Below, piece by piece: positions 1-64,000 of a DNA stretch of 64,000 nt. The DNA is from Tenericutes bacterium MZ-XQ. GTDB taxonomy: Bacteria; Bacillota_I; Bacilli_A; Acholeplasmatales; Acholeplasmataceae. Both the position numbers and the translations under genes were made by a program. The notes below the pieces were generated by a model. The model saw only the letters and a program-made list of their open reading frames with translations, did not search any database and had not been told where the DNA came from. The stretch lies in assembly GCA_002838205.1 (NCBI GenBank), contig CP017950.1, positions 186,001 to 250,000 of the forward strand, in the 5' to 3' direction. Positions within the stretch are counted from its first letter, which is position 1. Every line of letters starts with the position of its first letter.

Positions 1-1
1 G

Positions 2-115
2 TATAAATCACTTGAAGGTAAAAAAACATATATTCTAGATATCGAAGGTAAAGAAGCAGCAAAAAAAATTATCGTTGAAAGCATAAAGACATACGACAAA
101 AAATTTGGAAAGTAA
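2..115 (+). CDS. 3' end of an unrecognised gene
   Basis: An open frame enters the window from the left and stops with TAA at 113-115, giving about 37 residues rich in lysine and ending KKFGK. It lies 11 bases before the YebC-family gene on the same strand and could share its transcript. No motif is recognisable in this fragment, so no function is offered. The frame could also be the tail of a longer enzyme whose domains lie outside the window. Confidence 0.55.
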   Translation, partial: YKSLEGKKTYILDIEGKEAAKKIIVESIKTYDKKFGK

Positions 116-126
116 GGTTTAAAAAC

Positions 127-852
127 ATGGGAAGAGCGTTTGAAGTTCGTAAGGTTGCTATGGGTAAGACCGCAGCACAAAAATCAAAATTATATGCTAA
201 ATATGGCAAAGAAATTTATATGGCAGCAAAGAATGGGGTTCCTGATCCTGAACTCAATCAATCTTTAAAACGTGTGATCGAAAAAGCGAAAAAAGATCAA
301 GTCAGTGCGGACGTTATCAAAAGAGCTATTGATAAAGCAAAAGGTGGTTCTGAAGATAGTTATGCCGAAGCAAGATATGAAGGGTTTGGACCTGGAAATT
401 CAATGTTTATCGTTGAATGTTTAACAGACAATGTGAATCGCACCATCGCAGAGGTAAGAAACTGTTTTACTAAAACAGGTGGCAAGTTAGGTGTTTCTGG
501 TTCTGTATTACATCAGTTTAATCATCAAGCTGTATTTACAGTACCTGGATTATCTGAAGATGAAGTCTTAGAAATACTCGTTTTAAATGATGTCGATGTT
601 ACAGATATCGAAACAGATGAAGAAGGTGTTACAATTTTAGGTGAAGCTAAAGACTTTAATCAAATTAGAACAGCTTTTCAAGAGCATAATCCTGATATAG
701 ACTTTATCACAGAAGAAATTATGTGGCTTCCTTTAATGGAAACAGAGCTTTCAAATGAAGATGAAGAACAACAGTTTAACAGACTGATGGATATGCTAAA
801 TGAACTCGATGATGTACAAGATGTTTATTATAATGTTAAACAAGGTAAGTAA
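127..852 (+). CDS. YebC/PmpR family transcriptional regulator (YeeN-like)
   Basis: A 241-residue protein of the YebC/TACO1 family, cytoplasmic DNA-binding or translation-associated factors. It has the YeeN-type N-terminus of Gram-positive members (MGR start, then a basic stretch ending SKLYAKYGKEIY) and the family core AKGGSED...RYEGFGPGNSM followed by DNVNRT. Length matches the family (about 240). The start at 127 has only a weak AAGG upstream. The acidic C-terminus (NELDDVQDVYYNV) is also typical. It is followed by a rho-independent terminator. The family call is secure; its targets here are unknown. Members outside the ruvC neighbourhood, as here, have been linked to regulation or translation rather than one fixed pathway. 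Confidence 0.93.
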   Translation: MGRAFEVRKVAMGKTAAQKSKLYAKYGKEIYMAAKNGVPDPELNQSLKRVIEKAKKDQVSADVIKRAIDKAKGGSEDSYAEARYEGFGPGNSMFIVECLTDNVNRTIAEVRNCFTKTGGKLGVSGSVLHQFNHQAVFTVPGLSEDEVLEILVLNDVDVTDIETDEEGVTILGEAKDFNQIRTAFQEHNPDIDFITEEIMWLPLMETELSNEDEEQQFNRLMDMLNELDDVQDVYYNVKQGK

Positions 853-891
853 TACTTATAAAAGATATAAAATAGGCCTAATAAACGCAAA

Positions 892-930
892 AGATAGTCA
901 GCTGAAAATGCTTTAGACTGTCTTTTTTTT
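892..930 (+). terminator. Rho-independent terminator after the YebC-family gene
   Basis: AGATAGTC (892-899) pairs with GACTGTCT (916-923) with one G-U pair, enclosing a short inner AGC/GCT helix, and is followed by a run of T to 930. It separates the YebC gene from the glyA-rnf unit. Confidence 0.85.
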
Positions 931-942
931 TAATTCTTATTA

Positions 943-951
943 TGTTATAAT
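943..951 (+). promoter_or_regulatory. Extended -10 promoter of the glyA-rnf operon
   Basis: TGTTATAAT is a perfect extended -10 (TGn plus TATAAT). No good -35 is seen at the usual distance, only T-rich sequence from the terminator tail. It lies 28 bases before the glyA start. Confidence 0.75.
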
Positions 952-979
952 AAGTCGAAGACTACGCTAGGAGGAAAAT

Positions 980-2227
980 ATGAACCTCAATACCATTGAT
1001 CCTTTAATCTATCAAGTGATAGAAAAGGAGAAAAATAGACAAGAAAAAAATATTGAGTTAATCGCATCTGAAAACTTTGTTTCTGATGCAGTATTAGAAG
1101 CGCAAGGGTCGATTTTGACAAATAAATATGCTGAAGGATATCCAAAAAAGAGATATTATGGTGGTTGTGAATTTGTTGATGAAATCGAAATTGAAACAAA
1201 AAGAAGATTAAAAAGATTATTTGATGCTAAATTTGTTAATGTGCAACCGCATTCTGGATCACAAGCAAATATGGCAGTTTACCAAGCACTGTTGGAACCA
1301 GGCGATGTCATTTTAGGTATGTCTTTATCTGAAGGCGGGCATTTGACTCATGGATTCCATTTAAATTTTTCTGGGAAGCTTTATAAGAGTCATTTCTACG
1401 GTGTTGATAAAGATAGTGAAATGATAGATTATGATAAAGTTAGACGTATTGCTTTAGAAGTTAAACCTAAACTGATTATAGCAGGAGCTAGCTCATATTC
1501 TAGAATCATTGATTTTAGCAAGTTTAGAGATATCGCTGATGAAGTAGGTGCCTACCTACATGTTGATATGGCACATATCGCTGGATTGGTCGCAGCAGGT
1601 ATCCATCCATCACCAATGCCTTATGCACATGTTGTTACTTCAACAACACATAAAACATTAAGAGGACCACGTGGTGGTATTATTCTTACAAATGATGAGG
1701 ATGTCGCTAAAAAAATCGATAAATCAGTGTTTCCGGGCATGCAGGGTGGACCACTGATGCATGTGATTGCAGCTAAAGGTGTTGCATTTTTAGAAGCACT
1801 TGATGAAAGTTTTACAGAATATCAAAAACAAGTTGTTAAAAATGCTAAAGCATTATCTAAAGCATTGACTGATTTGGGATGTCGTGTTGTCAGTGGTGGA
1901 ACTGATAATCACCTACTCCTTGTAGATGTAAAATCTCATTATGGAGTTACAGGGTTAAAAGCTGAAACAGTTCTTCATGAAATTGGAATCACATGTAACA
2001 AGAATGGATTACCATTTGATACAGAAAAACCACATTATGCAAGTGGAATTAGGCTTGGTACACCAGCTGTAACGACAAGAGGATTTAAAGAAGAAGATAT
2101 GAACATTATCGCGAAAATCATTGACAATGTTTTGAGCAATTATGATGATGAAAAAATATTAAGTGAAGCACATGAAGATGTATTGAAACTTACAAAAAAA
2201 TATCCATTATATACGAAGGGAGAATAA
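980..2227 (+). CDS. glyA: Serine hydroxymethyltransferase
   Basis: Cytoplasmic PLP enzyme that interconverts serine and glycine while loading or unloading one-carbon units on tetrahydrofolate. The 415 residues match the usual length. Visible signatures are [10 protein letters not shown] near residue 27, [15 protein letters not shown] near 48, the cofactor region [14 protein letters not shown], and the PLP-lysine segment [13 protein letters not shown]. An AGGAGG ribosome site at about 970 supports the start. The stop is only 3 bases from the rnfC start and no terminator lies between, so glyA is probably co-transcribed with the Rnf genes, an uncommon arrangement. Confidence 0.97.
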
Positions 2228-2230
2228 GGA

Positions 2231-3529
2231 ATGATAGCAAAGACAAGATGTATTCCTGATGGTAAAAAAGAATTAAAAAAGCTTCCTATAGAACATTATA
2301 CTGAAGCAAAATATTTATATTATCCTGTGACTAGTGCGAGATGTCCAGAAGGTGAAACATGTGTTCGCGGTGGACAGTTTGTTAAAATCGGAGAAGTGAT
2401 TGGAACTAGAAAAGGTGCGTTTTTTGAACAACCCATGCACGCAACAGTGAGTGGTGAAGTTTTAGGTAACGAAAAACATATCGATCAAAGTGGCAAAATG
2501 GTGGACTGCTTAATCGTTAAAAACGACTTTAAGTATGAACTCCATGAATCTATTAAAGATCGTACTGATGCTGAAATTGATCAACTTACAAAAGAGGATT
2601 TTGTAGAGATTGTTAAAGAGGCAGGGTTAGTTGGGTTAGGAGGAAGTGCTTTTCCATCATACATCAAGTTAGGCACTAAAGATCAAATTGATGTTGTTCT
2701 AGCAAATGGTGTTGAATGTGAACCTAATCTAATAAGCGATTATGGACTTATGATGACAGATCCAAAAGCTGTTATTGAAGGTTTGATTTTTGCGATGAAA
2801 GCATCAGGTGCTAAAAAAGGCGTCATTGCAGTCAAGAAAAAATATAAAGAAATTCGCGAGCGTTTAGAGTTCTGTTTACATGAGTTTTCTCAGTATGACA
2901 TTAAAGTACAAGTTGTCGGAAATTTCTATCCTCAAGGTTGGGAAATAATGACAATTAAAAATGCTTTAGGTATAAAAATTCCACAAGGAGAACTTCTTTC
3001 TAAATACGGGGTACTTAACTTCAATGTCTCAACTTTAGCAAGCATTCATGCTGCTGTTAGACATCGTTTACCTGTTCTTGAGAGATACATCTCTTTAAGT
3101 GGCAATGGTATTCATAACAAAAACTTTAGAGCAAGAATTGGTACACTCATGACTGAACTTATTGCATCAGCAGGTGGTTATAAAGATGTTGAAACACCTA
3201 AAGTTCTAATTTTAGGTGGACCAATGATGGGTGTTAATGTTACAGCAGATGATATTGTAATGACACACACAACAACATCACTTATTGTTCAAAATGAAGA
3301 AAAACTTATTGAAGAACCATGTGTTCATTGTGCATCGTGTGTTTATTCTTGTCCGGTTGAAATTCAACCAGTTCAAATCATGAATGCATATAAGGTTAGA
3401 GATAAAGATATGCTCAAGAAGTTAGAAGTTAATAAATGTATTGAATGTGGGCTTTGTTCCTTTGTATGTCCTTCTAAGATACATTTAACTGATCATATGC
3501 GCAAAGCAAAAAGCTTTGCTAGTAAATAG
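2231..3529 (+). CDS. rnfC: Rnf electron transport complex subunit RnfC
   Basis: Peripheral membrane subunit of the Rnf complex, the NADH-side module that binds FMN and two [4Fe-4S] clusters. The 432 residues show the nucleotide/FMN region GLGGSAFPSYIKL (about residues 135-147) and ANGVECEPNL (158-167), and two C-terminal CxxCxxCxxxCP motifs at C364/C367/C370/C374 and C403/C406/C409/C413. Length is near that of compact bacterial RnfC proteins, without the long C-terminal repeat extension seen in some proteobacteria. First of the rnf genes, in order C-D-G-G-E-A-(small)-B. Confidence 0.96.
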   Translation: MIAKTRCIPDGKKELKKLPIEHYTEAKYLYYPVTSARCPEGETCVRGGQFVKIGEVIGTRKGAFFEQPMHATVSGEVLGNEKHIDQSGKMVDCLIVKNDFKYELHESIKDRTDAEIDQLTKEDFVEIVKEAGLVGLGGSAFPSYIKLGTKDQIDVVLANGVECEPNLISDYGLMMTDPKAVIEGLIFAMKASGAKKGVIAVKKKYKEIRERLEFCLHEFSQYDIKVQVVGNFYPQGWEIMTIKNALGIKIPQGELLSKYGVLNFNVSTLASIHAAVRHRLPVLERYISLSGNGIHNKNFRARIGTLMTELIASAGGYKDVETPKVLILGGPMMGVNVTADDIVMTHTTTSLIVQNEEKLIEEPCVHCASCVYSCPVEIQPVQIMNAYKVRDKDMLKKLEVNKCIECGLCSFVCPSKIHLTDHMRKAKSFASK

Positions 3530-3538
3530 GAGGATGAG

Positions 3539-4618
3539 ATGATGCAAGCAATAAAACAAACAAGTCCTTATATTCGTAAAGACATAAGTACAAAACGTAT
3601 GATGACTGATGTTTTGATTGCCCTAATGCCAGTAGTAATCTTTTCGATTTATCGATTTGGCTGGGATGCGGTAGTTAGAATTTTAGTATCATTAGTTGTG
3701 ATGATAGGTTTAGAAGCTGTTGCTTTTGGTATGATGCAAAAACCAAAAAAAGCAGATAAGTGGATAGAAAGATTAAAATCAAGATACGAAAAATATACAA
3801 TCAATAACATAACAGCTCCTGCTGTAAGTGCAATTATATTTGCAATGATCATTCCATCTAAGTTACCAATTTATGCGGTAGTTATGGGTGCTGCATTCGG
3901 TATTATTGTTGCTAAAATGCTATTTGGTGGTATGGGTTCAAACATCTTCAATATTGCTGCTGCTGGACGTATTTTTATCGGTCTTGCTTTAGCTGATATG
4001 TTTACTGGCAAATATGTCGGTGTGGATATGATTGCTGGTGGTACAGCTTTAACCGCAATTAGAACTGGCGCTGGATTTCCATATACACTGAACAGTTATC
4101 CGCTATTAGATATGTTTTTGGGAAATATCCCAGGATCTATGGGTGAAATTAGTGCGTTAGCTATTTTAATTGGTATGGTTTATTTATTAATTAGAAGATC
4201 TGCTGACTATAGAGTCATTGTTTCATCTTTAGTTACATTTGTAGTGCTGATGCTTATTGCAGGACTAAAACTATATCCTGATCAAGCAATGGATTATATG
4301 TTATTCCACTTATTCTCAGGTGGTATTCTATTTGGAGCTGTATTCATGATTACCGATCCAGTAACATCTCCAGTTACAAGACCAGGTAGATGGATTTATG
4401 GTTTATTAGTTGCTTCACTTGTTGTAATTATTAGATTGTTCGGTGCTTATCCAGAGGGAGTTGCCTTTGCATTACTATTCTCAAATATGTTTGTGCCACT
4501 CATTGATTACCCACAATGGGCAACCAATAAGTTTAAACCGAGTTTCTTTATTGGTTATGGTGTCGCATTTGTCGCATTAGCCCTCATTGTATACTTTGGT
4601 GTAGGAGGTGCTGTATAA
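3539..4618 (+). CDS. rnfD: Rnf electron transport complex subunit RnfD
   Basis: Integral membrane subunit, NqrB/RnfD family, expected to carry a covalently bound FMN and to take part in ion transport. The 359 residues contain about ten hydrophobic segments and family motifs such as NITAPAVSAIIFA, FNIAAAGRIF and FMITDPVTSPVT. The expected flavin attachment motif Dxx(S/T)GAT appears as D163-M-I-A-G-G-T169, so the threonine is kept but the serine/threonine and alanine are replaced by alanine and glycine. The start follows AGGATGAG, and the stop overlaps the rnfG start (TAATG). Confidence 0.95.
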   Translation: MMQAIKQTSPYIRKDISTKRMMTDVLIALMPVVIFSIYRFGWDAVVRILVSLVVMIGLEAVAFGMMQKPKKADKWIERLKSRYEKYTINNITAPAVSAIIFAMIIPSKLPIYAVVMGAAFGIIVAKMLFGGMGSNIFNIAAAGRIFIGLALADMFTGKYVGVDMIAGGTALTAIRTGAGFPYTLNSYPLLDMFLGNIPGSMGEISALAILIGMVYLLIRRSADYRVIVSSLVTFVVLMLIAGLKLYPDQAMDYMLFHLFSGGILFGAVFMITDPVTSPVTRPGRWIYGLLVASLVVIIRLFGAYPEGVAFALLFSNMFVPLIDYPQWATNKFKPSFFIGYGVAFVALALIVYFGVGGAV

Positions 4619-5592
4619 TGAAAAAATTATTTGAAAAGAAACCAATGCTTCATTACACGTTTGTACTAATGGTCATCTCTATTGCATGTGGTATTGTCAT
4701 TGGTGGTGTAAATGCAGTAACGGCTCCAGTCATTGCAGACAATTTATTAAAAGCAAAAGTTGAAGCATATGAAGAAGTATTACCAGGTATTGATACTTTT
4801 GATGAGATTGAAGTTACCGAGGATTATCCAACAAGCATACAAAGTATTGCTAAAGGATATAATGTAGGTAATGATGTCTTAGGCCATATTTATGAAGTTT
4901 ATGGAACAAATAGCTACGGAAAAATGACGATAGTTGTGAGTGTAGGTTTAGATGGTAAAATTATCGGTGCTCAATTTGTTACTATTGAACAAACATTGAA
5001 CGTTCCTGGAACGAGAACAAATCTATCTTTATATGTTGGCTCTAACATCACTGCTCTTGAGCCTAGTGGCGATTTTATTTCAGGTGCAACAGGTAGTTTA
5101 TCAACAGTGCAAGGGCTACTTGCAGATGTTGCAACCGCTCATGCTTTAACTGGTGGTGAAGTGATTGTTGATCCACTTGATGAGGCATATGGCGAAGGTT
5201 ATACATTAGAAGTTGATAATAGTTTTGTTTCAACTGACTATGTAACATCTAAATCAAATGTACTCCAAGGATCAAATGTTGTTGGTTATGTGTATAGTTT
5301 AACCGGCAGTGGCGATTATCAAGATGGTGAATCTGATAGTATTGTGATGAACATCTATTTTGATGCAGATGATAAAATTGTTAAAATCGATCTTCCAGCA
5401 GATAGTTACAATCACACAGGCGGAGGATTTAAAAATAAAAATATTGCATACTTAGAATTATTTATTGGTTTAGAAAAAGCAGATATTCAAGCAACAATTG
5501 ATGGTGCTGATTCAGATATCACTGCTGGAGCTTCAAATACTAACGCATTAATTGTAGAACTTTTAGAAGCATTCTTAAGTGAGGTGGCATAA
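4618..5592 (+). CDS. rnfG: RnfG paralogue 1, two FMN-binding domains
   Basis: A membrane-anchored subunit with one N-terminal segment (about residues 13-35) and two extracytoplasmic FMN-binding domains; ordinary RnfG has one. Domain 1 ends with D152-F-I-S-G-A-T158-G-S, a full match to the ApbE flavinylation motif Dxx(S/T)GA(S/T)x(S/T). Domain 2 (about 220-324) ends with D300-I-T-A-G-A-S306-N-T, in which the residue before GA is alanine. Domain 2 is strongly similar to domain 2 of the next gene, sharing GYVYSLTGSG, YNH(T/S)GG, GASNT and LLEAF, so the two genes probably arose by duplication. The stop overlaps the region of the next ribosome site. Confidence 0.92.
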   Translation: MKKLFEKKPMLHYTFVLMVISIACGIVIGGVNAVTAPVIADNLLKAKVEAYEEVLPGIDTFDEIEVTEDYPTSIQSIAKGYNVGNDVLGHIYEVYGTNSYGKMTIVVSVGLDGKIIGAQFVTIEQTLNVPGTRTNLSLYVGSNITALEPSGDFISGATGSLSTVQGLLADVATAHALTGGEVIVDPLDEAYGEGYTLEVDNSFVSTDYVTSKSNVLQGSNVVGYVYSLTGSGDYQDGESDSIVMNIYFDADDKIVKIDLPADSYNHTGGGFKNKNIAYLELFIGLEKADIQATIDGADSDITAGASNTNALIVELLEAFLSEVA

Positions 5593-5593
5593 T

Positions 5594-6604
5594 ATGAAAA
5601 GAGAAAATTTATTATTACTTATTAATTTCTCAATTATGGCACTGATTGGTCTTGTATTTATTTTGATATATCAAAGTAATGTAATGATCGATGTTGAGGA
5701 CCAATTGTTTAACCAAAAAGTTGAACTTGTTGATGGTACTAAGTTAGCTACATTACCACAAATGTCAGAGAACTCATCAAATTTTTCGATGGTTGATATG
5801 AAATGGAACGCTGTTGACAAAAACGATGAAAAAGTTGGTACTGTCTATCATGCAGTCATCAAGAATAGTTTTACATTATCTGGATCTGGTCTTGATTATG
5901 GACTCATTGAATTACTTATAGGTTTTAGTGAAGATGATAAAGTTTATGTTGAGTACATAGGTGTTTATCAGTCACAATGGGCAATTGTTGGTATTCAAAA
6001 ATATATTCAAGATTATTATAATGGTGTAGATATTTTATCGATACAAGGTATCCCAAGTTTTGATGCAGATATCGTTGCAGGGGCTACAGAAAATCCTGCA
6101 AATGTTTCAACTGATCAAATTAAAGAAATCGTTATGAAAGCTTTAATTCTTGAATATCCAGAGTTAGAAGAAGTTAATCCTTATGAAGAATTATTTGGGA
6201 TTGAGAATTATCAATTTGAAGATGATGCAACATTTGTTGTTACTGAACATGTAACAGATAAGAGAATTGTTACTGATGGAACAAATCAAATTGGTTATGT
6301 TTATAGTCTAACTGGTAGTGGTGAATATCAAGGTGGTGACGATGCTAGCATTGTCATTGAGATTGTGTTTGGTTCTGATGATACAATTTTAGGATTTGTT
6401 CTACCAGAGGAAACATATAATCATTCAGGTGGATCATTCAAGTCTAAAAATGAAGAATACTTAGAAAATTATATTGGTTTATTAATTAGTGAAATTCAAG
6501 CAGAAGTTGATGCTGGAAATTCAACTGATGTAACAAGTGGTGCTTCAAATACAAGAGCGTTAATTGACGAACTCTTAGAAGCATTCGTAAGCGAGGTGAA
6601 TTAA
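5594..6604 (+). CDS. RnfG paralogue 2, two FMN-binding domains
   Basis: A second RnfG-like protein of 336 residues with one N-terminal membrane segment (about 7-27) and two FMN-binding-like domains. The ATG at 5594 is preferred over an upstream GTG-type start because GAGGTGG lies just before it. The first domain carries D159-I-V-A-G-A-T165-E-N, degenerate at two positions of the flavinylation motif; the second carries D312-V-T-S-G-A-S318-N-T, a full match with serine as acceptor. The intact and degenerate sites are thus the mirror image of those in paralogue 1. Domain 1 is much more diverged than domain 2. Co-transcribed in the rnf operon. Confidence 0.88.
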   Translation: MKRENLLLLINFSIMALIGLVFILIYQSNVMIDVEDQLFNQKVELVDGTKLATLPQMSENSSNFSMVDMKWNAVDKNDEKVGTVYHAVIKNSFTLSGSGLDYGLIELLIGFSEDDKVYVEYIGVYQSQWAIVGIQKYIQDYYNGVDILSIQGIPSFDADIVAGATENPANVSTDQIKEIVMKALILEYPELEEVNPYEELFGIENYQFEDDATFVVTEHVTDKRIVTDGTNQIGYVYSLTGSGEYQGGDDASIVIEIVFGSDDTILGFVLPEETYNHSGGSFKSKNEEYLENYIGLLISEIQAEVDAGNSTDVTSGASNTRALIDELLEAFVSEVN

Positions 6605-6605
6605 A

Positions 6606-7310
6606 GTGACAGAAGCAAAAAAAGTTCCAGTAAAGAAGATACCTCCGAAGAAGGCTAAAGAAAAAGAAGCATCATTAACAGATATTTTTACAAAAGGTAT
6701 TTGGAAAGAAAATGGTATCTTTGTTATGGTGTTAGGGATGTGTCCTGCACTAGCGGTCACTTCAACATTTGAAGGTGCATTTGGTATGGGTATTTTGGTT
6801 ATGATTATCTTAACCTTAACCAATACAACTGTGTCATCTATAAGAAAATTTGTTCCTAATACAGTTAGAATTCCATCTTATGTTATTATTATTGCGACAG
6901 AAGTTACAGTATTAAAGATGGTTGTTGACGCGTTTGCTCCTGCACTTGCAGCTGAACTTGGTGTGTTTATTGCATTGATTACAGTTAACTGTGTTGTTTT
7001 TGGTAGAGCAGAAGCATTTGCATCTAAAAATAAAGTGATCCCATCGATGCTAGATGGATTAGGTGTTGCTTTAGGATTTGCAATCTCTTTATCGCTGATC
7101 GGTTTTGTAAGAGAGCTATTTGGAACAGGAACTATTCAACTTGGACAAGTATTACCTTTAGGGTTTGAATATACATTGTTTAGTGGTTTAGGATTAGAAT
7201 CATATGCTTATTCAGTATTGGTTCAACCTCCAGGAGCATTCTTAGTGATTGGATTCTTACTTGCAATCATTACAGCATTTAGACAATCAAAGAAGGGAGC
7301 TAAGAAATAA
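6606..7310 (+). CDS. rnfE: Rnf electron transport complex subunit RnfE
   Basis: Integral membrane subunit of the RnfA/RnfE (NqrD/NqrE) family, which forms the membrane core and holds an iron-sulfur cluster between RnfA and RnfE. The 234 residues begin at GTG 6606, supported by AGGTGA at 6593-6598, and carry a Lys-rich cytoplasmic N-terminus of about 25 residues before the conserved FTKGIWKENGIFVMVLG region. GMCPALAVTS and VNCVVFGRAEAFA hold the conserved cysteines. The stop overlaps the rnfA start (TAATG), which suggests coupled translation. Confidence 0.95.
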   Translation: MTEAKKVPVKKIPPKKAKEKEASLTDIFTKGIWKENGIFVMVLGMCPALAVTSTFEGAFGMGILVMIILTLTNTTVSSIRKFVPNTVRIPSYVIIIATEVTVLKMVVDAFAPALAAELGVFIALITVNCVVFGRAEAFASKNKVIPSMLDGLGVALGFAISLSLIGFVRELFGTGTIQLGQVLPLGFEYTLFSGLGLESYAYSVLVQPPGAFLVIGFLLAIITAFRQSKKGAKK

Positions 7311-7888
7311 TGGAATTATTAGCAATATTAATATCATCAATGTTAATCAATAACATTGTACTCATGCAATTCTTAGGTTTATGTTCTTTCTTTGGGGTTT
7401 CTACAAAGATGAAGTCTGTTGTAGGTATGGGATTAGCGGTTATTGTAGTTATATTTTTAGCAGCGTTGATCACATATCCAATTTACAAATATGTTTTAGT
7501 TGAGCTTAATATCACTTATATTGATACGATTGCATTTATTTTAGTAATTGCATCACTTGTGCAATTAACAGAGCTTGTCATCAAACGTGTAAGTAAGAGT
7601 TTATATAAAGCTCTAGGTGTTTACCTACCTTTGATTGCAACTAACTGTGCTGTATTAGGTGTAGCTTTAAATAACGTGTCTGATATTCAAAATACAACTT
7701 ATCCTGAAGCACTTATGTATGCATTAGGATCTGGGTTAGGATTTGCATTTATTATTATCACATTTACTGCAATCCGTTTAAGATTAGATAGTGCAAATGT
7801 GCCTAAAGCACTAAAAGGTATGCCAATCGCATTGGTTACTGCAGGGCTTATGGCGTTAGCTTTTATGGGCCTTTCAGGTATTATCTAA
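7310..7888 (+). CDS. rnfA: Rnf electron transport complex subunit RnfA
   Basis: Integral membrane subunit paired with RnfE. The 192 residues show the family signature NNIVLMQFLGLCSFFGVS near the N-terminus and LPLIATNCAVLGVAL mid-protein; the two cysteines in these inverted halves are the ligands for the membrane iron-sulfur cluster in characterised Rnf/Nqr complexes. Six hydrophobic segments are visible. Both ends overlap neighbours by a TAATG junction, so rnfE, rnfA and the next small gene are tightly coupled. Confidence 0.96.
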   Translation: MELLAILISSMLINNIVLMQFLGLCSFFGVSTKMKSVVGMGLAVIVVIFLAALITYPIYKYVLVELNITYIDTIAFILVIASLVQLTELVIKRVSKSLYKALGVYLPLIATNCAVLGVALNNVSDIQNTTYPEALMYALGSGLGFAFIIITFTAIRLRLDSANVPKALKGMPIALVTAGLMALAFMGLSGII

Positions 7889-8103
7889 TGCCTATTACTC
7901 AATTATTAATTTTAATGGGTATTTTAATTGGAATTATTGGTATCTACGTTGGCACAATGTGGTTAAACAATAAAGTTGAAATACCTGAAGAGTGTAGAGA
8001 AGCATATTTAGAGGCGCAATCTTGCGAATCGTGTGCTTCAAGAGACGGTGGAAGTTGTGGATTTAGTGATGCACTTGAATTCATGAAGGAGGTCAAACTA
8101 TGA
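7888..8103 (+). CDS. Small four-cysteine membrane protein in the rnf operon
   Basis: A 71-residue protein with one hydrophobic segment (about residues 5-26) followed by a short soluble tail holding exactly four cysteines: C36, C46, C49 and C57 (PEECREAY ... CESCASRDGGSCGF). The layout, one anchor then four cysteines, resembles that of the RnfB encoded immediately downstream, but the sequence is not a recognised RnfB domain. It overlaps rnfA by one base and rnfB by four (ATGA), so it is firmly part of the operon. An iron-sulfur or metal-binding role is inference. I do not recognise the family. It could also be an assembly factor. Confidence 0.8.
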   Translation: MPITQLLILMGILIGIIGIYVGTMWLNNKVEIPEECREAYLEAQSCESCASRDGGSCGFSDALEFMKEVKL

Positions 8104-8420
8104 TAGAAGCATTATATCCATTCATGGTTTTAGGCGTACTTGGTGCGCTTATGGGTGTAACATTATCACTTGCAAATAAATATTTAACAGTGGTGGAAGA
8201 CCCTAGAATTAATGAGATAGAAAAATTGTTACCTAATTACAATTGTGGTGCATGTGGTACGCCAGGATGTCATGCATTTGCGGAAGGCATTGTTAATGGC
8301 GAAGTTAAAAATTTGGCAAGATGTAAACCGGGAAAAGCTGATAAGCACTTCAATCCTATTTTAGAGTATATTAAAGATCATCCAAATTCAGATGGATCTA
8401 CTATTGGGGTAAAGATTTAG
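8100..8420 (+). CDS. rnfB: Shortened RnfB (anchor plus one Fe-S domain)
   Basis: RnfB normally accepts electrons from ferredoxin through several clusters. This version is only 106 residues: an N-terminal membrane segment (about 6-24) and one Fe-S domain with C49-GA-C52-GTPG-C57 and C75 (the CxxCxxxxC...C pattern). The two C-terminal ferredoxin-type [4Fe-4S] motifs found in ordinary RnfB are absent: translation ends with TAG at 8418-8420 and a terminator hairpin follows at once. The gene therefore looks complete rather than frameshifted. It overlaps the preceding small gene by four bases. Confidence 0.9.
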   Translation: MIEALYPFMVLGVLGALMGVTLSLANKYLTVVEDPRINEIEKLLPNYNCGACGTPGCHAFAEGIVNGEVKNLARCKPGKADKHFNPILEYIKDHPNSDGSTIGVKI

Positions 8421-8440
8421 GACATATTATATGTCCTTTT
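8420..8440 (+). terminator. Terminator of the rnf operon
   Basis: GGACATA (8420-8426) and TATGTCC (8430-8436) form a hairpin with a TTA loop followed by TTTT. It begins on the last base of the rnfB stop codon. Confidence 0.8.
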
Positions 8441-8452
8441 CTTTAACTGATG

Positions 8453-8461
8453 TGTTATAAT
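8453..8461 (+). promoter_or_regulatory. Extended -10 promoter of apbE
   Basis: TGTTATAAT lies directly after the rnf terminator and 30 bases before the apbE start, so apbE has its own promoter. No clear -35 is seen. Confidence 0.7.
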
Positions 8462-8490
8462 ATTAAAGGACAAAGAAACGGGTGATTTAC

Positions 8491-9765
8491 ATGAAAAAAA
8501 TAATAAGTGTGGGGCTAATATTAATTAGCATTTTCATGCTATCAGGATGTCAATCTAAAAAAATGTATACATTTAATTTTTATGATTATATGGATACATA
8601 TATAAGAGTTCAAATGATGGCTTCAAGTGAATCTGATGCGAATCAATATCATGATGATATCGATGCTATTTTTAGCATGTATCATGATTTATCAACTTCA
8701 TATGAACCTCTAGATGATGATTCAGAATATCTAGAAAATGTGTTTTCAATGAACCAAAATATTGGTCAACGCCTAGAAATAGATCAAGCATTATATGACT
8801 TATTGGTTTATGCAGAAGAAATTAAAGATATGACTAATGGCTATTTTGATATAACTATTGGTAAAGCTGTTGACGTATGGAAAGATGTTATGGATAATCA
8901 GGTTGATGGCTTTAAAATAGGCGACAATATTTATGTTTATCATTACTATGATGGCGACAAAAAAGAAGATAATAAAATTTTAGTAAATCAAACAGGTGTA
9001 ATTGAATCAATTGAAACTGATGAAGAAGATGAATCAATTGTATTAAGTGTTACACTTAGTGTTGGTGATCAGACGATTACCATAGACAAAGATGATGCAT
9101 ATAAAAAAGAGATTTCTAAATCTTTATATGATCAAGCCATTGAAAATATAAACGCTTTAGATTTTAGTGAAAATGCAATCGTGTTAGAAGAAGAACAAGG
9201 GAAATATTTTGTTACTTTATCCGGTGATGATATCAAAGTTGATTTAGGAGCAATTTCAAAAGGCTATGCAACACAAAAAGTATATGAATATATAGAATCA
9301 TTACAGATTAGAAACTTTTCAATATCATCAGGAACTAGTTCCATTATTTTAGGTGAAAATCAAAATAGAGCTGATGAAGATTTTGTTTTCTATGTTGCAC
9401 TAGCAAATCCATATCAAACAGAAATATTGGATAAAGATACTTATGGAACTGTTAAAGTTAAAAATATGAGTGTGACAACAAGTGGTAATTACGAACAATA
9501 TGTTTTATATCAAGGTTATAGATACCATCATATTGTTTCACCTTTTGAAAAAATGCCTGTACAATATTATCATACTGTAACTATATTGGGTGAAGATGCA
9601 GGGCTACTAGACGCTTTATCTACTGCATTGTTCTCAATGTCGCCAGAGGTTATGGAAAACTGGTTGGCAGATTATCAAGAATCATTGAATATTGAAGTGA
9701 TAAGATTTAATCAAGATTTAACAGTTGATACCTTCTTATATGATACTGAATTTGAGGAGCACTGA
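8491..9765 (+). CDS. apbE: FAD:protein FMN transferase (ApbE), lipoprotein
   Basis: Extracytoplasmic Mg-dependent enzyme that transfers FMN from FAD to Ser/Thr of RnfG/NqrC-type proteins. The ATG at 8491 is chosen over the in-frame GTG at 8482, since it directly begins a lipoprotein signal (MKK start, lipobox LSGC with Cys20) and GGTGAT lies just before it. Family motifs: GYFDITIGKAVDVWK, DLGAISKGYA (251-260), YRYHHIVSP and LLDALSTALF. The usual GG(N/D)I glycine motif reads SSGTSSI. At 424 residues it is about 75 longer than usual, the excess being a charged insertion at about 137-210. Neighbouring Rnf subunits are the obvious substrates. Confidence 0.93.
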   Translation: MKKIISVGLILISIFMLSGCQSKKMYTFNFYDYMDTYIRVQMMASSESDANQYHDDIDAIFSMYHDLSTSYEPLDDDSEYLENVFSMNQNIGQRLEIDQALYDLLVYAEEIKDMTNGYFDITIGKAVDVWKDVMDNQVDGFKIGDNIYVYHYYDGDKKEDNKILVNQTGVIESIETDEEDESIVLSVTLSVGDQTITIDKDDAYKKEISKSLYDQAIENINALDFSENAIVLEEEQGKYFVTLSGDDIKVDLGAISKGYATQKVYEYIESLQIRNFSISSGTSSIILGENQNRADEDFVFYVALANPYQTEILDKDTYGTVKVKNMSVTTSGNYEQYVLYQGYRYHHIVSPFEKMPVQYYHTVTILGEDAGLLDALSTALFSMSPEVMENWLADYQESLNIEVIRFNQDLTVDTFLYDTEFEEH

Positions 9766-9770
9766 TTCAA

Positions 9771-10247
9771 ATGACAGGAACAAGAAATAGTACTAATAAA
9801 AGAGATATTTTATTAATTGCTATCCTTCTACTTATTGTAGGCGGCCTTTTCCTGTATTTTCAAGTTTTCCAGACTTCAGGAGAGGCAAATTATGCACATA
9901 TTTATTATGGTACTTCTGATGATCCAATTGTGACAATAGATTTTGTAAAAAATGAAGTTGTAAAATACAATGATCAACAAGTGCCGGATTCATATGGCAC
10001 TTTTCCAATCATTGATGAAGGTCAAAGAACTGTTACATTGCTCGGAGATTACGAAATCAACGGAATTAGACAAATAGTTGTTATAGAATATGACTTTGGT
10101 CTAAAAACCGTTCAAATTATAGAGGAAGAAAGTCCGAATCATATTTGTAGTAGAGAAGGCATATCTACAGGTAAACCTTTAATCTGCTTACCAAACAGAG
10201 TTAGAGTCGAGTTTGAAACAAATGATGATGCTGATTTCACAGTATAG
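9771..10247 (+). CDS. NusG domain II-like membrane-anchored protein
   Basis: A 158-residue protein with one N-terminal membrane segment (about residues 14-34) and an extracytoplasmic beta-rich domain. The pattern (hydrophobic strand, turn, strand, then ICSREGISTGKPLICLPNRVRVEF) resembles the NusG_II family, small secreted domains often encoded between ApbE and a Gx-type membrane protein in Firmicutes. The CLPN motif near the end is characteristic. It starts 5 bases after the apbE stop and lies 2 bases before the next gene, so the three form one unit. Function is unknown; a part in flavin or redox metabolism is inferred from context only. Confidence 0.8.
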   Translation: MTGTRNSTNKRDILLIAILLLIVGGLFLYFQVFQTSGEANYAHIYYGTSDDPIVTIDFVKNEVVKYNDQQVPDSYGTFPIIDEGQRTVTLLGDYEINGIRQIVVIEYDFGLKTVQIIEEESPNHICSREGISTGKPLICLPNRVRVEFETNDDADFTV

Positions 10248-10249
10248 AT

Positions 10250-10762
10250 ATGAAACAAACAAGAAAGATGATATTGCTAGCAAATTTTTTGGCAATCGCA
10301 ATCGTTTTAAACTTAATAGAATCAGCATTAGCATTAACACCGGTACCAGGTGCTAAACTAGGATTTGCAAACGTGATTACACTGATCATTCTTTATGTAT
10401 ACACCTTTAAAGATAGCACTGCACTGACATTATTAAGGGTTGTCTTGGTAGGACTCTTAAGTGGAAGATTACTAGGACCTACTTTTTATATGAGTTTGAG
10501 TGGAGCTGCTGCATCTATTATTGCTATGGGAGTACTCAAAAAAACGAATTTTTTTGGTATCCTAGGAGTAAGTGTTGTTGGATCTATTTTCCATGTGTTT
10601 GGACAAATAGGTGCTGGGATTTTTGTCATTGGTAGTACAGCCATTATTTATTGGATGCCGCTGATGTTATTACTCAGTATTCCTGCTGGTGTTATCACAG
10701 GTCTTATCGGTAAAAGATTTATATCTGTATGGGACACTTGGCACAATAAATTTGAGAATTAA
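10250..10762 (+). CDS. Gx transporter family membrane protein
   Basis: A 170-residue integral membrane protein with about five hydrophobic segments. The motifs NLIESALALTPVPGAKLGFANVI and LRVVLVGLLSG fit the Gx transporter family (also named heptaprenyl diphosphate synthase component I), related in fold to ECF substrate-binding components. In many Firmicutes it sits beside apbE and a NusG_II protein, as here, which suggests a role in supplying a substrate for flavin or quinone chemistry, although this is unproven. It is the last gene of the apbE unit and no terminator is evident before the rpmE promoter. Confidence 0.85.
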   Translation: MKQTRKMILLANFLAIAIVLNLIESALALTPVPGAKLGFANVITLIILYVYTFKDSTALTLLRVVLVGLLSGRLLGPTFYMSLSGAAASIIAMGVLKKTNFFGILGVSVVGSIFHVFGQIGAGIFVIGSTAIIYWMPLMLLLSIPAGVITGLIGKRFISVWDTWHNKFEN

Positions 10763-10780
10763 AAAAATGAAAAATATGAC

Positions 10781-10809
10781 TTGATAAAATAAAATAGTAA
10801 TGATATAAT
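10781..10809 (+). promoter_or_regulatory. Promoter of rpmE
   Basis: TTGATA (10781-10786), 17-base spacer, TATAAT (10804-10809), with TG at 10801-10802 making an extended -10. This is one of the best promoters in the window. Confidence 0.88.
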
Positions 10810-10828
10810 GAATTAGCAAAAACTTACT

Positions 10829-10842
10829 ATGGCATAAGCCAT
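10829..10842 (+). promoter_or_regulatory. Small hairpin in the rpmE leader
   Basis: ATGGC (10829-10833) pairs with GCCAT (10838-10842) around an ATAA loop, just upstream of the AAGGAG ribosome site of rpmE. The position would suit translational autoregulation by bL31, but this is inference. Confidence 0.4.
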
Positions 10843-10860
10843 GGCGGAAGGAGATTAATT

Positions 10861-11085
10861 ATGAAACAAGGTATTCATCCAAACTATAACGTTATTAAAG
10901 TTAAATGCTCAACTTGCGGATTCGAACATGAAGTAGGGACAACAGCAAAAGACTTTAGAATTGACACATGCTCAAATTGCCACCCATTCTACACAGGACA
11001 ACAAACATTCGTGCAAGCAGCGGGTCGTGTTGAAAAATTCAATAAACGCTATGGTATCAATAGTAAAAAACAAGACAATGAATAA
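10861..11085 (+). CDS. rpmE: Ribosomal protein bL31 (zinc-binding form)
   Basis: Large-subunit protein at the subunit bridge. The 74 residues contain both CxxC pairs of the zinc-binding bL31 type (CSTC near 16-19 and CSNC near 37-40), with the PFYTGQQTFVQAAGRVEKF motif. It has its own promoter and terminator, so it is monocistronic. The start is supported by GGAAGGAG. It is notable that bL31 keeps its zinc site here while bL36 and uS14 in this genome are zinc-free. Confidence 0.96.
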   Translation: MKQGIHPNYNVIKVKCSTCGFEHEVGTTAKDFRIDTCSNCHPFYTGQQTFVQAAGRVEKFNKRYGINSKKQDNE

Positions 11086-11110
11086 CGTGATGTTAAATCA
11101 CGTTTTTTAT
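11084..11110 (+). terminator. Terminator of rpmE
   Basis: AACGTGA (11084-11090) and TCACGTT (11098-11104) form a perfect 7-bp stem followed by a T run. The stem overlaps the rpmE stop codon. Confidence 0.85.
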
Positions 11111-11139
11111 TAAAACGATATAAAAAAGGGGATAAAAAC

Positions 11140-11730
11140 ATGTATCATACATATAAAAATGGGTTTATTGAAGTTGTATGCGGTCCAATGTTTGCGGGAA
11201 AAACTGAGGAACTCATAAGACGTATTAAAAGATTAGAATATGCAAAGCAAAATGTTTTAGTTTTTAAACCTAAGATTGATACAAGATATGAAAAAGAAGA
11301 AATTGTATCACACAACATGAGCAAAAAACCGTCAATAATCATCGATCAAAGTAAAGAAGTTCTTTCCTATATTAAAGAGGATACAGATGCGGTAGTTATT
11401 GATGAAGTGCAATTTTTTGATCATGATATTGTAGAGATCGCAGAAGACTTAGCTGATCGTGGTATTAGGGTTATAGTCGGTGGACTAGACCGCGATTTTA
11501 GAGGAGAGCCTTTTGGCCCTATGCCTGCCTTGTTGGCAAGAGCAGAGTTTGTAACAAAATTAACTGCGATTTGTGTTAAAAGTGGGTTGCCTGCAACAAG
11601 AACTCAACGCATCATCGATGGTAAACCAGCTAATTATTCTGATCCGACCATTTTAGTAGGAGCAAATGAATCTTATGAGCCAAGATCTAGACATTACCAT
11701 GAAGTCCCAGGAAAACCAAAAAAAGTATAA
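11140..11730 (+). CDS. tdk: Thymidine kinase (type II), zinc site lost
   Basis: Cytosolic salvage enzyme phosphorylating thymidine to dTMP. The 196 residues have the P-loop GPMFAGKT (15-22), DEVQFFD (88-94), and the lasso region [16 protein letters not shown]. The family's structural zinc site is normally formed by two cysteine pairs. Here only C145 remains: the partner is S148, and the second pair (RCRHCH in relatives) reads R-S-R-H-Y-H at 182-187. Length and all catalytic motifs are normal, so the enzyme is probably active with a zinc-free lasso domain. It overlaps the start of tadA. Confidence 0.95.
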
Positions 11731-12166
11731 ATTTATGAAAGCGGCTTTAAAGGAAGCACAAAAAGCTGCAGATAAAGAAGAAGTGCCAGTTGGTGCAGTT
11801 GTTGTTTATCAAGATAAAATTATAGCAAGAGCTCATAACATGCGTGAAAACAAGCAAATATTTCACGGGCATGCGGAGTTTTTAGCGATGATGAAAGCTC
11901 AAAAAAAAATGAAGTCTTGGAGATTGGAAGATTGCGAAATTTATGTTACAATGGAACCGTGTCCAATGTGTGCAGGAGCAATGATTCAATCAAGAATAAA
12001 AAAAGTATATTATGGAGTTGCTGACAAAAAGTCTGGAGTAGCAACAAGCATATGTCATTTATTTGATTTACCTTTCAATCATAAAGTTGAAACCGAAGGA
12101 CTTATCATGCATAAAGAAAGCGAAAAAATATTAAAGTCATTTTTTCAAAAATTAAGAGAAAGATAA
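11699..12166 (+). CDS. tadA: tRNA-specific adenosine deaminase
   Basis: Zinc enzyme that converts A34 to inosine in tRNA-Arg(ACG). Catalytic motifs are HAE (in [10 protein letters not shown]) and PCxxC ([10 protein letters not shown]), followed by a family C-terminus ([10 protein letters not shown]...FFQKLRER). Three in-frame starts exist (11666, 11699, 11735). The middle one gives an N-terminus of the usual length before [11 protein letters not shown] and overlaps tdk by 32 bases, while 11666 would overlap it by 65. None has a strong ribosome site. The SRP RNA gene follows immediately, as it does in Bacillus. Confidence 0.92.
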
Positions 12167-12174
12167 TAAATGAA

Positions 12175-12282
12175 GTCCCTATCAAGCATCATCATTCAAT
12201 AGTAACTTGTGAACCTGGTCAGGTCTTGATCGAAGCAGCCATAAGCATGTTTACTATGTGGGTGATGATGCTTGATGGGGAT
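12175..12282 (+). ncRNA. ffs: Small bacterial SRP RNA (4.5S/scRNA)
   Basis: RNA scaffold of the signal recognition particle. The conserved core GTGAACCTGGTCAGGTC and GAAGCAGCCATAAGC is present at about 12209-12246. The ends, GTCCCTATCAAGCATCATCA at 12175-12194 and its partner at about 12262-12282, pair over almost 20 bp, and a T run follows. Length is about 108 nt, so it is the short form without an Alu domain. The apex between AGG and AGCAGCC is TCTTGATCGA instead of the usual TCCGGAAGGA, so the GGAA tetraloop is replaced. Exact ends are estimated from pairing. Confidence 0.92.
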
Positions 12283-12325
12283 TTTTAGATGATTTAACAT
12301 AATTATGAATAAAAATAATATGTAA

Positions 12326-12334
12326 TGTTATAAT
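12326..12334 (+). promoter_or_regulatory. Extended -10 promoter
   Basis: TGTTATAAT, 22 bases before the next start codon, with no evident -35. It probably drives the membrane protein gene and tkt. Confidence 0.68.
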
Positions 12335-12356
12335 AAAACCAATGGAGGAATGAAAT

Positions 12357-12995
12357 ATGAAATTAAATTCAAAAGTGTATAAACAACTGACTAACGAACC
12401 GTTTGAAAAACATGAAATCAATGGAAAAACTGTTGAATTTCATTATATGGATGACACGCCATTTCTAACTCAATTTGCATCACGAGGTAGATTTGCAGTA
12501 TGGACATCAGATGGAAAAGATTATAAAGTACTTATTGAAAGTACCTACTATGAGGCATTAAAACCATTTTATGAATATGATGTCAATGTTATATGGTTGA
12601 GTTTTTTAGATAATGTATCTATAATAAGCAAAAAAATTAATATGCTATTTATAATTCCAACTTTATTATTGTATGCAATTGGTGCAATATTGACATTTGT
12701 ATTTTTTGAAGCATACACATTACAGATTTTATTAGGCTTAATCATTATTGTTTTTATTAGCAATATGGTGCAAAGCAAAGTAGTTAATAGTAAAGTTAGA
12801 GCTGAAAACCAAAAGACACAAGACTTAATTAGAAAACATATAGGACAGGCAAATTTCGATGAGTTAGTAAAAGCTCAAGAAGAGCATTATCAAAAATATT
12901 TTAGTTTTGAAGAGGTAGAAGAAACAAGCGAAGTGGCAGATCAAGAAGTTGAAGCAAAACCTGTTGAAGAAGAAAAAGAGGAGAGTGACAAATAA
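12357..12995 (+). CDS. Hypothetical membrane protein with acidic tail
   Basis: A 212-residue protein that I do not recognise. The first 90 residues are soluble and contain aromatic strands (VEFHYMDDTPFLTQF, RGRFAVWTSDGKDYKV). Two adjacent membrane segments follow (about 95-117 and 120-137), then a basic then strongly acidic C-terminus (about 183-212, rich in E, with EEEKEESDK). The start has a GGAGG site. It overlaps tkt by one base (TAATG), so the two are translated together, but no metabolic link is evident. It may be a conserved protein of this lineage. Confidence 0.8.
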   Translation: MKLNSKVYKQLTNEPFEKHEINGKTVEFHYMDDTPFLTQFASRGRFAVWTSDGKDYKVLIESTYYEALKPFYEYDVNVIWLSFLDNVSIISKKINMLFIIPTLLLYAIGAILTFVFFEAYTLQILLGLIIIVFISNMVQSKVVNSKVRAENQKTQDLIRKHIGQANFDELVKAQEEHYQKYFSFEEVEETSEVADQEVEAKPVEEEKEESDK

Positions 12996-14941
12996 TGGAT
13001 CAAAAAGCAATTAACACTATCCGTTTTTTAGGTGTAGATGCAATCAATAAGGCAAATTCTGGGCATCCGGGAATTGTTTTAGGAGCTGCCCCTATGGCGT
13101 ATAAGCTTTTTACCACACATATGAATATTGATGTTAAGAAACCTAATTGGATTAACAGAGACCGATTCATTTTAAGTGCTGGACACGGATCCATGTTGTT
13201 ATATGCTATCAATCATTTATCTGGGTATAAAATCTCGATGGATGATATAAAAAATTTTAGACAAATTGGAAATACTCCTGGACATCCAGAATACGGACAC
13301 ACAGAGGGTGTTGAAACAACATCAGGACCATTAGGTCAAGGTATATCAAATGCAGTAGGTATGGCGATTGCTGAAACACACTTAGCAGCTAGATTTAACA
13401 AACCTAATTATAACTTGATTGATCATTACACATATGTTATTTGTGGTGATGGTGATTTACAAGAAGGTGTAGCTCTAGAATCAGTGAGTTTAGCAGGGCA
13501 TTTAGGATTAGGAAAGCTTATTGTGCTATTTGATTCGAATGATATTCAGTTAGATGGTGAAGTATCCTTAGCATACAGTGAGAATACAAAGAAAAAATTC
13601 GAAGCTATGGGATGGCAACATATTCTAGTTGAAGATGGAAATGATCTACTATCAATTAATAAAGCAATCAATAAAGCTAAAAAAGAAGGAAATAAACCAT
13701 CAATCATAGAAGTCAAAACAACAATTGGATATGGTACATCGTTACAAGGTACATCTAAAGTTCACGGTTCACCAATTGGTAAAGACGAGGCTGAAAAACT
13801 ACGCGAGGTCTTAAATTGGCCATATAAACCATTTGAAGTACCAGAAGATGTATATCAGTTATTTAGAAGAAAGGTAATGTTAAGAGGTCAAAGAGCACAT
13901 AAAAATTGGAAAAAACTACTAGAGGCTTATCAAGTAGAATATGCTGATGATGCAAAATTGTTGAATCAATTTTTAAATGATGATATTTTTATCAATGAAA
14001 ATGATTTTGAAGACCTTGCTAAAGCAAACGATGAAGCTACTAGAGGTGTGAGCGGTAAAATTATTCAAAGATTATCAGAAAAATATTTAAACATTATTGG
14101 CGGATCTGCTGACTTAACGTCTTCAACAAAAGCAAAAGGTGCAGATGGGCATTATGCTAAAGATCATAGATTAGGAAGAAATATAAATTTTGGTGTTAGA
14201 GAACACGCGATGGGTGCAATCGTTAATGGGATGACTCTTCATGGTGGATTGAAAGTTTTTGGAGGTGCATTCTTTGTATTTAGCGATTATATGAAACCTG
14301 CAATTAGACTTGCTGCGATTATGAATATTCCATCAATTTTTGTTTTCTCACATGATTCAATAGCTGTTGGTGAAGATGGACCAACGCATCAGCCTATCGA
14401 GCAATTAACTGGACTTAGAAGTGTTCCCAACTTAAATGTTATTAGACCTGCAGATGCTCATGAAACTATTGCAGCATGGAAAATTGCAATGGAATCTAAA
14501 CACACGCCTACAGTAATCATATTAACTAGACAAAATGTAAAGAATTATCAAGAAACAAGTGTTCTAGGTGTATCTAAAGGAGCATATATTGTTTCAAAAG
14601 AGACTAATCAATTGGATGGTATATTACTGGCATCAGGATCTGAGGTTGAATTAGCTATGCGTGCTAAAGAAATTTTAAAAAACAAAGATGTTGATGTTAG
14701 GGTAGTGAGTATGCCATCACATTATATGTTCGAAAAACAAACAAAGAAATATCAAAAAGAAGTATTGCCAAAACGCAAAAAGACACTTGCAATTGAAATG
14801 GGAAGCACTATGTCGTGGTATAAATACACTAAAGATGTATATGGTATAGATACTTTTGGGGCCAGCGGTCCTATGGAAGAAGTTTTAAACCATTTTAATT
14901 TTACAGTCGATAAAATTGTTGAGGCGTTCTTAAAATTATAG
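12995..14941 (+). CDS. tkt: Transketolase
   Basis: Thiamine diphosphate enzyme of the non-oxidative pentose phosphate pathway, moving two-carbon units between sugar phosphates. The 648 residues show GHPGIVLGAAPMAY near residue 23, RDRFILSAGHGSMLLYA, the substrate motif GHTEGVETTSGPLGQG, the ThDP motif GDGDLQEG...(SN), and in the second half the FGVREHAMG and HDSIAVGEDGPTHQP motifs. Length is slightly below the usual 660. A mollicute with this enzyme can make ribose phosphate from glycolytic intermediates. Confidence 0.97.
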   Translation: MDQKAINTIRFLGVDAINKANSGHPGIVLGAAPMAYKLFTTHMNIDVKKPNWINRDRFILSAGHGSMLLYAINHLSGYKISMDDIKNFRQIGNTPGHPEYGHTEGVETTSGPLGQGISNAVGMAIAETHLAARFNKPNYNLIDHYTYVICGDGDLQEGVALESVSLAGHLGLGKLIVLFDSNDIQLDGEVSLAYSENTKKKFEAMGWQHILVEDGNDLLSINKAINKAKKEGNKPSIIEVKTTIGYGTSLQGTSKVHGSPIGKDEAEKLREVLNWPYKPFEVPEDVYQLFRRKVMLRGQRAHKNWKKLLEAYQVEYADDAKLLNQFLNDDIFINENDFEDLAKANDEATRGVSGKIIQRLSEKYLNIIGGSADLTSSTKAKGADGHYAKDHRLGRNINFGVREHAMGAIVNGMTLHGGLKVFGGAFFVFSDYMKPAIRLAAIMNIPSIFVFSHDSIAVGEDGPTHQPIEQLTGLRSVPNLNVIRPADAHETIAAWKIAMESKHTPTVIILTRQNVKNYQETSVLGVSKGAYIVSKETNQLDGILLASGSEVELAMRAKEILKNKDVDVRVVSMPSHYMFEKQTKKYQKEVLPKRKKTLAIEMGSTMSWYKYTKDVYGIDTFGASGPMEEVLNHFNFTVDKIVEAFLKL

Positions 14942-14959
14942 CAAAGAAGAAGTGATTAC

Positions 14960-16831
14960 ATGATATATGATGTTATCGTCGTTGGTGGTGGACATGCAGG
15001 TATAGAAGCTGCGCTTGCTACTGCTAGAATGAAAAAAAAGACTATGTTAGTAACAGGCAACCTGAGTAAGGTTGCTTCTTTGCCATGTAATCCATCAATT
15101 GGTGGACCAGCTAAGGGCATCGTCGTTAGAGAGATAGACGCTTTGGGCGGACAAATGGCGAAGAGCGCAGATCAAGGGCAAATTCAAATGAAAATGTTGA
15201 ATGCATCAAAAGGCCCTGCAGTGAGAGCCTTAAGAGCACAAATCGATAAATTAAAATATCCAAAAATCATTTTAAAAGTTTTGAAAGAAACAGAACATTT
15301 GGAACTTAAAGAAGCATTAGTGGATAAGCTGTTCATTGAAAATAACAAAGCTTCAGGAGTTATTCTGGAAGACGGGACAATAATTGAGTCAAAAATGGTC
15401 ATTATTACTACTGGTACATACCTAAATAGTAATATACTTATTGGTAAAGACAAAACATTATCAGGACCACAAAATGAACCAACAACTTTTGGTATTAGTA
15501 AACAACTAAAAGATTTAGGGTTTGAAGTGATCAGACTTAAAACAGGTACACCACCAAGGGTTAAAAGAGATAGTATCAATTACTTAAAAACTACAGTCCA
15601 ACCTGGCGATGGAAAGTCATATACTTTTAGTTTTGATAATAAATATTATGAAGATAATCCACAAGAGTTTTGTTATTTAACACATACTTCAAAAGAAACA
15701 CATGAAATTATAAACCAGCATTTAGATGAATCCGCAATGTATAGTGGAGTTGTTGAAGGTGTAGGTCCAAGATATTGTCCATCAATTGAAGATAAGGTTG
15801 TTAGATTTAACGATAAAGATAGACATCAAATTTTTATTGAACCTGAGAGTCTAGAAATTGATGAAATGTATATCCAGGGTTTTTCCACAAGTTTACCCAA
15901 ATATGTTCAGGAAGAAATGATTAGAACAATTCCTGGACTTGAAAATGCAGAAATTGTGAGATATGCTTATGCTATAGAGTATGATGCTATTAATCCCATT
16001 CAACTTTATCCAACACTAGAAACCAAAAAGGTTTCGAACTTATTTTGTGCTGGTCAAATTAATGGGACTAGTGGCTACGAAGAAGCAGCAGGCCAAGGTT
16101 TAATGGCTGGGATAAACGCCGCACTTAAATTGGACCAAAAAGAACCTCTTATCTTACAACGACATGAAGCATACATTGGTGTATTAATAGATGACTTGGT
16201 TACTAAAGGTGTACTAGATCCATATCGATTACTTACATCTAGAGCAGAACATCGCCTTTTATTAAGACATGACAATGCTGATTTTAGATTAAGAAACTAT
16301 GGATATCAAATTGGTCTAGTAGATGAAATCACATATAAAAAATTTCTTGATAAAGAAAAGAAATTGATAGAGTTATATGATAAAGCATCGACATATAAAG
16401 TTATGCCAACAAGAGATAATAACAGTTATTTAAATCAAAAAAATTCAGCGAAATTATATGAAGCTATCATGCTAACTGATTTATTGAAAAGACCAGAAAT
16501 AAATAAAGAGGATATTAAATATTTTTTAGATCATGAATTTGAAGAAGAAATTTATGAACAACTTGAAATAAAAATAAAATATGAAGGATACATACAAAAA
16601 GCGATTAAAGAAGCAGAGAAAATGCAAAGATTAGAACACAAAAAAATTCCTGATGATATTAAATATCAAAATATCAAAAATATATCTTCAGAAAGCAGAG
16701 AAAAACTCGAGAAAATAAGACCTAAAACTTTAGGCCAAGCTTCAAGAATTTCAGGTGTAAACCCAGCAGATATTTCACTTATCCTTATATATTTAGAATC
16801 GGAGAGCCATAAAACAGATGTTCAAAGATGA
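14960..16831 (+). CDS. mnmG: tRNA uridine 5-carboxymethylaminomethyl modification enzyme MnmG
   Basis: FAD protein that, with MnmE, modifies U34 of tRNAs reading mixed codon boxes. The 623 residues begin with the dinucleotide fold [16 protein letters not shown] and include [42 protein letters not shown] and [16 protein letters not shown]. Length matches the family. It starts a tight run mnmG-rsmG-parA-parB, which in many Firmicutes and Mollicutes lies near oriC. It overlaps rsmG by 14 bases. Confidence 0.97.
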
Positions 16832-17516
16832 TGTTAAGAACAACTTACAAGTTGAGTTATCACAATTACAACTTGATCAGTTTGATGTATATTATAAATT
16901 TCTACTTGAATACAATAAAATAACAAACCTTACGAGAATAACCGAGGAGAATGAAGTTTATTTTAAACATTTTTATGATTCTTTAACGATTGTTAAAAGT
17001 GTAGACTTTAACAAAATAAAAACTTTATGTGATATGGGTGCGGGAGCAGGGTTTCCAAGTATTCCGCTGAAAATCATCTATCCCCATTTGCACATTACTA
17101 TTATAGATTCGTTAGGTAAAAGAATTACATTTTTAAAGCAACTCATTGAAAAATTAAGTTTAGATAATGTTTTTTTGGTTTATGATCGTATAGAGAATTA
17201 TGCTAAAAACCATCATAATCAATTTGATTTAGTGACAGCAAGAGCTTTAGGCAAATTACCACTCATTTTAGAATTAGGGCTGCCAATGAGTAAGACTGAT
17301 AGTTATTTTGTTGCTTATAAGTCGAAAAATTATGAAGAAGAATTAAACGATTCTTTAAATGCACTAAGTCTATTGGGTGGGAAATTGGAAAAAGTGGTTG
17401 CTTTTGAAATACCGCATCATTATGGAGATAGGGTACATATAGTTATCGAAAAGTATAAAAAAACCCCCAATACTTATCCAAGGTCTTTTTCTGCCATTAA
17501 AAAGAAAAGCTTGTAA
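16818..17516 (+). CDS. rsmG: 16S rRNA (guanine527-N7)-methyltransferase RsmG
   Basis: SAM-dependent methyltransferase acting on G527 of 16S rRNA. The 232 residues contain [25 protein letters not shown], the SAM motif [16 protein letters not shown], and [18 protein letters not shown], all family signatures. It overlaps the end of mnmG and is followed by parA 12 bases later, after an AAAAGGAGA ribosome site. The C-terminal basic tail (SAIKKKSL) is typical. Confidence 0.96.
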
Positions 17517-17527
17517 AAGGAGATTTT

Positions 17528-18304
17528 ATGGGAAAAATTATTGCAGTGTCCAATCAAAAAGGTGGTGTTGGCAAAACAACGACTAGTGTTAATTTGTCAG
17601 CTGCACTTGGAGAATTGAATAAAAAAGTTCTACTAATCGATCTAGACCCACAAGCAAGCACAACAACTAGCTTAGGCATTAATAGAAGTTTATTATATTC
17701 GACTATCATGGATGTTTTACTAGATCAAGTCAATGTTGAAGATAGTATAATTCATTTAGATGATTTAAATGTTGATGTTATACCCGCTACTATTGAACTG
17801 GCACATTTAGAGATAAAATTGGAAATCGATGATAGAGAATACATATTAAACAAAAAAATCCATAATCTTTCACAAGTTTATGACTATATTATTATAGATT
17901 GTCCGCCTTCTTTAGGGTTGTTAACATTAAATGCACTTTATGCATCAAACTCGGTTTTAATTCCTGTTCAATGTCAGTATTTAGCAATAGATGGCTTGAC
18001 TCAATTATTAAACACAATAAGAGTCGTGCAGAAGCAATTAAAAGTTAATAACAAAAGACTTGAAATTGAAGGTGTATTATTAACAATGTTAGATAAAAGA
18101 ACAAAAGCAGGATGGGAGATTGTGCATGAAATCAAGGATTACTTTAAAGAGGGTGTATTCGATACTATCATTACAAGTAATGTAGCAGCACAAGTTGCTC
18201 CAACCTATGGATTGCCAGTAACAACTTTTGCACCTAAATCACCTGCATCTAGATTATATAAATCTTTAGCCAAGGAGGTTGTAAAGAATAATGAATCAAG
18301 ATAA
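17528..18304 (+). CDS. parA: Chromosome partitioning ATPase ParA/Soj
   Basis: Walker-type ATPase that cooperates with ParB in segregation and, in Bacillus, controls DnaA. The 258 residues carry the deviant Walker A QKGGVGKTTTSVNL (9-22), DLDPQAST near 39 and IDCPPSLGLLTLNAL near 124. Length is that of small chromosomal Soj proteins without an N-terminal HTH. The gene overlaps parB by 14 bases. No parS site was recognised in the window. Confidence 0.96.
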   Translation: MGKIIAVSNQKGGVGKTTTSVNLSAALGELNKKVLLIDLDPQASTTTSLGINRSLLYSTIMDVLLDQVNVEDSIIHLDDLNVDVIPATIELAHLEIKLEIDDREYILNKKIHNLSQVYDYIIIDCPPSLGLLTLNALYASNSVLIPVQCQYLAIDGLTQLLNTIRVVQKQLKVNNKRLEIEGVLLTMLDKRTKAGWEIVHEIKDYFKEGVFDTIITSNVAAQVAPTYGLPVTTFAPKSPASRLYKSLAKEVVKNNESR

Positions 18305-19118
18305 GAAACCAAGAACTTTAGCAGACTTATTACAAGAGCACCATGTAGATGATGTGTTAGAAGGTGAAGTAATTGATGAGATTTCATTATCGGAGATAAA
18401 AGCTAATCCTTTCCAACCTAGAAGGATATTTGATCAAGATAAGATTGATGAATTAGCACAATCAATTAGAGAACACGGTATTTTTCAACCCATTATTATA
18501 AAGAAAATTGCTAAAGGATACATTATTGTCTCAGGTGAAAGAAGATATCGAGCAGCTCAACAAGTTGGTTTGAAAACTATCCCATCTATTGTTAGACAAT
18601 ATGAAGAATCTAAAGTAGCTGAAATTGCATTAGCTGAAAATCTTCAAAGAGAAAATCTTACACCGATTGAAGAAGCAGAAGCATATAAAGTTGTAATGAA
18701 TCATCTAAGTTTAACTCAAACTGAGCTTGCCCAAAAAATAGGCAAAAGTAGATCCCATGTGACTAATATGCTAGGCTTGTTAAATTTACCAGAAGATACC
18801 CAAAATCTATTATTGACCAACCAAATTAGTATGGGCCATGCAAGAGCATTGAGTAAACTTGAAAATAGAGATCAGATTAACAAGTTAGCGAACATGATTG
18901 TTAGAAAACAATTAAGTGTTAGACAAGTAGAAGAATTAACAAAAACTGAAGACAAAACAAATAAGATAAAAAGAAAGCCTAAGACAAAATATATAAAAGA
19001 AGAAAAATATTTATCTTCTTACCTAAATCATAAAGTTAAAATAGATGAAAAGAAAATAACAATATATCATCATGAGGATGATTTGGCTGAAATTATAAGT
19101 AGGTTGCTAAAGAAATGA
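18291..19118 (+). CDS. parB: Chromosome partitioning protein ParB/Spo0J
   Basis: CTP-dependent DNA clamp that loads at parS. The 275 residues show the ParB N-domain with NPFQPRR, the CTP/arginine motif GERRYRAAQQVG, IALAENLQRENLTPIEEAEAY and a helix-turn-helix LTQTELAQKIGKSRSHVTNMLGLL, then a C-terminal dimerisation region. It is closer to Spo0J than to Noc by neighbourhood. The stop overlaps the start of the following DUF951 gene by four bases (ATGA), so all are co-transcribed. Confidence 0.96.
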   Translation: MNQDKKPRTLADLLQEHHVDDVLEGEVIDEISLSEIKANPFQPRRIFDQDKIDELAQSIREHGIFQPIIIKKIAKGYIIVSGERRYRAAQQVGLKTIPSIVRQYEESKVAEIALAENLQRENLTPIEEAEAYKVVMNHLSLTQTELAQKIGKSRSHVTNMLGLLNLPEDTQNLLLTNQISMGHARALSKLENRDQINKLANMIVRKQLSVRQVEELTKTEDKTNKIKRKPKTKYIKEEKYLSSYLNHKVKIDEKKITIYHHEDDLAEIISRLLKK

Positions 19119-19297
19119 ATTACAAAGTAAATGATATATTAACTTTAAAGAAACAGCATGTTTGTGGGTCCTATGACTGGTTAGTTATAAGAACTGGTGC
19201 TGAAATCAAAATTCAGTGTGTAAAATGCAATCGAGAAATCATGATATTCAAAAGAGATTTAGATAGAAAAATCAAAATGATAAAAAGTCAAACGTAA
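19115..19297 (+). CDS. DUF951 family small protein
   Basis: A 60-residue protein with the DUF951 layout: VNDILTLKKQHVCGSYDWLVIRTGAEIKIQC followed by VKCNREIMI. It has three cysteines, the last two as CxxC, so metal binding is possible. In Firmicutes this family is encoded next to parB and the 30S protein gene rpsF or ychF, as partly seen here. The function is not known; DNA or RNA binding has been guessed from its small basic nature. The ATGA overlap with parB fixes the start. Confidence 0.88.
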   Translation: MNYKVNDILTLKKQHVCGSYDWLVIRTGAEIKIQCVKCNREIMIFKRDLDRKIKMIKSQT

Positions 19298-19394
19298 AAG
19301 TTACTTAAAATTTAGACTAAATAGTAGAAAAACGGGCTATATTCTAATTAAAATGATATTATTTCATAAAAATTAAAAAAATATATTAAAAGTG

Positions 19395-19423
19395 TTGATT
19401 TTTTCAAAATGATAAGTTAGAAT
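19395..19423 (+). promoter_or_regulatory. Promoter of tRNA-Tyr
   Basis: TTGATT (19395-19400), 17-base spacer, TAGAAT (19418-19423), 20 bases before the tRNA. The rest of the 19298-19443 gap is AT-rich with no other signal seen. Confidence 0.78.
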
Positions 19424-19443
19424 ATTAAAGCAAGCCCAAAAAT

Positions 19444-19527
19444 GGAGGGGTAGCGAAGTGGCTAAACGCGGCAGACTGTAAATCTGTTCCTAACGGTTCG
19501 GCAGTTCGAATCTGCCCCCCTCCACCA
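19444..19527 (+). tRNA. tRNA-Tyr (GTA)
   Basis: The 84-nt gene folds with acceptor GGAGGGG/CCCCTCC, anticodon GTA in the loop CTGTAAA, a class II variable arm (TTCCTAACGGTTCGG region) and an encoded CCA. It lies alone upstream of the rRNA operon and has its own promoter. Confidence 0.97.
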
Positions 19528-19600
19528 TTCTATTTATACCTTGTATAAGCATATGATAATCACCTTAGAAAGACTCGAAGAAAAAAATACAACTTAGATA

Positions 19601-19629
19601 TTGACAAGGTTCTTTTATAATGATAGAAT
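19601..19629 (+). promoter_or_regulatory. rRNA operon promoter
   Basis: TTGACA (19601-19606), 17-base spacer, TAGAAT (19624-19629). The consensus -35 makes this the strongest -35 in the window, as expected for rRNA. A TATAAT at 19616-19621 is too close to this -35 to pair with it. Confidence 0.85.
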
Positions 19630-19664
19630 GTATAAGCACGTGAAGAGTGCTGTAAGGCAAAAGG

Positions 19665-19694
19665 TCTTTGAAAACTGAATGATGATGAGTGTAT
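19665..19694 (+). other. 16S processing stem, 5' strand
   Basis: This segment, which contains TTGAAAACTGAATGATG and ends GATGAGTGTAT, is nearly the reverse complement of 21303-21331 beyond the 3' end of 16S. The two would form the long stem cut by RNase III that frees the 16S precursor. Confidence 0.8.
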
Positions 19695-19736
19695 CAAGAG
19701 TAACAAAAATAAGAGCTATTAACAAACAAACTATAA

Positions 19737-21258
<1,522 letters not shown>

Positions 21259-21302
21259 TAAGGAGAAAGGCATATACATAAACGTATATAAAAATTTCCA
21301 AT

Positions 21303-21331
21303 ATACACTCATCATATTCAGTTTTGAAAGA
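21303..21331 (+). other. 16S processing stem, 3' strand
   Basis: ATACACTCATCAT followed by ATTCAGTTTTGAAAGA pairs with 19665-19694 across the 16S gene. The 16S-23S spacer (21259-21412) holds no tRNA. Confidence 0.8.
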
Positions 21332-21371
21332 TTAGATCTTTCAAGTTTTAATAAGTTTGATCTTTGAAAAG

Positions 21372-21402
21372 TAGATAAATTCTGTCGTAAAGAAAATGAA
21401 AG
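21372..21402 (+). other. 23S processing stem, 5' strand
   Basis: TAGATAAATTCTGT (21372-21385) and AATGAAAG further on pair with ACAGAATTTATCTA (24273-24286) and CTTTCATT (24255-24262) downstream of 23S, forming the 23S precursor stem. Confidence 0.78.
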
Positions 21403-21412
21403 AATAAAAAAA

Positions 21413-24251
<2,839 letters not shown>

Positions 24252-24254
24252 TTA

Positions 24255-24286
24255 CTTTCATTTGAAATATATACAGAATTTATCTA
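24255..24286 (+). other. 23S processing stem, 3' strand
   Basis: The partner of 21372-21402 lies just after the 23S gene, within the 23S-5S spacer. Confidence 0.75.
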
Positions 24287-24298
24287 GTTTTGAGAGAT

Positions 24299-24409
24299 GT
24301 CTGGTGACGATGGCGAAGTGGTCACACCTGTTCCCATACCGAACACAGAAGTTAAGCACTTCAGCGCCGAAAATAGTTCTAAGGAGCGAAGATAGGACGT
24401 TGCCAGGCA
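24299..24409 (+). rRNA. 5S ribosomal RNA
   Basis: Recognised by CCCATACCGAACACAGAAG TTAAGC, TTCAGCGCCGA and terminal pairing between CTGG near the start and CCAG near the end. Length is about 111 nt. Flanking GAGAT/ATCTC may form its processing stem. Ends are estimated. Confidence 0.95.
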
Positions 24410-24423
24410 GTATCTCTAATAAT

Positions 24424-24499
24424 GGGAGTTTAGCTCAGTTGGGAGAGCATCTGCCTTACAAGCAGAGGGTCAGCGGTTCGAGCCCGTTAACTCCCACCA
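24424..24499 (+). tRNA. tRNA-Val (TAC)
   Basis: 76 nt; acceptor GGGAGTT/AACTCCC, anticodon TAC in CTTACAA, encoded CCA. First of the tRNA array directly behind 5S. Confidence 0.97.
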
Positions 24500-24506
24500 T
24501 TATTAT

Positions 24507-24583
<77 letters not shown>

Positions 24584-24589
24584 CTATTT

Positions 24590-24665
24590 GACCCGTTAGC
24601 TCAGTCGGTAGAGCACTTGACTTTTAATCAAGGTGTCGAAGGTTCGATTCCTTCACGGGTCACCA
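24590..24665 (+). tRNA. tRNA-Lys (TTT)
   Basis: 76 nt; acceptor GACCCGT/ACGGGTC, anticodon TTT in CTTTTAA, encoded CCA. Confidence 0.97.
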
Positions 24666-24673
24666 CTACTTAT

Positions 24674-24761
24674 GCCTCGATGGTGAAATTGGTAGACACG
24701 TGGGACTTAAAATCCCATGGATGATGAATCCGTGCCGGTTCAAGTCCGGCTCGAGGTACCA
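24674..24761 (+). tRNA. tRNA-Leu (TAA)
   Basis: 88 nt class II tRNA; acceptor GCCTCGA/TCGAGGT with a terminal G-U pair, anticodon TAA in CTTAAAA, long variable arm (TGGATGATGAATCCG), encoded CCA. Confidence 0.96.
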
Positions 24762-24768
24762 TGGTTGT

Positions 24769-24844
24769 GGGGCCTTAGCTCAGTTGGGAGAGCGCCTGCC
24801 TTGCACGCAGGAGGTCAGGGGTTCGAGCCCCCTAGGCTCCACCA
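24769..24844 (+). tRNA. tRNA-Ala (TGC)
   Basis: 76 nt; acceptor GGGGCCT/AGGCTCC, anticodon TGC in CTTGCAC, encoded CCA. The 108-base gap after it is AT-rich; ACTAT/ATAGT around 24925-24943 before TTTT could be a weak hairpin, but nothing firm is seen. Confidence 0.97.
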
Positions 24845-24952
24845 ATTTATAGTAATATTTGTCCTCCAAGCAAAAACGACTATAAAGTATTAAGTTTGGG
24901 TCTTAAATGGTAGTTATATTTAATACTATTGTTATAGATAGTTTTATGTTTT

Positions 24953-25029
24953 GGCGGCGTAGCTCAGCTGGTTAGAGTGCACGGCTCATACCCGTGAGGT
25001 CGAGGGTTCGATTCCCCCCGCCGCTACCA
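24953..25029 (+). tRNA. tRNA-Met (CAT), elongator
   Basis: 77 nt; acceptor GGCGGCG/CGCCGCT with a terminal G-U pair, anticodon CAT in CTCATAC, encoded CCA. It resembles the elongator Met tRNAs of Bacillus and Mycoplasma (GGCGG...GCTACCA ends), and lacks initiator features. Assignment among the three CAT tRNAs here rests on these resemblances. Confidence 0.85.
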
Positions 25030-25033
25030 GTTT

Positions 25034-25110
25034 GGACCCGTAGCTCAGTTGGTTAGAGCTACCGGCTCATAACCGGTCGGCCGTAGGTTCGAGTCCTACC
25101 GGGTCCACCA
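25034..25110 (+). tRNA. tRNA-Ile2 (CAT, lysidine-modified), probable
   Basis: 77 nt; acceptor GGACCCG/CGGGTCC, anticodon CAT in CTCATAA, encoded CCA. It has C4-G69 and C5-G68, known identity elements for TilS, and resembles tRNA-Ile2 of Mycoplasma, so it would read AUA after lysidine modification of C34. Elongator Met is the alternative. Confidence 0.75.
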
Positions 25111-25149
25111 AAAAAATCTTTTAAAATCAAAAAAATATGTTATAATAGT

Positions 25150-25240
25150 GGAGGAATACCCAAGTCTGGCTGAAGGGATCGGTCTTGAAAACCGACAGGC
25201 TGTAAAAGGCGCGGGGGTTCGAATCCCTCTTCCTCCGCCA
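25150..25240 (+). tRNA. tRNA-Ser (TGA)
   Basis: 91 nt class II tRNA; acceptor GGAGGAA/TTCCTCC, anticodon TGA in CTTGAAA, long variable arm, encoded CCA. A TATAAT box ends only 3 bases before it. Confidence 0.97.
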
Positions 25241-25267
25241 TCAGATGTTTAATAATTTTTAATATAT

Positions 25268-25344
<77 letters not shown>

Positions 25345-25346
25345 AT

Positions 25347-25422
25347 GGTCCGGTGGTGTAGGGGTCAACATGCCTGCCTGTCACGCAGGAGATCGCGGGT
25401 TCAAATCCCGTCCGGACCGCCA
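25347..25422 (+). tRNA. tRNA-Asp (GTC)
   Basis: 76 nt; acceptor GGTCCGG/CCGGACC, anticodon GTC in CTGTCAC, discriminator G, encoded CCA. Only 2 bases separate it from tRNA-fMet. Confidence 0.97.
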
Positions 25423-25428
25423 TTATTA

Positions 25429-25504
25429 GGCTCTGTAGCTCAGTCGGTAGAGCAAAGGACTGAAAATCCTTGTGTCGGCAGTTCGATTCTGCCCGGAGCC
25501 ACCA
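25429..25504 (+). tRNA. tRNA-Phe (GAA)
   Basis: 76 nt; acceptor GGCTCTG/CGGAGCC, anticodon GAA in CTGAAAA, encoded CCA. It ends the array and is followed by a terminator. Confidence 0.96.
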
Positions 25505-25517
25505 TTTGTATGGTGGT

Positions 25518-25542
25518 AGACCAATTAGAGGTCTTTTTTTTT
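25518..25542 (+). terminator. Terminator of the rRNA-tRNA array
   Basis: AGACC (25518-25522) and GGTCT (25530-25534) form a stem followed by eight T residues. Confidence 0.85.
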
Positions 25543-25561
25543 ATTATAAAGTAAAATCTTC

Positions 25562-25590
25562 ATAAATCTACTAATATTAAGTAGATTTAT
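25562..25590 (+). repeat. 11-bp perfect inverted repeat abutting a ribosome site
   Basis: ATAAATCTACT (25562-25572) is exactly repeated in inverted form as AGTAGATTTAT (25580-25590) around a 7-base loop, and GGAGG begins at 25591. The arrangement could be a regulator's operator, an RNA hairpin affecting translation, or a relic of insertion. No promoter was recognised next to it. Confidence 0.7.
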
Positions 25591-25601
25591 GGAGGTGTGA
25601 C

Positions 25602-26279
25602 ATGGCTATAAAATGCCTGTATATTTTTAAAGATATAACAGAAATATCTTCCCTTATTAACATCCTAGATGAAATGAACTGGAAAATAGAAAAAGAATAT
25701 TTGAAGGACAGAGTTAGTTTTTATAGTAAAACAGTTTTATTCAAGAAATTAAAAAGTGACTTCCTATTAAAAAAACTCTCTATTTGGCCTTTAAAAGATG
25801 AAGAAGTGATTACATGGATGGATACTTTAACTCTTGTAAGTAGAGTGATGCTACAGCTTTTTAAAAGTGGTGTTCAGACAAATAAAATATCATTAGTTAT
25901 GGAATATCCAATTGTTTTTGGTAATCATATGCGAACCGATTATTTACTTATCTATGATCGACTTATTATTGTTCTAGAATTTGGGATGTTTAATCAAGAT
26001 GAAAAGAGAAGTGAAGAGAGATATACTAAGAAATTACAAGAGTCAAATAGTTATCGACAAATTATCGACAATTTATTAAAACCTGGAGTTGATGTAGTCA
26101 ACTATGTTATGATTTATAGACCAGAGTTTTCAAAAGTTAGTAATTCTAAAATTATTTCAAACATTGAGTATAATCAATTAGAACTTCAAAAATTAACAAA
26201 CTTTATAAAACATCTTGTGAAATTACAAGATAACTGTGCTCCTTTGTATCAACTTGAGTACTTAGAAAGTATATTGTAA
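25602..26279 (+). CDS. Hypothetical protein, possible PD-(D/E)xK nuclease fold
   Basis: A 225-residue protein of unrecognised family. A strand-turn-strand motif at 110-128, R-T-D113-YLLIYD followed by LIIVLE126-FG, resembles the acid pair of PD-(D/E)xK nucleases, but the lysine of ExK is replaced by glycine (G128). Lysines K143-K144 and the segment SNSYRQIIDN (148-157), like the tyrosine/glutamine helix of some such nucleases, follow. This reading is inference from a short pattern. No membrane segment is present. The gene sits alone between the tRNA array and an insertion sequence, a common place for acquired DNA. The start has GGAGGTG. Confidence 0.7.
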   Translation: MAIKCLYIFKDITEISSLINILDEMNWKIEKEYLKDRVSFYSKTVLFKKLKSDFLLKKLSIWPLKDEEVITWMDTLTLVSRVMLQLFKSGVQTNKISLVMEYPIVFGNHMRTDYLLIYDRLIIVLEFGMFNQDEKRSEERYTKKLQESNSYRQIIDNLLKPGVDVVNYVMIYRPEFSKVSNSKIISNIEYNQLELQKLTNFIKHLVKLQDNCAPLYQLEYLESIL

Positions 26280-26352
26280 TTTAATTTGTTTGACATTAAT
26301 GTTTTTTATTAACTAGGAAATTCTAATTGATAATTTAAATAAAAACAAACAG

Positions 26353-26374
26353 AAAAAACTCATCTAAAATGAGT
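26353..26374 (-). terminator. Terminator of the IS genes
   Basis: Read on the minus strand, ACTCAT and ATGAGT form a stem with a 5-base loop followed by six T residues (the A run at 26353-26358). Confidence 0.8.
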
Positions 26375-26394
26375 CTGTAAAACGAGTCAACAAA

Positions 26395-26715
26395 TTAATC
26401 AATAAGTTTATGATAAATATCTAAAGGCACAAACTGCAACTTACCACAATGACTACAAACATCAACGGGAAAAGCAGCACCTTCAGTCTCCATAAAGTGA
26501 GCATAACCAGAAAAATTGACAGTAAGTTCAAATCCACAGTGCAGACATTTCATATCAACCATGATATCAAAATTAGGCATCGATATAAATGCATTAAATG
26601 AAGCGGCAGGGCCAGCAATGAATCCCTGCTTAACAGCTGATTTATATTCAGCATACAAATTCTTTTTTTGAACAAAAGACATATGCACAGATTTAGTTTT
26701 AAATAGTTTAGGCAT
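26395..26715 (-). CDS. Zinc-ribbon companion protein of the IS element
   Basis: A 106-residue protein starting MPKLF; an upstream in-frame start would add 16 residues inside the transposase gene. It has a basic N-terminus with KTKSVHMSFVQKKNLYAEY, then two CxxC pairs (C57/C60 in KCLHCGFE and C87/C90 in VCSHCGKL), which look like a zinc ribbon. Its start overlaps the end of the transposase gene by 8 bases, so the two are translated together. I do not recognise the family; a role in transposition or its regulation is inferred from position only. Confidence 0.7.
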   Translation of the reverse strand: MPKLFKTKSVHMSFVQKKNLYAEYKSAVKQGFIAGPAASFNAFISMPNFDIMVDMKCLHCGFELTVNFSGYAHFMETEGAAFPVDVCSHCGKLQFVPLDIYHKLID

Positions 26716-28033
26716 CGCTAAATAACCTCTCTTTTCGGTGATTTGGTAGATATGAAGCATCAAGATTTAAAACCATAGTAGAACCACACTGACATTTAAA
26801 GATGTCATAGTGATAAGTCTTAAGCAACAAAGTTCGAAAGTGAAGTTGATGTTTAAGATAAGTCAAAGATTTAGGGTTAACTAACTTTAACTCAGAGGCA
26901 ATTTTTCGTTTTGTCCGATTTGAATAAAAACCGTAATAACGAATCAGATGAAATCCTTTATCAGGGATGTGTTTAATGAGACGTGCAATAAATTTAAAGA
27001 CATGATCAGTGATGATTTGAGTACCTCGTTTATGATGTTTATCTGAAATTTGATCATCTTCATGAGGATCAAAATGCCAAGTGACTTGGTGATTGATATC
27101 ATCGAAGTCATCAATTCTAGATTCAGAGATGGCTGGATGAGAAGCATATCTGGCGATGTATTTAGCAATCTTTTTGGCTGTAGACAAGCTAGATTTTCTC
27201 TTTAATTGAGGCCCGTAAGTGTAAAAGCCTTTTTTATACTTATGAATGAGATAACTTCTTAAGCGATTAAACTCATTATAGATAGAATTTGTCGCATGGG
27301 TTTTCAAATAGGCTGAGATGTTACTTAAGAGTCTATATTGCCAAAACATACGCAGTCTCTCAAAAGGAAAGAAAGACATGTTGGATAGATGACCATGAGC
27401 ATCAATAAAGCGTTCAGCAACTAAAGCATGGATATGAGGATTGGTCTTCATATCTCTGCCATAGGTGTGAAGAAAACAAATGATGCCAAGTCTTCTATCT
27501 AATTGGTGGTCAGCCTTCGTTTTCTTAACAGCTTTATGAAGAACTTCATTTACAGTTTGAAATAAGATATCAAATAAGTCTCTATAAAGCCAAAAGAATT
27601 TACGCATCTCTTTAGCAACTGAAAAGACAAAATGTCTATGAGGGCACTTAAGTAATTTGGATTCAATCGCAAGTGTTCGAGCTTCTCGATATCTTTGATT
27701 ACAAGAAGGACAAAACCTTGAATGACAAGAAAGACCTTGGATATGAAAGTTATCACAAGTTGGGCATTCATAGAAGAAGTAGCCATATTTGAAATCACGA
27801 CAATGTATCATTTTTTCAACATTTTCGATAATTGAGGGACGTAGTTTATCTTCAAAATGAAGTTTAAATGAATCCCAATAGGTAGCAAATATAGATTGAA
27901 TGGAAATGGAGTTATCTCTATATACTTTTAAATTAGATAGTTTAACAAGCTCATTGTTAAAGACATGTTCACCATGTTTAAGAGCAAGTTCTAATTGATC
28001 TTTAAATTTATACTTAATCACTATAGGTTCCAT
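26708..28033 (-). CDS. IS91 family transposase (HUH, YxxxY)
   Basis: A 441-residue rolling-circle transposase. An N-terminal zinc finger (C90, C93, C103, C108, C111; CPTC, then CHSRFCPSC) is followed by the metal-binding HUH motif H200-I-H202 in TNPHIHALVAE, and by K-Y292-IAR-Y296-ASHPAISESR, which holds the two catalytic tyrosines of the IS91 group. A C-terminal CxC (C414, C416) is also present. The MEPIV start at 28033 is preferred to a GTG at 28102, because TATAAT on the minus strand (28045-28040) lies between them. With that promoter the message would begin at about the ATG. The gene looks intact. Confidence 0.92.
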   Translation of the reverse strand: MEPIVIKYKFKDQLELALKHGEHVFNNELVKLSNLKVYRDNSISIQSIFATYWDSFKLHFEDKLRPSIIENVEKMIHCRDFKYGYFFYECPTCDNFHIQGLSCHSRFCPSCNQRYREARTLAIESKLLKCPHRHFVFSVAKEMRKFFWLYRDLFDILFQTVNEVLHKAVKKTKADHQLDRRLGIICFLHTYGRDMKTNPHIHALVAERFIDAHGHLSNMSFFPFERLRMFWQYRLLSNISAYLKTHATNSIYNEFNRLRSYLIHKYKKGFYTYGPQLKRKSSLSTAKKIAKYIARYASHPAISESRIDDFDDINHQVTWHFDPHEDDQISDKHHKRGTQIITDHVFKFIARLIKHIPDKGFHLIRYYGFYSNRTKRKIASELKLVNPKSLTYLKHQLHFRTLLLKTYHYDIFKCQCGSTMVLNLDASYLPNHRKERLFSDA

Positions 28034-28039
28034 AAATCT

Positions 28040-28045
28040 ATTATA
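28040..28045 (-). promoter_or_regulatory. -10 box of the IS91 transposase
   Basis: TATAAT on the minus strand ends 6 bases before the ATG at 28033, so transcription would start at or next to the start codon. The -35 region is T-rich without consensus. Confidence 0.5.
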
Positions 28046-28063
28046 CAATGTGACTTTAAAAAG

Positions 28064-28084
28064 AAAAAGGCGATTTTTATCGCC
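28064..28084 (-). terminator. Hairpin upstream of the transposase (terminator-like on the minus strand)
   Basis: GGCGAT (28069-28074) and ATCGCC (28079-28084) pair around TTTT; on the minus strand the stem is followed by five T residues. It could shield the transposase from outside transcription or mark the end of the element. A second hairpin, AGTGAAT/ATTCACT at 28088-28103, follows directly. Confidence 0.6.
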
Positions 28085-28110
28085 CCTAGTGAATTTATTC
28101 ACTTTTGTTC

Positions 28111-28119
28111 TGTTATTAT
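28111..28119 (+). promoter_or_regulatory. Extended -10 promoter of the degV gene
   Basis: TGTTATTAT (TG plus TATTAT) lies 48 bases before the start of the DegV-family gene, directly after the IS hairpins. Confidence 0.5.
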
Positions 28120-28167
28120 ATTATTGAATTAAAATTTGATATTCAAAATATTTGAAGGAGAAAACAA

Positions 28168-29019
28168 ATGTCAGAAAAAATTGGATTAGTAGTTTGTGGA
28201 AACTCTGGTATTGATTACATGTCTTTAAATTATCCAGTAAAGGTAATTAGATCGACTCTAAATGTTGATGGCAAAGAATATGAAGACTATGTAGATATTC
28301 AAGCTAAAGATTTTTATAAAATGGTAGAAGAAAATCCGAACATAGATGTTTCTACATCTCAAACATCTACAGGGAAAATTGCTAGTGTATATGAAGAATT
28401 AAAAGCAGAAGGTTATACGGATGTTATTGTAGTAGTTATATCATCTAAATTAAGTGGGACTTATCAAGGAGCTATTTTAGCTAAAGAACTAGTCAAGGAC
28501 CTTAACGTTTTTGTTTTGGATTCTAGAAGTGTATCATATGGTGAAGCATATTTGATATTAGAAGCAATAAGACTTATTAAAGAGGGTAAAAAGACCGTTG
28601 ATATTATCAATCACTTGGAAAAAATTAGAGATCATATTTATATCTATGTATTGGTTGATACATTAAAGTTCTTAGTGAAAAACGGTAGACTATCTGTAAC
28701 TAGTGGATTTTTAGGAACACTACTAAAAATTAAGCCATTGCTCCATGTTCAAAAAGATGGCAGATTGGTTCCACTAGAAAAAATTAGAACTACACACAAA
28801 GCGCAAAGTAGATTAATTGAAATTATTGAAGAAAAAATTCATGAAAAAAATGTTATAATGTTTATAGCATATACGAATAATTTAGAAAAAGCTGAAGAAC
28901 TGAAAGAAATATTTTTAAAGAAGAGAAAAGATATTATAGTAGAGTTAGTACCGTTAACACCTGTTGTTGGAGCACACGCTGGTCCTGGAACTTTGGGTGT
29001 AGGATATATAGAAATATAA
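28168..29019 (+). CDS. DegV family fatty acid-binding protein (FakB-like)
   Basis: Cytoplasmic carrier of the DegV fold; characterised FakB members hand a bound fatty acid to the kinase FakA for phospholipid synthesis. The 283 residues show the ligand motif DVSTSQTSTG (about 54-63), SSKLSGTYQGA, LDSRSVSYGEAYL and KNGRLSVTSGFLGTLLKIKPLL, all typical. The N-terminal TDS motif of many members reads CGNSG here. The start has GAAGGAG. A MarR-type regulator of the FabT kind follows 19 bases later, which supports a lipid role. No fakA is in the window. Confidence 0.92.
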   Translation: MSEKIGLVVCGNSGIDYMSLNYPVKVIRSTLNVDGKEYEDYVDIQAKDFYKMVEENPNIDVSTSQTSTGKIASVYEELKAEGYTDVIVVVISSKLSGTYQGAILAKELVKDLNVFVLDSRSVSYGEAYLILEAIRLIKEGKKTVDIINHLEKIRDHIYIYVLVDTLKFLVKNGRLSVTSGFLGTLLKIKPLLHVQKDGRLVPLEKIRTTHKAQSRLIEIIEEKIHEKNVIMFIAYTNNLEKAEELKEIFLKKRKDIIVELVPLTPVVGAHAGPGTLGVGYIEI

Positions 29020-29038
29020 TAAATGTAGGTGATAATTA

Positions 29039-29476
29039 GTGGTTTCTGCTAAAGAAGTAATCAATGAGTTGTTAGTCGATGTTTTTAACCATATTTTGAG
29101 TATAGAAGCTGAAGTGCTTAGAGAACGAGGAGTGAAACTCTCTATGACAGAGGTTCATGTTCTTGAAGCAATTAAGAACACTTCTGAGCCAACGATGGGT
29201 AATGTCGCAAACAAACTTAGAATTACAATGGGTACTTTAACAACTTCAATCAATGTTCTAGTCAGAAAAAATTTTGTTAATGGATATCGTGATGAAAACG
29301 ATAGAAGAAAAGTTTATTTAGAGCTTAAGGAATCTGCCAAGGAAGTATTAAGGATTCACGATGATTTTCATGAAGAAATGGTTTCATCCTTATTAAAAGA
29401 TTTGGAGTTGGAAAAAGATGAAATCCTTTTAAAGTCGTTAGAAAATATCAGCAATTATTTCAAGCAAAGATATTAA
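29039..29476 (+). CDS. MarR family transcriptional regulator (FabT-like)
   Basis: A 145-residue winged-helix regulator starting at GTG 29039, with AGGTGAT upstream. Core: LSMTEVHVLEAIKN, then TMGNVANKLRITMGTLTTSINVLVRKNFVNG as the recognition region, and the wing YRDENDRRKVYLELK. The TMGTLT and REL-type context resembles FabT, the fatty acid synthesis repressor of streptococci, and the neighbouring FakB-like gene fits that. The resemblance is by eye, so a general MarR role is also possible. It ends at a terminator. Confidence 0.85.
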   Translation: MVSAKEVINELLVDVFNHILSIEAEVLRERGVKLSMTEVHVLEAIKNTSEPTMGNVANKLRITMGTLTTSINVLVRKNFVNGYRDENDRRKVYLELKESAKEVLRIHDDFHEEMVSSLLKDLELEKDEILLKSLENISNYFKQRY

Positions 29477-29500
29477 AACACTCTACGTGAGTGTTTTTTT
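29477..29500 (+). terminator. Terminator after the MarR gene
   Basis: AACACTC (29477-29483) and GAGTGTT (29489-29495) with a TACGT loop, then a T run. Confidence 0.88.
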
Positions 29501-29539
29501 AATGAAGTTCAAAAAAAATTATTATTTACTGTTTAAAAA

Positions 29540-29548
29540 TGTTATAAT
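29540..29548 (+). promoter_or_regulatory. Extended -10 promoter of the ROK kinase gene
   Basis: TGTTATAAT, 22 bases before the start codon, with no clear -35. Confidence 0.7.
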
Positions 29549-29570
29549 AATATAGGTTTAGGAGGTAATT

Positions 29571-30509
29571 ATGAAGGATTATATTTATGGAATAGATGTG
29601 GGTGGAACGACCATCAAGATGGGATTGTTCACTGTGGATGATATGAAAACAATTGATAGTTATGAAATACCTACACCGTCTTTGGAAAATGGTAGTTTTA
29701 TTTTTAAAAAAATCTATGAATCGATCTTGGAATGCAATAAAAGAAATAATATTGACATAAAACAATTGCTTGGTATAGGTATTGATGTACCTTGTCCAAT
29801 TAAAAATGGGTATGTGGAAAGTTGCGCTAATTTACATTTAAATGATATTGATTTAATCGCTGAGATGAATAAGTATGTGGATAGCCACATCAAGATTGCT
29901 ATTGCCAATGATGCGACAATAGCTGCATATGGTGAAAATGCTTCATTAGAAAAACCTTATAAGAATGCAGTATTAATTACATTAGGAACTGGTGTTGGCG
30001 GTGGTATTATACTTGATGGTAAAATTATAGAAGGTTCTACAGGTTTTGGAGGCGAAATAGGGCATATTCGTGTTTATAATGAAGAAGATAAAGTATGCGG
30101 ATGTGGATCTATGGGGTGTCTTGAACAAATTTGTGGCACAAAAGGAATTCTGGATTTTACAATAGAACAACTCGAAAGCAAACCATCAGTTTTAAATAAA
30201 AACAACTTGACAGTTAAAGCAATCTTTGATGCTGCTAAGCAAAATGATGAAGTTGCATTAATGACGGTCCATCGCGTTGCAAAATATATTGGAATTGCAG
30301 CTAGTATTATTTCTATGACAGTTGAGCCAGAAGTTTACATTATTGGTGGAGGAATATCTAAAGCTGGTCCATTTTTGATAGATTTAGTTGAAAGATATTA
30401 TAGAGAAAATGCTAGGTTTTCGACAGGGAAGATCCCGTTTAAATTAGCACATACAGGTAATGATGCTGGTATGATAGGATCAGCTCTATTAGTTAAAAGT
30501 TATATATAA
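29571..30509 (+). CDS. glcK: ROK family glucokinase
   Basis: ATP-dependent sugar kinase, most likely glucose to glucose 6-phosphate. The 312 residues show the ATP motif DVGGTTIKMG (6-15), PIKNGYVESCANLHL, IANDATIAAYGE, LGTGVGGGIILDG, and the ROK zinc motif CGCGSMGCLEQICG. Length and all motifs match glucokinases of Firmicutes. Substrate is inferred; other hexoses are possible. The following gene is an enzyme I-like pseudoenzyme, and free glucose phosphorylation would make sense in a cell with a reduced PTS. The start has AGGAGGT. Confidence 0.9.
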   Translation: MKDYIYGIDVGGTTIKMGLFTVDDMKTIDSYEIPTPSLENGSFIFKKIYESILECNKRNNIDIKQLLGIGIDVPCPIKNGYVESCANLHLNDIDLIAEMNKYVDSHIKIAIANDATIAAYGENASLEKPYKNAVLITLGTGVGGGIILDGKIIEGSTGFGGEIGHIRVYNEEDKVCGCGSMGCLEQICGTKGILDFTIEQLESKPSVLNKNNLTVKAIFDAAKQNDEVALMTVHRVAKYIGIAASIISMTVEPEVYIIGGGISKAGPFLIDLVERYYRENARFSTGKIPFKLAHTGNDAGMIGSALLVKSYI

Positions 30510-30556
30510 AAAATAAATATAAGACACTACAATTATAGGTAAAGGAAGAAGATGAA

Positions 30557-32176
30557 ATGAGTAATAAGTATTTGGGGGATTTTATAGCAATAGGCAAGAA
30601 CATCCACGTAGACATAAAAAAGAGGAATATTCAGTACTCAAAAAAGGATCTAAAAACAGCAACAAACGAAATTATTCAAATAATTAAGAATTATATTGGT
30701 GAAATATATGATGAGATGGTTGAAGTAAACAAGTTAAAAGGTGTGAACGAGTATCCATATGTTTTTGCACCTTTTTTTGCGTCAAAAACTTTTGAAATGA
30801 TGAAGGAACTAACTTACACAAGTGATATTTCTTTTGTAGAAGCCTTTAATAAAGCTGTTAATTGGTTTATGAAAAATCAAAAGTTTAATTTATTTACTAA
30901 TTATGCAAAAGAAGATAAAAAAGAGAAAATGGATGAACAAACGATAAGAATCAAAGAAAGGGTGATTAAGTTTCTCAATAGATACTTTATCCAGAAGCTG
31001 GCTAGTGAAACTGATGAAGATGTCATAGTTTCAATTTCAAAAATTGAAAAAGAGTATTTCTACGAACTCCCAATTAATGTTAAAGGGTTTGTTTGTCGCT
31101 CAGTTGATAATGAAATGTTAATCAAAGATATGGCATATGCTTATGAGATCCCTATTGTTATAACAACAAAAAGCGTTTTTGATTCGAAATTAATTGTGAT
31201 TGATAATGTTAATAAAAAATTACTCATTGATCCAAATGAGCTCAATCTAAATAAGTCTTATGAATTACAAAGAAAAACAACCATTTGTAGTCAAGATAAA
31301 CCTAGATATGATTCAGAAATAATTAAATATTATGCATCTTTAGTAGATTTAAGATACTTAGATCTTGTGAAAAATAATGGGTGGTATAAAGGTGGAGTCT
31401 TTTTTAGAACTGAATATATTTTCCTATCGAAGGGTTTTTTTCCTAGATATGATGAACTAGTAGGTATTTTTACAAACTTAATGAATGCTTTTCATGATAG
31501 AGAAATTCAAGTACAGTTACCTGAATTTAATCATTTCAAACAGGTAGATTACGAGATAGATGATGAAATATATACTGAAGTAGATTTAGTTAGTATATAC
31601 CATAGAGTATTTTTTAGAACAGTTAATGCTTTATACGAAGCTTCAAACATTGCTCATAAAAAAGTTACTCTAGTCATTCCTTCTTTACGTGTAGGATCTG
31701 AGGTTTATCACTGGAAAGATAAAATAGATTGTTTCTTAGGTATTGATCGTTCTGTTGAAACTGGACCTAAGTTTGGGATTACGATGGAAACAGAGTCGGC
31801 AATCGAATATTTTGAAGATTATAAAGAAGTGAGTTCTATCATCTTCGGTATGGATAACTATATAGAAGAAGCTTTGGAAATATCTAGATATGATGAAATT
31901 GATAAAAAATATTTTATGAGTGCTGCGTGGCCTGACATGCACTTAGCTCATCAGTTTTACAGAAAAAATGGAATTAGGATGTTGCAAATAATGTATGGTG
32001 TCATACTCAGGGATCCATTCTTTCTAAGGAAATTCTTCAATAAAGGATTTAAGCATTTTATTATCCCTTTAAGCACATTAAAAATGGCGGAAGACGTATT
32101 ATATACGTATGAATCTACAAGAGGGAAGTATGTTGGAGTTCATGCTAAAAGAAAAAGTGCAAAATTAAATAAATAA
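30557..32176 (+). CDS. PTS enzyme I-like protein lacking catalytic residues
   Basis: A 539-residue cytoplasmic protein that aligns by eye to enzyme I along its length. Residues 176-226 match the swivelling domain (VKGFVCRS...[15 protein letters not shown]...[14 protein letters not shown]), but the phospho-histidine segment GGxTSH is replaced by VDNEML. Residues 279-520 match the PEP barrel: [16 protein letters not shown] (FRTE kept), [34 protein letters not shown] and, in place of the catalytic [11 protein letters not shown]. It is thus probably not a working phosphotransferase. A role in sensing or a different reaction is inference. No HPr or ptsI lies nearby. Codon use resembles neighbours. 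Confidence 0.8.
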
Positions 32177-32200
32177 AGTTTAAAAAGAGGGTAAAAAAGG

Positions 32201-32229
32201 TTGCTTTTATCTTCTTTTTAATATATAAT
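32201..32229 (+). promoter_or_regulatory. Promoter of the S10-spc-alpha superoperon
   Basis: TTGCTT (32201-32206), 17-base spacer, TATAAT (32224-32229). No other strong promoter was noticed before rplQ. Confidence 0.82.
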
Positions 32230-32235
32230 AGTAAC

Positions 32236-32364
32236 GCTCGTGTGTATACGAGAAAAGGCTGTGAAATGGGAGGTTGCCGACACACGGATACCCGTTGTCT
32301 ATGTGGTTGGGTTTTTCCATGGAGCAAGTCTATACAAGATTATAGGCGAAAGGAGCTATACAAA
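32236..32364 (+). promoter_or_regulatory. Structured leader of the S10 operon
   Basis: A leader of about 130 nt precedes rpsJ. It holds CTCGT/ACGAG (32237-32252 region), then GACA-C-ACGG-ATAC-CCGT-TGTC (about 32278-32299), an 8-bp hairpin with one bulged C, flanked by GGGAGGTTGCC and GGTTGGGTTTTTCC. Such structure fits autoregulation by a ribosomal protein, L4 being the known regulator of S10 leaders in other bacteria. The identity of the ligand here is inference. Confidence 0.55.
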
Positions 32365-32673
32365 ATGGCAAAAGATGTAATTAAAATTCGTTTGAAGGCT
32401 TACGATCACAGATTATTAGATCAAGCTGCTAAAAAGATTGTGGATAGTGCTTTAAGAACTGGAGCTTCAGTTCAAGGTCCAATTCCTCTTCCAACAGAAA
32501 AGGAAATCTTTACAATCTTACGTTCACCACACGTTAATAAAGATTCACGTGAACAATTTGAACGTAGAACGCACAAGAGATTAATTCAAATCGTTGATCC
32601 AAACCCTAAAACAATTAGTGCATTGATGGATATAGATTTACCATCAGGTATTGATATCGTACTTAAAAAATAA
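32365..32673 (+). CDS. rpsJ: Ribosomal protein uS10
   Basis: First gene of the S10 operon, 102 residues; also the NusE partner in transcription antitermination. The start at 32365 ([20 protein letters not shown]) is set by AAAGGAGC and by homology; a longer frame from 32242 runs back through the leader and is not believed. Conserved [21 protein letters not shown] and [14 protein letters not shown] are present, and length is normal. The 26-base gap to rplC carries a GAAAGAGGT ribosome site. Confidence 0.98.
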
Positions 32674-32698
32674 CTAAAAAAAAGAAAGAGGTAAGAGT

Positions 32699-33340
32699 AT
32701 GGCCAAAGGAATCTTAGGTAGAAAACTTGGTATGACACAAATTTTCGATGAAAATGGTGTTCTAGTACCAGTTAGCGTTATAGATGTAGCCGATAATGTA
32801 GTTCTTCAACAAAAGACTGTTGAAACTGACGGTTATGTAGCAACTCAAATTGGGTTTGAAACTAAACGCGACAAATTAAGTAACAAGCCTGAACAAGGGC
32901 ACGTGAAAAAAGCTAATACAGCACCTAAGCGCTTCGTTAGAGAAATCCGTTTCAATGAAGAGCTTAAGAATGAGTTGTTGGATTTAGCTGTAGGAGACCT
33001 TGTTAAAACAGAATTATTTGAAGTAGGCGAAACTGTAGATGTTACAGGAACATCTAAAGGTAAAGGTTTTGCAGGAAGTATTAAGAGACACAATCAACAT
33101 CGTGGACCTATGACACATGGTTCTAGATACCATCGTGGTCCAGGTTCTATGGGACCTATCAAAGGGAACATGAAAGGTAAGAATTTACCAGGACATATGG
33201 GACATGAAAGAGTAACAATCCAAAACTTAAAGGTTGTTGGTGTTGATGTTGAAAACCAATTATTGCTTATCAGTGGTAGCGTTCCAGGACCTAAAAAAGG
33301 ACTTGTAATTGTTAGAACTGCTGTTAAGAGTGGTAAATAA
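32699..33340 (+). CDS. rplC: Ribosomal protein uL3
   Basis: Early-assembling 23S-binding protein near the peptidyl transferase centre. The 213 residues start [20 protein letters not shown] and include the long extension [30 protein letters not shown], whose tip reaches the A-site side. Length is normal. It follows rpsJ in the usual S10 order and lies 11 bases before rplD, which has its own GGAGGG site. Confidence 0.98.
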
Positions 33341-33351
33341 GGAGGGTTATC

Positions 33352-33981
33352 ATGCCAAAAGTAGACATATTAAATCAAACAGGTAAAAAAGTTGCTGACC
33401 TAACCTTATCAGATTACGTTTTCGGTATTGAACCACATCAACAAGCATTATTCGATGTTGTCAATGCTCAAAGAGCAGCAATGAGACAAGGTACTCATGA
33501 TGTTAAAAATCGTGGTGAAGTATCAGGTGGCGGTAGAAAACCATGGAGACAAAAAGGAACTGGTAGAGCTCGTCAAGGGTCAACTAGATCTCCTCAATGG
33601 CGTCATGGTGGTGTAGTTTTTGGTCCAACACCAAGAAGTTATGCAGTTAAATTGAATCAAAAAGTTCGTCAATTAGCTTTGAGGTCAGCGTTGTCTTATC
33701 ATCAAGCTAATGGTCAATTAAAAGTGGTTGAATCTATTGGATTAGAAGCGCCAAAAACAAAATTATTTAGAGAGTTTTTAAACAGTCTAGAAGTTCAAGG
33801 CAAAACTTTAGTAGTTGCGAAAACATTTGAAGAAAATGAAGTATTAGCAGCAAGAAACATCCCGACTGTTCAATTCTCATTAGTAAGTCATGTAAGCGTA
33901 TATGATATTCTAAATTGCAAAAATTTAGTAATCACTAAAGATGCTGTTGAAGCATTAGAGGAGGTATTAGGTAATGACTAA
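33352..33981 (+). CDS. rplD: Ribosomal protein uL4
   Basis: Exit-tunnel protein and, in other bacteria, repressor of its own S10 operon through the mRNA leader, which makes it the best candidate ligand for the leader upstream of rpsJ. The 209 residues contain RQGTHDVKNRGEVSGGGRKPWRQKGTGRARQGS, the tunnel loop, and FGPTPRSYAVKLN. Length is normal. The end overlaps rplW by 8 bases. Confidence 0.98.
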   Translation: MPKVDILNQTGKKVADLTLSDYVFGIEPHQQALFDVVNAQRAAMRQGTHDVKNRGEVSGGGRKPWRQKGTGRARQGSTRSPQWRHGGVVFGPTPRSYAVKLNQKVRQLALRSALSYHQANGQLKVVESIGLEAPKTKLFREFLNSLEVQGKTLVVAKTFEENEVLAARNIPTVQFSLVSHVSVYDILNCKNLVITKDAVEALEEVLGND

Positions 33982-34261
33982 GTATTATGAAATTATCAAA
34001 GCCCCAATTATTACTGAACAAAGTACACAACTTATTGAAAGTCAAAATAGATATACATTCAAGGTTGAAAAGAGTGCAAACAAAGTTGAAATCAAAAAAG
34101 CAATTGAAGCAATCTTTAATGTAAAAGTTCTTTCAGTTAATACAGTTAATGTTTTACCTAAATTCAAAAGAATGGGTAAATATGAAGGGTACAAACCAGC
34201 TTATAAAAAAGCTGTAGTAAAAATTGCTGAAGGCCAAAAAATAGACGCCTTCACATTATAA
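33974..34261 (+). CDS. rplW: Ribosomal protein uL23
   Basis: Protein at the tunnel exit that docks trigger factor and the SRP. The 95 residues show IIKAPIITEQSTQLIE and the conserved YTFKVEKSANKVEIKKAIEAIFNVKVLSVNT region, normal in length. It overlaps the end of rplD, suggesting translational coupling. The start is preceded by GAGGAGG inside rplD. Confidence 0.97.
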   Translation: MTKYYEIIKAPIITEQSTQLIESQNRYTFKVEKSANKVEIKKAIEAIFNVKVLSVNTVNVLPKFKRMGKYEGYKPAYKKAVVKIAEGQKIDAFTL

Positions 34262-34288
34262 GTGAAATATTAGAGGAGGTTTAACCAA

Positions 34289-35119
34289 ATGGCGGTTAAA
34301 AAATACAAAGCGACCACAAACGGTCGTCGTAACATGAGTGTTTTAACATATGATGAAATCACAACATCTACTCCTGAAAAATCACTACTTGAGCCATTCT
34401 CTCGTACAGGCGGTCGTAATAGTCAAGGTAAGATTACCGTAAGACATATCGGCGGCGGTGCGAAAAGAAAATATCGTGTAATTGATTTTAAAAGAAACAA
34501 AGACAATATTATCGGTAAGGTTGCTACAATTGAGTACGATCCAAACCGTACAGCAAATATTGCTTTAATTCATTATGTAGATGGTGAAAAAAGATATATC
34601 TTAGCTCCAAAAGGATTAGTAGTAGGTATGGAAATCCTTTCTGGAGAACATGTAGATATCAAAACAGGAAATGCATTACCAATTATGAATATTCCAGTTG
34701 GTACTGTTGTTCATAACATTGAACTTAGTCCTGGTAGAGGTGGACAAATTGCAAGAAGTGCTGGAGCATCTGCTCAAATATTAGGGCGTGAAGAAAAATA
34801 CGTTCTAGTGCGTTTGCAATCAGGTGAAGTACGTAAGATTTTAGGTACTTGCCGTGCTACAATTGGTACAGTTGGAAATGAATCATGGGAATTAGTCAAT
34901 TTAGGTAAAGCTGGTAGAGTAAGACACATGGGCATTAAGCCGACAGTTCGTGGTTCAGTTATGAACCCTAACGATCACCCACATGGTGGTGGTGAAGGTA
35001 GAACACCAATTGGTAGAAAATCACCAATGACCCCTTGGGGTAAGAAGGCTCGCGGTGTCAAGACTCGCGACAGTAAAAAAGCGTCAAACGACTTAATCGT
35101 TCGTCGTCGTACGAAGTAG
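34289..35119 (+). CDS. rplB: Ribosomal protein uL2
   Basis: Largest 50S core protein in this operon, needed for subunit joining and peptidyl transfer. The 276 residues include [20 protein letters not shown] near the N-terminus, the RNA-binding [13 protein letters not shown], and [21 protein letters not shown], which holds the conserved histidine near the active site. Length is normal. GAGGAGG precedes the start. It is followed by rpsS after 10 bases. Confidence 0.98.
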
Positions 35120-35129
35120 GAGGAAATTT

Positions 35130-35411
35130 ATGGCACGTTCAGTCAAAAAAGGACCATTTTGTGACTTGCACTTATTAAATAAAGTTCAAAAGCAAAATGC
35201 AGCAAACGAAAAGAAAGTGATCCAAACATGGTCACGTCGTTCAACGGTTTTCCCTGATTTCGTTGGACATACGATCGCAGTTTATAATGGTAAATCACAT
35301 GTTCCAGTTTATGTAACTGAAGATATGGTTGGACACAAGTTCGGTGAATTTGCACCAACACGTACATATCATGGACATAACAAAGAAGATAAGAAAGCTA
35401 AGAAGAAATAA
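35130..35411 (+). CDS. rpsS: Ribosomal protein uS19
   Basis: 30S head protein that pairs with uS13 in binding 16S. The 93 residues show [42 protein letters not shown] and [20 protein letters not shown], all typical, with a basic tail. It lies between rplB and rplV in the standard order, with AGGAGG before the start. Confidence 0.98.
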
Positions 35412-35426
35412 TTGGAGGAGAAAATG

Positions 35427-35762
35427 ATGGAAAGTAAAGCTATAGCTAAAACAGTTCGCATTGCTCCACGTAAGGCTAGATTGGTTATCGACTTAATTCG
35501 TGGCAAAAATGTTAAAGAAGCGCAAGCAATTTTAATGTTTACACCACGTGGCGCCTCACCAATTATTCTTAAAGTGCTTAACAGCGCAATAGCTAACGCA
35601 GAGCATAACAATAATGCAAACATTGATGACTTATATGTAAAAGAAGCATATGTTAATGAGGGTGTTCGCCTAAAAAGACTTTTACCAAGAGCTAAAGGTC
35701 AAGGGGACATCATTAAGAAGAGAACAAGCCACATTACAGTTGTAGTGGCAGAAAAAGAATAG
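35427..35762 (+). CDS. rplV: Ribosomal protein uL22
   Basis: Tunnel-lining protein whose loop helps form the constriction. The 111 residues start [20 protein letters not shown]; this second ATG of two adjacent ones is best spaced from the GGAGGAG site and matches relatives. [30 protein letters not shown] is the loop region bearing macrolide-contact residues. Length is normal. A longer TTG start at 35412 overlaps the ribosome site and is rejected. Confidence 0.97.
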
Positions 35763-35774
35763 GGGTGAAGAAAC

Positions 35775-36515
35775 ATGGGTCAAAAAGTTAATCCAGTCGG
35801 TATGCGACTTGGGATCATTCGTAACTGGGAATCAAAATGGTACGCAGATAAAAATGCTGTTCCAACACTAGTTAAAGAAGATGCAAGCATTCGTTCATAT
35901 CTTAATGATTTTTATAAAAAAGCCGCTGTTTCTCACATCGAAATAGAACGCGTTAAAGGTAGAGGCGGAAAAGATCGTGTAAAAATTACACTTCATACTG
36001 CTAAACCAGGTATCGTTATTGGTCGTGATGCTGAAACTAAGAAAAAAGCAGTTGCTCAACTTGAAAAAATCACTAACAAAGAAATCGTATTTAACGTAGT
36101 AGAAGTGAAACGTCCAGAAAGAGTTGCGACTCTAGTTGCTCAAAGCATTGCAGAACAATTAGAAAATCGTGCATCATTTAGACGTGTTCAAAAAATTGCT
36201 ATGCAACGTGCACTTAAAGCCGGAGCTAAAGGTGTTAAAACACTAGTTTCAGGTCGTTTAGGTGGTGCTGAAATGGCAAGAAGCGAAGGATATTCAGAAG
36301 GTCAAGTACCTTTACATACACTTCGTGCAGATATCGATTATGCAACAGCAGAAGCACACACAACTTATGGTGTATTAGGTATAAAAGTTTGGATTTATAA
36401 TGGTGAAATTTTACCAGGCCAAACAAGAGAAGAAAACCTAAGAAAGTTAGATGAAAGAACTCCACGTCCTAGACGCGGTGGTAGAAACAATCGTAACAAC
36501 AAGGGAGGCAAATAA
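35775..36515 (+). CDS. rpsC: Ribosomal protein uS3
   Basis: 30S protein at the mRNA entry tunnel, with helicase activity. The 246 residues contain [24 protein letters not shown], the KH-domain [23 protein letters not shown], and the C-terminal domain with [31 protein letters not shown]. It has a basic, Asn/Arg-rich tail ([15 protein letters not shown]) slightly longer than in Bacillus. Standard position before rplP. Confidence 0.98.
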
Positions 36516-36517
36516 TT

Positions 36518-36934
36518 ATGTTAATGCCTAAAAGAACTAAGTTCCGTCGCCCACATAGAGTAAGTTATGAAGGTAAAGCAAAAGGTAGAAATGAAATTCT
36601 AAACGGAGACTTTGCATTAGTAGCTTTAGAAGGGGCATGGATAACAAACCGTCAAATCGAAGCGGCTCGTATCGCGATGACAAGACACATGAAAAGATTA
36701 GGGAAAGTATGGATTAACATCTTCCCGCATCTAGCAAAAACTAAAAAACCACTTGAAGTGCGTATGGGTTCTGGTAAAGGAGCTCCAGATCACTGGGTAG
36801 CGGTTGTTAAACAAGGTAAGATTATGTTTGAAATAAACGGAGTTTCAGAAGCAGTAGCAAGAGAAGCATTACGTTTAGCATCACACAAATTACCAATTAA
36901 AACGAAAATTGTTAAAAGAGGTGAGCAAGCGTGA
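36518..36934 (+). CDS. rplP: Ribosomal protein uL16
   Basis: 50S protein at the A-site tRNA elbow. The 138 residues start [14 protein letters not shown], and relatives begin MLLPKR, which supports the ATG at 36518 with GGGAGG upstream. The segment [23 protein letters not shown] is the conserved RNA-contact loop. It overlaps rpmC by 4 bases. Length is normal. Confidence 0.98.
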
Positions 36935-37119
36935 AAGCGGCAGAAATTAGAAAAATCAGCACAACTGATTTAGAAAAACGTATTGTCGAGCTTAAAGCAG
37001 AATTATTTAACCTACGCTTTCAACTTGCAGTAGGACAACTTGAAAATACAGCTCGAATTAGTCAAGTAAAAAAGACGATTGCACAAATGAAGACAATCAT
37101 CAGTGAACGTACTGAATAA
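36931..37119 (+). CDS. rpmC: Ribosomal protein uL29
   Basis: Small two-helix protein at the tunnel exit next to uL23. The 62 residues begin with GTG at 36931, which overlaps the rplP stop; AGGTGAG lies just upstream. The motif [35 protein letters not shown] is diagnostic. Length is normal. Confidence 0.97.
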
Positions 37120-37129
37120 GGAGGATACC

Positions 37130-37390
37130 ATGGAACGTAAACAAAGAAAAGTATATACGGGAATTGTTGTATCTGACAAAATGGATAAGACGATTACCGT
37201 GGTTGTCGATACATACAAGAAGGATCCTTTATATGGCAAACGTGTAAAGGTTTCAAAGAAATTTCATGCACATGATGAAGAAGGTTTAGCAGGTATTGGT
37301 GATAAAGTGACTATCATGGAAACTCGCCCATTATCTAAGACAAAGAGATTCCGTCTCTTAGAAGTCGTTGCTAAAGCTGATTTAGTATAA
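37130..37390 (+). CDS. rpsQ: Ribosomal protein uS17
   Basis: Primary 16S-binding protein of the OB fold. The 86 residues start [22 protein letters not shown] at 37130, directly after AAGGAGG; a longer frame beginning in rpmC is rejected. Conserved [29 protein letters not shown] is present. Length is normal. rplN follows 13 bases later. Confidence 0.98.
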
Positions 37391-37403
37391 GGAGGAAGAA
37401 AAC

Positions 37404-37772
37404 ATGATTCAACAAGAAAGTAGATTAGTTGTTGCTGACAACAGTGGCGCTAAAGAAGTCCTTGTGATTAAAGTTTTAGGGGGAACCCGTCGTCGTTATG
37501 CTAATATCGGTGATATTGTCGTTGTTACTGTTAAAAAAGCTGCACCTGCAGGTATGGTTAAAAAAGGTGAAGTATTAAAAGCAGTTATCGTACGTACAGT
37601 TAAAGGTCTTCGTCGCGCAGATGGCTCATACATCAAATTTGATGAAAATGCAGCAGTTATAATTAAAGATGATTTAAATCCACGTGGAACTCGTATTTTC
37701 GGGCCAGTGGCAAGAGAGTTAAGAGATAAGAACTTCATGAAGATCGTATCTTTAGCTCCAGAAGTATTATAA
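37404..37772 (+). CDS. rplN: Ribosomal protein uL14
   Basis: 50S interface protein that contacts 16S rRNA and the silencing factor RsfS. The 122 residues contain [27 protein letters not shown] and [45 protein letters not shown], which fit the family along the whole length. GGAGGAAG precedes the start. First gene of the spc-type section of the operon. Confidence 0.98.
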
Positions 37773-37785
37773 GGAGGTCTCGTCT

Positions 37786-38127
37786 ATGTACATTAAAGCT
37801 GGAGACACAGTTGCAGTGATTGCTGGGCGCGATCAATTTGTAACCGATAAAAAAGGAAATAAGACACGTAAGACAGGTCGCGTACTTCGTGTTTACCCAA
37901 AAACAGATCGCGTATTGGTTGAAGGTGTTAATATGGTTAAAAAACACCAACGTCCAACTCAAGCGAATGATAAAGGCGGCATTATTGAAAAAGAAGCACC
38001 AATTCATGTTTCTAACGTAGCTATTCTTGATCCAAAGACTAACAAACCAACACGTGTTGGTTACCGTGAAGTTGAAGGCAAGAAAGTACGTTATGCGAAA
38101 AAATCAGGCGAAAGCCTTGATAAATAA
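37786..38127 (+). CDS. rplX: Ribosomal protein uL24
   Basis: Assembly-initiating 50S protein with a KOW domain ([33 protein letters not shown]) followed by [39 protein letters not shown]. The 113 residues are slightly longer than the usual 103, the excess being in the charged [10 protein letters not shown] loop and the tail. It follows rplN with AAGGAGG. Confidence 0.97.
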
Positions 38128-38139
38128 GGAGTTTGAACA

Positions 38140-38679
38140 ATGAGTGTAATTAGAGATAAATACGAAAATGTTGTCAAACCCGAACTGATTAAGGCATTCA
38201 ACTACACATCAGTTATGGAAGTTCCAAAAATTGAAAAAATTGTAGTGAATATGGGTATCGGTGATGCCGTATTCAATCCAAAAGTTTTAGACGATGCAGT
38301 TGAAGAATTACAATTGTTAACTGGTCAAAAACCAGTAGTTACTAAAGCTAAAAAGTCAATTTCGAACTTCAAATTAAGAGAAGGTATGCCAATTGGGGCA
38401 AAAGTAACCCTTCGTGGTGAAAGAATGTATTACTTCTTAGAAAAATTAATTTCAATCGCACTTCCACGTGTTCGTGACTTTAGAGGGATTTCAGCAAATT
38501 CTTTTGATGGACGCGGTAACTACACTGTAGGTGTTAGAGAACAAATTATTTTCCCTGAAATTAGTTTGGATAAAGTTAAAAAAGTTCGTGGTATGGACAT
38601 AGTTATTGTCACAACGGCAAAAACAGACCAAGAAGGACGCGCATTACTAAGTCAACTTGGTATGCCGTTTAAGAAGTAA
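38140..38679 (+). CDS. rplE: Ribosomal protein uL5
   Basis: Central protuberance protein that binds 5S rRNA. The 179 residues include [62 protein letters not shown] and [27 protein letters not shown], and the sequence matches relatives closely. Length is normal. It is followed by the zinc-free uS14 gene. Confidence 0.98.
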
Positions 38680-38690
38680 GGAGGCGTATT

Positions 38691-38960
38691 ATGGCAAAAA
38701 AATCAAAAATCATTAAAAATGAAAAACGTCGTGTGATTGTTGAGCGCTATCGTGATAAAGTACAAGAGTTAAAAGAAAAAGGCGACTATGAAGCATTACA
38801 AAAACTTCCTAGAAATGCATCTGCAACTCGTATTAGAAATCGTGATTCAATTGATGGTCGTCCACGCGGCTATATGCGCAAGTTTGGCTTGTCACGTTTA
38901 AAATTTCGTGAATTAGCACATAAGGGAGAACTCCCTGGTGTTAAAAAAGCAAGCTGGTAA
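38691..38960 (+). CDS. rpsN: Ribosomal protein uS14, long zinc-free form
   Basis: 30S head protein. At 89 residues it is the longer C-minus type: the CxxC pairs of the 61-residue zinc form are absent, and no cysteine occurs at all. Conserved [51 protein letters not shown] closes the protein. In Firmicutes the spc operon usually carries the short zinc form, so this choice is informative together with the zinc-free bL36 downstream. Confidence 0.96.
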
Positions 38961-38976
38961 TTAAGGAGGAAGAAAC

Positions 38977-39375
38977 ATGGTTATGACTGATCCGATTGCG
39001 GATATGCTAACGCGTATTCGTAACGCAAATAGAATGCGTCATGAAAAAGTAGAAATGCCTGCTTCTCGTTTAAAGTCTGATATTTTATCAGTAATGAAAA
39101 AAGAAGGTTTCATCGTTGACTATACAGTAGTTAAAGATGGCGTACAAGGCAAAATTGTTGTAACTTTAAAATACACTAGTTCAAAAGAACGTGTAATTAA
39201 AGGCTTAAAAAGGATATCGAAACCAGGACTTCGTGTATATGCATCTGTAGATGAATTACCTAAAGTATTAAATGGTTTAGGGGTTGCATTAATCTCGACT
39301 TCAAAGGGTATCATGACAGATCGTGAAGCGCGTTTAGCTCAAGTTGGCGGCGAAGTGCTTGCTTACGTTTGGTAA
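38977..39375 (+). CDS. rpsH: Ribosomal protein uS8
   Basis: 16S-binding protein and, in other bacteria, the repressor of the spc operon. The 132 residues begin [17 protein letters not shown]; the first ATG at 38977 is 7 bases from AGGAGG, and the ATG at 38983 is a less well spaced alternative. Conserved [11 protein letters not shown]-like and [18 protein letters not shown] segments are seen. Length is normal. Confidence 0.97.
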
Positions 39376-39390
39376 AATAAGGAGGAAATT

Positions 39391-39930
39391 ATGTCACGTA
39401 TAGGTAATAAAGTGATTCAAGTTCCTGCTGACGTTACTGTAACAGTTAGCCCTGAAAACTACGTCGTAGTTAAAGGTCCAAAAGGTCAACTTGAATTTCA
39501 ATTCAATCAAAATTTAACCATCAAATTGGAAGGTAGCGAATTATCAGTTACACGTCCTAATGATGAAATATTTTCAAGAAAAATCCACGGAACAACACGT
39601 GCCCTTATTCAAAATATGGTCACAGGTGTTAAAGAAGGATTTAAAAAGCAATTAGAAATCAAAGGTGTTGGTTATAGAGCACAATTACAAGGCAACACCG
39701 TTGTATTAAGCATGGGCTTTTCTCACCCAGTAGAATTAGAGATACCAGAAGGCGTTACAGTCACTATTCCTAAAAACACTGAAGTAACAATCGAAGGTGC
39801 TGACAAACAAGCTGTAGGCGAGTTTGCTGCTAAGATTAGAAGTGTTAAAAAACCAGAACCATATCTTGGAAAAGGTATTCGTTATGTTGGGGAATATGTA
39901 CCTCGTAAAGCTGGAAAGACTGCTAAGTAA
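39391..39930 (+). CDS. rplF: Ribosomal protein uL6
   Basis: 50S protein near the GTPase centre. The 179 residues start [17 protein letters not shown] and include [46 protein letters not shown], and the C-terminal signature [27 protein letters not shown]. Both duplicated domains are complete. AAGGAGGAA precedes the start. Confidence 0.98.
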
Positions 39931-39944
39931 GGGAGGACATCAAT

Positions 39945-40298
39945 ATGATTAAAAAAATATCTAAGAATGAATCTAGAACAAAACGTCATCTTCGTATTAG
40001 AAAAATCGTAAAAGGTACAGCTGAACGTCCAAGACTAAGTGTCTATCGTTCGAATAAAGCTGTTTACGCTCAATTAATCGATGATGTAAATCAAACGACT
40101 TTATTTAGTGCTCGCAGTCAAGAAGCAGGTCTTGCACATTCTAATTTAGAATCTGCAAAGGCAGTTGGAAAGTTAATCGCTGAAAAAGCGCTTGCCGGTG
40201 GTGTAGTTCAAGTAGTATTTGACAGAAGTGGTTATTTATACCATGGACGTATTAAAGCTCTTGCTGATGCAGCACGTGAAGCAGGCCTTAAGTTCTAA
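39945..40298 (+). CDS. rplR: Ribosomal protein uL18
   Basis: 5S rRNA-binding protein of the central protuberance. The 117 residues contain [37 protein letters not shown] and [28 protein letters not shown], both diagnostic. Length is normal. It follows rplF after 14 bases with GGGAGG upstream. Confidence 0.98.
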
Positions 40299-40312
40299 GG
40301 AGGTAAACGTAC

Positions 40313-40822
40313 ATGGCTAGAGATAGAGTAAGACAAGAACAACAAGAAAATCAATTCGAAGAACGTGTTGTTGCAATAAACCGTGTAACCAAAGTTGTTA
40401 AAGGTGGACGTCGTTTCCGTTTTGCAGCCTTAGTTGTTATCGGTGATAAAAATGGACAAGTTGGATTTGGTACTGGTAAAGCTTCTGAAGTACCTGATGC
40501 AATTAAAAAAGCCATTGAAAGTGCTAAAACTAATTTAATGAAAGTTCCATTTGTTGGAACTACAATTCCACATGAAGTAACAGGCGTGTATGGAGCAGGT
40601 AAAGTATTCTTGAAACCAGCTTCTGCAGGTACTGGGATTATTGCCGGTGGTGCCGTTCGTGCTGTATTCGAGCTCGCTGGTATTAATGACATTTTATCAA
40701 AATCTATTGGTTCTTCAACACCAATTAACATGGTAAGAGCAACATTTGCTGGACTTAAAGAATTAAGAACAGCTGAACAAGTGGCTAAACTACGTGGCGT
40801 TGACGTATCGGAGTTGGTATAA
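40313..40822 (+). CDS. rpsE: Ribosomal protein uS5
   Basis: 30S protein of the decoding region and mRNA entry. The 169 residues show [42 protein letters not shown], the S5 N-domain, then [31 protein letters not shown]. Length is normal. The gene ends one base before rpmD, so translation of the two is close-coupled. Confidence 0.98.
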
Positions 40823-40823
40823 T

Positions 40824-41003
40824 ATGAAATTAGAAATCAAATTAACAAGATCATTAATTGGTAGAAAGCCTAATCAAGTTAAAACAGCACATGCATTAGG
40901 ATTAAAAAAAGTTAATCAAGTTGTAGTTAAAGAAGCTAATGATGCAGTCGAAGGCATGATTAAAACGATTTCTCACTTGGTTTCTGTTAACGAAGTAGAG
41001 TAA
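40824..41003 (+). CDS. rpmD: Ribosomal protein uL30
   Basis: Small 50S protein of 59 residues, [34 protein letters not shown] followed by an acidic tail. The start at 40824 matches relatives in length; an upstream GTG-type start at 40794 would lie inside rpsE and is rejected. The ribosome site is weak (CGGAG), which fits coupling with rpsE. Confidence 0.97.
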
Positions 41004-41015
41004 GGAGGTAGAACC

Positions 41016-41453
41016 ATGTTAAATGAATTAAGACCCGTAGAAGGTGCTCGAAAAAAACGTAAGCGTTTAGGTAGAGGACCAGGCAGTGGTACCGGAGGAA
41101 CTTCTGGTAAAGGTGACAAAGGTCAACTTGCTCGCTCAGGTGGTGGAGTTCGTCCAGGTTTTGAAGGGGGACAACTTCCATTCTTCCAAAGACTTCCTAA
41201 AAGAGGTTTTAAAAATGTTAACCGTAAAGAATTCGCTGTTATCAATATGTCTGATTTAAATTTATTTAATGATGGCGATGTTGTGACACCAGAAGCATTA
41301 ATCGCTAAAAATGTTTTAAAGAAACTAAAATCAGGCGTTAAAGTATTGGCGAATGGTAACTTAGAGAAAAAATTGACTGTTAAAGCTCATGCATTCTCAA
41401 AATCTGCTGAAGTAGCAATCGTCAAAGCCGGTGGAACAGTCGAGGTGATCTAA
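41016..41453 (+). CDS. rplO: Ribosomal protein uL15
   Basis: 50S assembly protein whose glycine-rich basic N-terminus threads between rRNA helices: [44 protein letters not shown]. The C-terminal domain ends with the expected [14 protein letters not shown]. At 145 residues length is normal. AAGGAGG precedes the start. Its stop lies one base before the secY start. Confidence 0.98.
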
Positions 41454-41454
41454 G

Positions 41455-42765
41455 GTGTGGTTACGTATAAAAAGAATTCTAAGTAACAAAACTGTAATGC
41501 TAAGATTAGCATTTACATTAGCAATCTTATTAGTTGTTAGAATTGGTAGTCATATCACGGTCCCACTTTTCAACACAGATGCAATTGTCGAATTTATGGC
41601 AAATAGTGGTAGTTTCGTAGCTATTTTGAATAATTTTAGTGGTCAATCACTAGAAAGATTTTCGATTCTAGCTTTAGGGATATCACCATACATTACTGCA
41701 TCAATCGCTATACAGTTATTACAAATGGTTATTCCACAATTAAAAGAGTGGAGTGAACAAGGTGAAACTGGAAAACAAAAAACAAATCAATTAACTAGAT
41801 ATTTAGCTGTTGGTTTAGCATTCCTTCAAGGATATGCATTAATCATCGGTGTATCAACTGGTCCAGGTACTGTGCTTATTCCAAGTTTAGAAGCATCAAT
41901 TACATCAAGTGGTGTAAGATATTTATTCTATATTTATATGGCATTAGTGATGGCTGGTGGTACGGCACTTATGATCTGGTTAGCTGGATTAATTACTAAA
42001 AAAGGCGTAGGTAATGGTACATCATTATTAATCGTCGCAGGTATTGTAACAAGTTTACCAACGATGTGGACAACACTTTGGACAAAATACATCACGAATG
42101 GTACATCAGGTTGGTCAATTGTTTGGTTTATTGTGATTATGTTATTATACTTTGGTATCCTATTAGGCGTCGTTTACATGCAAATTGCAACAAGAAAAAT
42201 TCCTGTACAGTATGCAAACCGTCAAGGAAAATCAGATTCTAACATTCCAATGAAGTTAAACAGTGCAGGCGTTATTCCTGTCATCTTTGCACAAACCATT
42301 ATGAGTATTCCATTAACATTTGCTAGCTTAGCTGGTGGATCAACTGGAAATACTTGGCTAAACAACATATTTAGTTCACAAAAACCAATTGGTTTTATTA
42401 TCTATGTTTTATTAATTATTGTGTTTACATTCTTCTATTCATTTATGCAAATCAACCCAGAGAAGATTGCAAACAATTTATCAAAATCAAATGCTTATGT
42501 TCCAGGTGTAAGACCAGGTCAAGATACTCAAGACTTTGTCGCTAAATTGTTATTTAAGATCACCGTTATTGGAACTACTTATTTAGTGATATTAGCTGTA
42601 TTACCAATTCTTACATCAGTGATTTTCGGATTCCAAGGTAATGAAGCTCAAGCAATCACTTTAGGTGGTACAAGCTTATTGATTATTGTCGGTGTTGCGA
42701 TTGAAACGACTCAACAAATTGAAACAGACGCTTCTCAAACAGATTATGCCGGCATCTTTAACTAA
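41455..42765 (+). CDS. secY: Protein translocase channel SecY
   Basis: Ten-helix membrane channel of the Sec translocon. The 436 residues start with GTG at 41455; AGGTGA inside the end of rplO is suitably spaced, and the next residues WLRIKRILSNK are typical. Conserved VPLFN, GISPYITASIAIQLLQMVIPQLKEW and NPEKIANNLSKSNAYVPGVRPGQDT are present. The extended gap loop FSSQKPIG fits a Gram-positive SecY. It is the usual link between the spc and alpha sections. Confidence 0.97.
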   Translation: MWLRIKRILSNKTVMLRLAFTLAILLVVRIGSHITVPLFNTDAIVEFMANSGSFVAILNNFSGQSLERFSILALGISPYITASIAIQLLQMVIPQLKEWSEQGETGKQKTNQLTRYLAVGLAFLQGYALIIGVSTGPGTVLIPSLEASITSSGVRYLFYIYMALVMAGGTALMIWLAGLITKKGVGNGTSLLIVAGIVTSLPTMWTTLWTKYITNGTSGWSIVWFIVIMLLYFGILLGVVYMQIATRKIPVQYANRQGKSDSNIPMKLNSAGVIPVIFAQTIMSIPLTFASLAGGSTGNTWLNNIFSSQKPIGFIIYVLLIIVFTFFYSFMQINPEKIANNLSKSNAYVPGVRPGQDTQDFVAKLLFKITVIGTTYLVILAVLPILTSVIFGFQGNEAQAITLGGTSLLIIVGVAIETTQQIETDASQTDYAGIFN

Positions 42766-42780
42766 GATAGGTCATCCATT

Positions 42781-43431
42781 ATGAGAATTATTATGATGGG
42801 CCCTCCTGGTGTAGGTAAGGGTACAGAGGCAGTTATTTTAGTTAAACATTTTAAAATCCCACATATTTCTACGGGTAATATTTTTAGAGAATTATTTCAC
42901 GAGGATACCGAAATCGGTAAAATCGCTAAATCTTATATTGATCGTGGTGAACTTGTACCTGATGACATAACAAATGAGATTGTTCACCAACGATTAGCTA
43001 AGGATGATGTTAAAGATGGATTCTTATTTGATGGATATCCAAGAAACATTGCTCAAGCAGAAGCTTTAGATAAAATGCTCGAAGAAAAAAATTGGAAGCT
43101 AGATGCAGTTATTAATTTCCAGGCAACTGATGAACTGATCATTGAACGCATCAGTGGACGTAGAGTATGTAAAAAGTGTGGAGCTGTTTATCACATTCAC
43201 AACAAACCTCCAAAAGCTGAAGGTGTTTGTGATCAATGTGGTGGACAACTTATTCAAAGAGACGATGACAAACAAGAAACGGTCTTAAGAAGATTAAGAA
43301 TCTATTATGATCAAACTGAACCTGTCATTGGCTATTATAAAGATTCAGGATTAATTGTGAATATTGATGGTTCACAAACCATCGAAAAGACAAATGCTGA
43401 TATTATGAAAGTATTAGGTGAGATGAATTGA
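42781..43431 (+). CDS. adk: Adenylate kinase, zinc-lid type
   Basis: Converts ATP plus AMP to two ADP. The 216 residues contain the P-loop [12 protein letters not shown] (7-18), [23 protein letters not shown], and the lid with CKKCG...CDQCGG, the four-cysteine zinc site of Gram-positive enzymes. This structural zinc is therefore kept, unlike in thymidine kinase. The position after secY is standard. It overlaps map by 4 bases and ends in TGA. Confidence 0.98.
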
Positions 43432-44186
43432 TTCAAATCAAGTCAAAACGCGAAATCGAGTTAATGCGAGAAGCTGGTCGCATCTTAGATCAAACTAGAG
43501 AAATGCTTAAAGAGCATATTAAACCAGGTGTAAGCACGCATTATCTCGATCAGCTCGCCGAAAATTATATCAAAAGTCTTGGAGCTATCCCATCGTTTAA
43601 GGGTTATCATGGCTTTCCAGGATCCATATGTGCTTCAGTAAATGAAGTTGTTGTTCACGGTATACCTTCTAAAACTAAGGTTTTAAAAGAAGGAGATATC
43701 ATTACATTAGATTTTGGTGTCAATTATAAAGGATATCATGCAGATTCAGCAACAACCTATCCAGTTGGAAAAGTTGATGACGACATCTTAAAACTCTTAG
43801 AAGTTACTGAAAAATCTTTATATATTGGACTAGAACAAGCTAAACCAGGTAATCATGTTTCTGATATATCCTATGCGATAGAAAGTTATGTGAAACCTTA
43901 TGGATATGGCATTGTTGAAGAATTCACAGGTCATGGTATTGGTAGAGAATTGCATGAAGAACCCTATGTTCCTAATTTTGGACAGCCTCATCAAGGACCA
44001 TTATTAAAACCAGGCATGACATTTTGTGTAGAACCTATGGTTAATCTAGGAACTAAACGTGTAAAAGTCTTAAAAGATAATTGGACAACCGTTACATTAG
44101 ATCGCAAGCCAAGTGCTCATTTTGAACACATGATTGTGATTACGGAAACTGGATATGACATTTTAACATCATTAAAAAAGGAGTGA
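43428..44186 (+). CDS. map: Methionine aminopeptidase type I
   Basis: Removes the N-terminal methionine from new proteins. The 252 residues start with TTG at 43428, overlapping the adk stop, with AGGTGA at 43416-43421 before it. Metal ligands are seen in [20 protein letters not shown] (two Asp), [13 protein letters not shown] (His), CVEPMVNLG (Glu) and FEHMIVIT (Glu). [10 protein letters not shown] is also typical. Length is normal. Confidence 0.97.
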
Positions 44187-44190
44187 GCCT

Positions 44191-44412
44191 ATGGCAAGAG
44201 AAGATTTAATCGAAGTAGAAGCAAGAGTAATCGAAGTATTACCTAATACAAAATTTAAAGTTGAACTTATTCAAAACGGCCACATTGTGTTGGCACATGT
44301 ATCTGGTAAAATCCGCATGCATAACATACGCATTTTACCTGGTGATAAAGTAACAGTAGAATTGTCACCATACGATTTAACTCGCGGTAGAATCACATAC
44401 CGCCGTAAATAG
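44191..44412 (+). CDS. infA: Translation initiation factor IF-1
   Basis: OB-fold factor that occupies the 30S A site during initiation. The 73 residues [54 protein letters not shown]... match the family over the full length, including the basic RGRITYRRK end. It lies 4 bases after map with AAAGGAGTG upstream and before rpmJ, the usual order. Confidence 0.98.
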
Positions 44413-44423
44413 GAGGATTACTT

Positions 44424-44540
44424 ATGAAAGTAAGAGCATCAGTTAAAAAAAGAAGTGAAGACGATATTATCGTAAGACGTAAAGGTAAAGTTTACGTTAT
44501 CAATAAAAAAAATAGAAGACATAACCAAAGACAAGGTTAA
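44424..44540 (+). CDS. rpmJ: Ribosomal protein bL36, zinc-free form
   Basis: A 38-residue 50S protein starting [14 protein letters not shown] and ending NRRHNQRQG. In the usual form four residues (three Cys and one His) hold a zinc ion; here the whole protein has no cysteine: the CEKC pair region reads SEDD and the third cysteine position reads N. It is thus a C-minus bL36. AGGAGGA precedes the start. Standard location between infA and rpsM. Confidence 0.96.
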
Positions 44541-44552
44541 TAAGGAGGAACT

Positions 44553-44918
44553 ATGGCAAGAATAGCAGGCGTTGACATTCCACGCGACAAGCGCGTCGTG
44601 GTTTCGTTGACTTATATATACGGGATTGGACATTCAACATCGAAAGAAATCCTAAAAAATGCCAACGTTAATGAAGATACTCGTGTAAAAGCATTAACAG
44701 AAGATGAGCTAAATCGCATTCGTACTGAAATTGGTAATTTCGTAGTTGAAGGTGATTTACGTAGAGAGACAACATTAAACATCAAACGTTTAATGGAAAT
44801 TGGTTCTTACAGAGGCATTCGCCATCGTAGAGGATTACCAGTTCGTGGACAAAACACTAGAAATAATGCGCGTACTAGAAAAGGTAAACCAAAGGCAATT
44901 GCTGGTAAGAAGAAATAA
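44553..44918 (+). CDS. rpsM: Ribosomal protein uS13
   Basis: 30S head protein contacting P-site tRNA and forming bridges to the 50S. The 121 residues start [26 protein letters not shown] and contain [43 protein letters not shown]. Length is normal. AAGGAGGA precedes the start. First gene of the alpha section. Confidence 0.98.
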
Positions 44919-44931
44919 GGAGGAATAAATC

Positions 44932-45318
44932 ATGGCACGTAAAAGAACAACTAAACGTAAAGTTAGAAAGAATATTCCCCTTGGTGTTGCACACATTCAT
45001 ACAACTTTCAACAATACGATTGTAACAATAACAGATGTTGACGGAAATGCTATTGCTTGGAGCAGTGCAGGTGCATTAGGCTTCAAGGGTAGTAAAAAAT
45101 CAACACCATTCGCTGCACAAATGTCTGCAGAAGCTGCAGCTAAATCAGCAATGGATAATGGCATGTTAAGAGTAGAAGTTTCTGTTAAAGGACCTGGTCC
45201 TGGACGTGAAGCGGCTATTCGTTCATTGCAAGCAGCAGGGTTAGAAATTACAGCAATCAAGGATGTAACACCAGTACCACACAATGGATGTAGACCACCA
45301 AAACGTCCACGTGGATAA
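44932..45318 (+). CDS. rpsK: Ribosomal protein uS11
   Basis: 30S platform protein at the E-site mRNA exit. The 128 residues show [59 protein letters not shown] and the end [13 protein letters not shown], which agree closely with the family. Length is normal. It lies between rpsM and rpoA in the expected order. Confidence 0.98.
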
Positions 45319-45337
45319 TCTTAAGGAGGGGTAACTA

Positions 45338-46327
45338 GTGAGAGATTTAAAATTTGAAAAACCAACCGCAGTTGAAGAAATATCAAAAGATGGACATAAA
45401 GGACGTTTCGTCATTAAACCATTAGATCGTGGTTATGGTATTACTTTAGGTAATGCACTTCGTAGAGTTTTATTATCATCACTACCTGGCGCAGCAATTG
45501 TAAACATTAAAATTGATGGTGTAGAACATGAGTTCTCAACAATCGAAGGTGTATACGAAGATGTGATGGGTATTGTATTAAACTTGAAAAAAGTAATTTT
45601 CAAGGTAGACTCAACAGATCCTGAATTTGAACAAAAACTTGAATTATACATGGTCGGTGCCGGAAAGATTACAGCAGCTGATTTTAACCATGTTGATGGT
45701 GTTGAAATTGTCAATCCAGATCAAGAAATTGCTAACCTATCTGATACAGGTAGACTTTCTATGGAAGTTACTGTAAGAAGAGGTGTTGGCTATGTGAGTG
45801 CAGAACGAAATAAAGTATATAGCAGAAATGAAAAAAGCGTTATCCCAATTGACTCAATCTACACACCAGTAACTCGTGTATCTTATCATGTTGAAAAAAC
45901 ATTGAGAGATCAAGATGAGTTAGCGTTAGACATAGAAACGAATGGTGCAATTGAAGCTAAAGACGCTTTAGCTTTAGCATCAAAAATGCTTATTGACTAC
46001 TTCAATGTCATCGTAGAAATCAGTGAACAAGCTCAGGAATCTGACTTCATTTATGAACAAGAAGAAGAACCAGTTAATAAGAAACTAGAATTAACAATTG
46101 ACAAACTAGACTTATCTGTAAGACTATATAATAGTTTAAAACGTTCAGGTATTTCTACAGTTGCACAAATTGTTAGTCAAACTGAAGAAGATGTAATGAG
46201 ATTTAGATCATTAGGTAGAAAATCTTTTAAAGAATTAAAAGAAAAACTACTAGAACATGGTCTAGAATTTAAAAATTCTTCTAACAAAGAATCAAAATTT
46301 CATTTAGAAGATGAAGAGAAGGAGTAA
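45338..46327 (+). CDS. rpoA: RNA polymerase alpha subunit
   Basis: The 329 residues form an N-terminal assembly domain (RGYGITLGNALRRVLLSSLPGAA; ALDIETNGAIEAKDALALASK) and a C-terminal DNA-binding domain (LDLSVRLYNSLKRSGISTVAQI...FRSLGRKSFKELKEKLLEHGL), joined by an acidic linker. The GTG start at 45338 has AGGAGGGG upstream. Length is slightly above the usual 314, the excess lying in the tail. Standard alpha operon position before rplQ. Confidence 0.98.
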   Translation: MRDLKFEKPTAVEEISKDGHKGRFVIKPLDRGYGITLGNALRRVLLSSLPGAAIVNIKIDGVEHEFSTIEGVYEDVMGIVLNLKKVIFKVDSTDPEFEQKLELYMVGAGKITAADFNHVDGVEIVNPDQEIANLSDTGRLSMEVTVRRGVGYVSAERNKVYSRNEKSVIPIDSIYTPVTRVSYHVEKTLRDQDELALDIETNGAIEAKDALALASKMLIDYFNVIVEISEQAQESDFIYEQEEEPVNKKLELTIDKLDLSVRLYNSLKRSGISTVAQIVSQTEEDVMRFRSLGRKSFKELKEKLLEHGLEFKNSSNKESKFHLEDEEKE

Positions 46328-46330
46328 ATC

Positions 46331-46687
46331 ATGGCTTATAGTAGATTAAGACGCAATAGCGATCAAAGAAAAGCTTTATTACGTGACTTAGTAACAGACA
46401 TTATTATTAATGAAAGAATTGTTACTACAGAAGCAAAAGCAAAAGAATTAAAAAAACTTGCTGATAAAATGATTACTTTAGCTAAAGATGGTTCTCTAAG
46501 TGCAAGAAGACAAGCAGCTGAAACCGTTCGTTTTGAAGAAGTTAAAGAAGGACAAAATGCGGTTCAAAAGCTATTTTCTGAACTTGGACCAAGATACCAA
46601 GATAGAAATGGTGGCTATACAAGAATCATTAAAACAGTACCTAGACGTGGCGATGCTGCGCCTATGGCAATTATTGAATTTGTATAA
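46331..46687 (+). CDS. rplQ: Ribosomal protein bL17
   Basis: 50S protein and last gene of the superoperon. The 118 residues contain [47 protein letters not shown] and end [26 protein letters not shown]. It starts 3 bases after rpoA with GAGAAGGAG upstream. A strong terminator follows. In many Firmicutes ecfA1 comes next, but here that cluster lies about 10.5 kb further on. Confidence 0.98.
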
Positions 46688-46693
46688 AAATCA

Positions 46694-46718
46694 AACAAGC
46701 TTCGGCTTGTTTTTTTTC
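46694..46718 (+). terminator. Terminator of the ribosomal superoperon
   Basis: AACAAGC (46694-46700) and GCTTGTT (46705-46711) with a stable TTCG tetraloop, then a run of T. One of the clearest terminators in the window. Confidence 0.95.
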
Positions 46719-46733
46719 TAGTATTAAATTTAC

Positions 46734-46762
46734 TTGTTATTTTTAAAAAAGTTTAATACAAT
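46734..46762 (+). promoter_or_regulatory. Promoter of the EndoI lipoprotein gene
   Basis: TTGTTA (46734-46739), 17-base spacer, TACAAT (46757-46762), 35 bases before the start at 46798. Confidence 0.7.
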
Positions 46763-46797
46763 AGATATGCAAGATGAAAAAAGGGAGTAATAAACAC

Positions 46798-48315
46798 ATG
46801 AAGAAAATATTATGGATAGCAACAATTCTACTTAGTATAGTCACACTTATGGGTTGTGAAGAAACTCGTGAGTTGCCGACACATAGTGCTCAAGAGATCA
46901 TAAATGCACTAGAAATTGAATATCAAGAGGGAGACTCAAAAGACAGTGTAACAGGAAGTATGGTTTTTCCTCTAACATCATCGCTAGATCAAAAGATAAA
47001 AATATCTTGGATGAGTGATCAACCATCAATCATCGACAATTTTGGTACAGTTAATAGACCAGATGTAGATACTCTAGTAAATGTATCCTACACAGTTGAT
47101 AACTACGGTACTAAATTTTCAGGACTTATAACATTTAATGTCTTAGCTGAAGAAGACGATGAACCTATAGAAGTTATCAAATCATATACCATTAATTATT
47201 ATTTTGAAAACATATATGACGAAGATTTTACGTTAGTTGAATCAGAATCATATGAAGGTGTTGTTGGGGCATATGTTTATATCAATCCAGAAAAAGAAGA
47301 TGGATTTGATATCAGTAATGAACAAAGCGTAACAACAGGAACGGTAAAAGAAGATGGATCAACAGAATTATCTATTTACTACTTAAGAAAAACATATACA
47401 GTTACACTTTATGATGGTGTAGATATACTTGATACCGTGACTGTTAAACACGGTCATGTGCTATCTTTGGAAGATCCTTTAAAAGAAGATTACATTTTTT
47501 TAGAATGGCTAGTTTATCAAACAACTCAAAAATTTGACTTTTCAACACCAATTACATCTAATCTAAGACTTAGCGCAGTTTTTAAAGCCTTAGATGATGA
47601 TTATACATATGAAGGGTATTACGCTGGTGCTGATGGTTTAGAAGGACAAAATTTAGTGTTGTTTTTGAATGAGTTACTTAATAATACCTATCAGGGCGTG
47701 GATTATGGTGATGCACGCTATATGCTAGATGACACCGATAAAGATCCAAATCAACCAGGCAATCTCATTCTTGTTTATTTAGGAACAAGCGTTTCTGGTG
47801 CTTGGGATTTTGGTAATACTTGGAATCGTGAACATGTATGGCCACGGTCTTTTCTTGGTGTAAGTGCAGATAATTCAACAGTGAACGCTGCTTCTGATTT
47901 ACACAATCTAAAGCCTAGTGATCCTAGTGAAAATTCATCTAGAAGCAACAAATACTATGGCAATACTACAAATAGCCAAACTTATGAGCCTAGAGATGCT
48001 GTAAAAGGTGACATAGCACGTATTTTGTTTTACATGGATGTTATGTACGATGAGTTAAGCTTAATTTCAGCAAACGAAGGAAATACATATGAGATGGGTA
48101 ATTTAGATATTCTCCTAGAATGGCATGTTCTTGATCCTGTAGATGACTTTGAAATATATAGAAATGATATGATTTATGGATATCAATATAATAGAAATCC
48201 TTTTATAGATCATCCAGAGTTTGTTGATAAAGTATATGGAAGTACGAGTTCTGTTTCAATGATTGATGTCAGCAAAGTATTTGGAAGCATGATTGAAACA
48301 ATTTATATTGTATAA
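46798..48315 (+). CDS. Secreted endonuclease I family lipoprotein
   Basis: A 505-residue surface nuclease. The ATG at 46798 follows AAGGGAG and opens directly into a lipoprotein signal ending LMGC. Order: an Ig-like region (about 30-130, with IKISWMSDQPSIIDNFGTV), a MucBP-like region (about 135-205), a Listeria-Bacteroides type repeat (YTVTLYDGVDILDTVTVKHG...FLEW...DFSTPITSNLRLSAVF), then an endonuclease I domain with TWNREHVWPRSFL and SDLHNLKPSD. The HVWPRS histidine is the catalytic-site signature. It probably degrades external nucleic acid for nucleotide uptake. It could also act as a virulence or competition factor. Monocistronic or joined to the next gene. Confidence 0.88.
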   Translation: MKKILWIATILLSIVTLMGCEETRELPTHSAQEIINALEIEYQEGDSKDSVTGSMVFPLTSSLDQKIKISWMSDQPSIIDNFGTVNRPDVDTLVNVSYTVDNYGTKFSGLITFNVLAEEDDEPIEVIKSYTINYYFENIYDEDFTLVESESYEGVVGAYVYINPEKEDGFDISNEQSVTTGTVKEDGSTELSIYYLRKTYTVTLYDGVDILDTVTVKHGHVLSLEDPLKEDYIFLEWLVYQTTQKFDFSTPITSNLRLSAVFKALDDDYTYEGYYAGADGLEGQNLVLFLNELLNNTYQGVDYGDARYMLDDTDKDPNQPGNLILVYLGTSVSGAWDFGNTWNREHVWPRSFLGVSADNSTVNAASDLHNLKPSDPSENSSRSNKYYGNTTNSQTYEPRDAVKGDIARILFYMDVMYDELSLISANEGNTYEMGNLDILLEWHVLDPVDDFEIYRNDMIYGYQYNRNPFIDHPEFVDKVYGSTSSVSMIDVSKVFGSMIETIYIV

Positions 48316-48347
48316 TACCTATAGAGACAATTTAGGAGTGAAAGCAT

Positions 48348-49331
48348 ATGAGATTTAGAACATTTGGAAAAACGGGGATTAAAGTATCAGAAATTTCACT
48401 TGGTACATGGCAATTAGGTTCAAAATGGGGAGATCCATTTAATGAAGAAGTTGCTATAAAAACTTTGGATGCAGCAATTAAGACAGATATCAATTTATTC
48501 GATACAGCCGACGTATATCAAGGTGGTATGAGCGAAAAAGTCATTGGAAAATACATTAAAAACTTAGAGCAAAAACCTTTTGTAATTACAAAAATAGGTA
48601 GACGATTAGAAAAACACACAAAACAAGGATATTCAGAGAAAAATATTAGAAATTTCATTGACGATAGTAGAACTAACTTAAATGTTAAAACTCTAGATAT
48701 GGTTTTTCTCCACTGCCCACCTACTGATGTCTATTATATGCCAGATGTTTTTAAGCTCTTAGATCAATTGAAGCTAGAAGGTAAAATTAAGCATTATGGA
48801 GTAAGTGTTGAGCGTGTTGAAGAAGGCTTAAAAGCAATGGACTATGAAGGTGTAGATGCTATTGAGATTATTTTCAATATGTTTAGATTAAGACCAACTG
48901 AATATTTTTTCAATAAAGCACAAGAGAAAAAGGTCGGAGTCATCGTAAGAGTTCCTCTTGCTAGTGGGCTTTTAACAGGAAAGTTTCATAGGCAATCAAC
49001 ATTTGAAAAAGATGATCATAGAGCATTTAATAGAAATGGTGAAGCTTTTGACAAAGGAGAAACGTTTTCTGGTGTGGATTATGAAAATGGCTTAGATGCT
49101 GTAGAAGCACTGAAAAAACTTTTTCAGACACAAAACTTGACTGCGATTGCTCTTAGATGGATACTTATGTTTGATGCGGTGTCTACTGTTATTCCTGGAG
49201 CAAGCAAACCTGAATATGTCTATGAAAATGTGAATGCAACATTGTTACCACCACTTACAAAAGAGCAAATGAAAGCTGTCGAAGATATTTATGAGAAGTA
49301 TATAAAAGATCCAGTACATTATATTTGGTAA
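48348..49331 (+). CDS. Aldo/keto reductase
   Basis: NAD(P)H-dependent carbonyl reductase of the AKR superfamily, TIM barrel. The 327 residues start MRFRTFGKTGIKVSEISLGTWQLG and carry the tetrad region NLFDTADVYQGGMSEKVIG (Asp, Tyr), FVITKIGRR (Lys) and MVFLHCPP (His), with the cofactor end VSTVIPGASKPEYV. Substrate unknown. TAGGAGTG precedes the start. It ends at a terminator shared with the opposing gene. Confidence 0.93.
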   Translation: MRFRTFGKTGIKVSEISLGTWQLGSKWGDPFNEEVAIKTLDAAIKTDINLFDTADVYQGGMSEKVIGKYIKNLEQKPFVITKIGRRLEKHTKQGYSEKNIRNFIDDSRTNLNVKTLDMVFLHCPPTDVYYMPDVFKLLDQLKLEGKIKHYGVSVERVEEGLKAMDYEGVDAIEIIFNMFRLRPTEYFFNKAQEKKVGVIVRVPLASGLLTGKFHRQSTFEKDDHRAFNRNGEAFDKGETFSGVDYENGLDAVEALKKLFQTQNLTAIALRWILMFDAVSTVIPGASKPEYVYENVNATLLPPLTKEQMKAVEDIYEKYIKDPVHYIW

Positions 49332-49343
49332 AATCACATAGAA

Positions 49344-49370
49344 AAAGAGCACATCGTCGATGTGCTCTTT
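49344..49370. terminator. Bidirectional terminator
   Basis: AAAGAGCACATC (49344-49355) and GATGTGCTCTTT (49359-49370) form a 12-bp perfect stem with a 3-base loop between the convergent aldo/keto reductase and DUF975 genes. Both flanks are A/T-rich. Confidence 0.9.
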
Positions 49371-49385
49371 CATTTATCTAGATGA

Positions 49386-49979
49386 TTAATACTCGATTTC
49401 TAGCTTCTTAGGTTTGTCACCTCGAATATCTAGATAAAAGTTTGCATGTGCTAGTTGATAATATGGATAAACAAAGAATAATCCAATTCCAAATGCTAGC
49501 GCACCTAGAATAAACCAGCCAATGAAACTAAGTTGTAACTTAAACAGTCTAAATTTATGACCGCGCATCATTTCTTGACTCTTTCTAATGGCTTCCATAA
49601 AATCTATTTCTGGTTCATCTGCAATGATAAATGAAGTCATGCTATAAGCATAAAATTTAATGATGCCTGGAATAATGAACAATAGTGACCATAAGAAAGT
49701 AAAAATGCCCACAAGTATATGCGCTACAATTGAGTTCACTAAACTCTTCTTAAATCCTTCAACTAATAGTTCAAAGTTTTTACCCTCGTTTTCATTAATT
49801 GAAACATCCATCAAGTAGTAAGCTTGACCTACAAGTAATGGACCTACTAAAATAAAAATGAGTGGAGCACTAGCTGTTGTAACTGCCATAACGATAAGTA
49901 CCGCAACAAACACAGACCAATAAGATTTTCTTAATTGGTTCCAGGATTTTTGGCGATAGCCTTTACTATTTAAAAACAT
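49386..49979 (-). CDS. DUF975 family membrane protein
   Basis: A 197-residue integral membrane protein with about five hydrophobic segments. The N-terminal pattern (LRKSYWSVFVAVLIV), SINENEGKNFELLVEGFKKSL, LFIIPGIIKFYAYSMTSFIIADEPEID and AIRKSQEMMRGHKFRLFKLQLSFIGW are typical of DUF975, a family with no established biochemical role. It is convergent with the aldo/keto reductase gene and divergent from the ABC gene. GGAGGGAT precedes the start on the minus strand. Confidence 0.88.
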   Translation of the reverse strand: MFLNSKGYRQKSWNQLRKSYWSVFVAVLIVMAVTTASAPLIFILVGPLLVGQAYYLMDVSINENEGKNFELLVEGFKKSLVNSIVAHILVGIFTFLWSLLFIIPGIIKFYAYSMTSFIIADEPEIDFMEAIRKSQEMMRGHKFRLFKLQLSFIGWFILGALAFGIGLFFVYPYYQLAHANFYLDIRGDKPKKLEIEY

Positions 49980-50077
49980 ATAATCCCTCCTATCACGTTA
50001 ATTCTATCAAAAAAACCTATAAAAAGATACACTATTATATAAAATTATAATAAATTATTCACAAATATAATAAAATA

Positions 50078-50086
50078 TGGTAAAAT
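50078..50086 (+). promoter_or_regulatory. Extended -10 promoter of the ABC exporter genes
   Basis: TGGTAAAAT (TG plus TAAAAT); TTCACA at 50058-50063 gives a 17-base spacer. It lies 31 bases before the start. Confidence 0.65.
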
Positions 50087-50116
50087 GTATGTATATAAGA
50101 CGATAGGAGAAATTTT

Positions 50117-50830
50117 ATGCTAGTAATAAAAAATATGTCAAAAAGTTATGACGGAATTAAGAAGGCTTGTAGTGACATCAGCTTGAATATTGAATCAGGC
50201 GATATTTATGGTTTTGTCGGTCACAACGGTGCAGGTAAAACCACCTTATTAAAGTCAATTGCAGGTATTATCGATTTTGATGAAGGTGTTATAGAGGTTG
50301 ATCACAAATCTGTTAAGTCTGATGCCTTAGAAGTAAAAAAAATGATTGCATACATTCCCGATAATCCGGATGTATATGAATCTTTAACAGGTATTCAATA
50401 TTTGGAGTTTATTGCTGATGTCTTTGCAGTAAGTCAGAATAGAAGAAAAGAACTGATTGAAAAATATGCAAACATGTTCGAAATACAAAATGTTTTGCAA
50501 AACCCGATTCAATCATATTCTCATGGGATGAAGCAAAAAATTGTTTTAATCAGTGCTTTAATACATGAACCAAAGTTAATGTTATTAGACGAACCATTTG
50601 TTGGTCTTGATCCGAAGGCGAGTTTCTTATTAAAAGAAGTGTTCAAAGATTTGGTTAACCAAGGTTCTGCCATTTTTTTCTCAACTCACGTGCTTGAAGT
50701 CGTTGAGAAACTATGTAACAAAGTAGCAATCATTAAACAAGGTAAAATTGTTGCTAATGGTTTAACAGGTGAAATTATATCTGATCAATCGCTTGAAAAT
50801 ATCTTTATGGAGATTGCAAAAGAATCATGA
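50117..50830 (+). CDS. ABC transporter ATP-binding protein
   Basis: Cytoplasmic ATPase of an exporter. The 237 residues show Walker A GHNGAGKTTLLKS (about 36-48), a Q-loop replaced by the IPDNPDVYES region, the signature YSHGMKQK (in place of LSGGMKQ) and Walker B MLLLDEPFVGLDP, then FFSTHVLEVVEKL. The form is that of single-domain exporters with a separate permease. It overlaps the permease gene by 4 bases (ATGA). Substrate unknown. Confidence 0.93.
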   Translation: MLVIKNMSKSYDGIKKACSDISLNIESGDIYGFVGHNGAGKTTLLKSIAGIIDFDEGVIEVDHKSVKSDALEVKKMIAYIPDNPDVYESLTGIQYLEFIADVFAVSQNRRKELIEKYANMFEIQNVLQNPIQSYSHGMKQKIVLISALIHEPKLMLLDEPFVGLDPKASFLLKEVFKDLVNQGSAIFFSTHVLEVVEKLCNKVAIIKQGKIVANGLTGEIISDQSLENIFMEIAKES

Positions 50831-52425
50831 AACTGTCAGGATTAATTAGATTACAACTAAAAAATAATTTTTCATTCAAGCGATTTTTTGGATTTGATGT
50901 AAAGAAGAATAAGGCTAAAACCATTTTAATGGTAGTTGCAATTCTTTATGCATTAGTTGCTTTACTCGGAACATTTGGATATATGTTCTTTGATTTTGGT
51001 AAAGTATTAAAAGAAATGAATCAAGTACATTTATTGCTAAATTTTGCTGCAATATATGGCTTAGGTTTCACTATGTTTACAGTTTTACTTAGAGCTAGTG
51101 GATATCTTTTCTATTATAAGGATTATGAAATATTAGCACCATTACCTATTCATTCAAGAAAATTATTTATTTCTAAGTTGATGGTTTTACTCATTATGAT
51201 TTATGTTATGATTTTCTTGATTACAGTTCCTATGATGTTTTCATATTTTTATTGGAATGGATTCTCTATTATTGGATTACTAATTTATATCATAGGTTTC
51301 TTTATGTTACCTTTGGTACCCTTTATGATCGTGTCTATGTTGTCATTAGGTATTTCTTTATTGACTTCAAAGATGCGCTATAGCAAAATCATTAACATTA
51401 TTTTGATGATTGGTATTCTTGTTGGATTCTTATTTTTATCTTTTTCGATGAACAATACGACTGTAAATCCTTTAACTGGGCAAATTGATTTATTTACAGA
51501 TATCACAACTTACTATTTACCATTTAAATGGTTTAATCAAGCAGTAGATCAGACTTCATTTTTAAGTCTAATATATCTTGTTGGTTCTCATCTCGTTTTA
51601 TTTGGTATTTATGTTTTCTTTATTGAGAAGTTAGCTTCTTATACAAATAAAAGAGGCATCAGAACTCAAATTAAATATAAGCAAAAAACGCTTAAGTACC
51701 AAGAAAAACCAGTTGTTCAATCACTTGTGGAAAAAGAGTTCAAGAAGTTTTTTGATAGTACTTTATACGCCTTAAATTCAGGGATAGGCATGGTTTTATT
51801 AATTATAATGTCTGTTGCAAGTTTATTTTTTAAAGCAGATATCCAAGCAATTTTATCCCAAGAAATTGGGTTTAGTATGGATCTTGAAATGATGATACTA
51901 GTTATCTTTGGATTCACAATTGGTATGACATATACACCGGCTATTAGCTTATCCCTAGAAGGAAAACAACTTTGGATATTAAAGAGCTTGCCAATCAAAC
52001 CGTCAACAATTGTTTTTTCTAAGATATTATTCAATTTGGTTTTAATCGTTCCGATTGCATATGTTAGTTTAGTCATGATAGGTATTTCATTATCTATAGG
52101 TTTAGTGAGTGTACTTATCTTATTGTTACTCATTTTAGTGTTTGCTATACTAGTATCATGCATGGATGCAGTAATTAACTTGTATTTCCCGAAGTTTGAT
52201 TATAACAATGAGGTAGAAGTGATTAAGCAAAGTGTAGCAGCTCTATTCGGTATTTTTGGAGCATTTGCATTACTAGTGACCCTTGGGTTTGTGTACTATT
52301 TCATGAGTAGTCATGTATCTCTAGAAGTCAATATGTTGATTTTAGTTGCTATATCTGGGCTTTTATGTATACCATTTGTATGGATCATTAAAGAAAAATC
52401 AGACAAAATATTTATTAAATTTTAA
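50827..52425 (+). CDS. ABC exporter permease
   Basis: A 532-residue membrane protein with about twelve hydrophobic segments. LFYYKDYEILAPLPIHSRKLFISKLMV (about 98-124), and its echo LSLEGKQLWILKSLPIKPSTIVFSKILFN in the second half, are typical of the large ABC exporter permeases of Firmicutes, in which such paired motifs mark two related halves. It is coupled to the ATPase upstream. The substrate is unknown; some relatives export antimicrobials or lipids. It has no extracytoplasmic catalytic domain. Confidence 0.85.
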   Translation: MKLSGLIRLQLKNNFSFKRFFGFDVKKNKAKTILMVVAILYALVALLGTFGYMFFDFGKVLKEMNQVHLLLNFAAIYGLGFTMFTVLLRASGYLFYYKDYEILAPLPIHSRKLFISKLMVLLIMIYVMIFLITVPMMFSYFYWNGFSIIGLLIYIIGFFMLPLVPFMIVSMLSLGISLLTSKMRYSKIINIILMIGILVGFLFLSFSMNNTTVNPLTGQIDLFTDITTYYLPFKWFNQAVDQTSFLSLIYLVGSHLVLFGIYVFFIEKLASYTNKRGIRTQIKYKQKTLKYQEKPVVQSLVEKEFKKFFDSTLYALNSGIGMVLLIIMSVASLFFKADIQAILSQEIGFSMDLEMMILVIFGFTIGMTYTPAISLSLEGKQLWILKSLPIKPSTIVFSKILFNLVLIVPIAYVSLVMIGISLSIGLVSVLILLLLILVFAILVSCMDAVINLYFPKFDYNNEVEVIKQSVAALFGIFGAFALLVTLGFVYYFMSSHVSLEVNMLILVAISGLLCIPFVWIIKEKSDKIFIKF

Positions 52426-52439
52426 CTTATCGTGTAACA

Positions 52440-52448
52440 TGATATAAT
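52440..52448 (+). promoter_or_regulatory. Extended -10 promoter of pepF
   Basis: TGATATAAT, 32 bases before the start codon, with only a weak TTTAAC-like -35. Confidence 0.65.
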
Positions 52449-52480
52449 TAGTACTAAGACTTAGAGAAAGAGGATATGAT

Positions 52481-54172
52481 ATGAAGTTTGCTGACTATAA
52501 ATACGAAAGACCAGACTTAGAAAAAGTTAAGATTGATTTAGAAAACGAGATCAAAAAAATTGGATCTGGTAAATCTTATGAAGAAGAGAAAGAAGCTATC
52601 AAGAATGTTTTTGAAGTTAATGATAGAGTTGGGACACTTGCAACGTTGGTTTCAATAAGAAATAGTTTAAACGCAAAGGATGATTTTTATGAAAAAGAAA
52701 AAGAGTTCTTTGATGAGAATGGACCGCTGTTGCAACAGTATGAGTATGAGTTTAATCTTAAATTATTACATTCAGAACATCGAGATAAACACGAAAAAGA
52801 TCTTGGAAGTTTAATCTTTAAACGTGCTGAACTTGCTCAAAAAACATTTAAACCAGAAATAATTCCCGACATGCAAAAAGAGAACAAATTATCGACTGAG
52901 TACGGGAAAATAGTTGCTTCGGCAGAAATTAAGTTTAAAGATGGTATCTATAACTTAAGCCAAATGGCGCCATTTATTCAAGATAAAGATAGAGAAACTA
53001 GACATCAAGCTCAGTTAGCTGTATCAAAATTTTTTGAGGAAAATGAATCAGAAATCGATCGCATTTATGATGAAATGGTTAAAGTAAGAACTGAAATTGC
53101 CAAAAAACTTGGGTATGATAATTTCGTACAACTTGGATATGATAGATTTGGTCGTACAGATTATGACTACAAAGACGTTAAAGCATATAGAGATCAAATA
53201 TATGAAGACATAGTACCAATTGTTTGTGAGCTCACAGAAAGAAAAGCAAAAAGGTTAGGGATAGATAAACCTAAATCATACGATTTAGCACTCTCATTCT
53301 TATCTGGAAACCCAACACCTAAGGGTGGAAGAGACTGGCTTTTAGATAGAGCAAAGACAATGTATCATGAAATGAGCAAAGAAACTGATGAATTCTTTAC
53401 ATTCATGCTAGAACATGATCTACTAGATCTGGATAGTAAAGCTGGAAAACATGGCGGGGGATATTGTACATATATTCCGAACTATAGATCACCATTTATT
53501 TTTGCAAACTTCAATGGAACAGCACACGATGTGGATGTATTAACACACGAAGCAGGACACGCTTTCCAAGTGTACTCAAGTAGAGATTTATTACCTGAAT
53601 ATAGATGGCCAACGATGGAAGCAGCTGAGATCCACTCTATGAGTATGGAGTTTTTAGCTTGGCCTTGGATAGATAAATTCTTTTTAGAAGACACTGAAAA
53701 ATATAAGTTTAATCACTTAGCTGGAGCTTTAACATTCTTACCTTATGGCGTATTGGTCGATGAGTTCCAACACGGTATTTATGAACATCCAGAAATGACC
53801 CCTAATGAAAGAAAAGCATTGTGGCGAAAACTAGAAAAGAAATATACCCCATTTAAGGATTATGATGATGATCATTTTATGGATAAAGGAACATTCTGGT
53901 TTAGACAGTCTCATATATTTGAAGCACCTTTCTATTATATCGATTATACACTTGCTCAAGTATGTGCATTCCAGTATTGGGTGATGAGTAGAGAAAACCA
54001 AGAAACGGCTTTAGAAAGCTATTTAAAACTATGTAAGCTTGGCGGATCAAAGAGTTTCGTTGAACTTATTGAATCAGCAGAATTGGATAATCCATTTAAA
54101 AAAGGAACAGTTAAAAAAATTGCTGAACCAATTAAAGCCTACTTAGATCAAATCGATGATATGAAACTATAA
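52481..54172 (+). CDS. pepF: Oligoendopeptidase F family M3 metallopeptidase
   Basis: Cytosolic zinc peptidase degrading oligopeptides. The 563 residues carry the zinc motif LTHEAGHAFQVYSS (HExxH, the third ligand Glu in PTMEAAEIHSMSMEFL), and an N-terminal helical region as in other M3B enzymes. Length is near the family's 560-600. It is likely to recycle imported peptides, useful in an organism depending on external amino acids. The start has AGAGGATAT. It overlaps the next gene by one base. Confidence 0.95.
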   Translation: MKFADYKYERPDLEKVKIDLENEIKKIGSGKSYEEEKEAIKNVFEVNDRVGTLATLVSIRNSLNAKDDFYEKEKEFFDENGPLLQQYEYEFNLKLLHSEHRDKHEKDLGSLIFKRAELAQKTFKPEIIPDMQKENKLSTEYGKIVASAEIKFKDGIYNLSQMAPFIQDKDRETRHQAQLAVSKFFEENESEIDRIYDEMVKVRTEIAKKLGYDNFVQLGYDRFGRTDYDYKDVKAYRDQIYEDIVPIVCELTERKAKRLGIDKPKSYDLALSFLSGNPTPKGGRDWLLDRAKTMYHEMSKETDEFFTFMLEHDLLDLDSKAGKHGGGYCTYIPNYRSPFIFANFNGTAHDVDVLTHEAGHAFQVYSSRDLLPEYRWPTMEAAEIHSMSMEFLAWPWIDKFFLEDTEKYKFNHLAGALTFLPYGVLVDEFQHGIYEHPEMTPNERKALWRKLEKKYTPFKDYDDDHFMDKGTFWFRQSHIFEAPFYYIDYTLAQVCAFQYWVMSRENQETALESYLKLCKLGGSKSFVELIESAELDNPFKKGTVKKIAEPIKAYLDQIDDMKL

Positions 54173-54552
54173 TGATGAAATATAAAGTTCTACAGTTACT
54201 TGTGTTATTTGGCTTAATAGCAACACTTTTATCACCAATGTTTAATATAGATGATATTCAAATTACTGGATTTGAAGCTATGATCAATAGTGAGATCATG
54301 CTATTTGGTAACATCATTATGATTGTCATTGTAATCACATCAGTGCTTCATTTAACTTATATGATTTATCAAATGTTTCCTAAGGCAAAAAACTTAGATG
54401 AGATTGCAAACGGCATTGTAAGTGTAGGTTTACTCTTTGGCTTACTGATGATCACGTTTTTAGGATTGATGTCGAATGTGATTGCTTGGTTATGCGTTTT
54501 ACTGATGGTGCTTTCTGCACTCATCAGATATAAATTTTTATTAAAATCATAG
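54172..54552 (+). CDS. Small hypothetical membrane protein
   Basis: A 126-residue protein of unrecognised family with hydrophobic segments at about 7-22, 40-65, 85-100 and 103-120, so three or four membrane helices. A short Asp/Ile-rich segment (FNIDDIQITGFEAM) lies between the first two. It overlaps pepF by one base and has no ribosome site of its own, which suggests translational coupling. It ends at a clear terminator. No conserved catalytic motif is visible. Confidence 0.7.
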   Translation: MMKYKVLQLLVLFGLIATLLSPMFNIDDIQITGFEAMINSEIMLFGNIIMIVIVITSVLHLTYMIYQMFPKAKNLDEIANGIVSVGLLFGLLMITFLGLMSNVIAWLCVLLMVLSALIRYKFLLKS

Positions 54553-54564
54553 ATTTAAAATTAT

Positions 54565-54596
54565 AAATGCTTATGTGATGATACATAAGCATTTTT
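54565..54596 (+). terminator. Terminator after the pepF unit
   Basis: AAATGCTTATGT (54565-54576) and ACATAAGCATTT (54583-54594) form a 12-bp perfect stem, continuing into T residues. Confidence 0.9.
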
Positions 54597-54601
54597 CTAT
54601 A

Positions 54602-54610
54602 TGTTATAAT
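54602..54610 (+). promoter_or_regulatory. Extended -10 promoter
   Basis: TGTTATAAT, directly after the terminator and 24 bases before the flavoprotein start. Confidence 0.72.
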
Positions 54611-54633
54611 AGTTTTGGCGATGGAGGTTTATG

Positions 54634-55842
54634 ATGAAAATATGTGTTATAGGTGCAGGAGCAAGTGGATTACTAGCAGCCATTTCAGCTAAAGAACAGG
54701 GAGCTGATGTTTTTATACTTGAGAGAAATACGAAAATCGGAAGAAAAATACTAGCGACTGGAAATGGTAGATGTAACTTTACAAATGTTGATGCTACCCA
54801 TAATCACTATAATCACCCGAGTTTTGTTAAACCCATATTTGAACAGTTTGGACCAGATAAAACAATAAACTTTTTTGAAGGATTAGGTATCGAACCTAAG
54901 ATCGAAGATCAAGGCAAAACATATCCTTTATCTGAGCAAGCTTCAAGTATTGTTGATGTACTAGAGTATGAACTTGACAGATTATCAATTAAGGTTTTTT
55001 ATGAGTCATTTGTTGATAAGGTTTCTTTCAAAAATCAAAAATTTCATATAAAGACAAATCATCAAACATTCATCTCTGATCGAGTCATTCTAGCAACCGG
55101 TGGAAAAGCACTACCAAAAAGTGGGAGTGATGGTCATGGATACGATATTGCTAAAAACTTAGGGCATAAAATCACACCTATATTTCCAGCTCTTGTAAAA
55201 CTTAAATTGGATTATCCATATTTAAAACAAATGGATGGTGTTAAGATAAAAGCTAGTGCAGAGTTAATGCATAAAGGTGTAAGTATACATTATGAATATG
55301 GTGATGTTTTATTTACAAAATATGGGATTTCAGGACCGACTATTTTACAAATATCTAGAAAAGCAAACGAGTTACTAATTGAAAAAGAAGAAATTTATAT
55401 CAAAGTGACATTAATCGATCATTTAGAAATAAAGGACCTTATTGAAAGGTTTAAGAAGTTAAGAGATAAACCCATAGAAATGGCACTGATTGGACTTGTG
55501 CATAAAAAATTGATTCATCCATTGCTGAAAGAAGCGGGTATTCATAAATTTCTTGAAGTAGTTCATCAAATAGAGAGAAAAAGTTTAATGAGGCTCATTC
55601 ATTTATTATTGGATTGGAGATTCTTAATTGTTGGAAGTAAAGATTATGATGATGCTCAAGTCACAGCAGGTGGTATAGATATTGTTGACATAGATTCAAT
55701 GACATTAGAATCTAAGATACAGCGTGGATTGTATATCACAGGTGAAGTATTAGATATTGATGCATTATGTGGGGGCTATAACTTACAATGGGCATGGTCA
55801 AGTGGATATGTAGCAGGAAAGTATGCAGCTAAAAAAATATAG
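54634..55842 (+). CDS. HI0933/BaiN family flavoprotein
   Basis: NAD(P)/FAD-dependent oxidoreductase of the HI0933 (YhiN/BaiN) family. The 402 residues begin MKICVIGAGASGLLAAISAKEQGADVFILERN, then GRKILATGNGRCNFTN, a family hallmark, and ATGGKALPKSGSDGHGYDIAKNLGH, with DALCGGYNLQWAWSSGYVAGKYA at the end. The second of two ATGs is chosen for its 6-base distance from GGAGG. Exact reaction unknown; one relative acts on bile acids, but most are uncharacterised. Confidence 0.93.
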   Translation: MKICVIGAGASGLLAAISAKEQGADVFILERNTKIGRKILATGNGRCNFTNVDATHNHYNHPSFVKPIFEQFGPDKTINFFEGLGIEPKIEDQGKTYPLSEQASSIVDVLEYELDRLSIKVFYESFVDKVSFKNQKFHIKTNHQTFISDRVILATGGKALPKSGSDGHGYDIAKNLGHKITPIFPALVKLKLDYPYLKQMDGVKIKASAELMHKGVSIHYEYGDVLFTKYGISGPTILQISRKANELLIEKEEIYIKVTLIDHLEIKDLIERFKKLRDKPIEMALIGLVHKKLIHPLLKEAGIHKFLEVVHQIERKSLMRLIHLLLDWRFLIVGSKDYDDAQVTAGGIDIVDIDSMTLESKIQRGLYITGEVLDIDALCGGYNLQWAWSSGYVAGKYAAKKI

Positions 55843-55851
55843 AATAAATAA

Positions 55852-55886
55852 AGACCATCACTCTCAAAAAAGTGATGGTCTTTTAG
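55852..55886. terminator. Bidirectional terminator
   Basis: AAAGACCATCACT (55852-55864) and AGTGATGGTCTTT (55873-55885) form a 13-bp stem between convergent genes, with T residues on the plus-strand side. Confidence 0.92.
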
Positions 55887-56740
55887 TTTGCTTTCAAATA
55901 TGATTTGACATGGTCAGCAACCATCATGCCATCATATACAGCTTTTGCAATTTGAAGTTTTCCACCAATGACATCACCGATAGCAAATAATCCAGGAACA
56001 TTGGTTTGATACTTTTGATCTACAACAAGACTATTTTTTTCAACAACAACGCCTAATTTAGTAGCAAAATCAATTGAACTCGGAGCGCCAACAGCAATAA
56101 AGGCACCTTGTATATCATGGGTTTTCCCGTCTTCTGTTTCAATGCCTTCGAGTCTATCAACACCTAAAAACTTAGTAATTTTTGAATGAACAATAGGAAA
56201 GTCAACGTCTTCCTTCAGTTCATTTGCATCGGTAAATACAGTGATATTCTGATTAATCTCTTTTAAGACTTCTAGTTCATGTAGCATATAAGGTCCACAT
56301 CCAATAACACCAATTCGTTTTCTTCTAAAGAAATAACCATCACATGCAGCACATAGACTAATCCCTTTACCCTTTAGCTTATTAAAACCAGGTATAGATA
56401 GAGTCATACGCTTTTTACCTGTAGCAAGAATAACAACTTTTGATTGCAATCTATGGTTAACGGATTTCACTTTAAAATGATTATCTATTTGATCCAGTGC
56501 AATGACTGAATCATGGATAATCTCTATATCAAGACCTTTTGCTTGATTAATACCTTCTTTAATCAAGTCTTCACCTAAAATAGGTTTTGCAAATCCATAA
56601 TAGTTTTCCACTTTTTCTGGATAGTCACTTAATGCACCATAGTCTTTACCAATAACAACAGGATTTAGACCTGCTCTTTTTAAATAAATCGCAGCTGAAA
56701 TACCAGCCGGTCCCATACCGATTATAATGACATCTTTCAT
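55883..56740 (-). CDS. Thioredoxin reductase-like flavoprotein without NADPH motif
   Basis: A 285-residue protein with the TrxR fold: FAD motif GMGPAGISAAIYLKRAG (8-24), redox pair C130-A-A-C133 in LCAACDGYFF, and the second FAD segment GLFAIGDVIGG. The NADPH domain is altered: the usual GxGxxA reads GCGPYMLHE and the HRRxxxR phosphate-binding motif is missing (VFTDANELK in its place). At 285 residues it is also about 25-30 shorter than standard. Ferredoxin- or flavin-linked thioredoxin reductases of clostridia lack the same motif, so another electron donor is likely. It overlaps trxA by four bases. Confidence 0.88.
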   Translation of the reverse strand: MKDVIIIGMGPAGISAAIYLKRAGLNPVVIGKDYGALSDYPEKVENYYGFAKPILGEDLIKEGINQAKGLDIEIIHDSVIALDQIDNHFKVKSVNHRLQSKVVILATGKKRMTLSIPGFNKLKGKGISLCAACDGYFFRRKRIGVIGCGPYMLHELEVLKEINQNITVFTDANELKEDVDFPIVHSKITKFLGVDRLEGIETEDGKTHDIQGAFIAVGAPSSIDFATKLGVVVEKNSLVVDQKYQTNVPGLFAIGDVIGGKLQIAKAVYDGMMVADHVKSYLKAN

Positions 56741-57048
56741 AGGCCTAGTAATTTTAGTAGTGATTGTTTCGATTGAACACCGATCACTTGCTCTTTAATC
56801 TCTCCATTAACGAATACAACAATAGTTGGTATACTCATGATTTCGTATTCATCGGCAATTTCATACTCTTCATCGACTTCTAGTTTACAAATCTTTGCTT
56901 TACCTTCGACTTCCTTACTTAGTTCATCTAATATTGGAGCAACTCTTAAACAAGGGCTGCACCATTTTGCCCAAAAATCAACAAGTACAGGAACATCACT
57001 TTCAAGAACTTCCTTTTTAAAATCTTTAGTTTTTAATTGTTTTACCAT
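56737..57048 (-). CDS. trxA: Thioredoxin
   Basis: Small cytosolic dithiol protein, 103 residues, with the fold hallmark PVLVDFWAKWCSPCLRVAPILDEL and cis-proline IMSIPTIVVFVNGE. The active site is WCSPC rather than WCGPC, a change that affects redox potential in other thioredoxins. The start at 57048 has AGGTGAC upstream on the minus strand. It is the first gene of a two-gene operon with the atypical reductase, so the two are presumably partners. Confidence 0.94.
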   Translation of the reverse strand: MVKQLKTKDFKKEVLESDVPVLVDFWAKWCSPCLRVAPILDELSKEVEGKAKICKLEVDEEYEIADEYEIMSIPTIVVFVNGEIKEQVIGVQSKQSLLKLLGL

Positions 57049-57076
57049 AGCATGTCACCTCTAATTTCTCATATCC

Positions 57077-57082
57077 ATTATA
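57077..57082 (-). promoter_or_regulatory. -10 box of trxA
   Basis: TATAAT on the minus strand, 28 bases before the trxA start. The -35 region (TTTTGT) is weak. The rest of the divergent 57049-57243 region holds nothing else recognised apart from the ecfA1 promoter. Confidence 0.6.
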
Positions 57083-57207
57083 AAGAAAATGTATAAAAAA
57101 CAAAAGACTTTTACTTAATAAAGTAAAGCCATAATTTTTTATTAATCTATTTTATAGAAAAAAAACATTCTAACTTCGATGTTTATCTTTATAAAGTTTA
57201 TGCTGCA

Positions 57208-57216
57208 TGGTATAAT
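57208..57216 (+). promoter_or_regulatory. Extended -10 promoter of ecfA1
   Basis: TGGTATAAT, 27 bases before the ecfA1 start. Confidence 0.7.
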
Positions 57217-57243
57217 ATATTAGAATGAAATGTAGGTGAAAAT

Positions 57244-58047
57244 ATGATTAAAGTAAAAGATTTAAGCTTTTCATACAATGGTCATGACGAAGCTTTAAAA
57301 GACGTTACTTTTGATATAGAAAAAGGTAGCTGGATTTCCATACTAGGACACAATGGTTCTGGGAAATCTACTTTGTCTAAGTTGATGGTTGGATTACTAA
57401 CGCCATCTAAAGGATATATCGAAATTGATGGCTTATTATTAAATGATGATAATCTATTTGATATAAGAAAAAAAATAGGTATTGTTTTTCAAAATCCAGA
57501 TAATCAATTTGTCGGTGTCACTGTCAAACATGACATCGCTTTTGGTCTAGAAAATCAACAAATACCTCATGAAGAAATGAAAAAGAAAATTGATTATTAT
57601 GCAAATCTTGTAGGTATGCAAGACTTTTTAAACAAAGAACCACATCAACTTTCTGGTGGGCAAAAACAACGAGTTGCAATAGCCGGAGCATTAGCGATGG
57701 AACAGGATGTACTCATTCTAGATGAAGCGACTTCCATGCTAGATCCAGAAGGTACTTTAGAAATTATTAACTTAATTAAAAAGCTTAATAAAACTTATCA
57801 TAAAACGATCATCACAATTACACATGATTTATCGTTCGCCACTCAAAGCGATGAGCTCATCGTCTTAAAAGGTGGAGAAATGATTTTAAAAGGGACACCA
57901 AAAGAAGTTTTTAAAGAAGAGGACATATTAAAATCTTCTCATTTAGAGCTTCCATTTGAGTTAGGCATTTATAATGAAGCACTTAAAGATAAGAAAATTA
58001 GTAAAAAGGTTGTGGACGCATTATGGGCATTCAATTCAAAGATGTAA
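57244..58047 (+). CDS. ecfA1: ECF transporter ATPase EcfA1
   Basis: One of two ATPases of the group II ECF vitamin transporter module shared by many substrate-binding components. The 267 residues show Walker A GHNGSGKSTLSKLM (about 35-48), FQNPDNQFVGVTV at the Q-loop, signature HQLSGGQKQRVAIAG and Walker B VLILDEATSMLDPEG. The C-terminus follows the usual EcfA extension. It overlaps ecfA2 by 25 bases. No S component lies in the window. Confidence 0.95.
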   Translation: MIKVKDLSFSYNGHDEALKDVTFDIEKGSWISILGHNGSGKSTLSKLMVGLLTPSKGYIEIDGLLLNDDNLFDIRKKIGIVFQNPDNQFVGVTVKHDIAFGLENQQIPHEEMKKKIDYYANLVGMQDFLNKEPHQLSGGQKQRVAIAGALAMEQDVLILDEATSMLDPEGTLEIINLIKKLNKTYHKTIITITHDLSFATQSDELIVLKGGEMILKGTPKEVFKEEDILKSSHLELPFELGIYNEALKDKKISKKVVDALWAFNSKM

Positions 58048-58871
58048 GCTTTATGTACCAAGGCATCAAAGAAAATTATGATGCGTTAAGCCATATCAAT
58101 TTAAATATCGAAGAGGATGGAGAGTTTATAGCAATCATTGGACACACAGGCAGTGGTAAATCTACACTCGTTCAACATATGAATGCATTATTGCTTCCAA
58201 CAAGTGGAAAAGTTAATGTCTTAGGGCAAGAGCTTCCTCCTCATAAAAAAGAAAAAATCAATCATTTAAGACAAAAAGTAGGTCTTGTTTTTCAATTTCC
58301 TGAGTATCAATTATTTGAAGAAACTATACTAAAAGATATAATGTTTGGACCAAAGAATTTTAAATCGACTGAAGAAGAAGCTTTAGAAAAAGCAAAGAAA
58401 GCAGCAACCATTGTAGGTATAGATCCAGAACTTTATGAACAATCACCTTTTAGAATCAGTGGTGGTCAAATGCGAAGAGTTGCAGTAGCTGGTATTTTAG
58501 CAATGGAACCAAAAATTCTCGTATTAGATGAACCAACTCGAGGGTTAGATCCAAAAGGTCGTAAAGATTTGATGAAAATCTTTAAAGATTTACATGAAAT
58601 TGAGCATAAATCAATAATTCTTATTTCCCATGATATGGATGTTGTTTCTGAATATGCCAAAAGAGTTATAGTTATGGATCAAGGGAAGATTGTCTTTGAT
58701 GGAAAAAAAGAAGATTTATTTGAACATCCAGATTTTGATACATTCCATTTAGAGTTACCAACATCCTTGAAAATATTGAAGCATTTAGAAAAAGAAATTG
58801 GATTGCCATATCAACCAAAATATGATTTTAAGAGCCTTCTTTCATATTTGAAGGAGGTAAACTATGAATAA
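58023..58871 (+). CDS. ecfA2: ECF transporter ATPase EcfA2
   Basis: Second ATPase of the ECF module, 282 residues. Walker A is GHTGSGKSTLVQHMN, Q-loop FQFPEYQLFEET, signature RISGGQMRRVAVAG and Walker B ILVLDEPTRGLDPKG. The ISGGQMRR signature and FPEYQLF are typical of EcfA2. It overlaps ecfA1 upstream and ecfT downstream by 8 bases, so stoichiometric expression is likely. Confidence 0.95.
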   Translation: MGIQFKDVSFMYQGIKENYDALSHINLNIEEDGEFIAIIGHTGSGKSTLVQHMNALLLPTSGKVNVLGQELPPHKKEKINHLRQKVGLVFQFPEYQLFEETILKDIMFGPKNFKSTEEEALEKAKKAATIVGIDPELYEQSPFRISGGQMRRVAVAGILAMEPKILVLDEPTRGLDPKGRKDLMKIFKDLHEIEHKSIILISHDMDVVSEYAKRVIVMDQGKIVFDGKKEDLFEHPDFDTFHLELPTSLKILKHLEKEIGLPYQPKYDFKSLLSYLKEVNYE

Positions 58872-59844
58872 TATTACAATAGGTCAATATATTTCAGGTG
58901 ACTCTTGGTTACATAAACTGGATCCAAGAATAAAATTGTTTAGTTTAATCATTTTATTAGTAGCTACTTTTTTAGTTCCAGTATCAGCAAAATTAATTCC
59001 AATTTTATCAATGACAGGTATGTTAGTACTTATCATAATACTAACAATTTCCACAAAGATACCACTTAGAAAAGTATTAAATGGACTTAAACCAATTGTA
59101 TTCTTATTAACATTCACATTTGTGATCCAACTATTTTACGTAAAGAGTGGAAATCTTGTTATAGATCCCATTGAGATGCATATTTCAATTTCTAGTATAG
59201 GTGCTATTCTCTTATTTATAGTATTTTATAATATAACAAAAAAACATATCAAGTTTAGAATACTATATTTCTTTTTTGCAGTATTTGTTATATTTTTACT
59301 TCAAGCAATACTACCTTATGGTATAAGTACATCTTATACCTTAGAAATATACGATGACGGATTGAGAAGAGCTGGATTTATCTTTTTAAGAATCACTAAT
59401 GTCATCATATTAACTTCATTACTAACCTTTACAACAATGACAACTGATTTAAACTACGGCATAGAAGCTTTATTAAAACCGTTAAAAATTGTAAAAGTTC
59501 CAGTAGATATGATTGCGATGATGTTATCATTAACACTAAGATACATCCCAACACTCTTGATTGAGACTGAAAAGATTATGAAAGCTCAAGCATCAAGAGG
59601 TGTTGATTTTAAAGAAAGTACTTTTAAAGAAAAAATCAGTCAAGTCATTTCATTGTTAATCCCGGTATTTGTCATTTCCTTTAAACGCTCAGAAGATTTA
59701 GGAAACGCTATGGAAGTTAGAGGATATGTAATTGGTCAAAAACGAACAAGAATTGATGAATATATCATATCTTTAAGAGATATTTTAACAATAATTATAT
59801 CAATAATGATTTTAGGTGCAATTATTTATACGAGAGTGATGTAA
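58864..59844 (+). CDS. ecfT: ECF transporter transmembrane protein EcfT
   Basis: Membrane coupling subunit of the ECF module. The 326 residues contain an N-terminal GQYISGDSWLHKLDPRIKL, typical of EcfT, several membrane segments, and two C-terminal coupling motifs of the Ala/x-Arg-Gly kind (KAQASRGVDF and AMEVRGYV) that touch the ATPases. It is longer than usual by about 60 residues, the excess lying in an extra hydrophobic region around 118-150. The stop adjoins the truA start. Confidence 0.93.
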   Translation: MNNITIGQYISGDSWLHKLDPRIKLFSLIILLVATFLVPVSAKLIPILSMTGMLVLIIILTISTKIPLRKVLNGLKPIVFLLTFTFVIQLFYVKSGNLVIDPIEMHISISSIGAILLFIVFYNITKKHIKFRILYFFFAVFVIFLLQAILPYGISTSYTLEIYDDGLRRAGFIFLRITNVIILTSLLTFTTMTTDLNYGIEALLKPLKIVKVPVDMIAMMLSLTLRYIPTLLIETEKIMKAQASRGVDFKESTFKEKISQVISLLIPVFVISFKRSEDLGNAMEVRGYVIGQKRTRIDEYIISLRDILTIIISIMILGAIIYTRVM

Positions 59845-60567
59845 ATGAGATATAAAGCAGTTGTAAGTTATGATGGCACAAGATACCACGGGTTTCAAAG
59901 CCAAAAAAACGCACTAGGCATCCAACAAGTGATTGAAAAATCATTTAGACTCATGACACAAACAGAAATCAAGATCCATAGTGCAGGAAGAACAGATAAA
60001 GGCGTTCATGCGATAGCCCAAGTATTTCATTTTGATAGCGATTTAAATATTGATACGGATAGTTGGTTAAGAATCAATGATCGCCTACCTTTAGATATAC
60101 GAGTGAAGTCAGTTGTTAAAGTCAATGAAGATTTTCACGCTAGACATAGCTCTGTATCTAAAAAGTATAAATATATAATCGCTAAAGAGCCAAGTTCAGT
60201 TTTTGATGCAAATTACGAAGTTTATATAAGAAACCTAGATATTGAACCTATTAAAAAAGCAATTCCATATTTTTTAGGTACACATGATTATCGTGGGTTT
60301 TGCCAACTCGTAAAAGGCAAACCAACCGTAAAGACAATATATAGTATTGACTTAAAGGAAACTAAGAAACACTATATTTTTACATTTCACGGCAACAGTT
60401 TTCTAAAATACATGGTGAGATCAATGATGGGTACACTCATTCAAATTGGACTTCATCGAAAAAAGCCAGAAATCATTAAAGAAATCTTAGAGACAAAAGA
60501 CCGACATTTAGCTGGTAAAACAGCTGAATCTAGAGGATTATATTTACTTAAAATATATTACAAATAA
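59845..60567 (+). CDS. truA: tRNA pseudouridine synthase A
   Basis: Makes pseudouridine at positions 38-40 of tRNA. The 240 residues start MRYKAVVSYDGTRYHGFQSQ and hold the catalytic aspartate in SAGRTDKGVHAIAQVFHF, plus TFHGNSFLKYMVRSMMGTLIQIG. Length is normal. It begins directly after the ecfT stop, keeping the ecfA1-ecfA2-ecfT-truA order known from Firmicutes. Confidence 0.97.
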   Translation: MRYKAVVSYDGTRYHGFQSQKNALGIQQVIEKSFRLMTQTEIKIHSAGRTDKGVHAIAQVFHFDSDLNIDTDSWLRINDRLPLDIRVKSVVKVNEDFHARHSSVSKKYKYIIAKEPSSVFDANYEVYIRNLDIEPIKKAIPYFLGTHDYRGFCQLVKGKPTVKTIYSIDLKETKKHYIFTFHGNSFLKYMVRSMMGTLIQIGLHRKKPEIIKEILETKDRHLAGKTAESRGLYLLKIYYK

Positions 60568-60580
60568 AAGGAGACATATC

Positions 60581-61183
60581 ATGTTTATCACATTTGAAGG
60601 TGGAGAAGGCACCGGAAAAACGACACTCATTGAAACTATATATGAACAACTAAAAGCAACACATCATGTGATTAAAACGAGAGAACCAGGCGGTAGCATG
60701 ATTGCAGAAGCCATTAGGGACATCATCTTAAATCCTAAATATGAAGGTGTTACGCCATATACAGAAGCGCTTCTTTTAGCTGCATCAAGAGCACAACATC
60801 TTGATGAAGTTATCCTTCCTTCTTTAAAAAAAGGCGCTATCGTTTTATGTGATAGATATATTGATAGTTCTTTGGCATATCAAGGATATGCAAGAAATCT
60901 AGGGTTTGATTTTGTTTTAAGCATTAACAGATATGCAACCTTAAATATGCCTGATTTAACTTTTTATATCGATTTAGATCCTGAAATTGGTATGAGTCGA
61001 ATCGAAGGAAGATCAAAGTTTGATCGATTGGATCAAGAATCCAAAAATTTCCATTTAGAAGTAAGAAAAGGATATTTAGAAGTTTTAGACAAATATCCAA
61101 ATCGAATGATAAAAATAGATGGTAATCAGACAGTTGAAGAAATATCAGCTGAAATTATAAGAATCATAAAGGAAAAATTATGA
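60581..61183 (+). CDS. tmk: Thymidylate kinase
   Basis: Phosphorylates dTMP to dTDP, the step after thymidine kinase. The 200 residues contain the P-loop FEGGEGTGKTTLIE (4-17), TREPGGSMIAEAIRDIIL and CDRYIDSSLAYQGYAR. Length is normal. AAAGGAGAC precedes the start. It opens the tmk-holB-ricT-trmN6 cluster, which in Bacillus lies elsewhere near the origin. It overlaps holB by four bases (ATGA). Confidence 0.97.
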   Translation: MFITFEGGEGTGKTTLIETIYEQLKATHHVIKTREPGGSMIAEAIRDIILNPKYEGVTPYTEALLLAASRAQHLDEVILPSLKKGAIVLCDRYIDSSLAYQGYARNLGFDFVLSINRYATLNMPDLTFYIDLDPEIGMSRIEGRSKFDRLDQESKNFHLEVRKGYLEVLDKYPNRMIKIDGNQTVEEISAEIIRIIKEKL

Positions 61184-62124
61184 AACGTGCTTTACACTTT
61201 TTTGAACAAGCTATCAAAAAGAATAGACTTTCTCACTTGTATTTGATTAGTGGTCCAAGTGGAAGCGGTAAAGTTAAACTTGCAGATGAAGTGAGTTATT
61301 TGATTTTGAACCAAAACAAACCAGAGAATAAACATTTAAGAAATCAAATCAAACAACATCAACACTCAAATGTCATGTTTATCGAACCAGATGGATTGAC
61401 ACTCAAAAAAGATCAAATATTAGATTTACAACAAGAATTTTCAAAAACTGCTTTGGTTAAAGGACCAAGAATTTATGTGATTAATCATGTGGAGAAGATG
61501 AGTCAAAGTGCTGCAAACTCGTTACTGAAATTCATGGAAGAACCACAAAATCGTGAAGTCTATGGATTTTTGCTAACAGATAATCTTCAAGATGTCATCC
61601 AAACAATTAAATCTAGAAGTCAGATGTTACATTTAAAAGAAGTTGATGAGAATACTTTAAAAGAAACTTTAATTGAAGAAGGGCTAGAAGAGGATGTTGC
61701 GACACTAGCACCATATTTAACAAAAGATTTCGAGAAAGCCTTATTGTTAGCTGAAGATCCCAATTTTATCGCAATGGTAGAATTCATTGAAGAAATTGTA
61801 AAAAATTGGAATAATCGAAATATATCTTTTCCAGTGTTTATCCACAAAAAGGCTGGATTGATCTTACAAGATCGGGATGTTTTTCAAAATTTTTTAGAAT
61901 TGCTATTATTATATTTTGTTGATTTAATCCATTATCGAGCAAATCAACCAATTACATATCTTTATTTAAAAGAATATATTCAAAAGCAAAGTGATCAAAT
62001 GAAGGTCAATGAAATTAATGAGCTCATTGATGCAATTCAAACTATCATTAAAAAACAAACTTATTTCATCAATACTGAGTTAGCACTGGATGAATTAAGT
62101 TACATACTAGAAAAAAAGAGGTAA
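61180..62124 (+). CDS. holB: DNA polymerase III delta' subunit, zinc module lost
   Basis: Clamp-loader subunit delta' of 314 residues. The order fits Gram-positive HolB: RLSHLYLISGPSGSGKVKLA, then EPDGLTLKKDQILDLQQEFSKT, and SAANSLLKFMEEP. The four-cysteine zinc module that normally follows the first helix is gone: the region reads QNKPENKHLRNQIKQHQHSN, and the protein has no cysteine. The SRC motif is SRS. The nucleotide-binding lysine is followed by V where T is usual, which is common in delta'. It is coupled to tmk. Confidence 0.93.
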   Translation: MKRALHFFEQAIKKNRLSHLYLISGPSGSGKVKLADEVSYLILNQNKPENKHLRNQIKQHQHSNVMFIEPDGLTLKKDQILDLQQEFSKTALVKGPRIYVINHVEKMSQSAANSLLKFMEEPQNREVYGFLLTDNLQDVIQTIKSRSQMLHLKEVDENTLKETLIEEGLEEDVATLAPYLTKDFEKALLLAEDPNFIAMVEFIEEIVKNWNNRNISFPVFIHKKAGLILQDRDVFQNFLELLLLYFVDLIHYRANQPITYLYLKEYIQKQSDQMKVNEINELIDAIQTIIKKQTYFINTELALDELSYILEKKR

Positions 62125-62128
62125 CGAC

Positions 62129-62923
62129 ATGAATGTTGCTTTAGTACAGTTTAAAGAAGCAGGAAAAAAATACTTCTTTTCATATGAGAACTTAACGATT
62201 AATCAAGAAGATCTTGTTGTTGTTGAAACATCAAGAGGTGTTGAAATCGGTAAAGTATACATGTTAAAAGAAATTGAAGCATCTGAACTTACAAGTGAAT
62301 TAAAACCGATTTTAAGAGTCGCAACCGAAGGCGATATCAAAGAAGAAGATTATAATCAATCACTAGAACCAGGTGTTCTAGAAACTGCAAAAAAATTAGC
62401 AGTTAAAAATGAGTTGGAAATTAAAGTTCTTGGTGCGGAATACACGTTGGACCGTAAAAGACTACTTATATATTTTGAGTCAGAAAGTCGTGTAGATTTT
62501 AGAGGATTAGTTAAGGATTTAAGCGAAGTGTATCATACACGTATCGAACTTAGACAAATAGGTCCTAGAGATGCTGCAAAGATGATTGGTGGTATTGGAC
62601 CTTGTGGACTTATCCTTTGTTGTACAACTTTTATTGGAGAGTTTGATACTGTTTCTATCAAGATGGCTAAGAATCAAAATTTAGCATTGAATCCACAGAA
62701 AATCTCTGGTGTATGTGGCAAGCTTTTATGTTGTATAAAATATGAAGATGATGCATATACAGAACTTAAAGCTAAATTACCTGATTATCATGACAAGGTT
62801 GAAACAGAAAAAGGGCTGGCACTTGTGATAGACGTAAATATTTTAGGACAAAAAGTTAAGGTAAGATACCAACAAGAAGATATTGTTGAATGGTTATCTT
62901 TAGATCAGTTTAAAAGGGTATAA
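62129..62923 (+). CDS. ricT: RicT/YaaT, PSP1 family
   Basis: A 264-residue PSP1-domain protein. In Bacillus, YaaT is part of the Y complex with YlbF and YmcA, which carries Fe-S clusters and helps RNase Y mature mRNA. The cysteine-rich segments GGIGPCGLILCCTTFIGEF and SGVCGKLLCCIKYE are the family's conserved features. DFRGLVKDLSEVYHTRIELRQIGPRD is also typical. Length is normal. It lies 4 bases after holB, as in the Bacillus order holB-yaaT. Confidence 0.94.
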   Translation: MNVALVQFKEAGKKYFFSYENLTINQEDLVVVETSRGVEIGKVYMLKEIEASELTSELKPILRVATEGDIKEEDYNQSLEPGVLETAKKLAVKNELEIKVLGAEYTLDRKRLLIYFESESRVDFRGLVKDLSEVYHTRIELRQIGPRDAAKMIGGIGPCGLILCCTTFIGEFDTVSIKMAKNQNLALNPQKISGVCGKLLCCIKYEDDAYTELKAKLPDYHDKVETEKGLALVIDVNILGQKVKVRYQQEDIVEWLSLDQFKRV

Positions 62924-62925
62924 CA

Positions 62926-63639
62926 TTGAAAAGAGCATTAATCGGATCAAAGCTTGTAGTTGATCAAGATAGAGGACATGCGTTTAATTTGGATACCGTG
63001 TTATTAGCCGATTTTGTAAAGTTGACATATCGAATAAAGCATGTCATTGATGTGGGAACTGGTAATGGAACTATCGCCTTATATCTATCGGAAAAAACGA
63101 AAGCTAAAATAACCGCTATTGAAATCCAAGAGTCTCGATATCATAAAGCAGTTAAAAATGTTCAATTAAATCGATTAGAAAAGCAAATCGATGTTGTCCA
63201 CCAAGATTACTTGCAAACAAAGTATCAATATGTTGATGCTATCATCTGCAATCCACCTTTTTTCAAACTTAATGAAAAGTCGATTGTTAATGAAGATGAA
63301 TCTATTATGATCGCAAGACATGAAATCACACTTGATTTAGAAAATCTAATTAGAAAAGTTAGTGAACAACTTAAATTTGGCGGCAAATTTTTCATGATTC
63401 ATCGCCCTGATCGCTTATCAGAAATCTACGAGTATACCCGAAAATATCAACTAGAAATTAAACGAATGAAATTTGTTCATCCATATATCGATAAAACTGC
63501 AAACCATGTACTTGTCGAATGTGTAAAACAAGGTGGAAGAGATATGACTTTAGAACCACCGCTCATCTTATATAAAGATAAGCATCTCATGACTGAACAA
63601 GCAAAAAAAATATTAGGAGGCGATTTTAATGTTACTTAG
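62926..63639 (+). CDS. tRNA1(Val) (adenine37-N6)-methyltransferase family
   Basis: SAM-dependent methyltransferase of 237 residues, YabB/TrmN6 type. SAM site VIDVGTGNGTIALYLSEK, and catalytic NPPFF (in AIICNPPFFKLNE), which marks N6-adenine enzymes. GGKFFMIHRPDRLSEI is a further family trait. The start is TTG at 62926, 2 bases after the ricT stop; the upstream ribosome site is weak. In Bacillus yabB follows yaaT and yabA. The modified base here is inferred. Confidence 0.9.
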   Translation: MKRALIGSKLVVDQDRGHAFNLDTVLLADFVKLTYRIKHVIDVGTGNGTIALYLSEKTKAKITAIEIQESRYHKAVKNVQLNRLEKQIDVVHQDYLQTKYQYVDAIICNPPFFKLNEKSIVNEDESIMIARHEITLDLENLIRKVSEQLKFGGKFFMIHRPDRLSEIYEYTRKYQLEIKRMKFVHPYIDKTANHVLVECVKQGGRDMTLEPPLILYKDKHLMTEQAKKILGGDFNVT

Positions 63640-64000
63640 TTTATTAACAAGAAAAGAAAAACTCAAATTTTTAGATTTAGTGATGCATATGGTATCCGTT
63701 GATGGAGAACCTACTGCAATCGAGCAAAGACTTTTAAATATTATGCTAGCTGAAGTTGGAGATGGCATTGTTAAAGAGTATACTTTCACATTAAGTAAGG
63801 ATTTAGATGAGACGATTGATTATTTTAGAGAAGCTAGTCCTTCAGTCAAGAATATTGTCTATTTAAATTTGCTTAAAGTTACAATGATTGATGATTTTTA
63901 TAATACTGCAGAGCATTTTTTCTTAGAAGACATTAGAAAAGAATTTGGCATCACTGATTTTAAGAAAAAACAACTCATGCGACTCGTTTATAACGAACGT
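63629..64000 (+). CDS. TerB-like hypothetical protein (partial)
   Basis: A gene beginning at ATG 63629 and running off the window; 124 residues are seen. AGGAGG at 63615-63620 supports the start, which lies inside the last codons of the methyltransferase gene. The opening LKFLDLVMHMVSVDGEPTAIEQRLLNIML resembles the TerB-like helical fold (a D-G-x-x-x-x-E-x-x-x-L pattern). No function can be given. The product seems cytoplasmic and mostly helical. Confidence 0.7.
   Translation, partial: MLLSLLTRKEKLKFLDLVMHMVSVDGEPTAIEQRLLNIMLAEVGDGIVKEYTFTLSKDLDETIDYFREASPSVKNIVYLNLLKVTMIDDFYNTAEHFFLEDIRKEFGITDFKKKQLMRLVYNER

Follow-up and report, generated by a model that had tools for sequence, protein, structure and literature searches.

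Tandem two-domain RnfG proteins in the Rnf cluster of an Acholeplasmataceae bacterium and its relatives: a probable outward extension of the complex by covalent flavins

The canonical RnfG subunits of Clostridium tetanomorphum and Acetobacterium woodii (7zc6_G, 9eri_G) are each encoded by one gene and consist of a transmembrane (TM) helix and one FMN domain carrying one FMN. The flavin transferase ApbE attaches FMN to the C-terminal (last) Ser/Thr of the motif D-x-x-[S/T]-G-A-[S/T] (PMC12052999). RNF clusters with multi-flavinylated RnfGs have been described and proposed to provide a second electron exit (Meheust et al. 2021, PMC8238504), so that both the protein type and the exit idea are already known, and proteins that bind three and four FMNs covalently have been produced and measured (PMC10339131). 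Published RnfBs hold two to seven [4Fe-4S] clusters in C-terminal ferredoxin domains (PMC12174285). A genome of the group studied here was reported as carrying a complete Rnf (PMC11122141).

We analysed a window of 64,000 nucleotides from Tenericutes bacterium MZ-XQ (contig CP017950.1, positions 186,001 to 250,000 of the forward strand), a wall-less bacterium with a genome of 2.16 Mb on one contig (G000). Open reading frames combined with Pfam and NCBIfam matches gave the operon order rnfC-rnfD-rnfG1-rnfG2-rnfE-rnfA-X-rnfB-apbE-NusG_II (Table 1). As a preliminary description of this DNA had stated, the stretch 4618-6604 holds two adjacent genes, both confirmed as open reading frames, and both lie between rnfD and rnfE, the place expected of a gene for an RnfG subunit. 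The start of rnfG2 is the ATG at 5594, as the listed GTG at 5579 falls within rnfG1. Its ribosome site, GAGGTGG, sits in the final rnfG1 codons (...agt gag gtg gca taa), and this sharing may explain why RnfG1 and related proteins end in ...SEV. A promoter and terminator scan gave nothing usable, promoter-like sites occurring at chance level. The small multi-TM protein at the end of the table is the same neighbour in three related loci (L046, L042, and L052). The window ApbE is about 70 residues longer than many of its relatives (355-370 aa); the extra residues seem to be inserted at about 143-225 and are also found in the rest of the genus.

Table 1. Features of the Rnf cluster, in window coordinates
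Feature	Position	Strand	Evidence or detail
rnfC, NADH/FMN/2x[4Fe-4S] subunit, 432 aa	2231..3529	+	TIGR01945 E 1.3e-91, above cut-off
rnfD, 359 aa	3539..4618	+	TIGR01946 E 2.5e-69, above cut-off
Predicted FMN site DMIAGGT in rnfD	4025-4045	+	motif
rnfG1, first RnfG, 324 aa: TM helix, then two FMN domains	4618..5592	+	
rnfG1 FMN domain 1 (canonical RnfG domain)	4765..5142	+	acceptor Thr158, DFISGAT 5071-5091
rnfG1 FMN domain 2	5173..5586	+	acceptor Ser306, DITAGAS 5515-5535
rnfG2, second RnfG, 336 aa: TM helix, then two FMN domains	5594..6604	+	
rnfG2 FMN domain 1 (diverged, subunit-specific)	5693..6151	+	acceptor Thr165 (336-aa numbering), DIVAGAT 6068-6088
rnfG2 FMN domain 2	6179..6598	+	acceptor Ser318, DVTSGAS 6527-6547
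rnfE, 234 aa	6606..7310	+	TIGR01948, above cut-off
rnfA, 192 aa	7310..7888	+	TIGR01943 E 6e-68, just below cut-off
X, 71 aa, one TM helix and four conserved Cys	7888..8103	+	
Short rnfB, 106 aa: TM helix and one [4Fe-4S] (FdI) domain only	8100..8420	+	Pfam FeS E 3.6e-12
apbE flavin transferase, 427 aa, lipoprotein-type start	8482..9765	+	Pfam ApbE E 2.6e-44
NusG_II-domain membrane protein, conserved neighbour	9771..10247	+	Pfam NusG_II E 6.8e-9
Small multi-TM protein, a conserved neighbour that by eye resembles a transporter	10250..10762	+	ORF

The preliminary description assigned two FMN domains to each protein and suggested a search with the Pfam family FMN_bind. That family barely detected RnfG1 (E 1e-4) and had no match in RnfG2; with one call in the first protein and none in the second, Pfam and NCBIfam alone were too insensitive to serve as a domain count. 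The assignment itself held up with a profile of our own, seeded with second domains only and then iterated over all relatives. It found exactly two domains in RnfG1 (residues 50-175, E 2e-32, and 186-323, E 1e-37) and exactly two in RnfG2 (39-191, E 1e-25, and 201-340, E 1e-36, in a 341-aa numbering), with E-values that are flattering because the RnfG1 and RnfG2 sequences are themselves within the profile.

Comparison of folds agreed with this count in RnfG2 and, for the first domain, in RnfG1. AlphaFold2 models of both proteins (pLDDT 81) were compared by domain with the PDB using VIA. Residues 1-180 of the RnfG1 model matched RnfG 9eri_G over the whole length (Z 17.1), and in the RnfG2 model residues 32-192 matched 9eri_G (Z 11.0) and residues 193-336 matched 7zc6_G (Z 11.2). 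Domain 1 of RnfG1 aligns full length with canonical RnfG, its profile finds the C. tetanomorphum protein 7zc6_G with E 6e-20, and it is an orthodox RnfG. For domain 2 of RnfG1 the model's own structural matches were weaker ones only; its assignment as a putative FMN domain rests on its identity to domain 2 of RnfG2 (55%) and on our profile. Foldseek with the whole of RnfG2 returned weak E-values only (7zc6_G, 0.009, prob 1.00), a weakness that the comparison by domain resolved, and a PDB sequence search with the RnfG2 profile found no relative. IscU-like folds also matched the domains and were set aside as sharing a common arrangement, the RnfG matches ranking higher and covering more residues. 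In the models both proteins show the make-up of an RnfG subunit, an N-terminal TM helix leading into the RnfG/NqrC FMN fold. The NCBIfam rnfG model TIGR01947 gave 34.1 bits for RnfG1 and no match for RnfG2, below a cut-off (102 bits) that is an annotation threshold and not a defining trait of RnfG. Their fold and context, though not this model, make RnfG1 and RnfG2 diverged members of RnfG; being RnfGs of an rnf cluster with two FMN domains each, they are of the multi-flavinylated type.

The same source read the four flavinylation motifs as complementary, one full and one degenerate motif per protein in reversed order. On our alignments this reading fails. The acceptor Thr or Ser is intact in all four window domains; two of them match the full motif (DFISGAT and DVTSGAS), and in the remaining two position 4 is Ala and the acceptor is kept. 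Replacement of the conserved Ser reportedly has only a minor effect. Among 135 alignable domains from about 35 genomes of the order, the motif varies at D, S/T, G, and A and is constant at the acceptor (Thr in 92, Ser in 43). Position 4 is most commonly Ala (59 domains), ahead of Ser (37), Thr (27), Gly (8), and Pro (4); Ala also stands there in the window RnfD, whose relatives mostly read AGAT or AGGT, and, in a profile alignment, in the RnfG of Azotobacter (DQFAGAT). Change of the motif Asp to Ala had minor effects only, according to a review (PMC12052999).

Complementary active and dead sites, with two of the four domains flavinylated after a duplication, are for these reasons very improbable. 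The position-4 pattern behind the idea, S/A;A/S, is real in the window and recurs in the nearest relative, Tenericutes bacterium MO-XQ, but it changes within the genus to S/A;S/S (G084, G015) and A/-;S/A (G039). Such variation of the degenerate motifs among relatives had been named beforehand as evidence against the proposal, and because the A/S residues vary within the genus the pattern, as far as sequences can tell, is neither a conserved design nor evidence of dead sites. Some relatives do have truly eroded motifs (for example G008 in RnfG1 domain 2 and G049 in the first domains), so that presumably not every FMN domain is used in every relative. Since Ser is a poorer FMN acceptor than Thr (PMC12052999), flavinylation of the second domains may be incomplete.

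We then considered how far the pair extends. RnfG2 matches were present in 36 of 100 genomes of the order, with clear matches in families f1 and f5, and at class level strong matches were confined to this order. The tandem rnfG pair is conserved in two families, the Acholeplasmataceae and a sister family. Among named relatives MO-XQ is the nearest, its RnfG2 being 84% identical at the single locus given by a contig search. In outgroup Bacilli and family f3 rnfG is a single gene that usually encodes one domain and, in long versions, 2, 4, or 8. Genus g2 has a single three-domain rnfG gene. Complete clusters with the pair encode three to six FMN domains, and never fewer than three among the complete clusters examined. 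The second domain has been lost from RnfG1 in two genomes (G039, G033) and from RnfG2 in two others (G094, G067), never from both proteins, and neither rnfG gene has been lost where a pair exists. Most clusters include apbE.

Within the window, the two first domains are 14% identical and the two second domains 55%, as against 18% between the domains of RnfG1 and 21% between those of RnfG2. The second domains had been called very alike, which is borne out; the duplication with division of labour deduced from this likeness does not hold in its details. A tree of 131 domains, built on few columns, does not have the form of a simple recent duplication. First domains fall into few, old, subunit-specific groups (4 and 5 label changes), whereas the later domains of RnfG1 and RnfG2 intermix genus by genus, with 17 label changes, at least 10 of which are forced by well-supported branches. 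In three example genomes the second domains are far closer to each other than to those of the best other genus (82% vs 46% in G025, 79% vs 45% in G013, and 73% vs 46% in G016); in g4, an Acholeplasma-like genus, they are not homogenised (25-33%). The grouping looks as if the second domain had repeatedly undergone conversion or re-duplication between neighbouring genes, which would be expected to produce it and is one candidate history.

Apparent exchange of this kind, together with the range of domain numbers and the loss of second domains in four genomes, could also mean that recombination merely adds and removes domains, affecting length or dosage with no redox role. We think this quite unlikely, as the acceptor is kept in every one of the 135 domains while other motif positions drift, no complete cluster falls below three domains, and paired genes are both retained.

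The ferredoxin side of the complex is unusual as well. The window RnfB consists of the TM and FdI parts and lacks the C-terminal ferredoxin domains of a canonical Rnf. Across rnfB-bearing clusters of the order RnfB has 103-129 aa with these two parts only, and all RnfB matches in the order lie in open frames of at most 136 aa. Sampled Bacilli have short RnfBs too (including L112-L121), often accompanied by X. We dropped the idea that short RnfB with X is special to the window, both being widespread in these Bacilli. X matches no Pfam or NCBIfam family and is possibly an iron-sulfur partner of the short RnfB. RnfA and RnfE of the window have the four cysteines of the canonical iron-sulfur site, as do close relatives (in the closest, C46 and C129 of RnfE, C25 and C113 of RnfA), and in all rnfB-bearing clusters each of the two proteins keeps both cysteines.

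Ten genomes from genera g4, g8, and g9 lack rnfB and X in the cluster, and RnfB is absent from them genome-wide. Their loci (L046, L047, L049, L051, L053, L055, L057, L042, L052, and L054) look like half an Rnf, with RnfC, RnfD, RnfG1, RnfG2, and apbE kept in 10/10. RnfE and RnfA homologues are recognisable Rnf-Nqr proteins in most cases tested, and those that could be read (RnfE in nine genomes, RnfA in seven) have no cysteine or, in three proteins, a single displaced one; the searches missed RnfA in G069 and G051 and both proteins in G063. A cysteine in the membrane helix of RnfG1 is also gone from the rnfB-less genomes and displaced in G045. A tree of RnfC and RnfD requires one or two losses of the ferredoxin branch. 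Because RnfB and, where readable, the cluster cysteines are gone, the flavin pair of these genomes would be unable to serve a ferredoxin-to-NAD loop.

A second, Nqr-like cluster with the order B-C-D-E-F and a 2Fe-2S NqrF is found at L095 3433-7226 (G000:C1, about 2.031-2.035 Mb) and at L089 3551-8810; NqrA was found in none of ten genomes searched. The NqrC of this cluster is long in G027 and its relatives, with several FMN domains (656 aa and four domains in G027).

The co-loss bears directly on the main rival of our interpretation, an Rnf with two shuttles in which RnfG1 serves RnfD and RnfG2 serves RnfA/RnfE, all flavins staying within the Fd:NAD loop and none exporting electrons. Canonical RnfG must travel between RnfA/RnfE and RnfD (PMC12174285), the old, subunit-specific first domains are what different docking partners would predict, and the window retains RnfB and every RnfA/RnfE cysteine. 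We nevertheless consider this arrangement unlikely. In the ten RnfB-less genomes, with readable RnfA/RnfE devoid of the cluster cysteines, RnfG2 persists with its acceptors, and the versions with five or six domains are left unexplained.

We favour the interpretation that RnfG1 and RnfG2 form a covalent-FMN relay that takes electrons from RnfC/RnfD out of the cell, and we hold it to be probable. The chain of several flavins in one complex that the preliminary description offered as an alternative is likely. Both proteins would be membrane-anchored, outward-facing flavoproteins of one Rnf complex, and the ApbE encoded downstream would place FMN on the last Ser/Thr of each of the four motifs, for a total of at most four covalent FMNs. 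Domain 1 of RnfG1 would act as an ordinary RnfG, exchanging electrons with RnfD and, where their cluster exists, with RnfA/RnfE; RnfG2 and the interchangeable second domains would lengthen the flavin path outward. Electrons supplied by NADH (via RnfC and RnfD) or by ferredoxin (via the short RnfB and RnfA/RnfE) could then leave to a putative extracellular acceptor, besides closing the Fd:NAD loop.

Most likely, then, the pair extends the outer face of Rnf by covalent flavins. Where the ferredoxin branch is present, as it is in the window, the pair could act as a further exit or as a buffer; without that branch, gene content suggests that the sole path left would run from NADH through RnfC, RnfD, and RnfG1/RnfG2 to the outside. 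The argument for export is drawn from the relatives and not from the window complex, which may be a normal Fd:NAD pump with the extra flavins as a side feature, because RnfB, X, and all four cysteines are kept.

The RNF clusters of PMC8238504 likewise have RnfGs with more than one FMN domain, and some contain several multi-FMN proteins; they differ from the present clusters, which have two tandem two-domain genes, second domains grouping by genus, and loss of the ferredoxin branch. CbFMN4 and SaFMN3 (PMC10339131) also carry FMN domains in series, and the folds match (8p2b, 8p2a); those are single proteins, whereas here flavinylation is predicted and the domains belong to a pair of Rnf subunits. 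If export holds, the route from NADH through an NqrB/RnfD-type subunit to an outward flavoprotein would resemble that of the Nqr/Rnf-like two-subunit NAD(P)H exporters (PMC10979944), in which the NAD-binding domain is fused and RnfC is absent. The present clusters differ in that RnfC is kept and RnfA/RnfE without cysteines persist in some relatives. As far as the open-access papers searched show, three things are new: a tandem pair that is a family trait, genus-grouped second domains, and co-loss of the ferredoxin branch. In PMC11122141 six rnf genes of a relative are listed, and their accession run skips two numbers (39 and 42), which would fit RnfG2 and X having been passed over. Our search of the open literature on acholeplasma NADH oxidase or on Rnf without RnfB returned nothing relevant.

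For annotation, our results suggest that Ala at position 4 of a flavinylation motif should not be taken as a dead site. They also stand in contrast to the label "complete Rnf", as the RnfB of the order is far shorter than the RnfBs studied and, on gene content, some relatives would be unable to run the Fd:NAD reaction. The clusters offer a natural series of one to six RnfG domains, with and without the ferredoxin branch, for testing electron exit from Rnf. We tentatively suggest, as a history that has slightly less than an even chance of being right, that the Rnf of this order was turned outward, the multi-FMN RnfG tandem coming first and the ferredoxin half being dropped later in Acholeplasma-like genera. 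If this is true, the resulting half-Rnf could contribute to membrane NADH oxidation in acholeplasmas.

Follow-up and report, generated by a model that had tools for sequence, protein, structure and literature searches.

The 539-codon gene upstream of the S10 ribosomal protein operon in Tenericutes bacterium MZ-XQ, here called EIx, probably encodes a vertically inherited Enzyme I (EI) paralogue of the Acholeplasmatales, turned into a non-phosphotransfer protein. Enzyme I is the starter of bacterial sugar-import phosphorylation and is among the best studied phosphotransferases. EIx lies in the stretch of 64,000 nucleotides analysed here (the window; assembly GCA_002838205.1, contig CP017950.1, positions 186,001 to 250,000 of the forward strand), and the features of its locus are listed in Table 1. 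Active-looking, dead and barrel-only forms occur at one locus in related bacteria, which allows the change from enzyme to pseudoenzyme to be traced stepwise.

Table 1. The EIx gene, its sites and its neighbours (positions in the window), and the canonical EI loci of the same genome (locus named with the positions).
Feature	Position	Strand	Basis or remark
EI-derived pseudoenzyme gene (EIx), 539 aa	30557..32176	+	Pfam, NCBIfam, predicted fold, site alignment, tree
VDNEML at the position of the EI phospho-His loop (GGxxSH), aa 183-188; His189 equivalent is Leu188	31103..31120	+	alignment
FRTE, aa 283-286; Arg296 equivalent kept as Arg284	31403..31414	+	alignment
LPEFNHFK, aa 321-328, replacing RT-DIGGDK; Arg332 equivalent is Gln320; Pro322 family-specific, conserved	31517..31540	+	alignment
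METES; Mg-ligand Glu431 equivalent kept as Glu411; Glu413 family-specific	31784..31798	+	alignment
GMDNY replacing GTNDL; Asn454-Asp455 become Asp433-Asn434	31847..31861	+	alignment
YGV, aa 480-482, replacing CGE; Cys502 equivalent is Tyr480	31994..32002	+	alignment
[10 protein letters not shown]-terminal motif, kept across the pseudo-EI family, missing from short EIs	32114..32140	+	conservation
ROK-family sugar kinase (glucokinase-like), upstream neighbour	29571..30509	+	adjoins 32/47 copies
MarR-family regulator; best model FabT, under the FabT cut-off	29039..29476	+	near 42/47 copies
DegV/FakB-like fatty-acid-binding protein	28168..29019	+	near 45/47 copies
S10-Clostridia ribosomal protein leader (RF03136), between EIx and rpsJ	32253..32349	+	
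rpsJ (S10), start of the S10 operon, conserved downstream neighbour	32242..32673	+	ORF-tool frame, GTG at 32242
Canonical EI loci of the window's genome	L205 3402-5492; L206 3479-5960		

In a search of its own genome, PF02896 gave 27 bits for EIx, above the curated cut-off, and also matched a PPDK and two canonical EIs, which scored 367 and 355 bits. The NCBIfam model for EI (TIGR01417) matched residues 80-445 (4e-10) with 38.6 bits, which is below its cut-off of 341.7, and a PDB sequence search returned EI chains at 0.002 or worse only. The AlphaFold2 model, made from 14 family members (pLDDT 87.7, pTM 0.87), had E. coli EI (2hwg) as its best PDB match, with Z 31.3 over 478 aligned residues (VIA-align); EI was also the top Foldseek match (E 6.4e-20), and the alignment with EI spans residues 2-522, with the EI domains in order. 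PPDK and PEP synthase, which share the swivelling and PEP-barrel domains, matched at Z 24-26, and CitE-like lyases were also among the fold matches. EIx differs from PPDK and PEP synthase by a sequence nearer to EI and by the absence of the ATP-grasp nucleotide-binding domain from its ORF, in which PF02896 was the sole Pfam match. According to the model, EIx is predicted to fold as a full-length EI, with a poorly ordered part just past the lost DIGGDK loop (pLDDT about 52-54, residues 331-350).

The original prediction had described a protein that is EI-like through the swivelling and PEP-barrel domains, with FRTE kept, VDNEML in the phospho-histidine region, LPEFNHFK instead of the DIGGDK loop, YGV instead of CGE and a frame intact over 539 residues. 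All of this is borne out by the fold comparison with EI, PPDK and PEP synthase, which had been proposed as a check, by the alignment and by the ORF itself, which has an ATG start and no internal stop. The functional roles of the EI residues are established, and the sites of EIx were assigned by alignment with seven canonical EIs, single sites being uncertain in the most diverged copies. The NPxLGxRxIR segment with Arg358 is missing as well, and the PEP/Mg ligand set is partial: Arg284, Glu411 and Arg444 (the Arg465 equivalent) are kept, Gln320, Asp433 and Asn434 are changed. Among the 35 aligned copies of the window's family (f1), the His189 equivalent is never a histidine (0/35) and the Cys502 equivalent never a cysteine (0/35), the Arg332 position holds Arg in 14/35 (Gln in the EIx of the window) and the Glu431 position holds Glu or Asp in 33/35, Glu431 often being gone in the most decayed copies (g4, g12). 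As for the aligned copies of the two sister families (f3 and f5), the histidine and the cysteine were each found in 24 of 25. Because His, Cys, the DIGGDK loop and the Arg358 segment are missing and Arg332 is replaced, EIx, going by its residues, presumably cannot function through the established EI mechanism, and we propose that it does not hand phosphate to HPr. These same changes, together with the model score, set EIx apart from PtsI (TIGR01417), which it resembles in full domain order, in fold and in several PEP/Mg ligands.

Relatives were sought in 160 genomes of the order Acholeplasmatales and in 296 genomes of the class by whole-genome searches, used after a single-protein scan of contigs had given one relative (MO-XQ); they were confined to the Acholeplasmatales. 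A shortened EI, about 500 aa long, occurs in the sister families f3 and f5. It lacks the Asn352-Arg358 segment, as EIx does, and differs from EIx in keeping His189, Cys502, Arg296, Arg332, Glu431, Asn454, Asp455 and Arg465; these sister clades (e.g. L047, L050) also share the locus of EIx in the case of f5. The Asn352 column is gapped in 60/60 members of the clade of short EIs and pseudo-EIs. With profile A2, short EIs scored 473-773 bits, in Acholeplasmatales only, and the other EIs listed in the class (296 genomes) scored at most 338. The tree separated canonical EIs, f5 short EIs, f3 short EIs and the window's family into four groups, each cut off by a single branch (SH-aLRT 95-100). A single branch also set the short EI/pseudo-EI clade of 57 rows apart (support 100), and the stem of the f1 pseudo-EIs had a length of 1.07 (support 100); it is a quick tree with long rows, which leaves the branching order of the three EIx groups unsettled. 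A short EI of f5 (G040, L112) lost His and Cys independently, and the genome that carries it lacks HPr, HPr kinase and canonical EI. No name was found in the literature for the short EI of f3 and f5, nor was any EI-derived pseudoenzyme or inactive EI lineage found in the literature searched, and EIx is not mentioned in that on Acholeplasma genomes and EI evolution, the A. laidlawii genome/proteome paper lying outside the search.

EIx is the fastest-evolving gene of its locus, with 65% identity to its counterpart in MO-XQ, compared with 83% for ROK and 94% for DegV. This fast divergence could be that of a slowly dying pseudogene, drifting under weak constraint after a canonical EI took over, and the truncated copies of 360-390 aa and the losses in several lineages (at least in G061 and G016, EIx is lost while its neighbours stay) point the same way, as does a nonsense codon in G021; one copy (L037) has an in-frame TAG. 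We nevertheless regard such a pseudogene as unlikely. More than 40 frames are intact across the family, and dN/dS is 0.07-0.2 in most pairs; the YN00 values are unusable for most pairs because dS is saturated, and the pairs with unsaturated dS gave 0.07-0.10 (L040/L041) and 0.14-0.15 (G063/G064). Other f1 pairs ranged from 0.12 to 0.37, with dS mostly saturated, and the EIx of the window gave 0.14 (NG86) against its closest species, again with saturated dS. In a neutral simulation at 0.1 substitutions per site, 0 out of 2000 frames remained stop-free. Frame decay, in relatives too, is therefore rejected on the basis of dN/dS and the simulation. Also against a pseudogene, Trp386, His465, Pro322 and the C-terminal RGKY tail are newly conserved, in the f1 family only; the tail has a conservation of 0.432 in f1 vs. 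0.060 in the short EIs. These data support the view that EIx is kept by purifying selection as an intact protein without phosphotransfer, in line with the selected role that had been predicted for a protein devoid of the phosphotransfer residues. Beside selection in some lineages, there is clearly neutral drift towards loss in others. Should G063 be A. laidlawii, a cultivable model organism would possess an EIx copy, allowing direct testing.

HPr, HPr kinase, canonical EI and EIIC (PF02378) were also sought across the genomes of the order. The window's genome (2.16 Mb, one contig) possesses two canonical EIs (565 and 567 aa), one adjoining an HPr gene and the other part of an EIIA_1-EI operon, after which comes a 104-aa ORF that has no match in Pfam, as well as a PPDK and three HPr. 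EIIC (PF02378) is absent from this genome and from 132 of the 160 genomes, and the PTS of the window's genome may, from its gene content, be regulatory only. Nearly all f3 genomes and several of f5 have the short EI as their sole EI, alongside HPr and HPr kinase, and the f3 genomes are mostly without EIIC; the order comes to light as one where a shortened EI is often the sole EI, in a PTS largely devoid of EIIC transporters. As for f1, the genomes with EIx and HPr have a canonical EI at another place, the exceptions being incomplete assemblies (G029, G070 and a fragment in G079). EI, HPr and HPr kinase are all absent from three g4 genomes (G007, G020 and G031), and yet at S10 these carry EIx copies of 359-393 aa that are in frame and in which the barrel and the new C-terminal RGKY motif are all that remains. 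In the model of a g4 copy, the barrel (pLDDT about 80-90) matches the EI, PPDK and PEP synthase barrels at Z 15-17, and the N-terminal third has a pLDDT below 50.

This persistence bears on whether EIx could be a regulator of the PTS, tuning the phosphorelay either as an HPr decoy or by forming heterodimers with canonical EI. EI normally dimerises via its barrel domain, the full EI architecture is kept in the window's genus, and canonical EI and HPr coexist with EIx in most genomes, all of which would suit such a regulator. The HPr-binding helical domain is, however, the least conserved folded part in f1 (0.294, vs. 0.423 for the barrel) and is not confidently folded in g4, and EIx persists in g4 and in G040 without EI, HPr and HPr kinase. 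Because of this persistence without a phosphorelay, a decoy or heterodimer is disfavoured as the conserved role, and we give this explanation a small chance; any role that requires the PTS is unlikely for the same reason. A PTS-independent role of the barrel is most likely, given the copies that survive where EI, HPr and HPr kinase are all missing, and the barrel would do something unrelated to sugar phosphorylation. EIx has in common with pseudoenzymes in general that the catalytic residues are lost while fold and purifying selection are kept; its persistence past the loss of a whole pathway is unusual among them.

In f1, the barrel mouth is more conserved than the opposite face (0.540 vs. 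0.406, p 0.0006), the mouth being set from the strand ends of the predicted secondary structure rather than from coordinates. In the apparently active short EIs, too, no face is better conserved than the mouth, and part of this signal could be an ancestral fold constraint. This mouth, the CitE-like lyases among the fold matches, the near-constant Glu or Asp at the Glu431 position and the new conserved Glu413, Asp433 and His465 might be those of a new enzyme, a PEP/pyruvate barrel re-tooled for carboxylate or keto acid chemistry, as in the citrate-lyase-beta and malyl-CoA-lyase relatives. In the 14-sequence set, Glu411 and His465 are invariant, the other invariant columns being Gly, Pro, Ala or Ile, and the g4 and g12 copies are often without these residues; no strictly invariant catalytic set exists across the family, which makes a new enzyme improbable. 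Since Glu431 is often gone in g4 and g12, the case for a conserved ligand site is weakened as well. As a guess, a sensor or structural function for the barrel has the most support.

Concerning the neighbourhood, the gene order in f1 and f5 is DegV-MarR-ROK-EIx-S10 operon, with EIx immediately upstream of S10. Members of the clade almost always precede the S10 operon, and they usually follow DegV, a FabT-like regulator and ROK; among the f3 genera, some (L115, L121 and L122) have the gene close to S10 and others have it at a different place. Among the 47 copies that are near S10 and have enough upstream sequence, DegV was present in 45, MarR in 42 and ROK in 32. The sugar-use regulation with the ROK kinase that had been predicted for EIx is not upheld as stated, the kinase being absent beside 15 of the 47 copies, to be compared with the near-constant DegV. 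PEP sensing, the other role suggested, may suit the widely kept Glu431 position, and suits less well an Arg332 position that holds Arg in only 14/35 copies and Gln in EIx. In its more specific form, with EIx sensing PEP and controlling the ROK glucokinase next to it, the ROK idea can appeal to the gap of only 47 bases between the two genes, to the ROK gene beside the 32 other copies and to the PEP/Mg site, of which EIx keeps Glu411, Arg284 and Arg444. It is at odds with the third of copies without an adjacent ROK, because of which an obligatory glucokinase partner is disfavoured, and with a site in which Arg332 has become Gln and the Mg-ligand Asp455 Asn, and in which the DIGGDK loop is lost and the stretch just past it poorly ordered. 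A PEP sensor for ROK thus has little to recommend it for the family, a ROK link in the window's genus being possible.

EIx may also have been conserved through co-transcription with S10. Against this, the S10 leader RNA separates EIx from rpsJ in the window, and the leader was also found between EIx and rpsJ in 4 of the 8 relatives checked (L033, L040, L093 and L122); because of this leader, S10 expression would have its own control. The first part of the listed rpsJ frame overlaps the leader, and its true start is likely near 32365, going by the 102-aa length in relatives. Promoter scans gave fewer matches than shuffled sequence.

Taken as a whole, the explanation that we favour, with somewhat more confidence than doubt, is that of an EI paralogue that became a non-phosphotransfer protein with a second role. 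From the comparison, the ancestor at or near the locus was a shortened EI, without Asn352-Arg358 and with His189, Cys502 and the PEP ligands, a type that survives in the two sister families, usually as the sole EI with HPr and HPr kinase. The stem of the window's family then saw the loss of His, Cys and the DIGGDK loop, with purifying selection keeping the fold, the frame, the Glu431 position and the family-specific residues of the barrel mouth and C-terminus. With canonical EIs there to serve the PTS, this loss may have been tolerated, and what may have kept the protein is a second function for which the PEP-type TIM barrel and the C-terminal RGKY tail suffice. As the least certain step, the barrel might bind a small acidic metabolite and serve as a sensor or as a structural partner of another protein, possibly from the surrounding DegV/FabT-like operon. 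In a more tentative variant, which we hold possible and rather doubtful, the barrel already had a PTS-independent second job in the short EI ancestor; once the presence of canonical EI, or the loss of HPr, had ended the need for phosphotransfer, it was reduced in place to a metabolite sensor or re-tooled enzyme, with barrel mouth and RGKY tail, and it is now kept in bacteria devoid of the PTS phosphorelay.

A phage origin of EIx was also considered and was not supported, with no PHROG match and a stable synteny. Further upstream in the window, the gene of a 225-aa protein (25602-26276) gave no Pfam, NCBIfam or PHROG match, and a PD-(D/E)XK identity for it was a guess unsupported by Pfam or NCBIfam; for 20 of the 47 EIx copies, this gene is one of the four that lie upstream. 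Between it and degV lies an IS91-type transposase gene (Y2_Tnp and zinc-binding domain; 26708-28102, minus strand), which is not at the same place in the sister genome MO-XQ (L033). Finally, in several f3 genomes (L050, L119, L123 and L125) the short EI is preceded by a type I phosphodiesterase-like protein of 433-441 aa, and in some of them it is followed by a SpoVT-like regulator.
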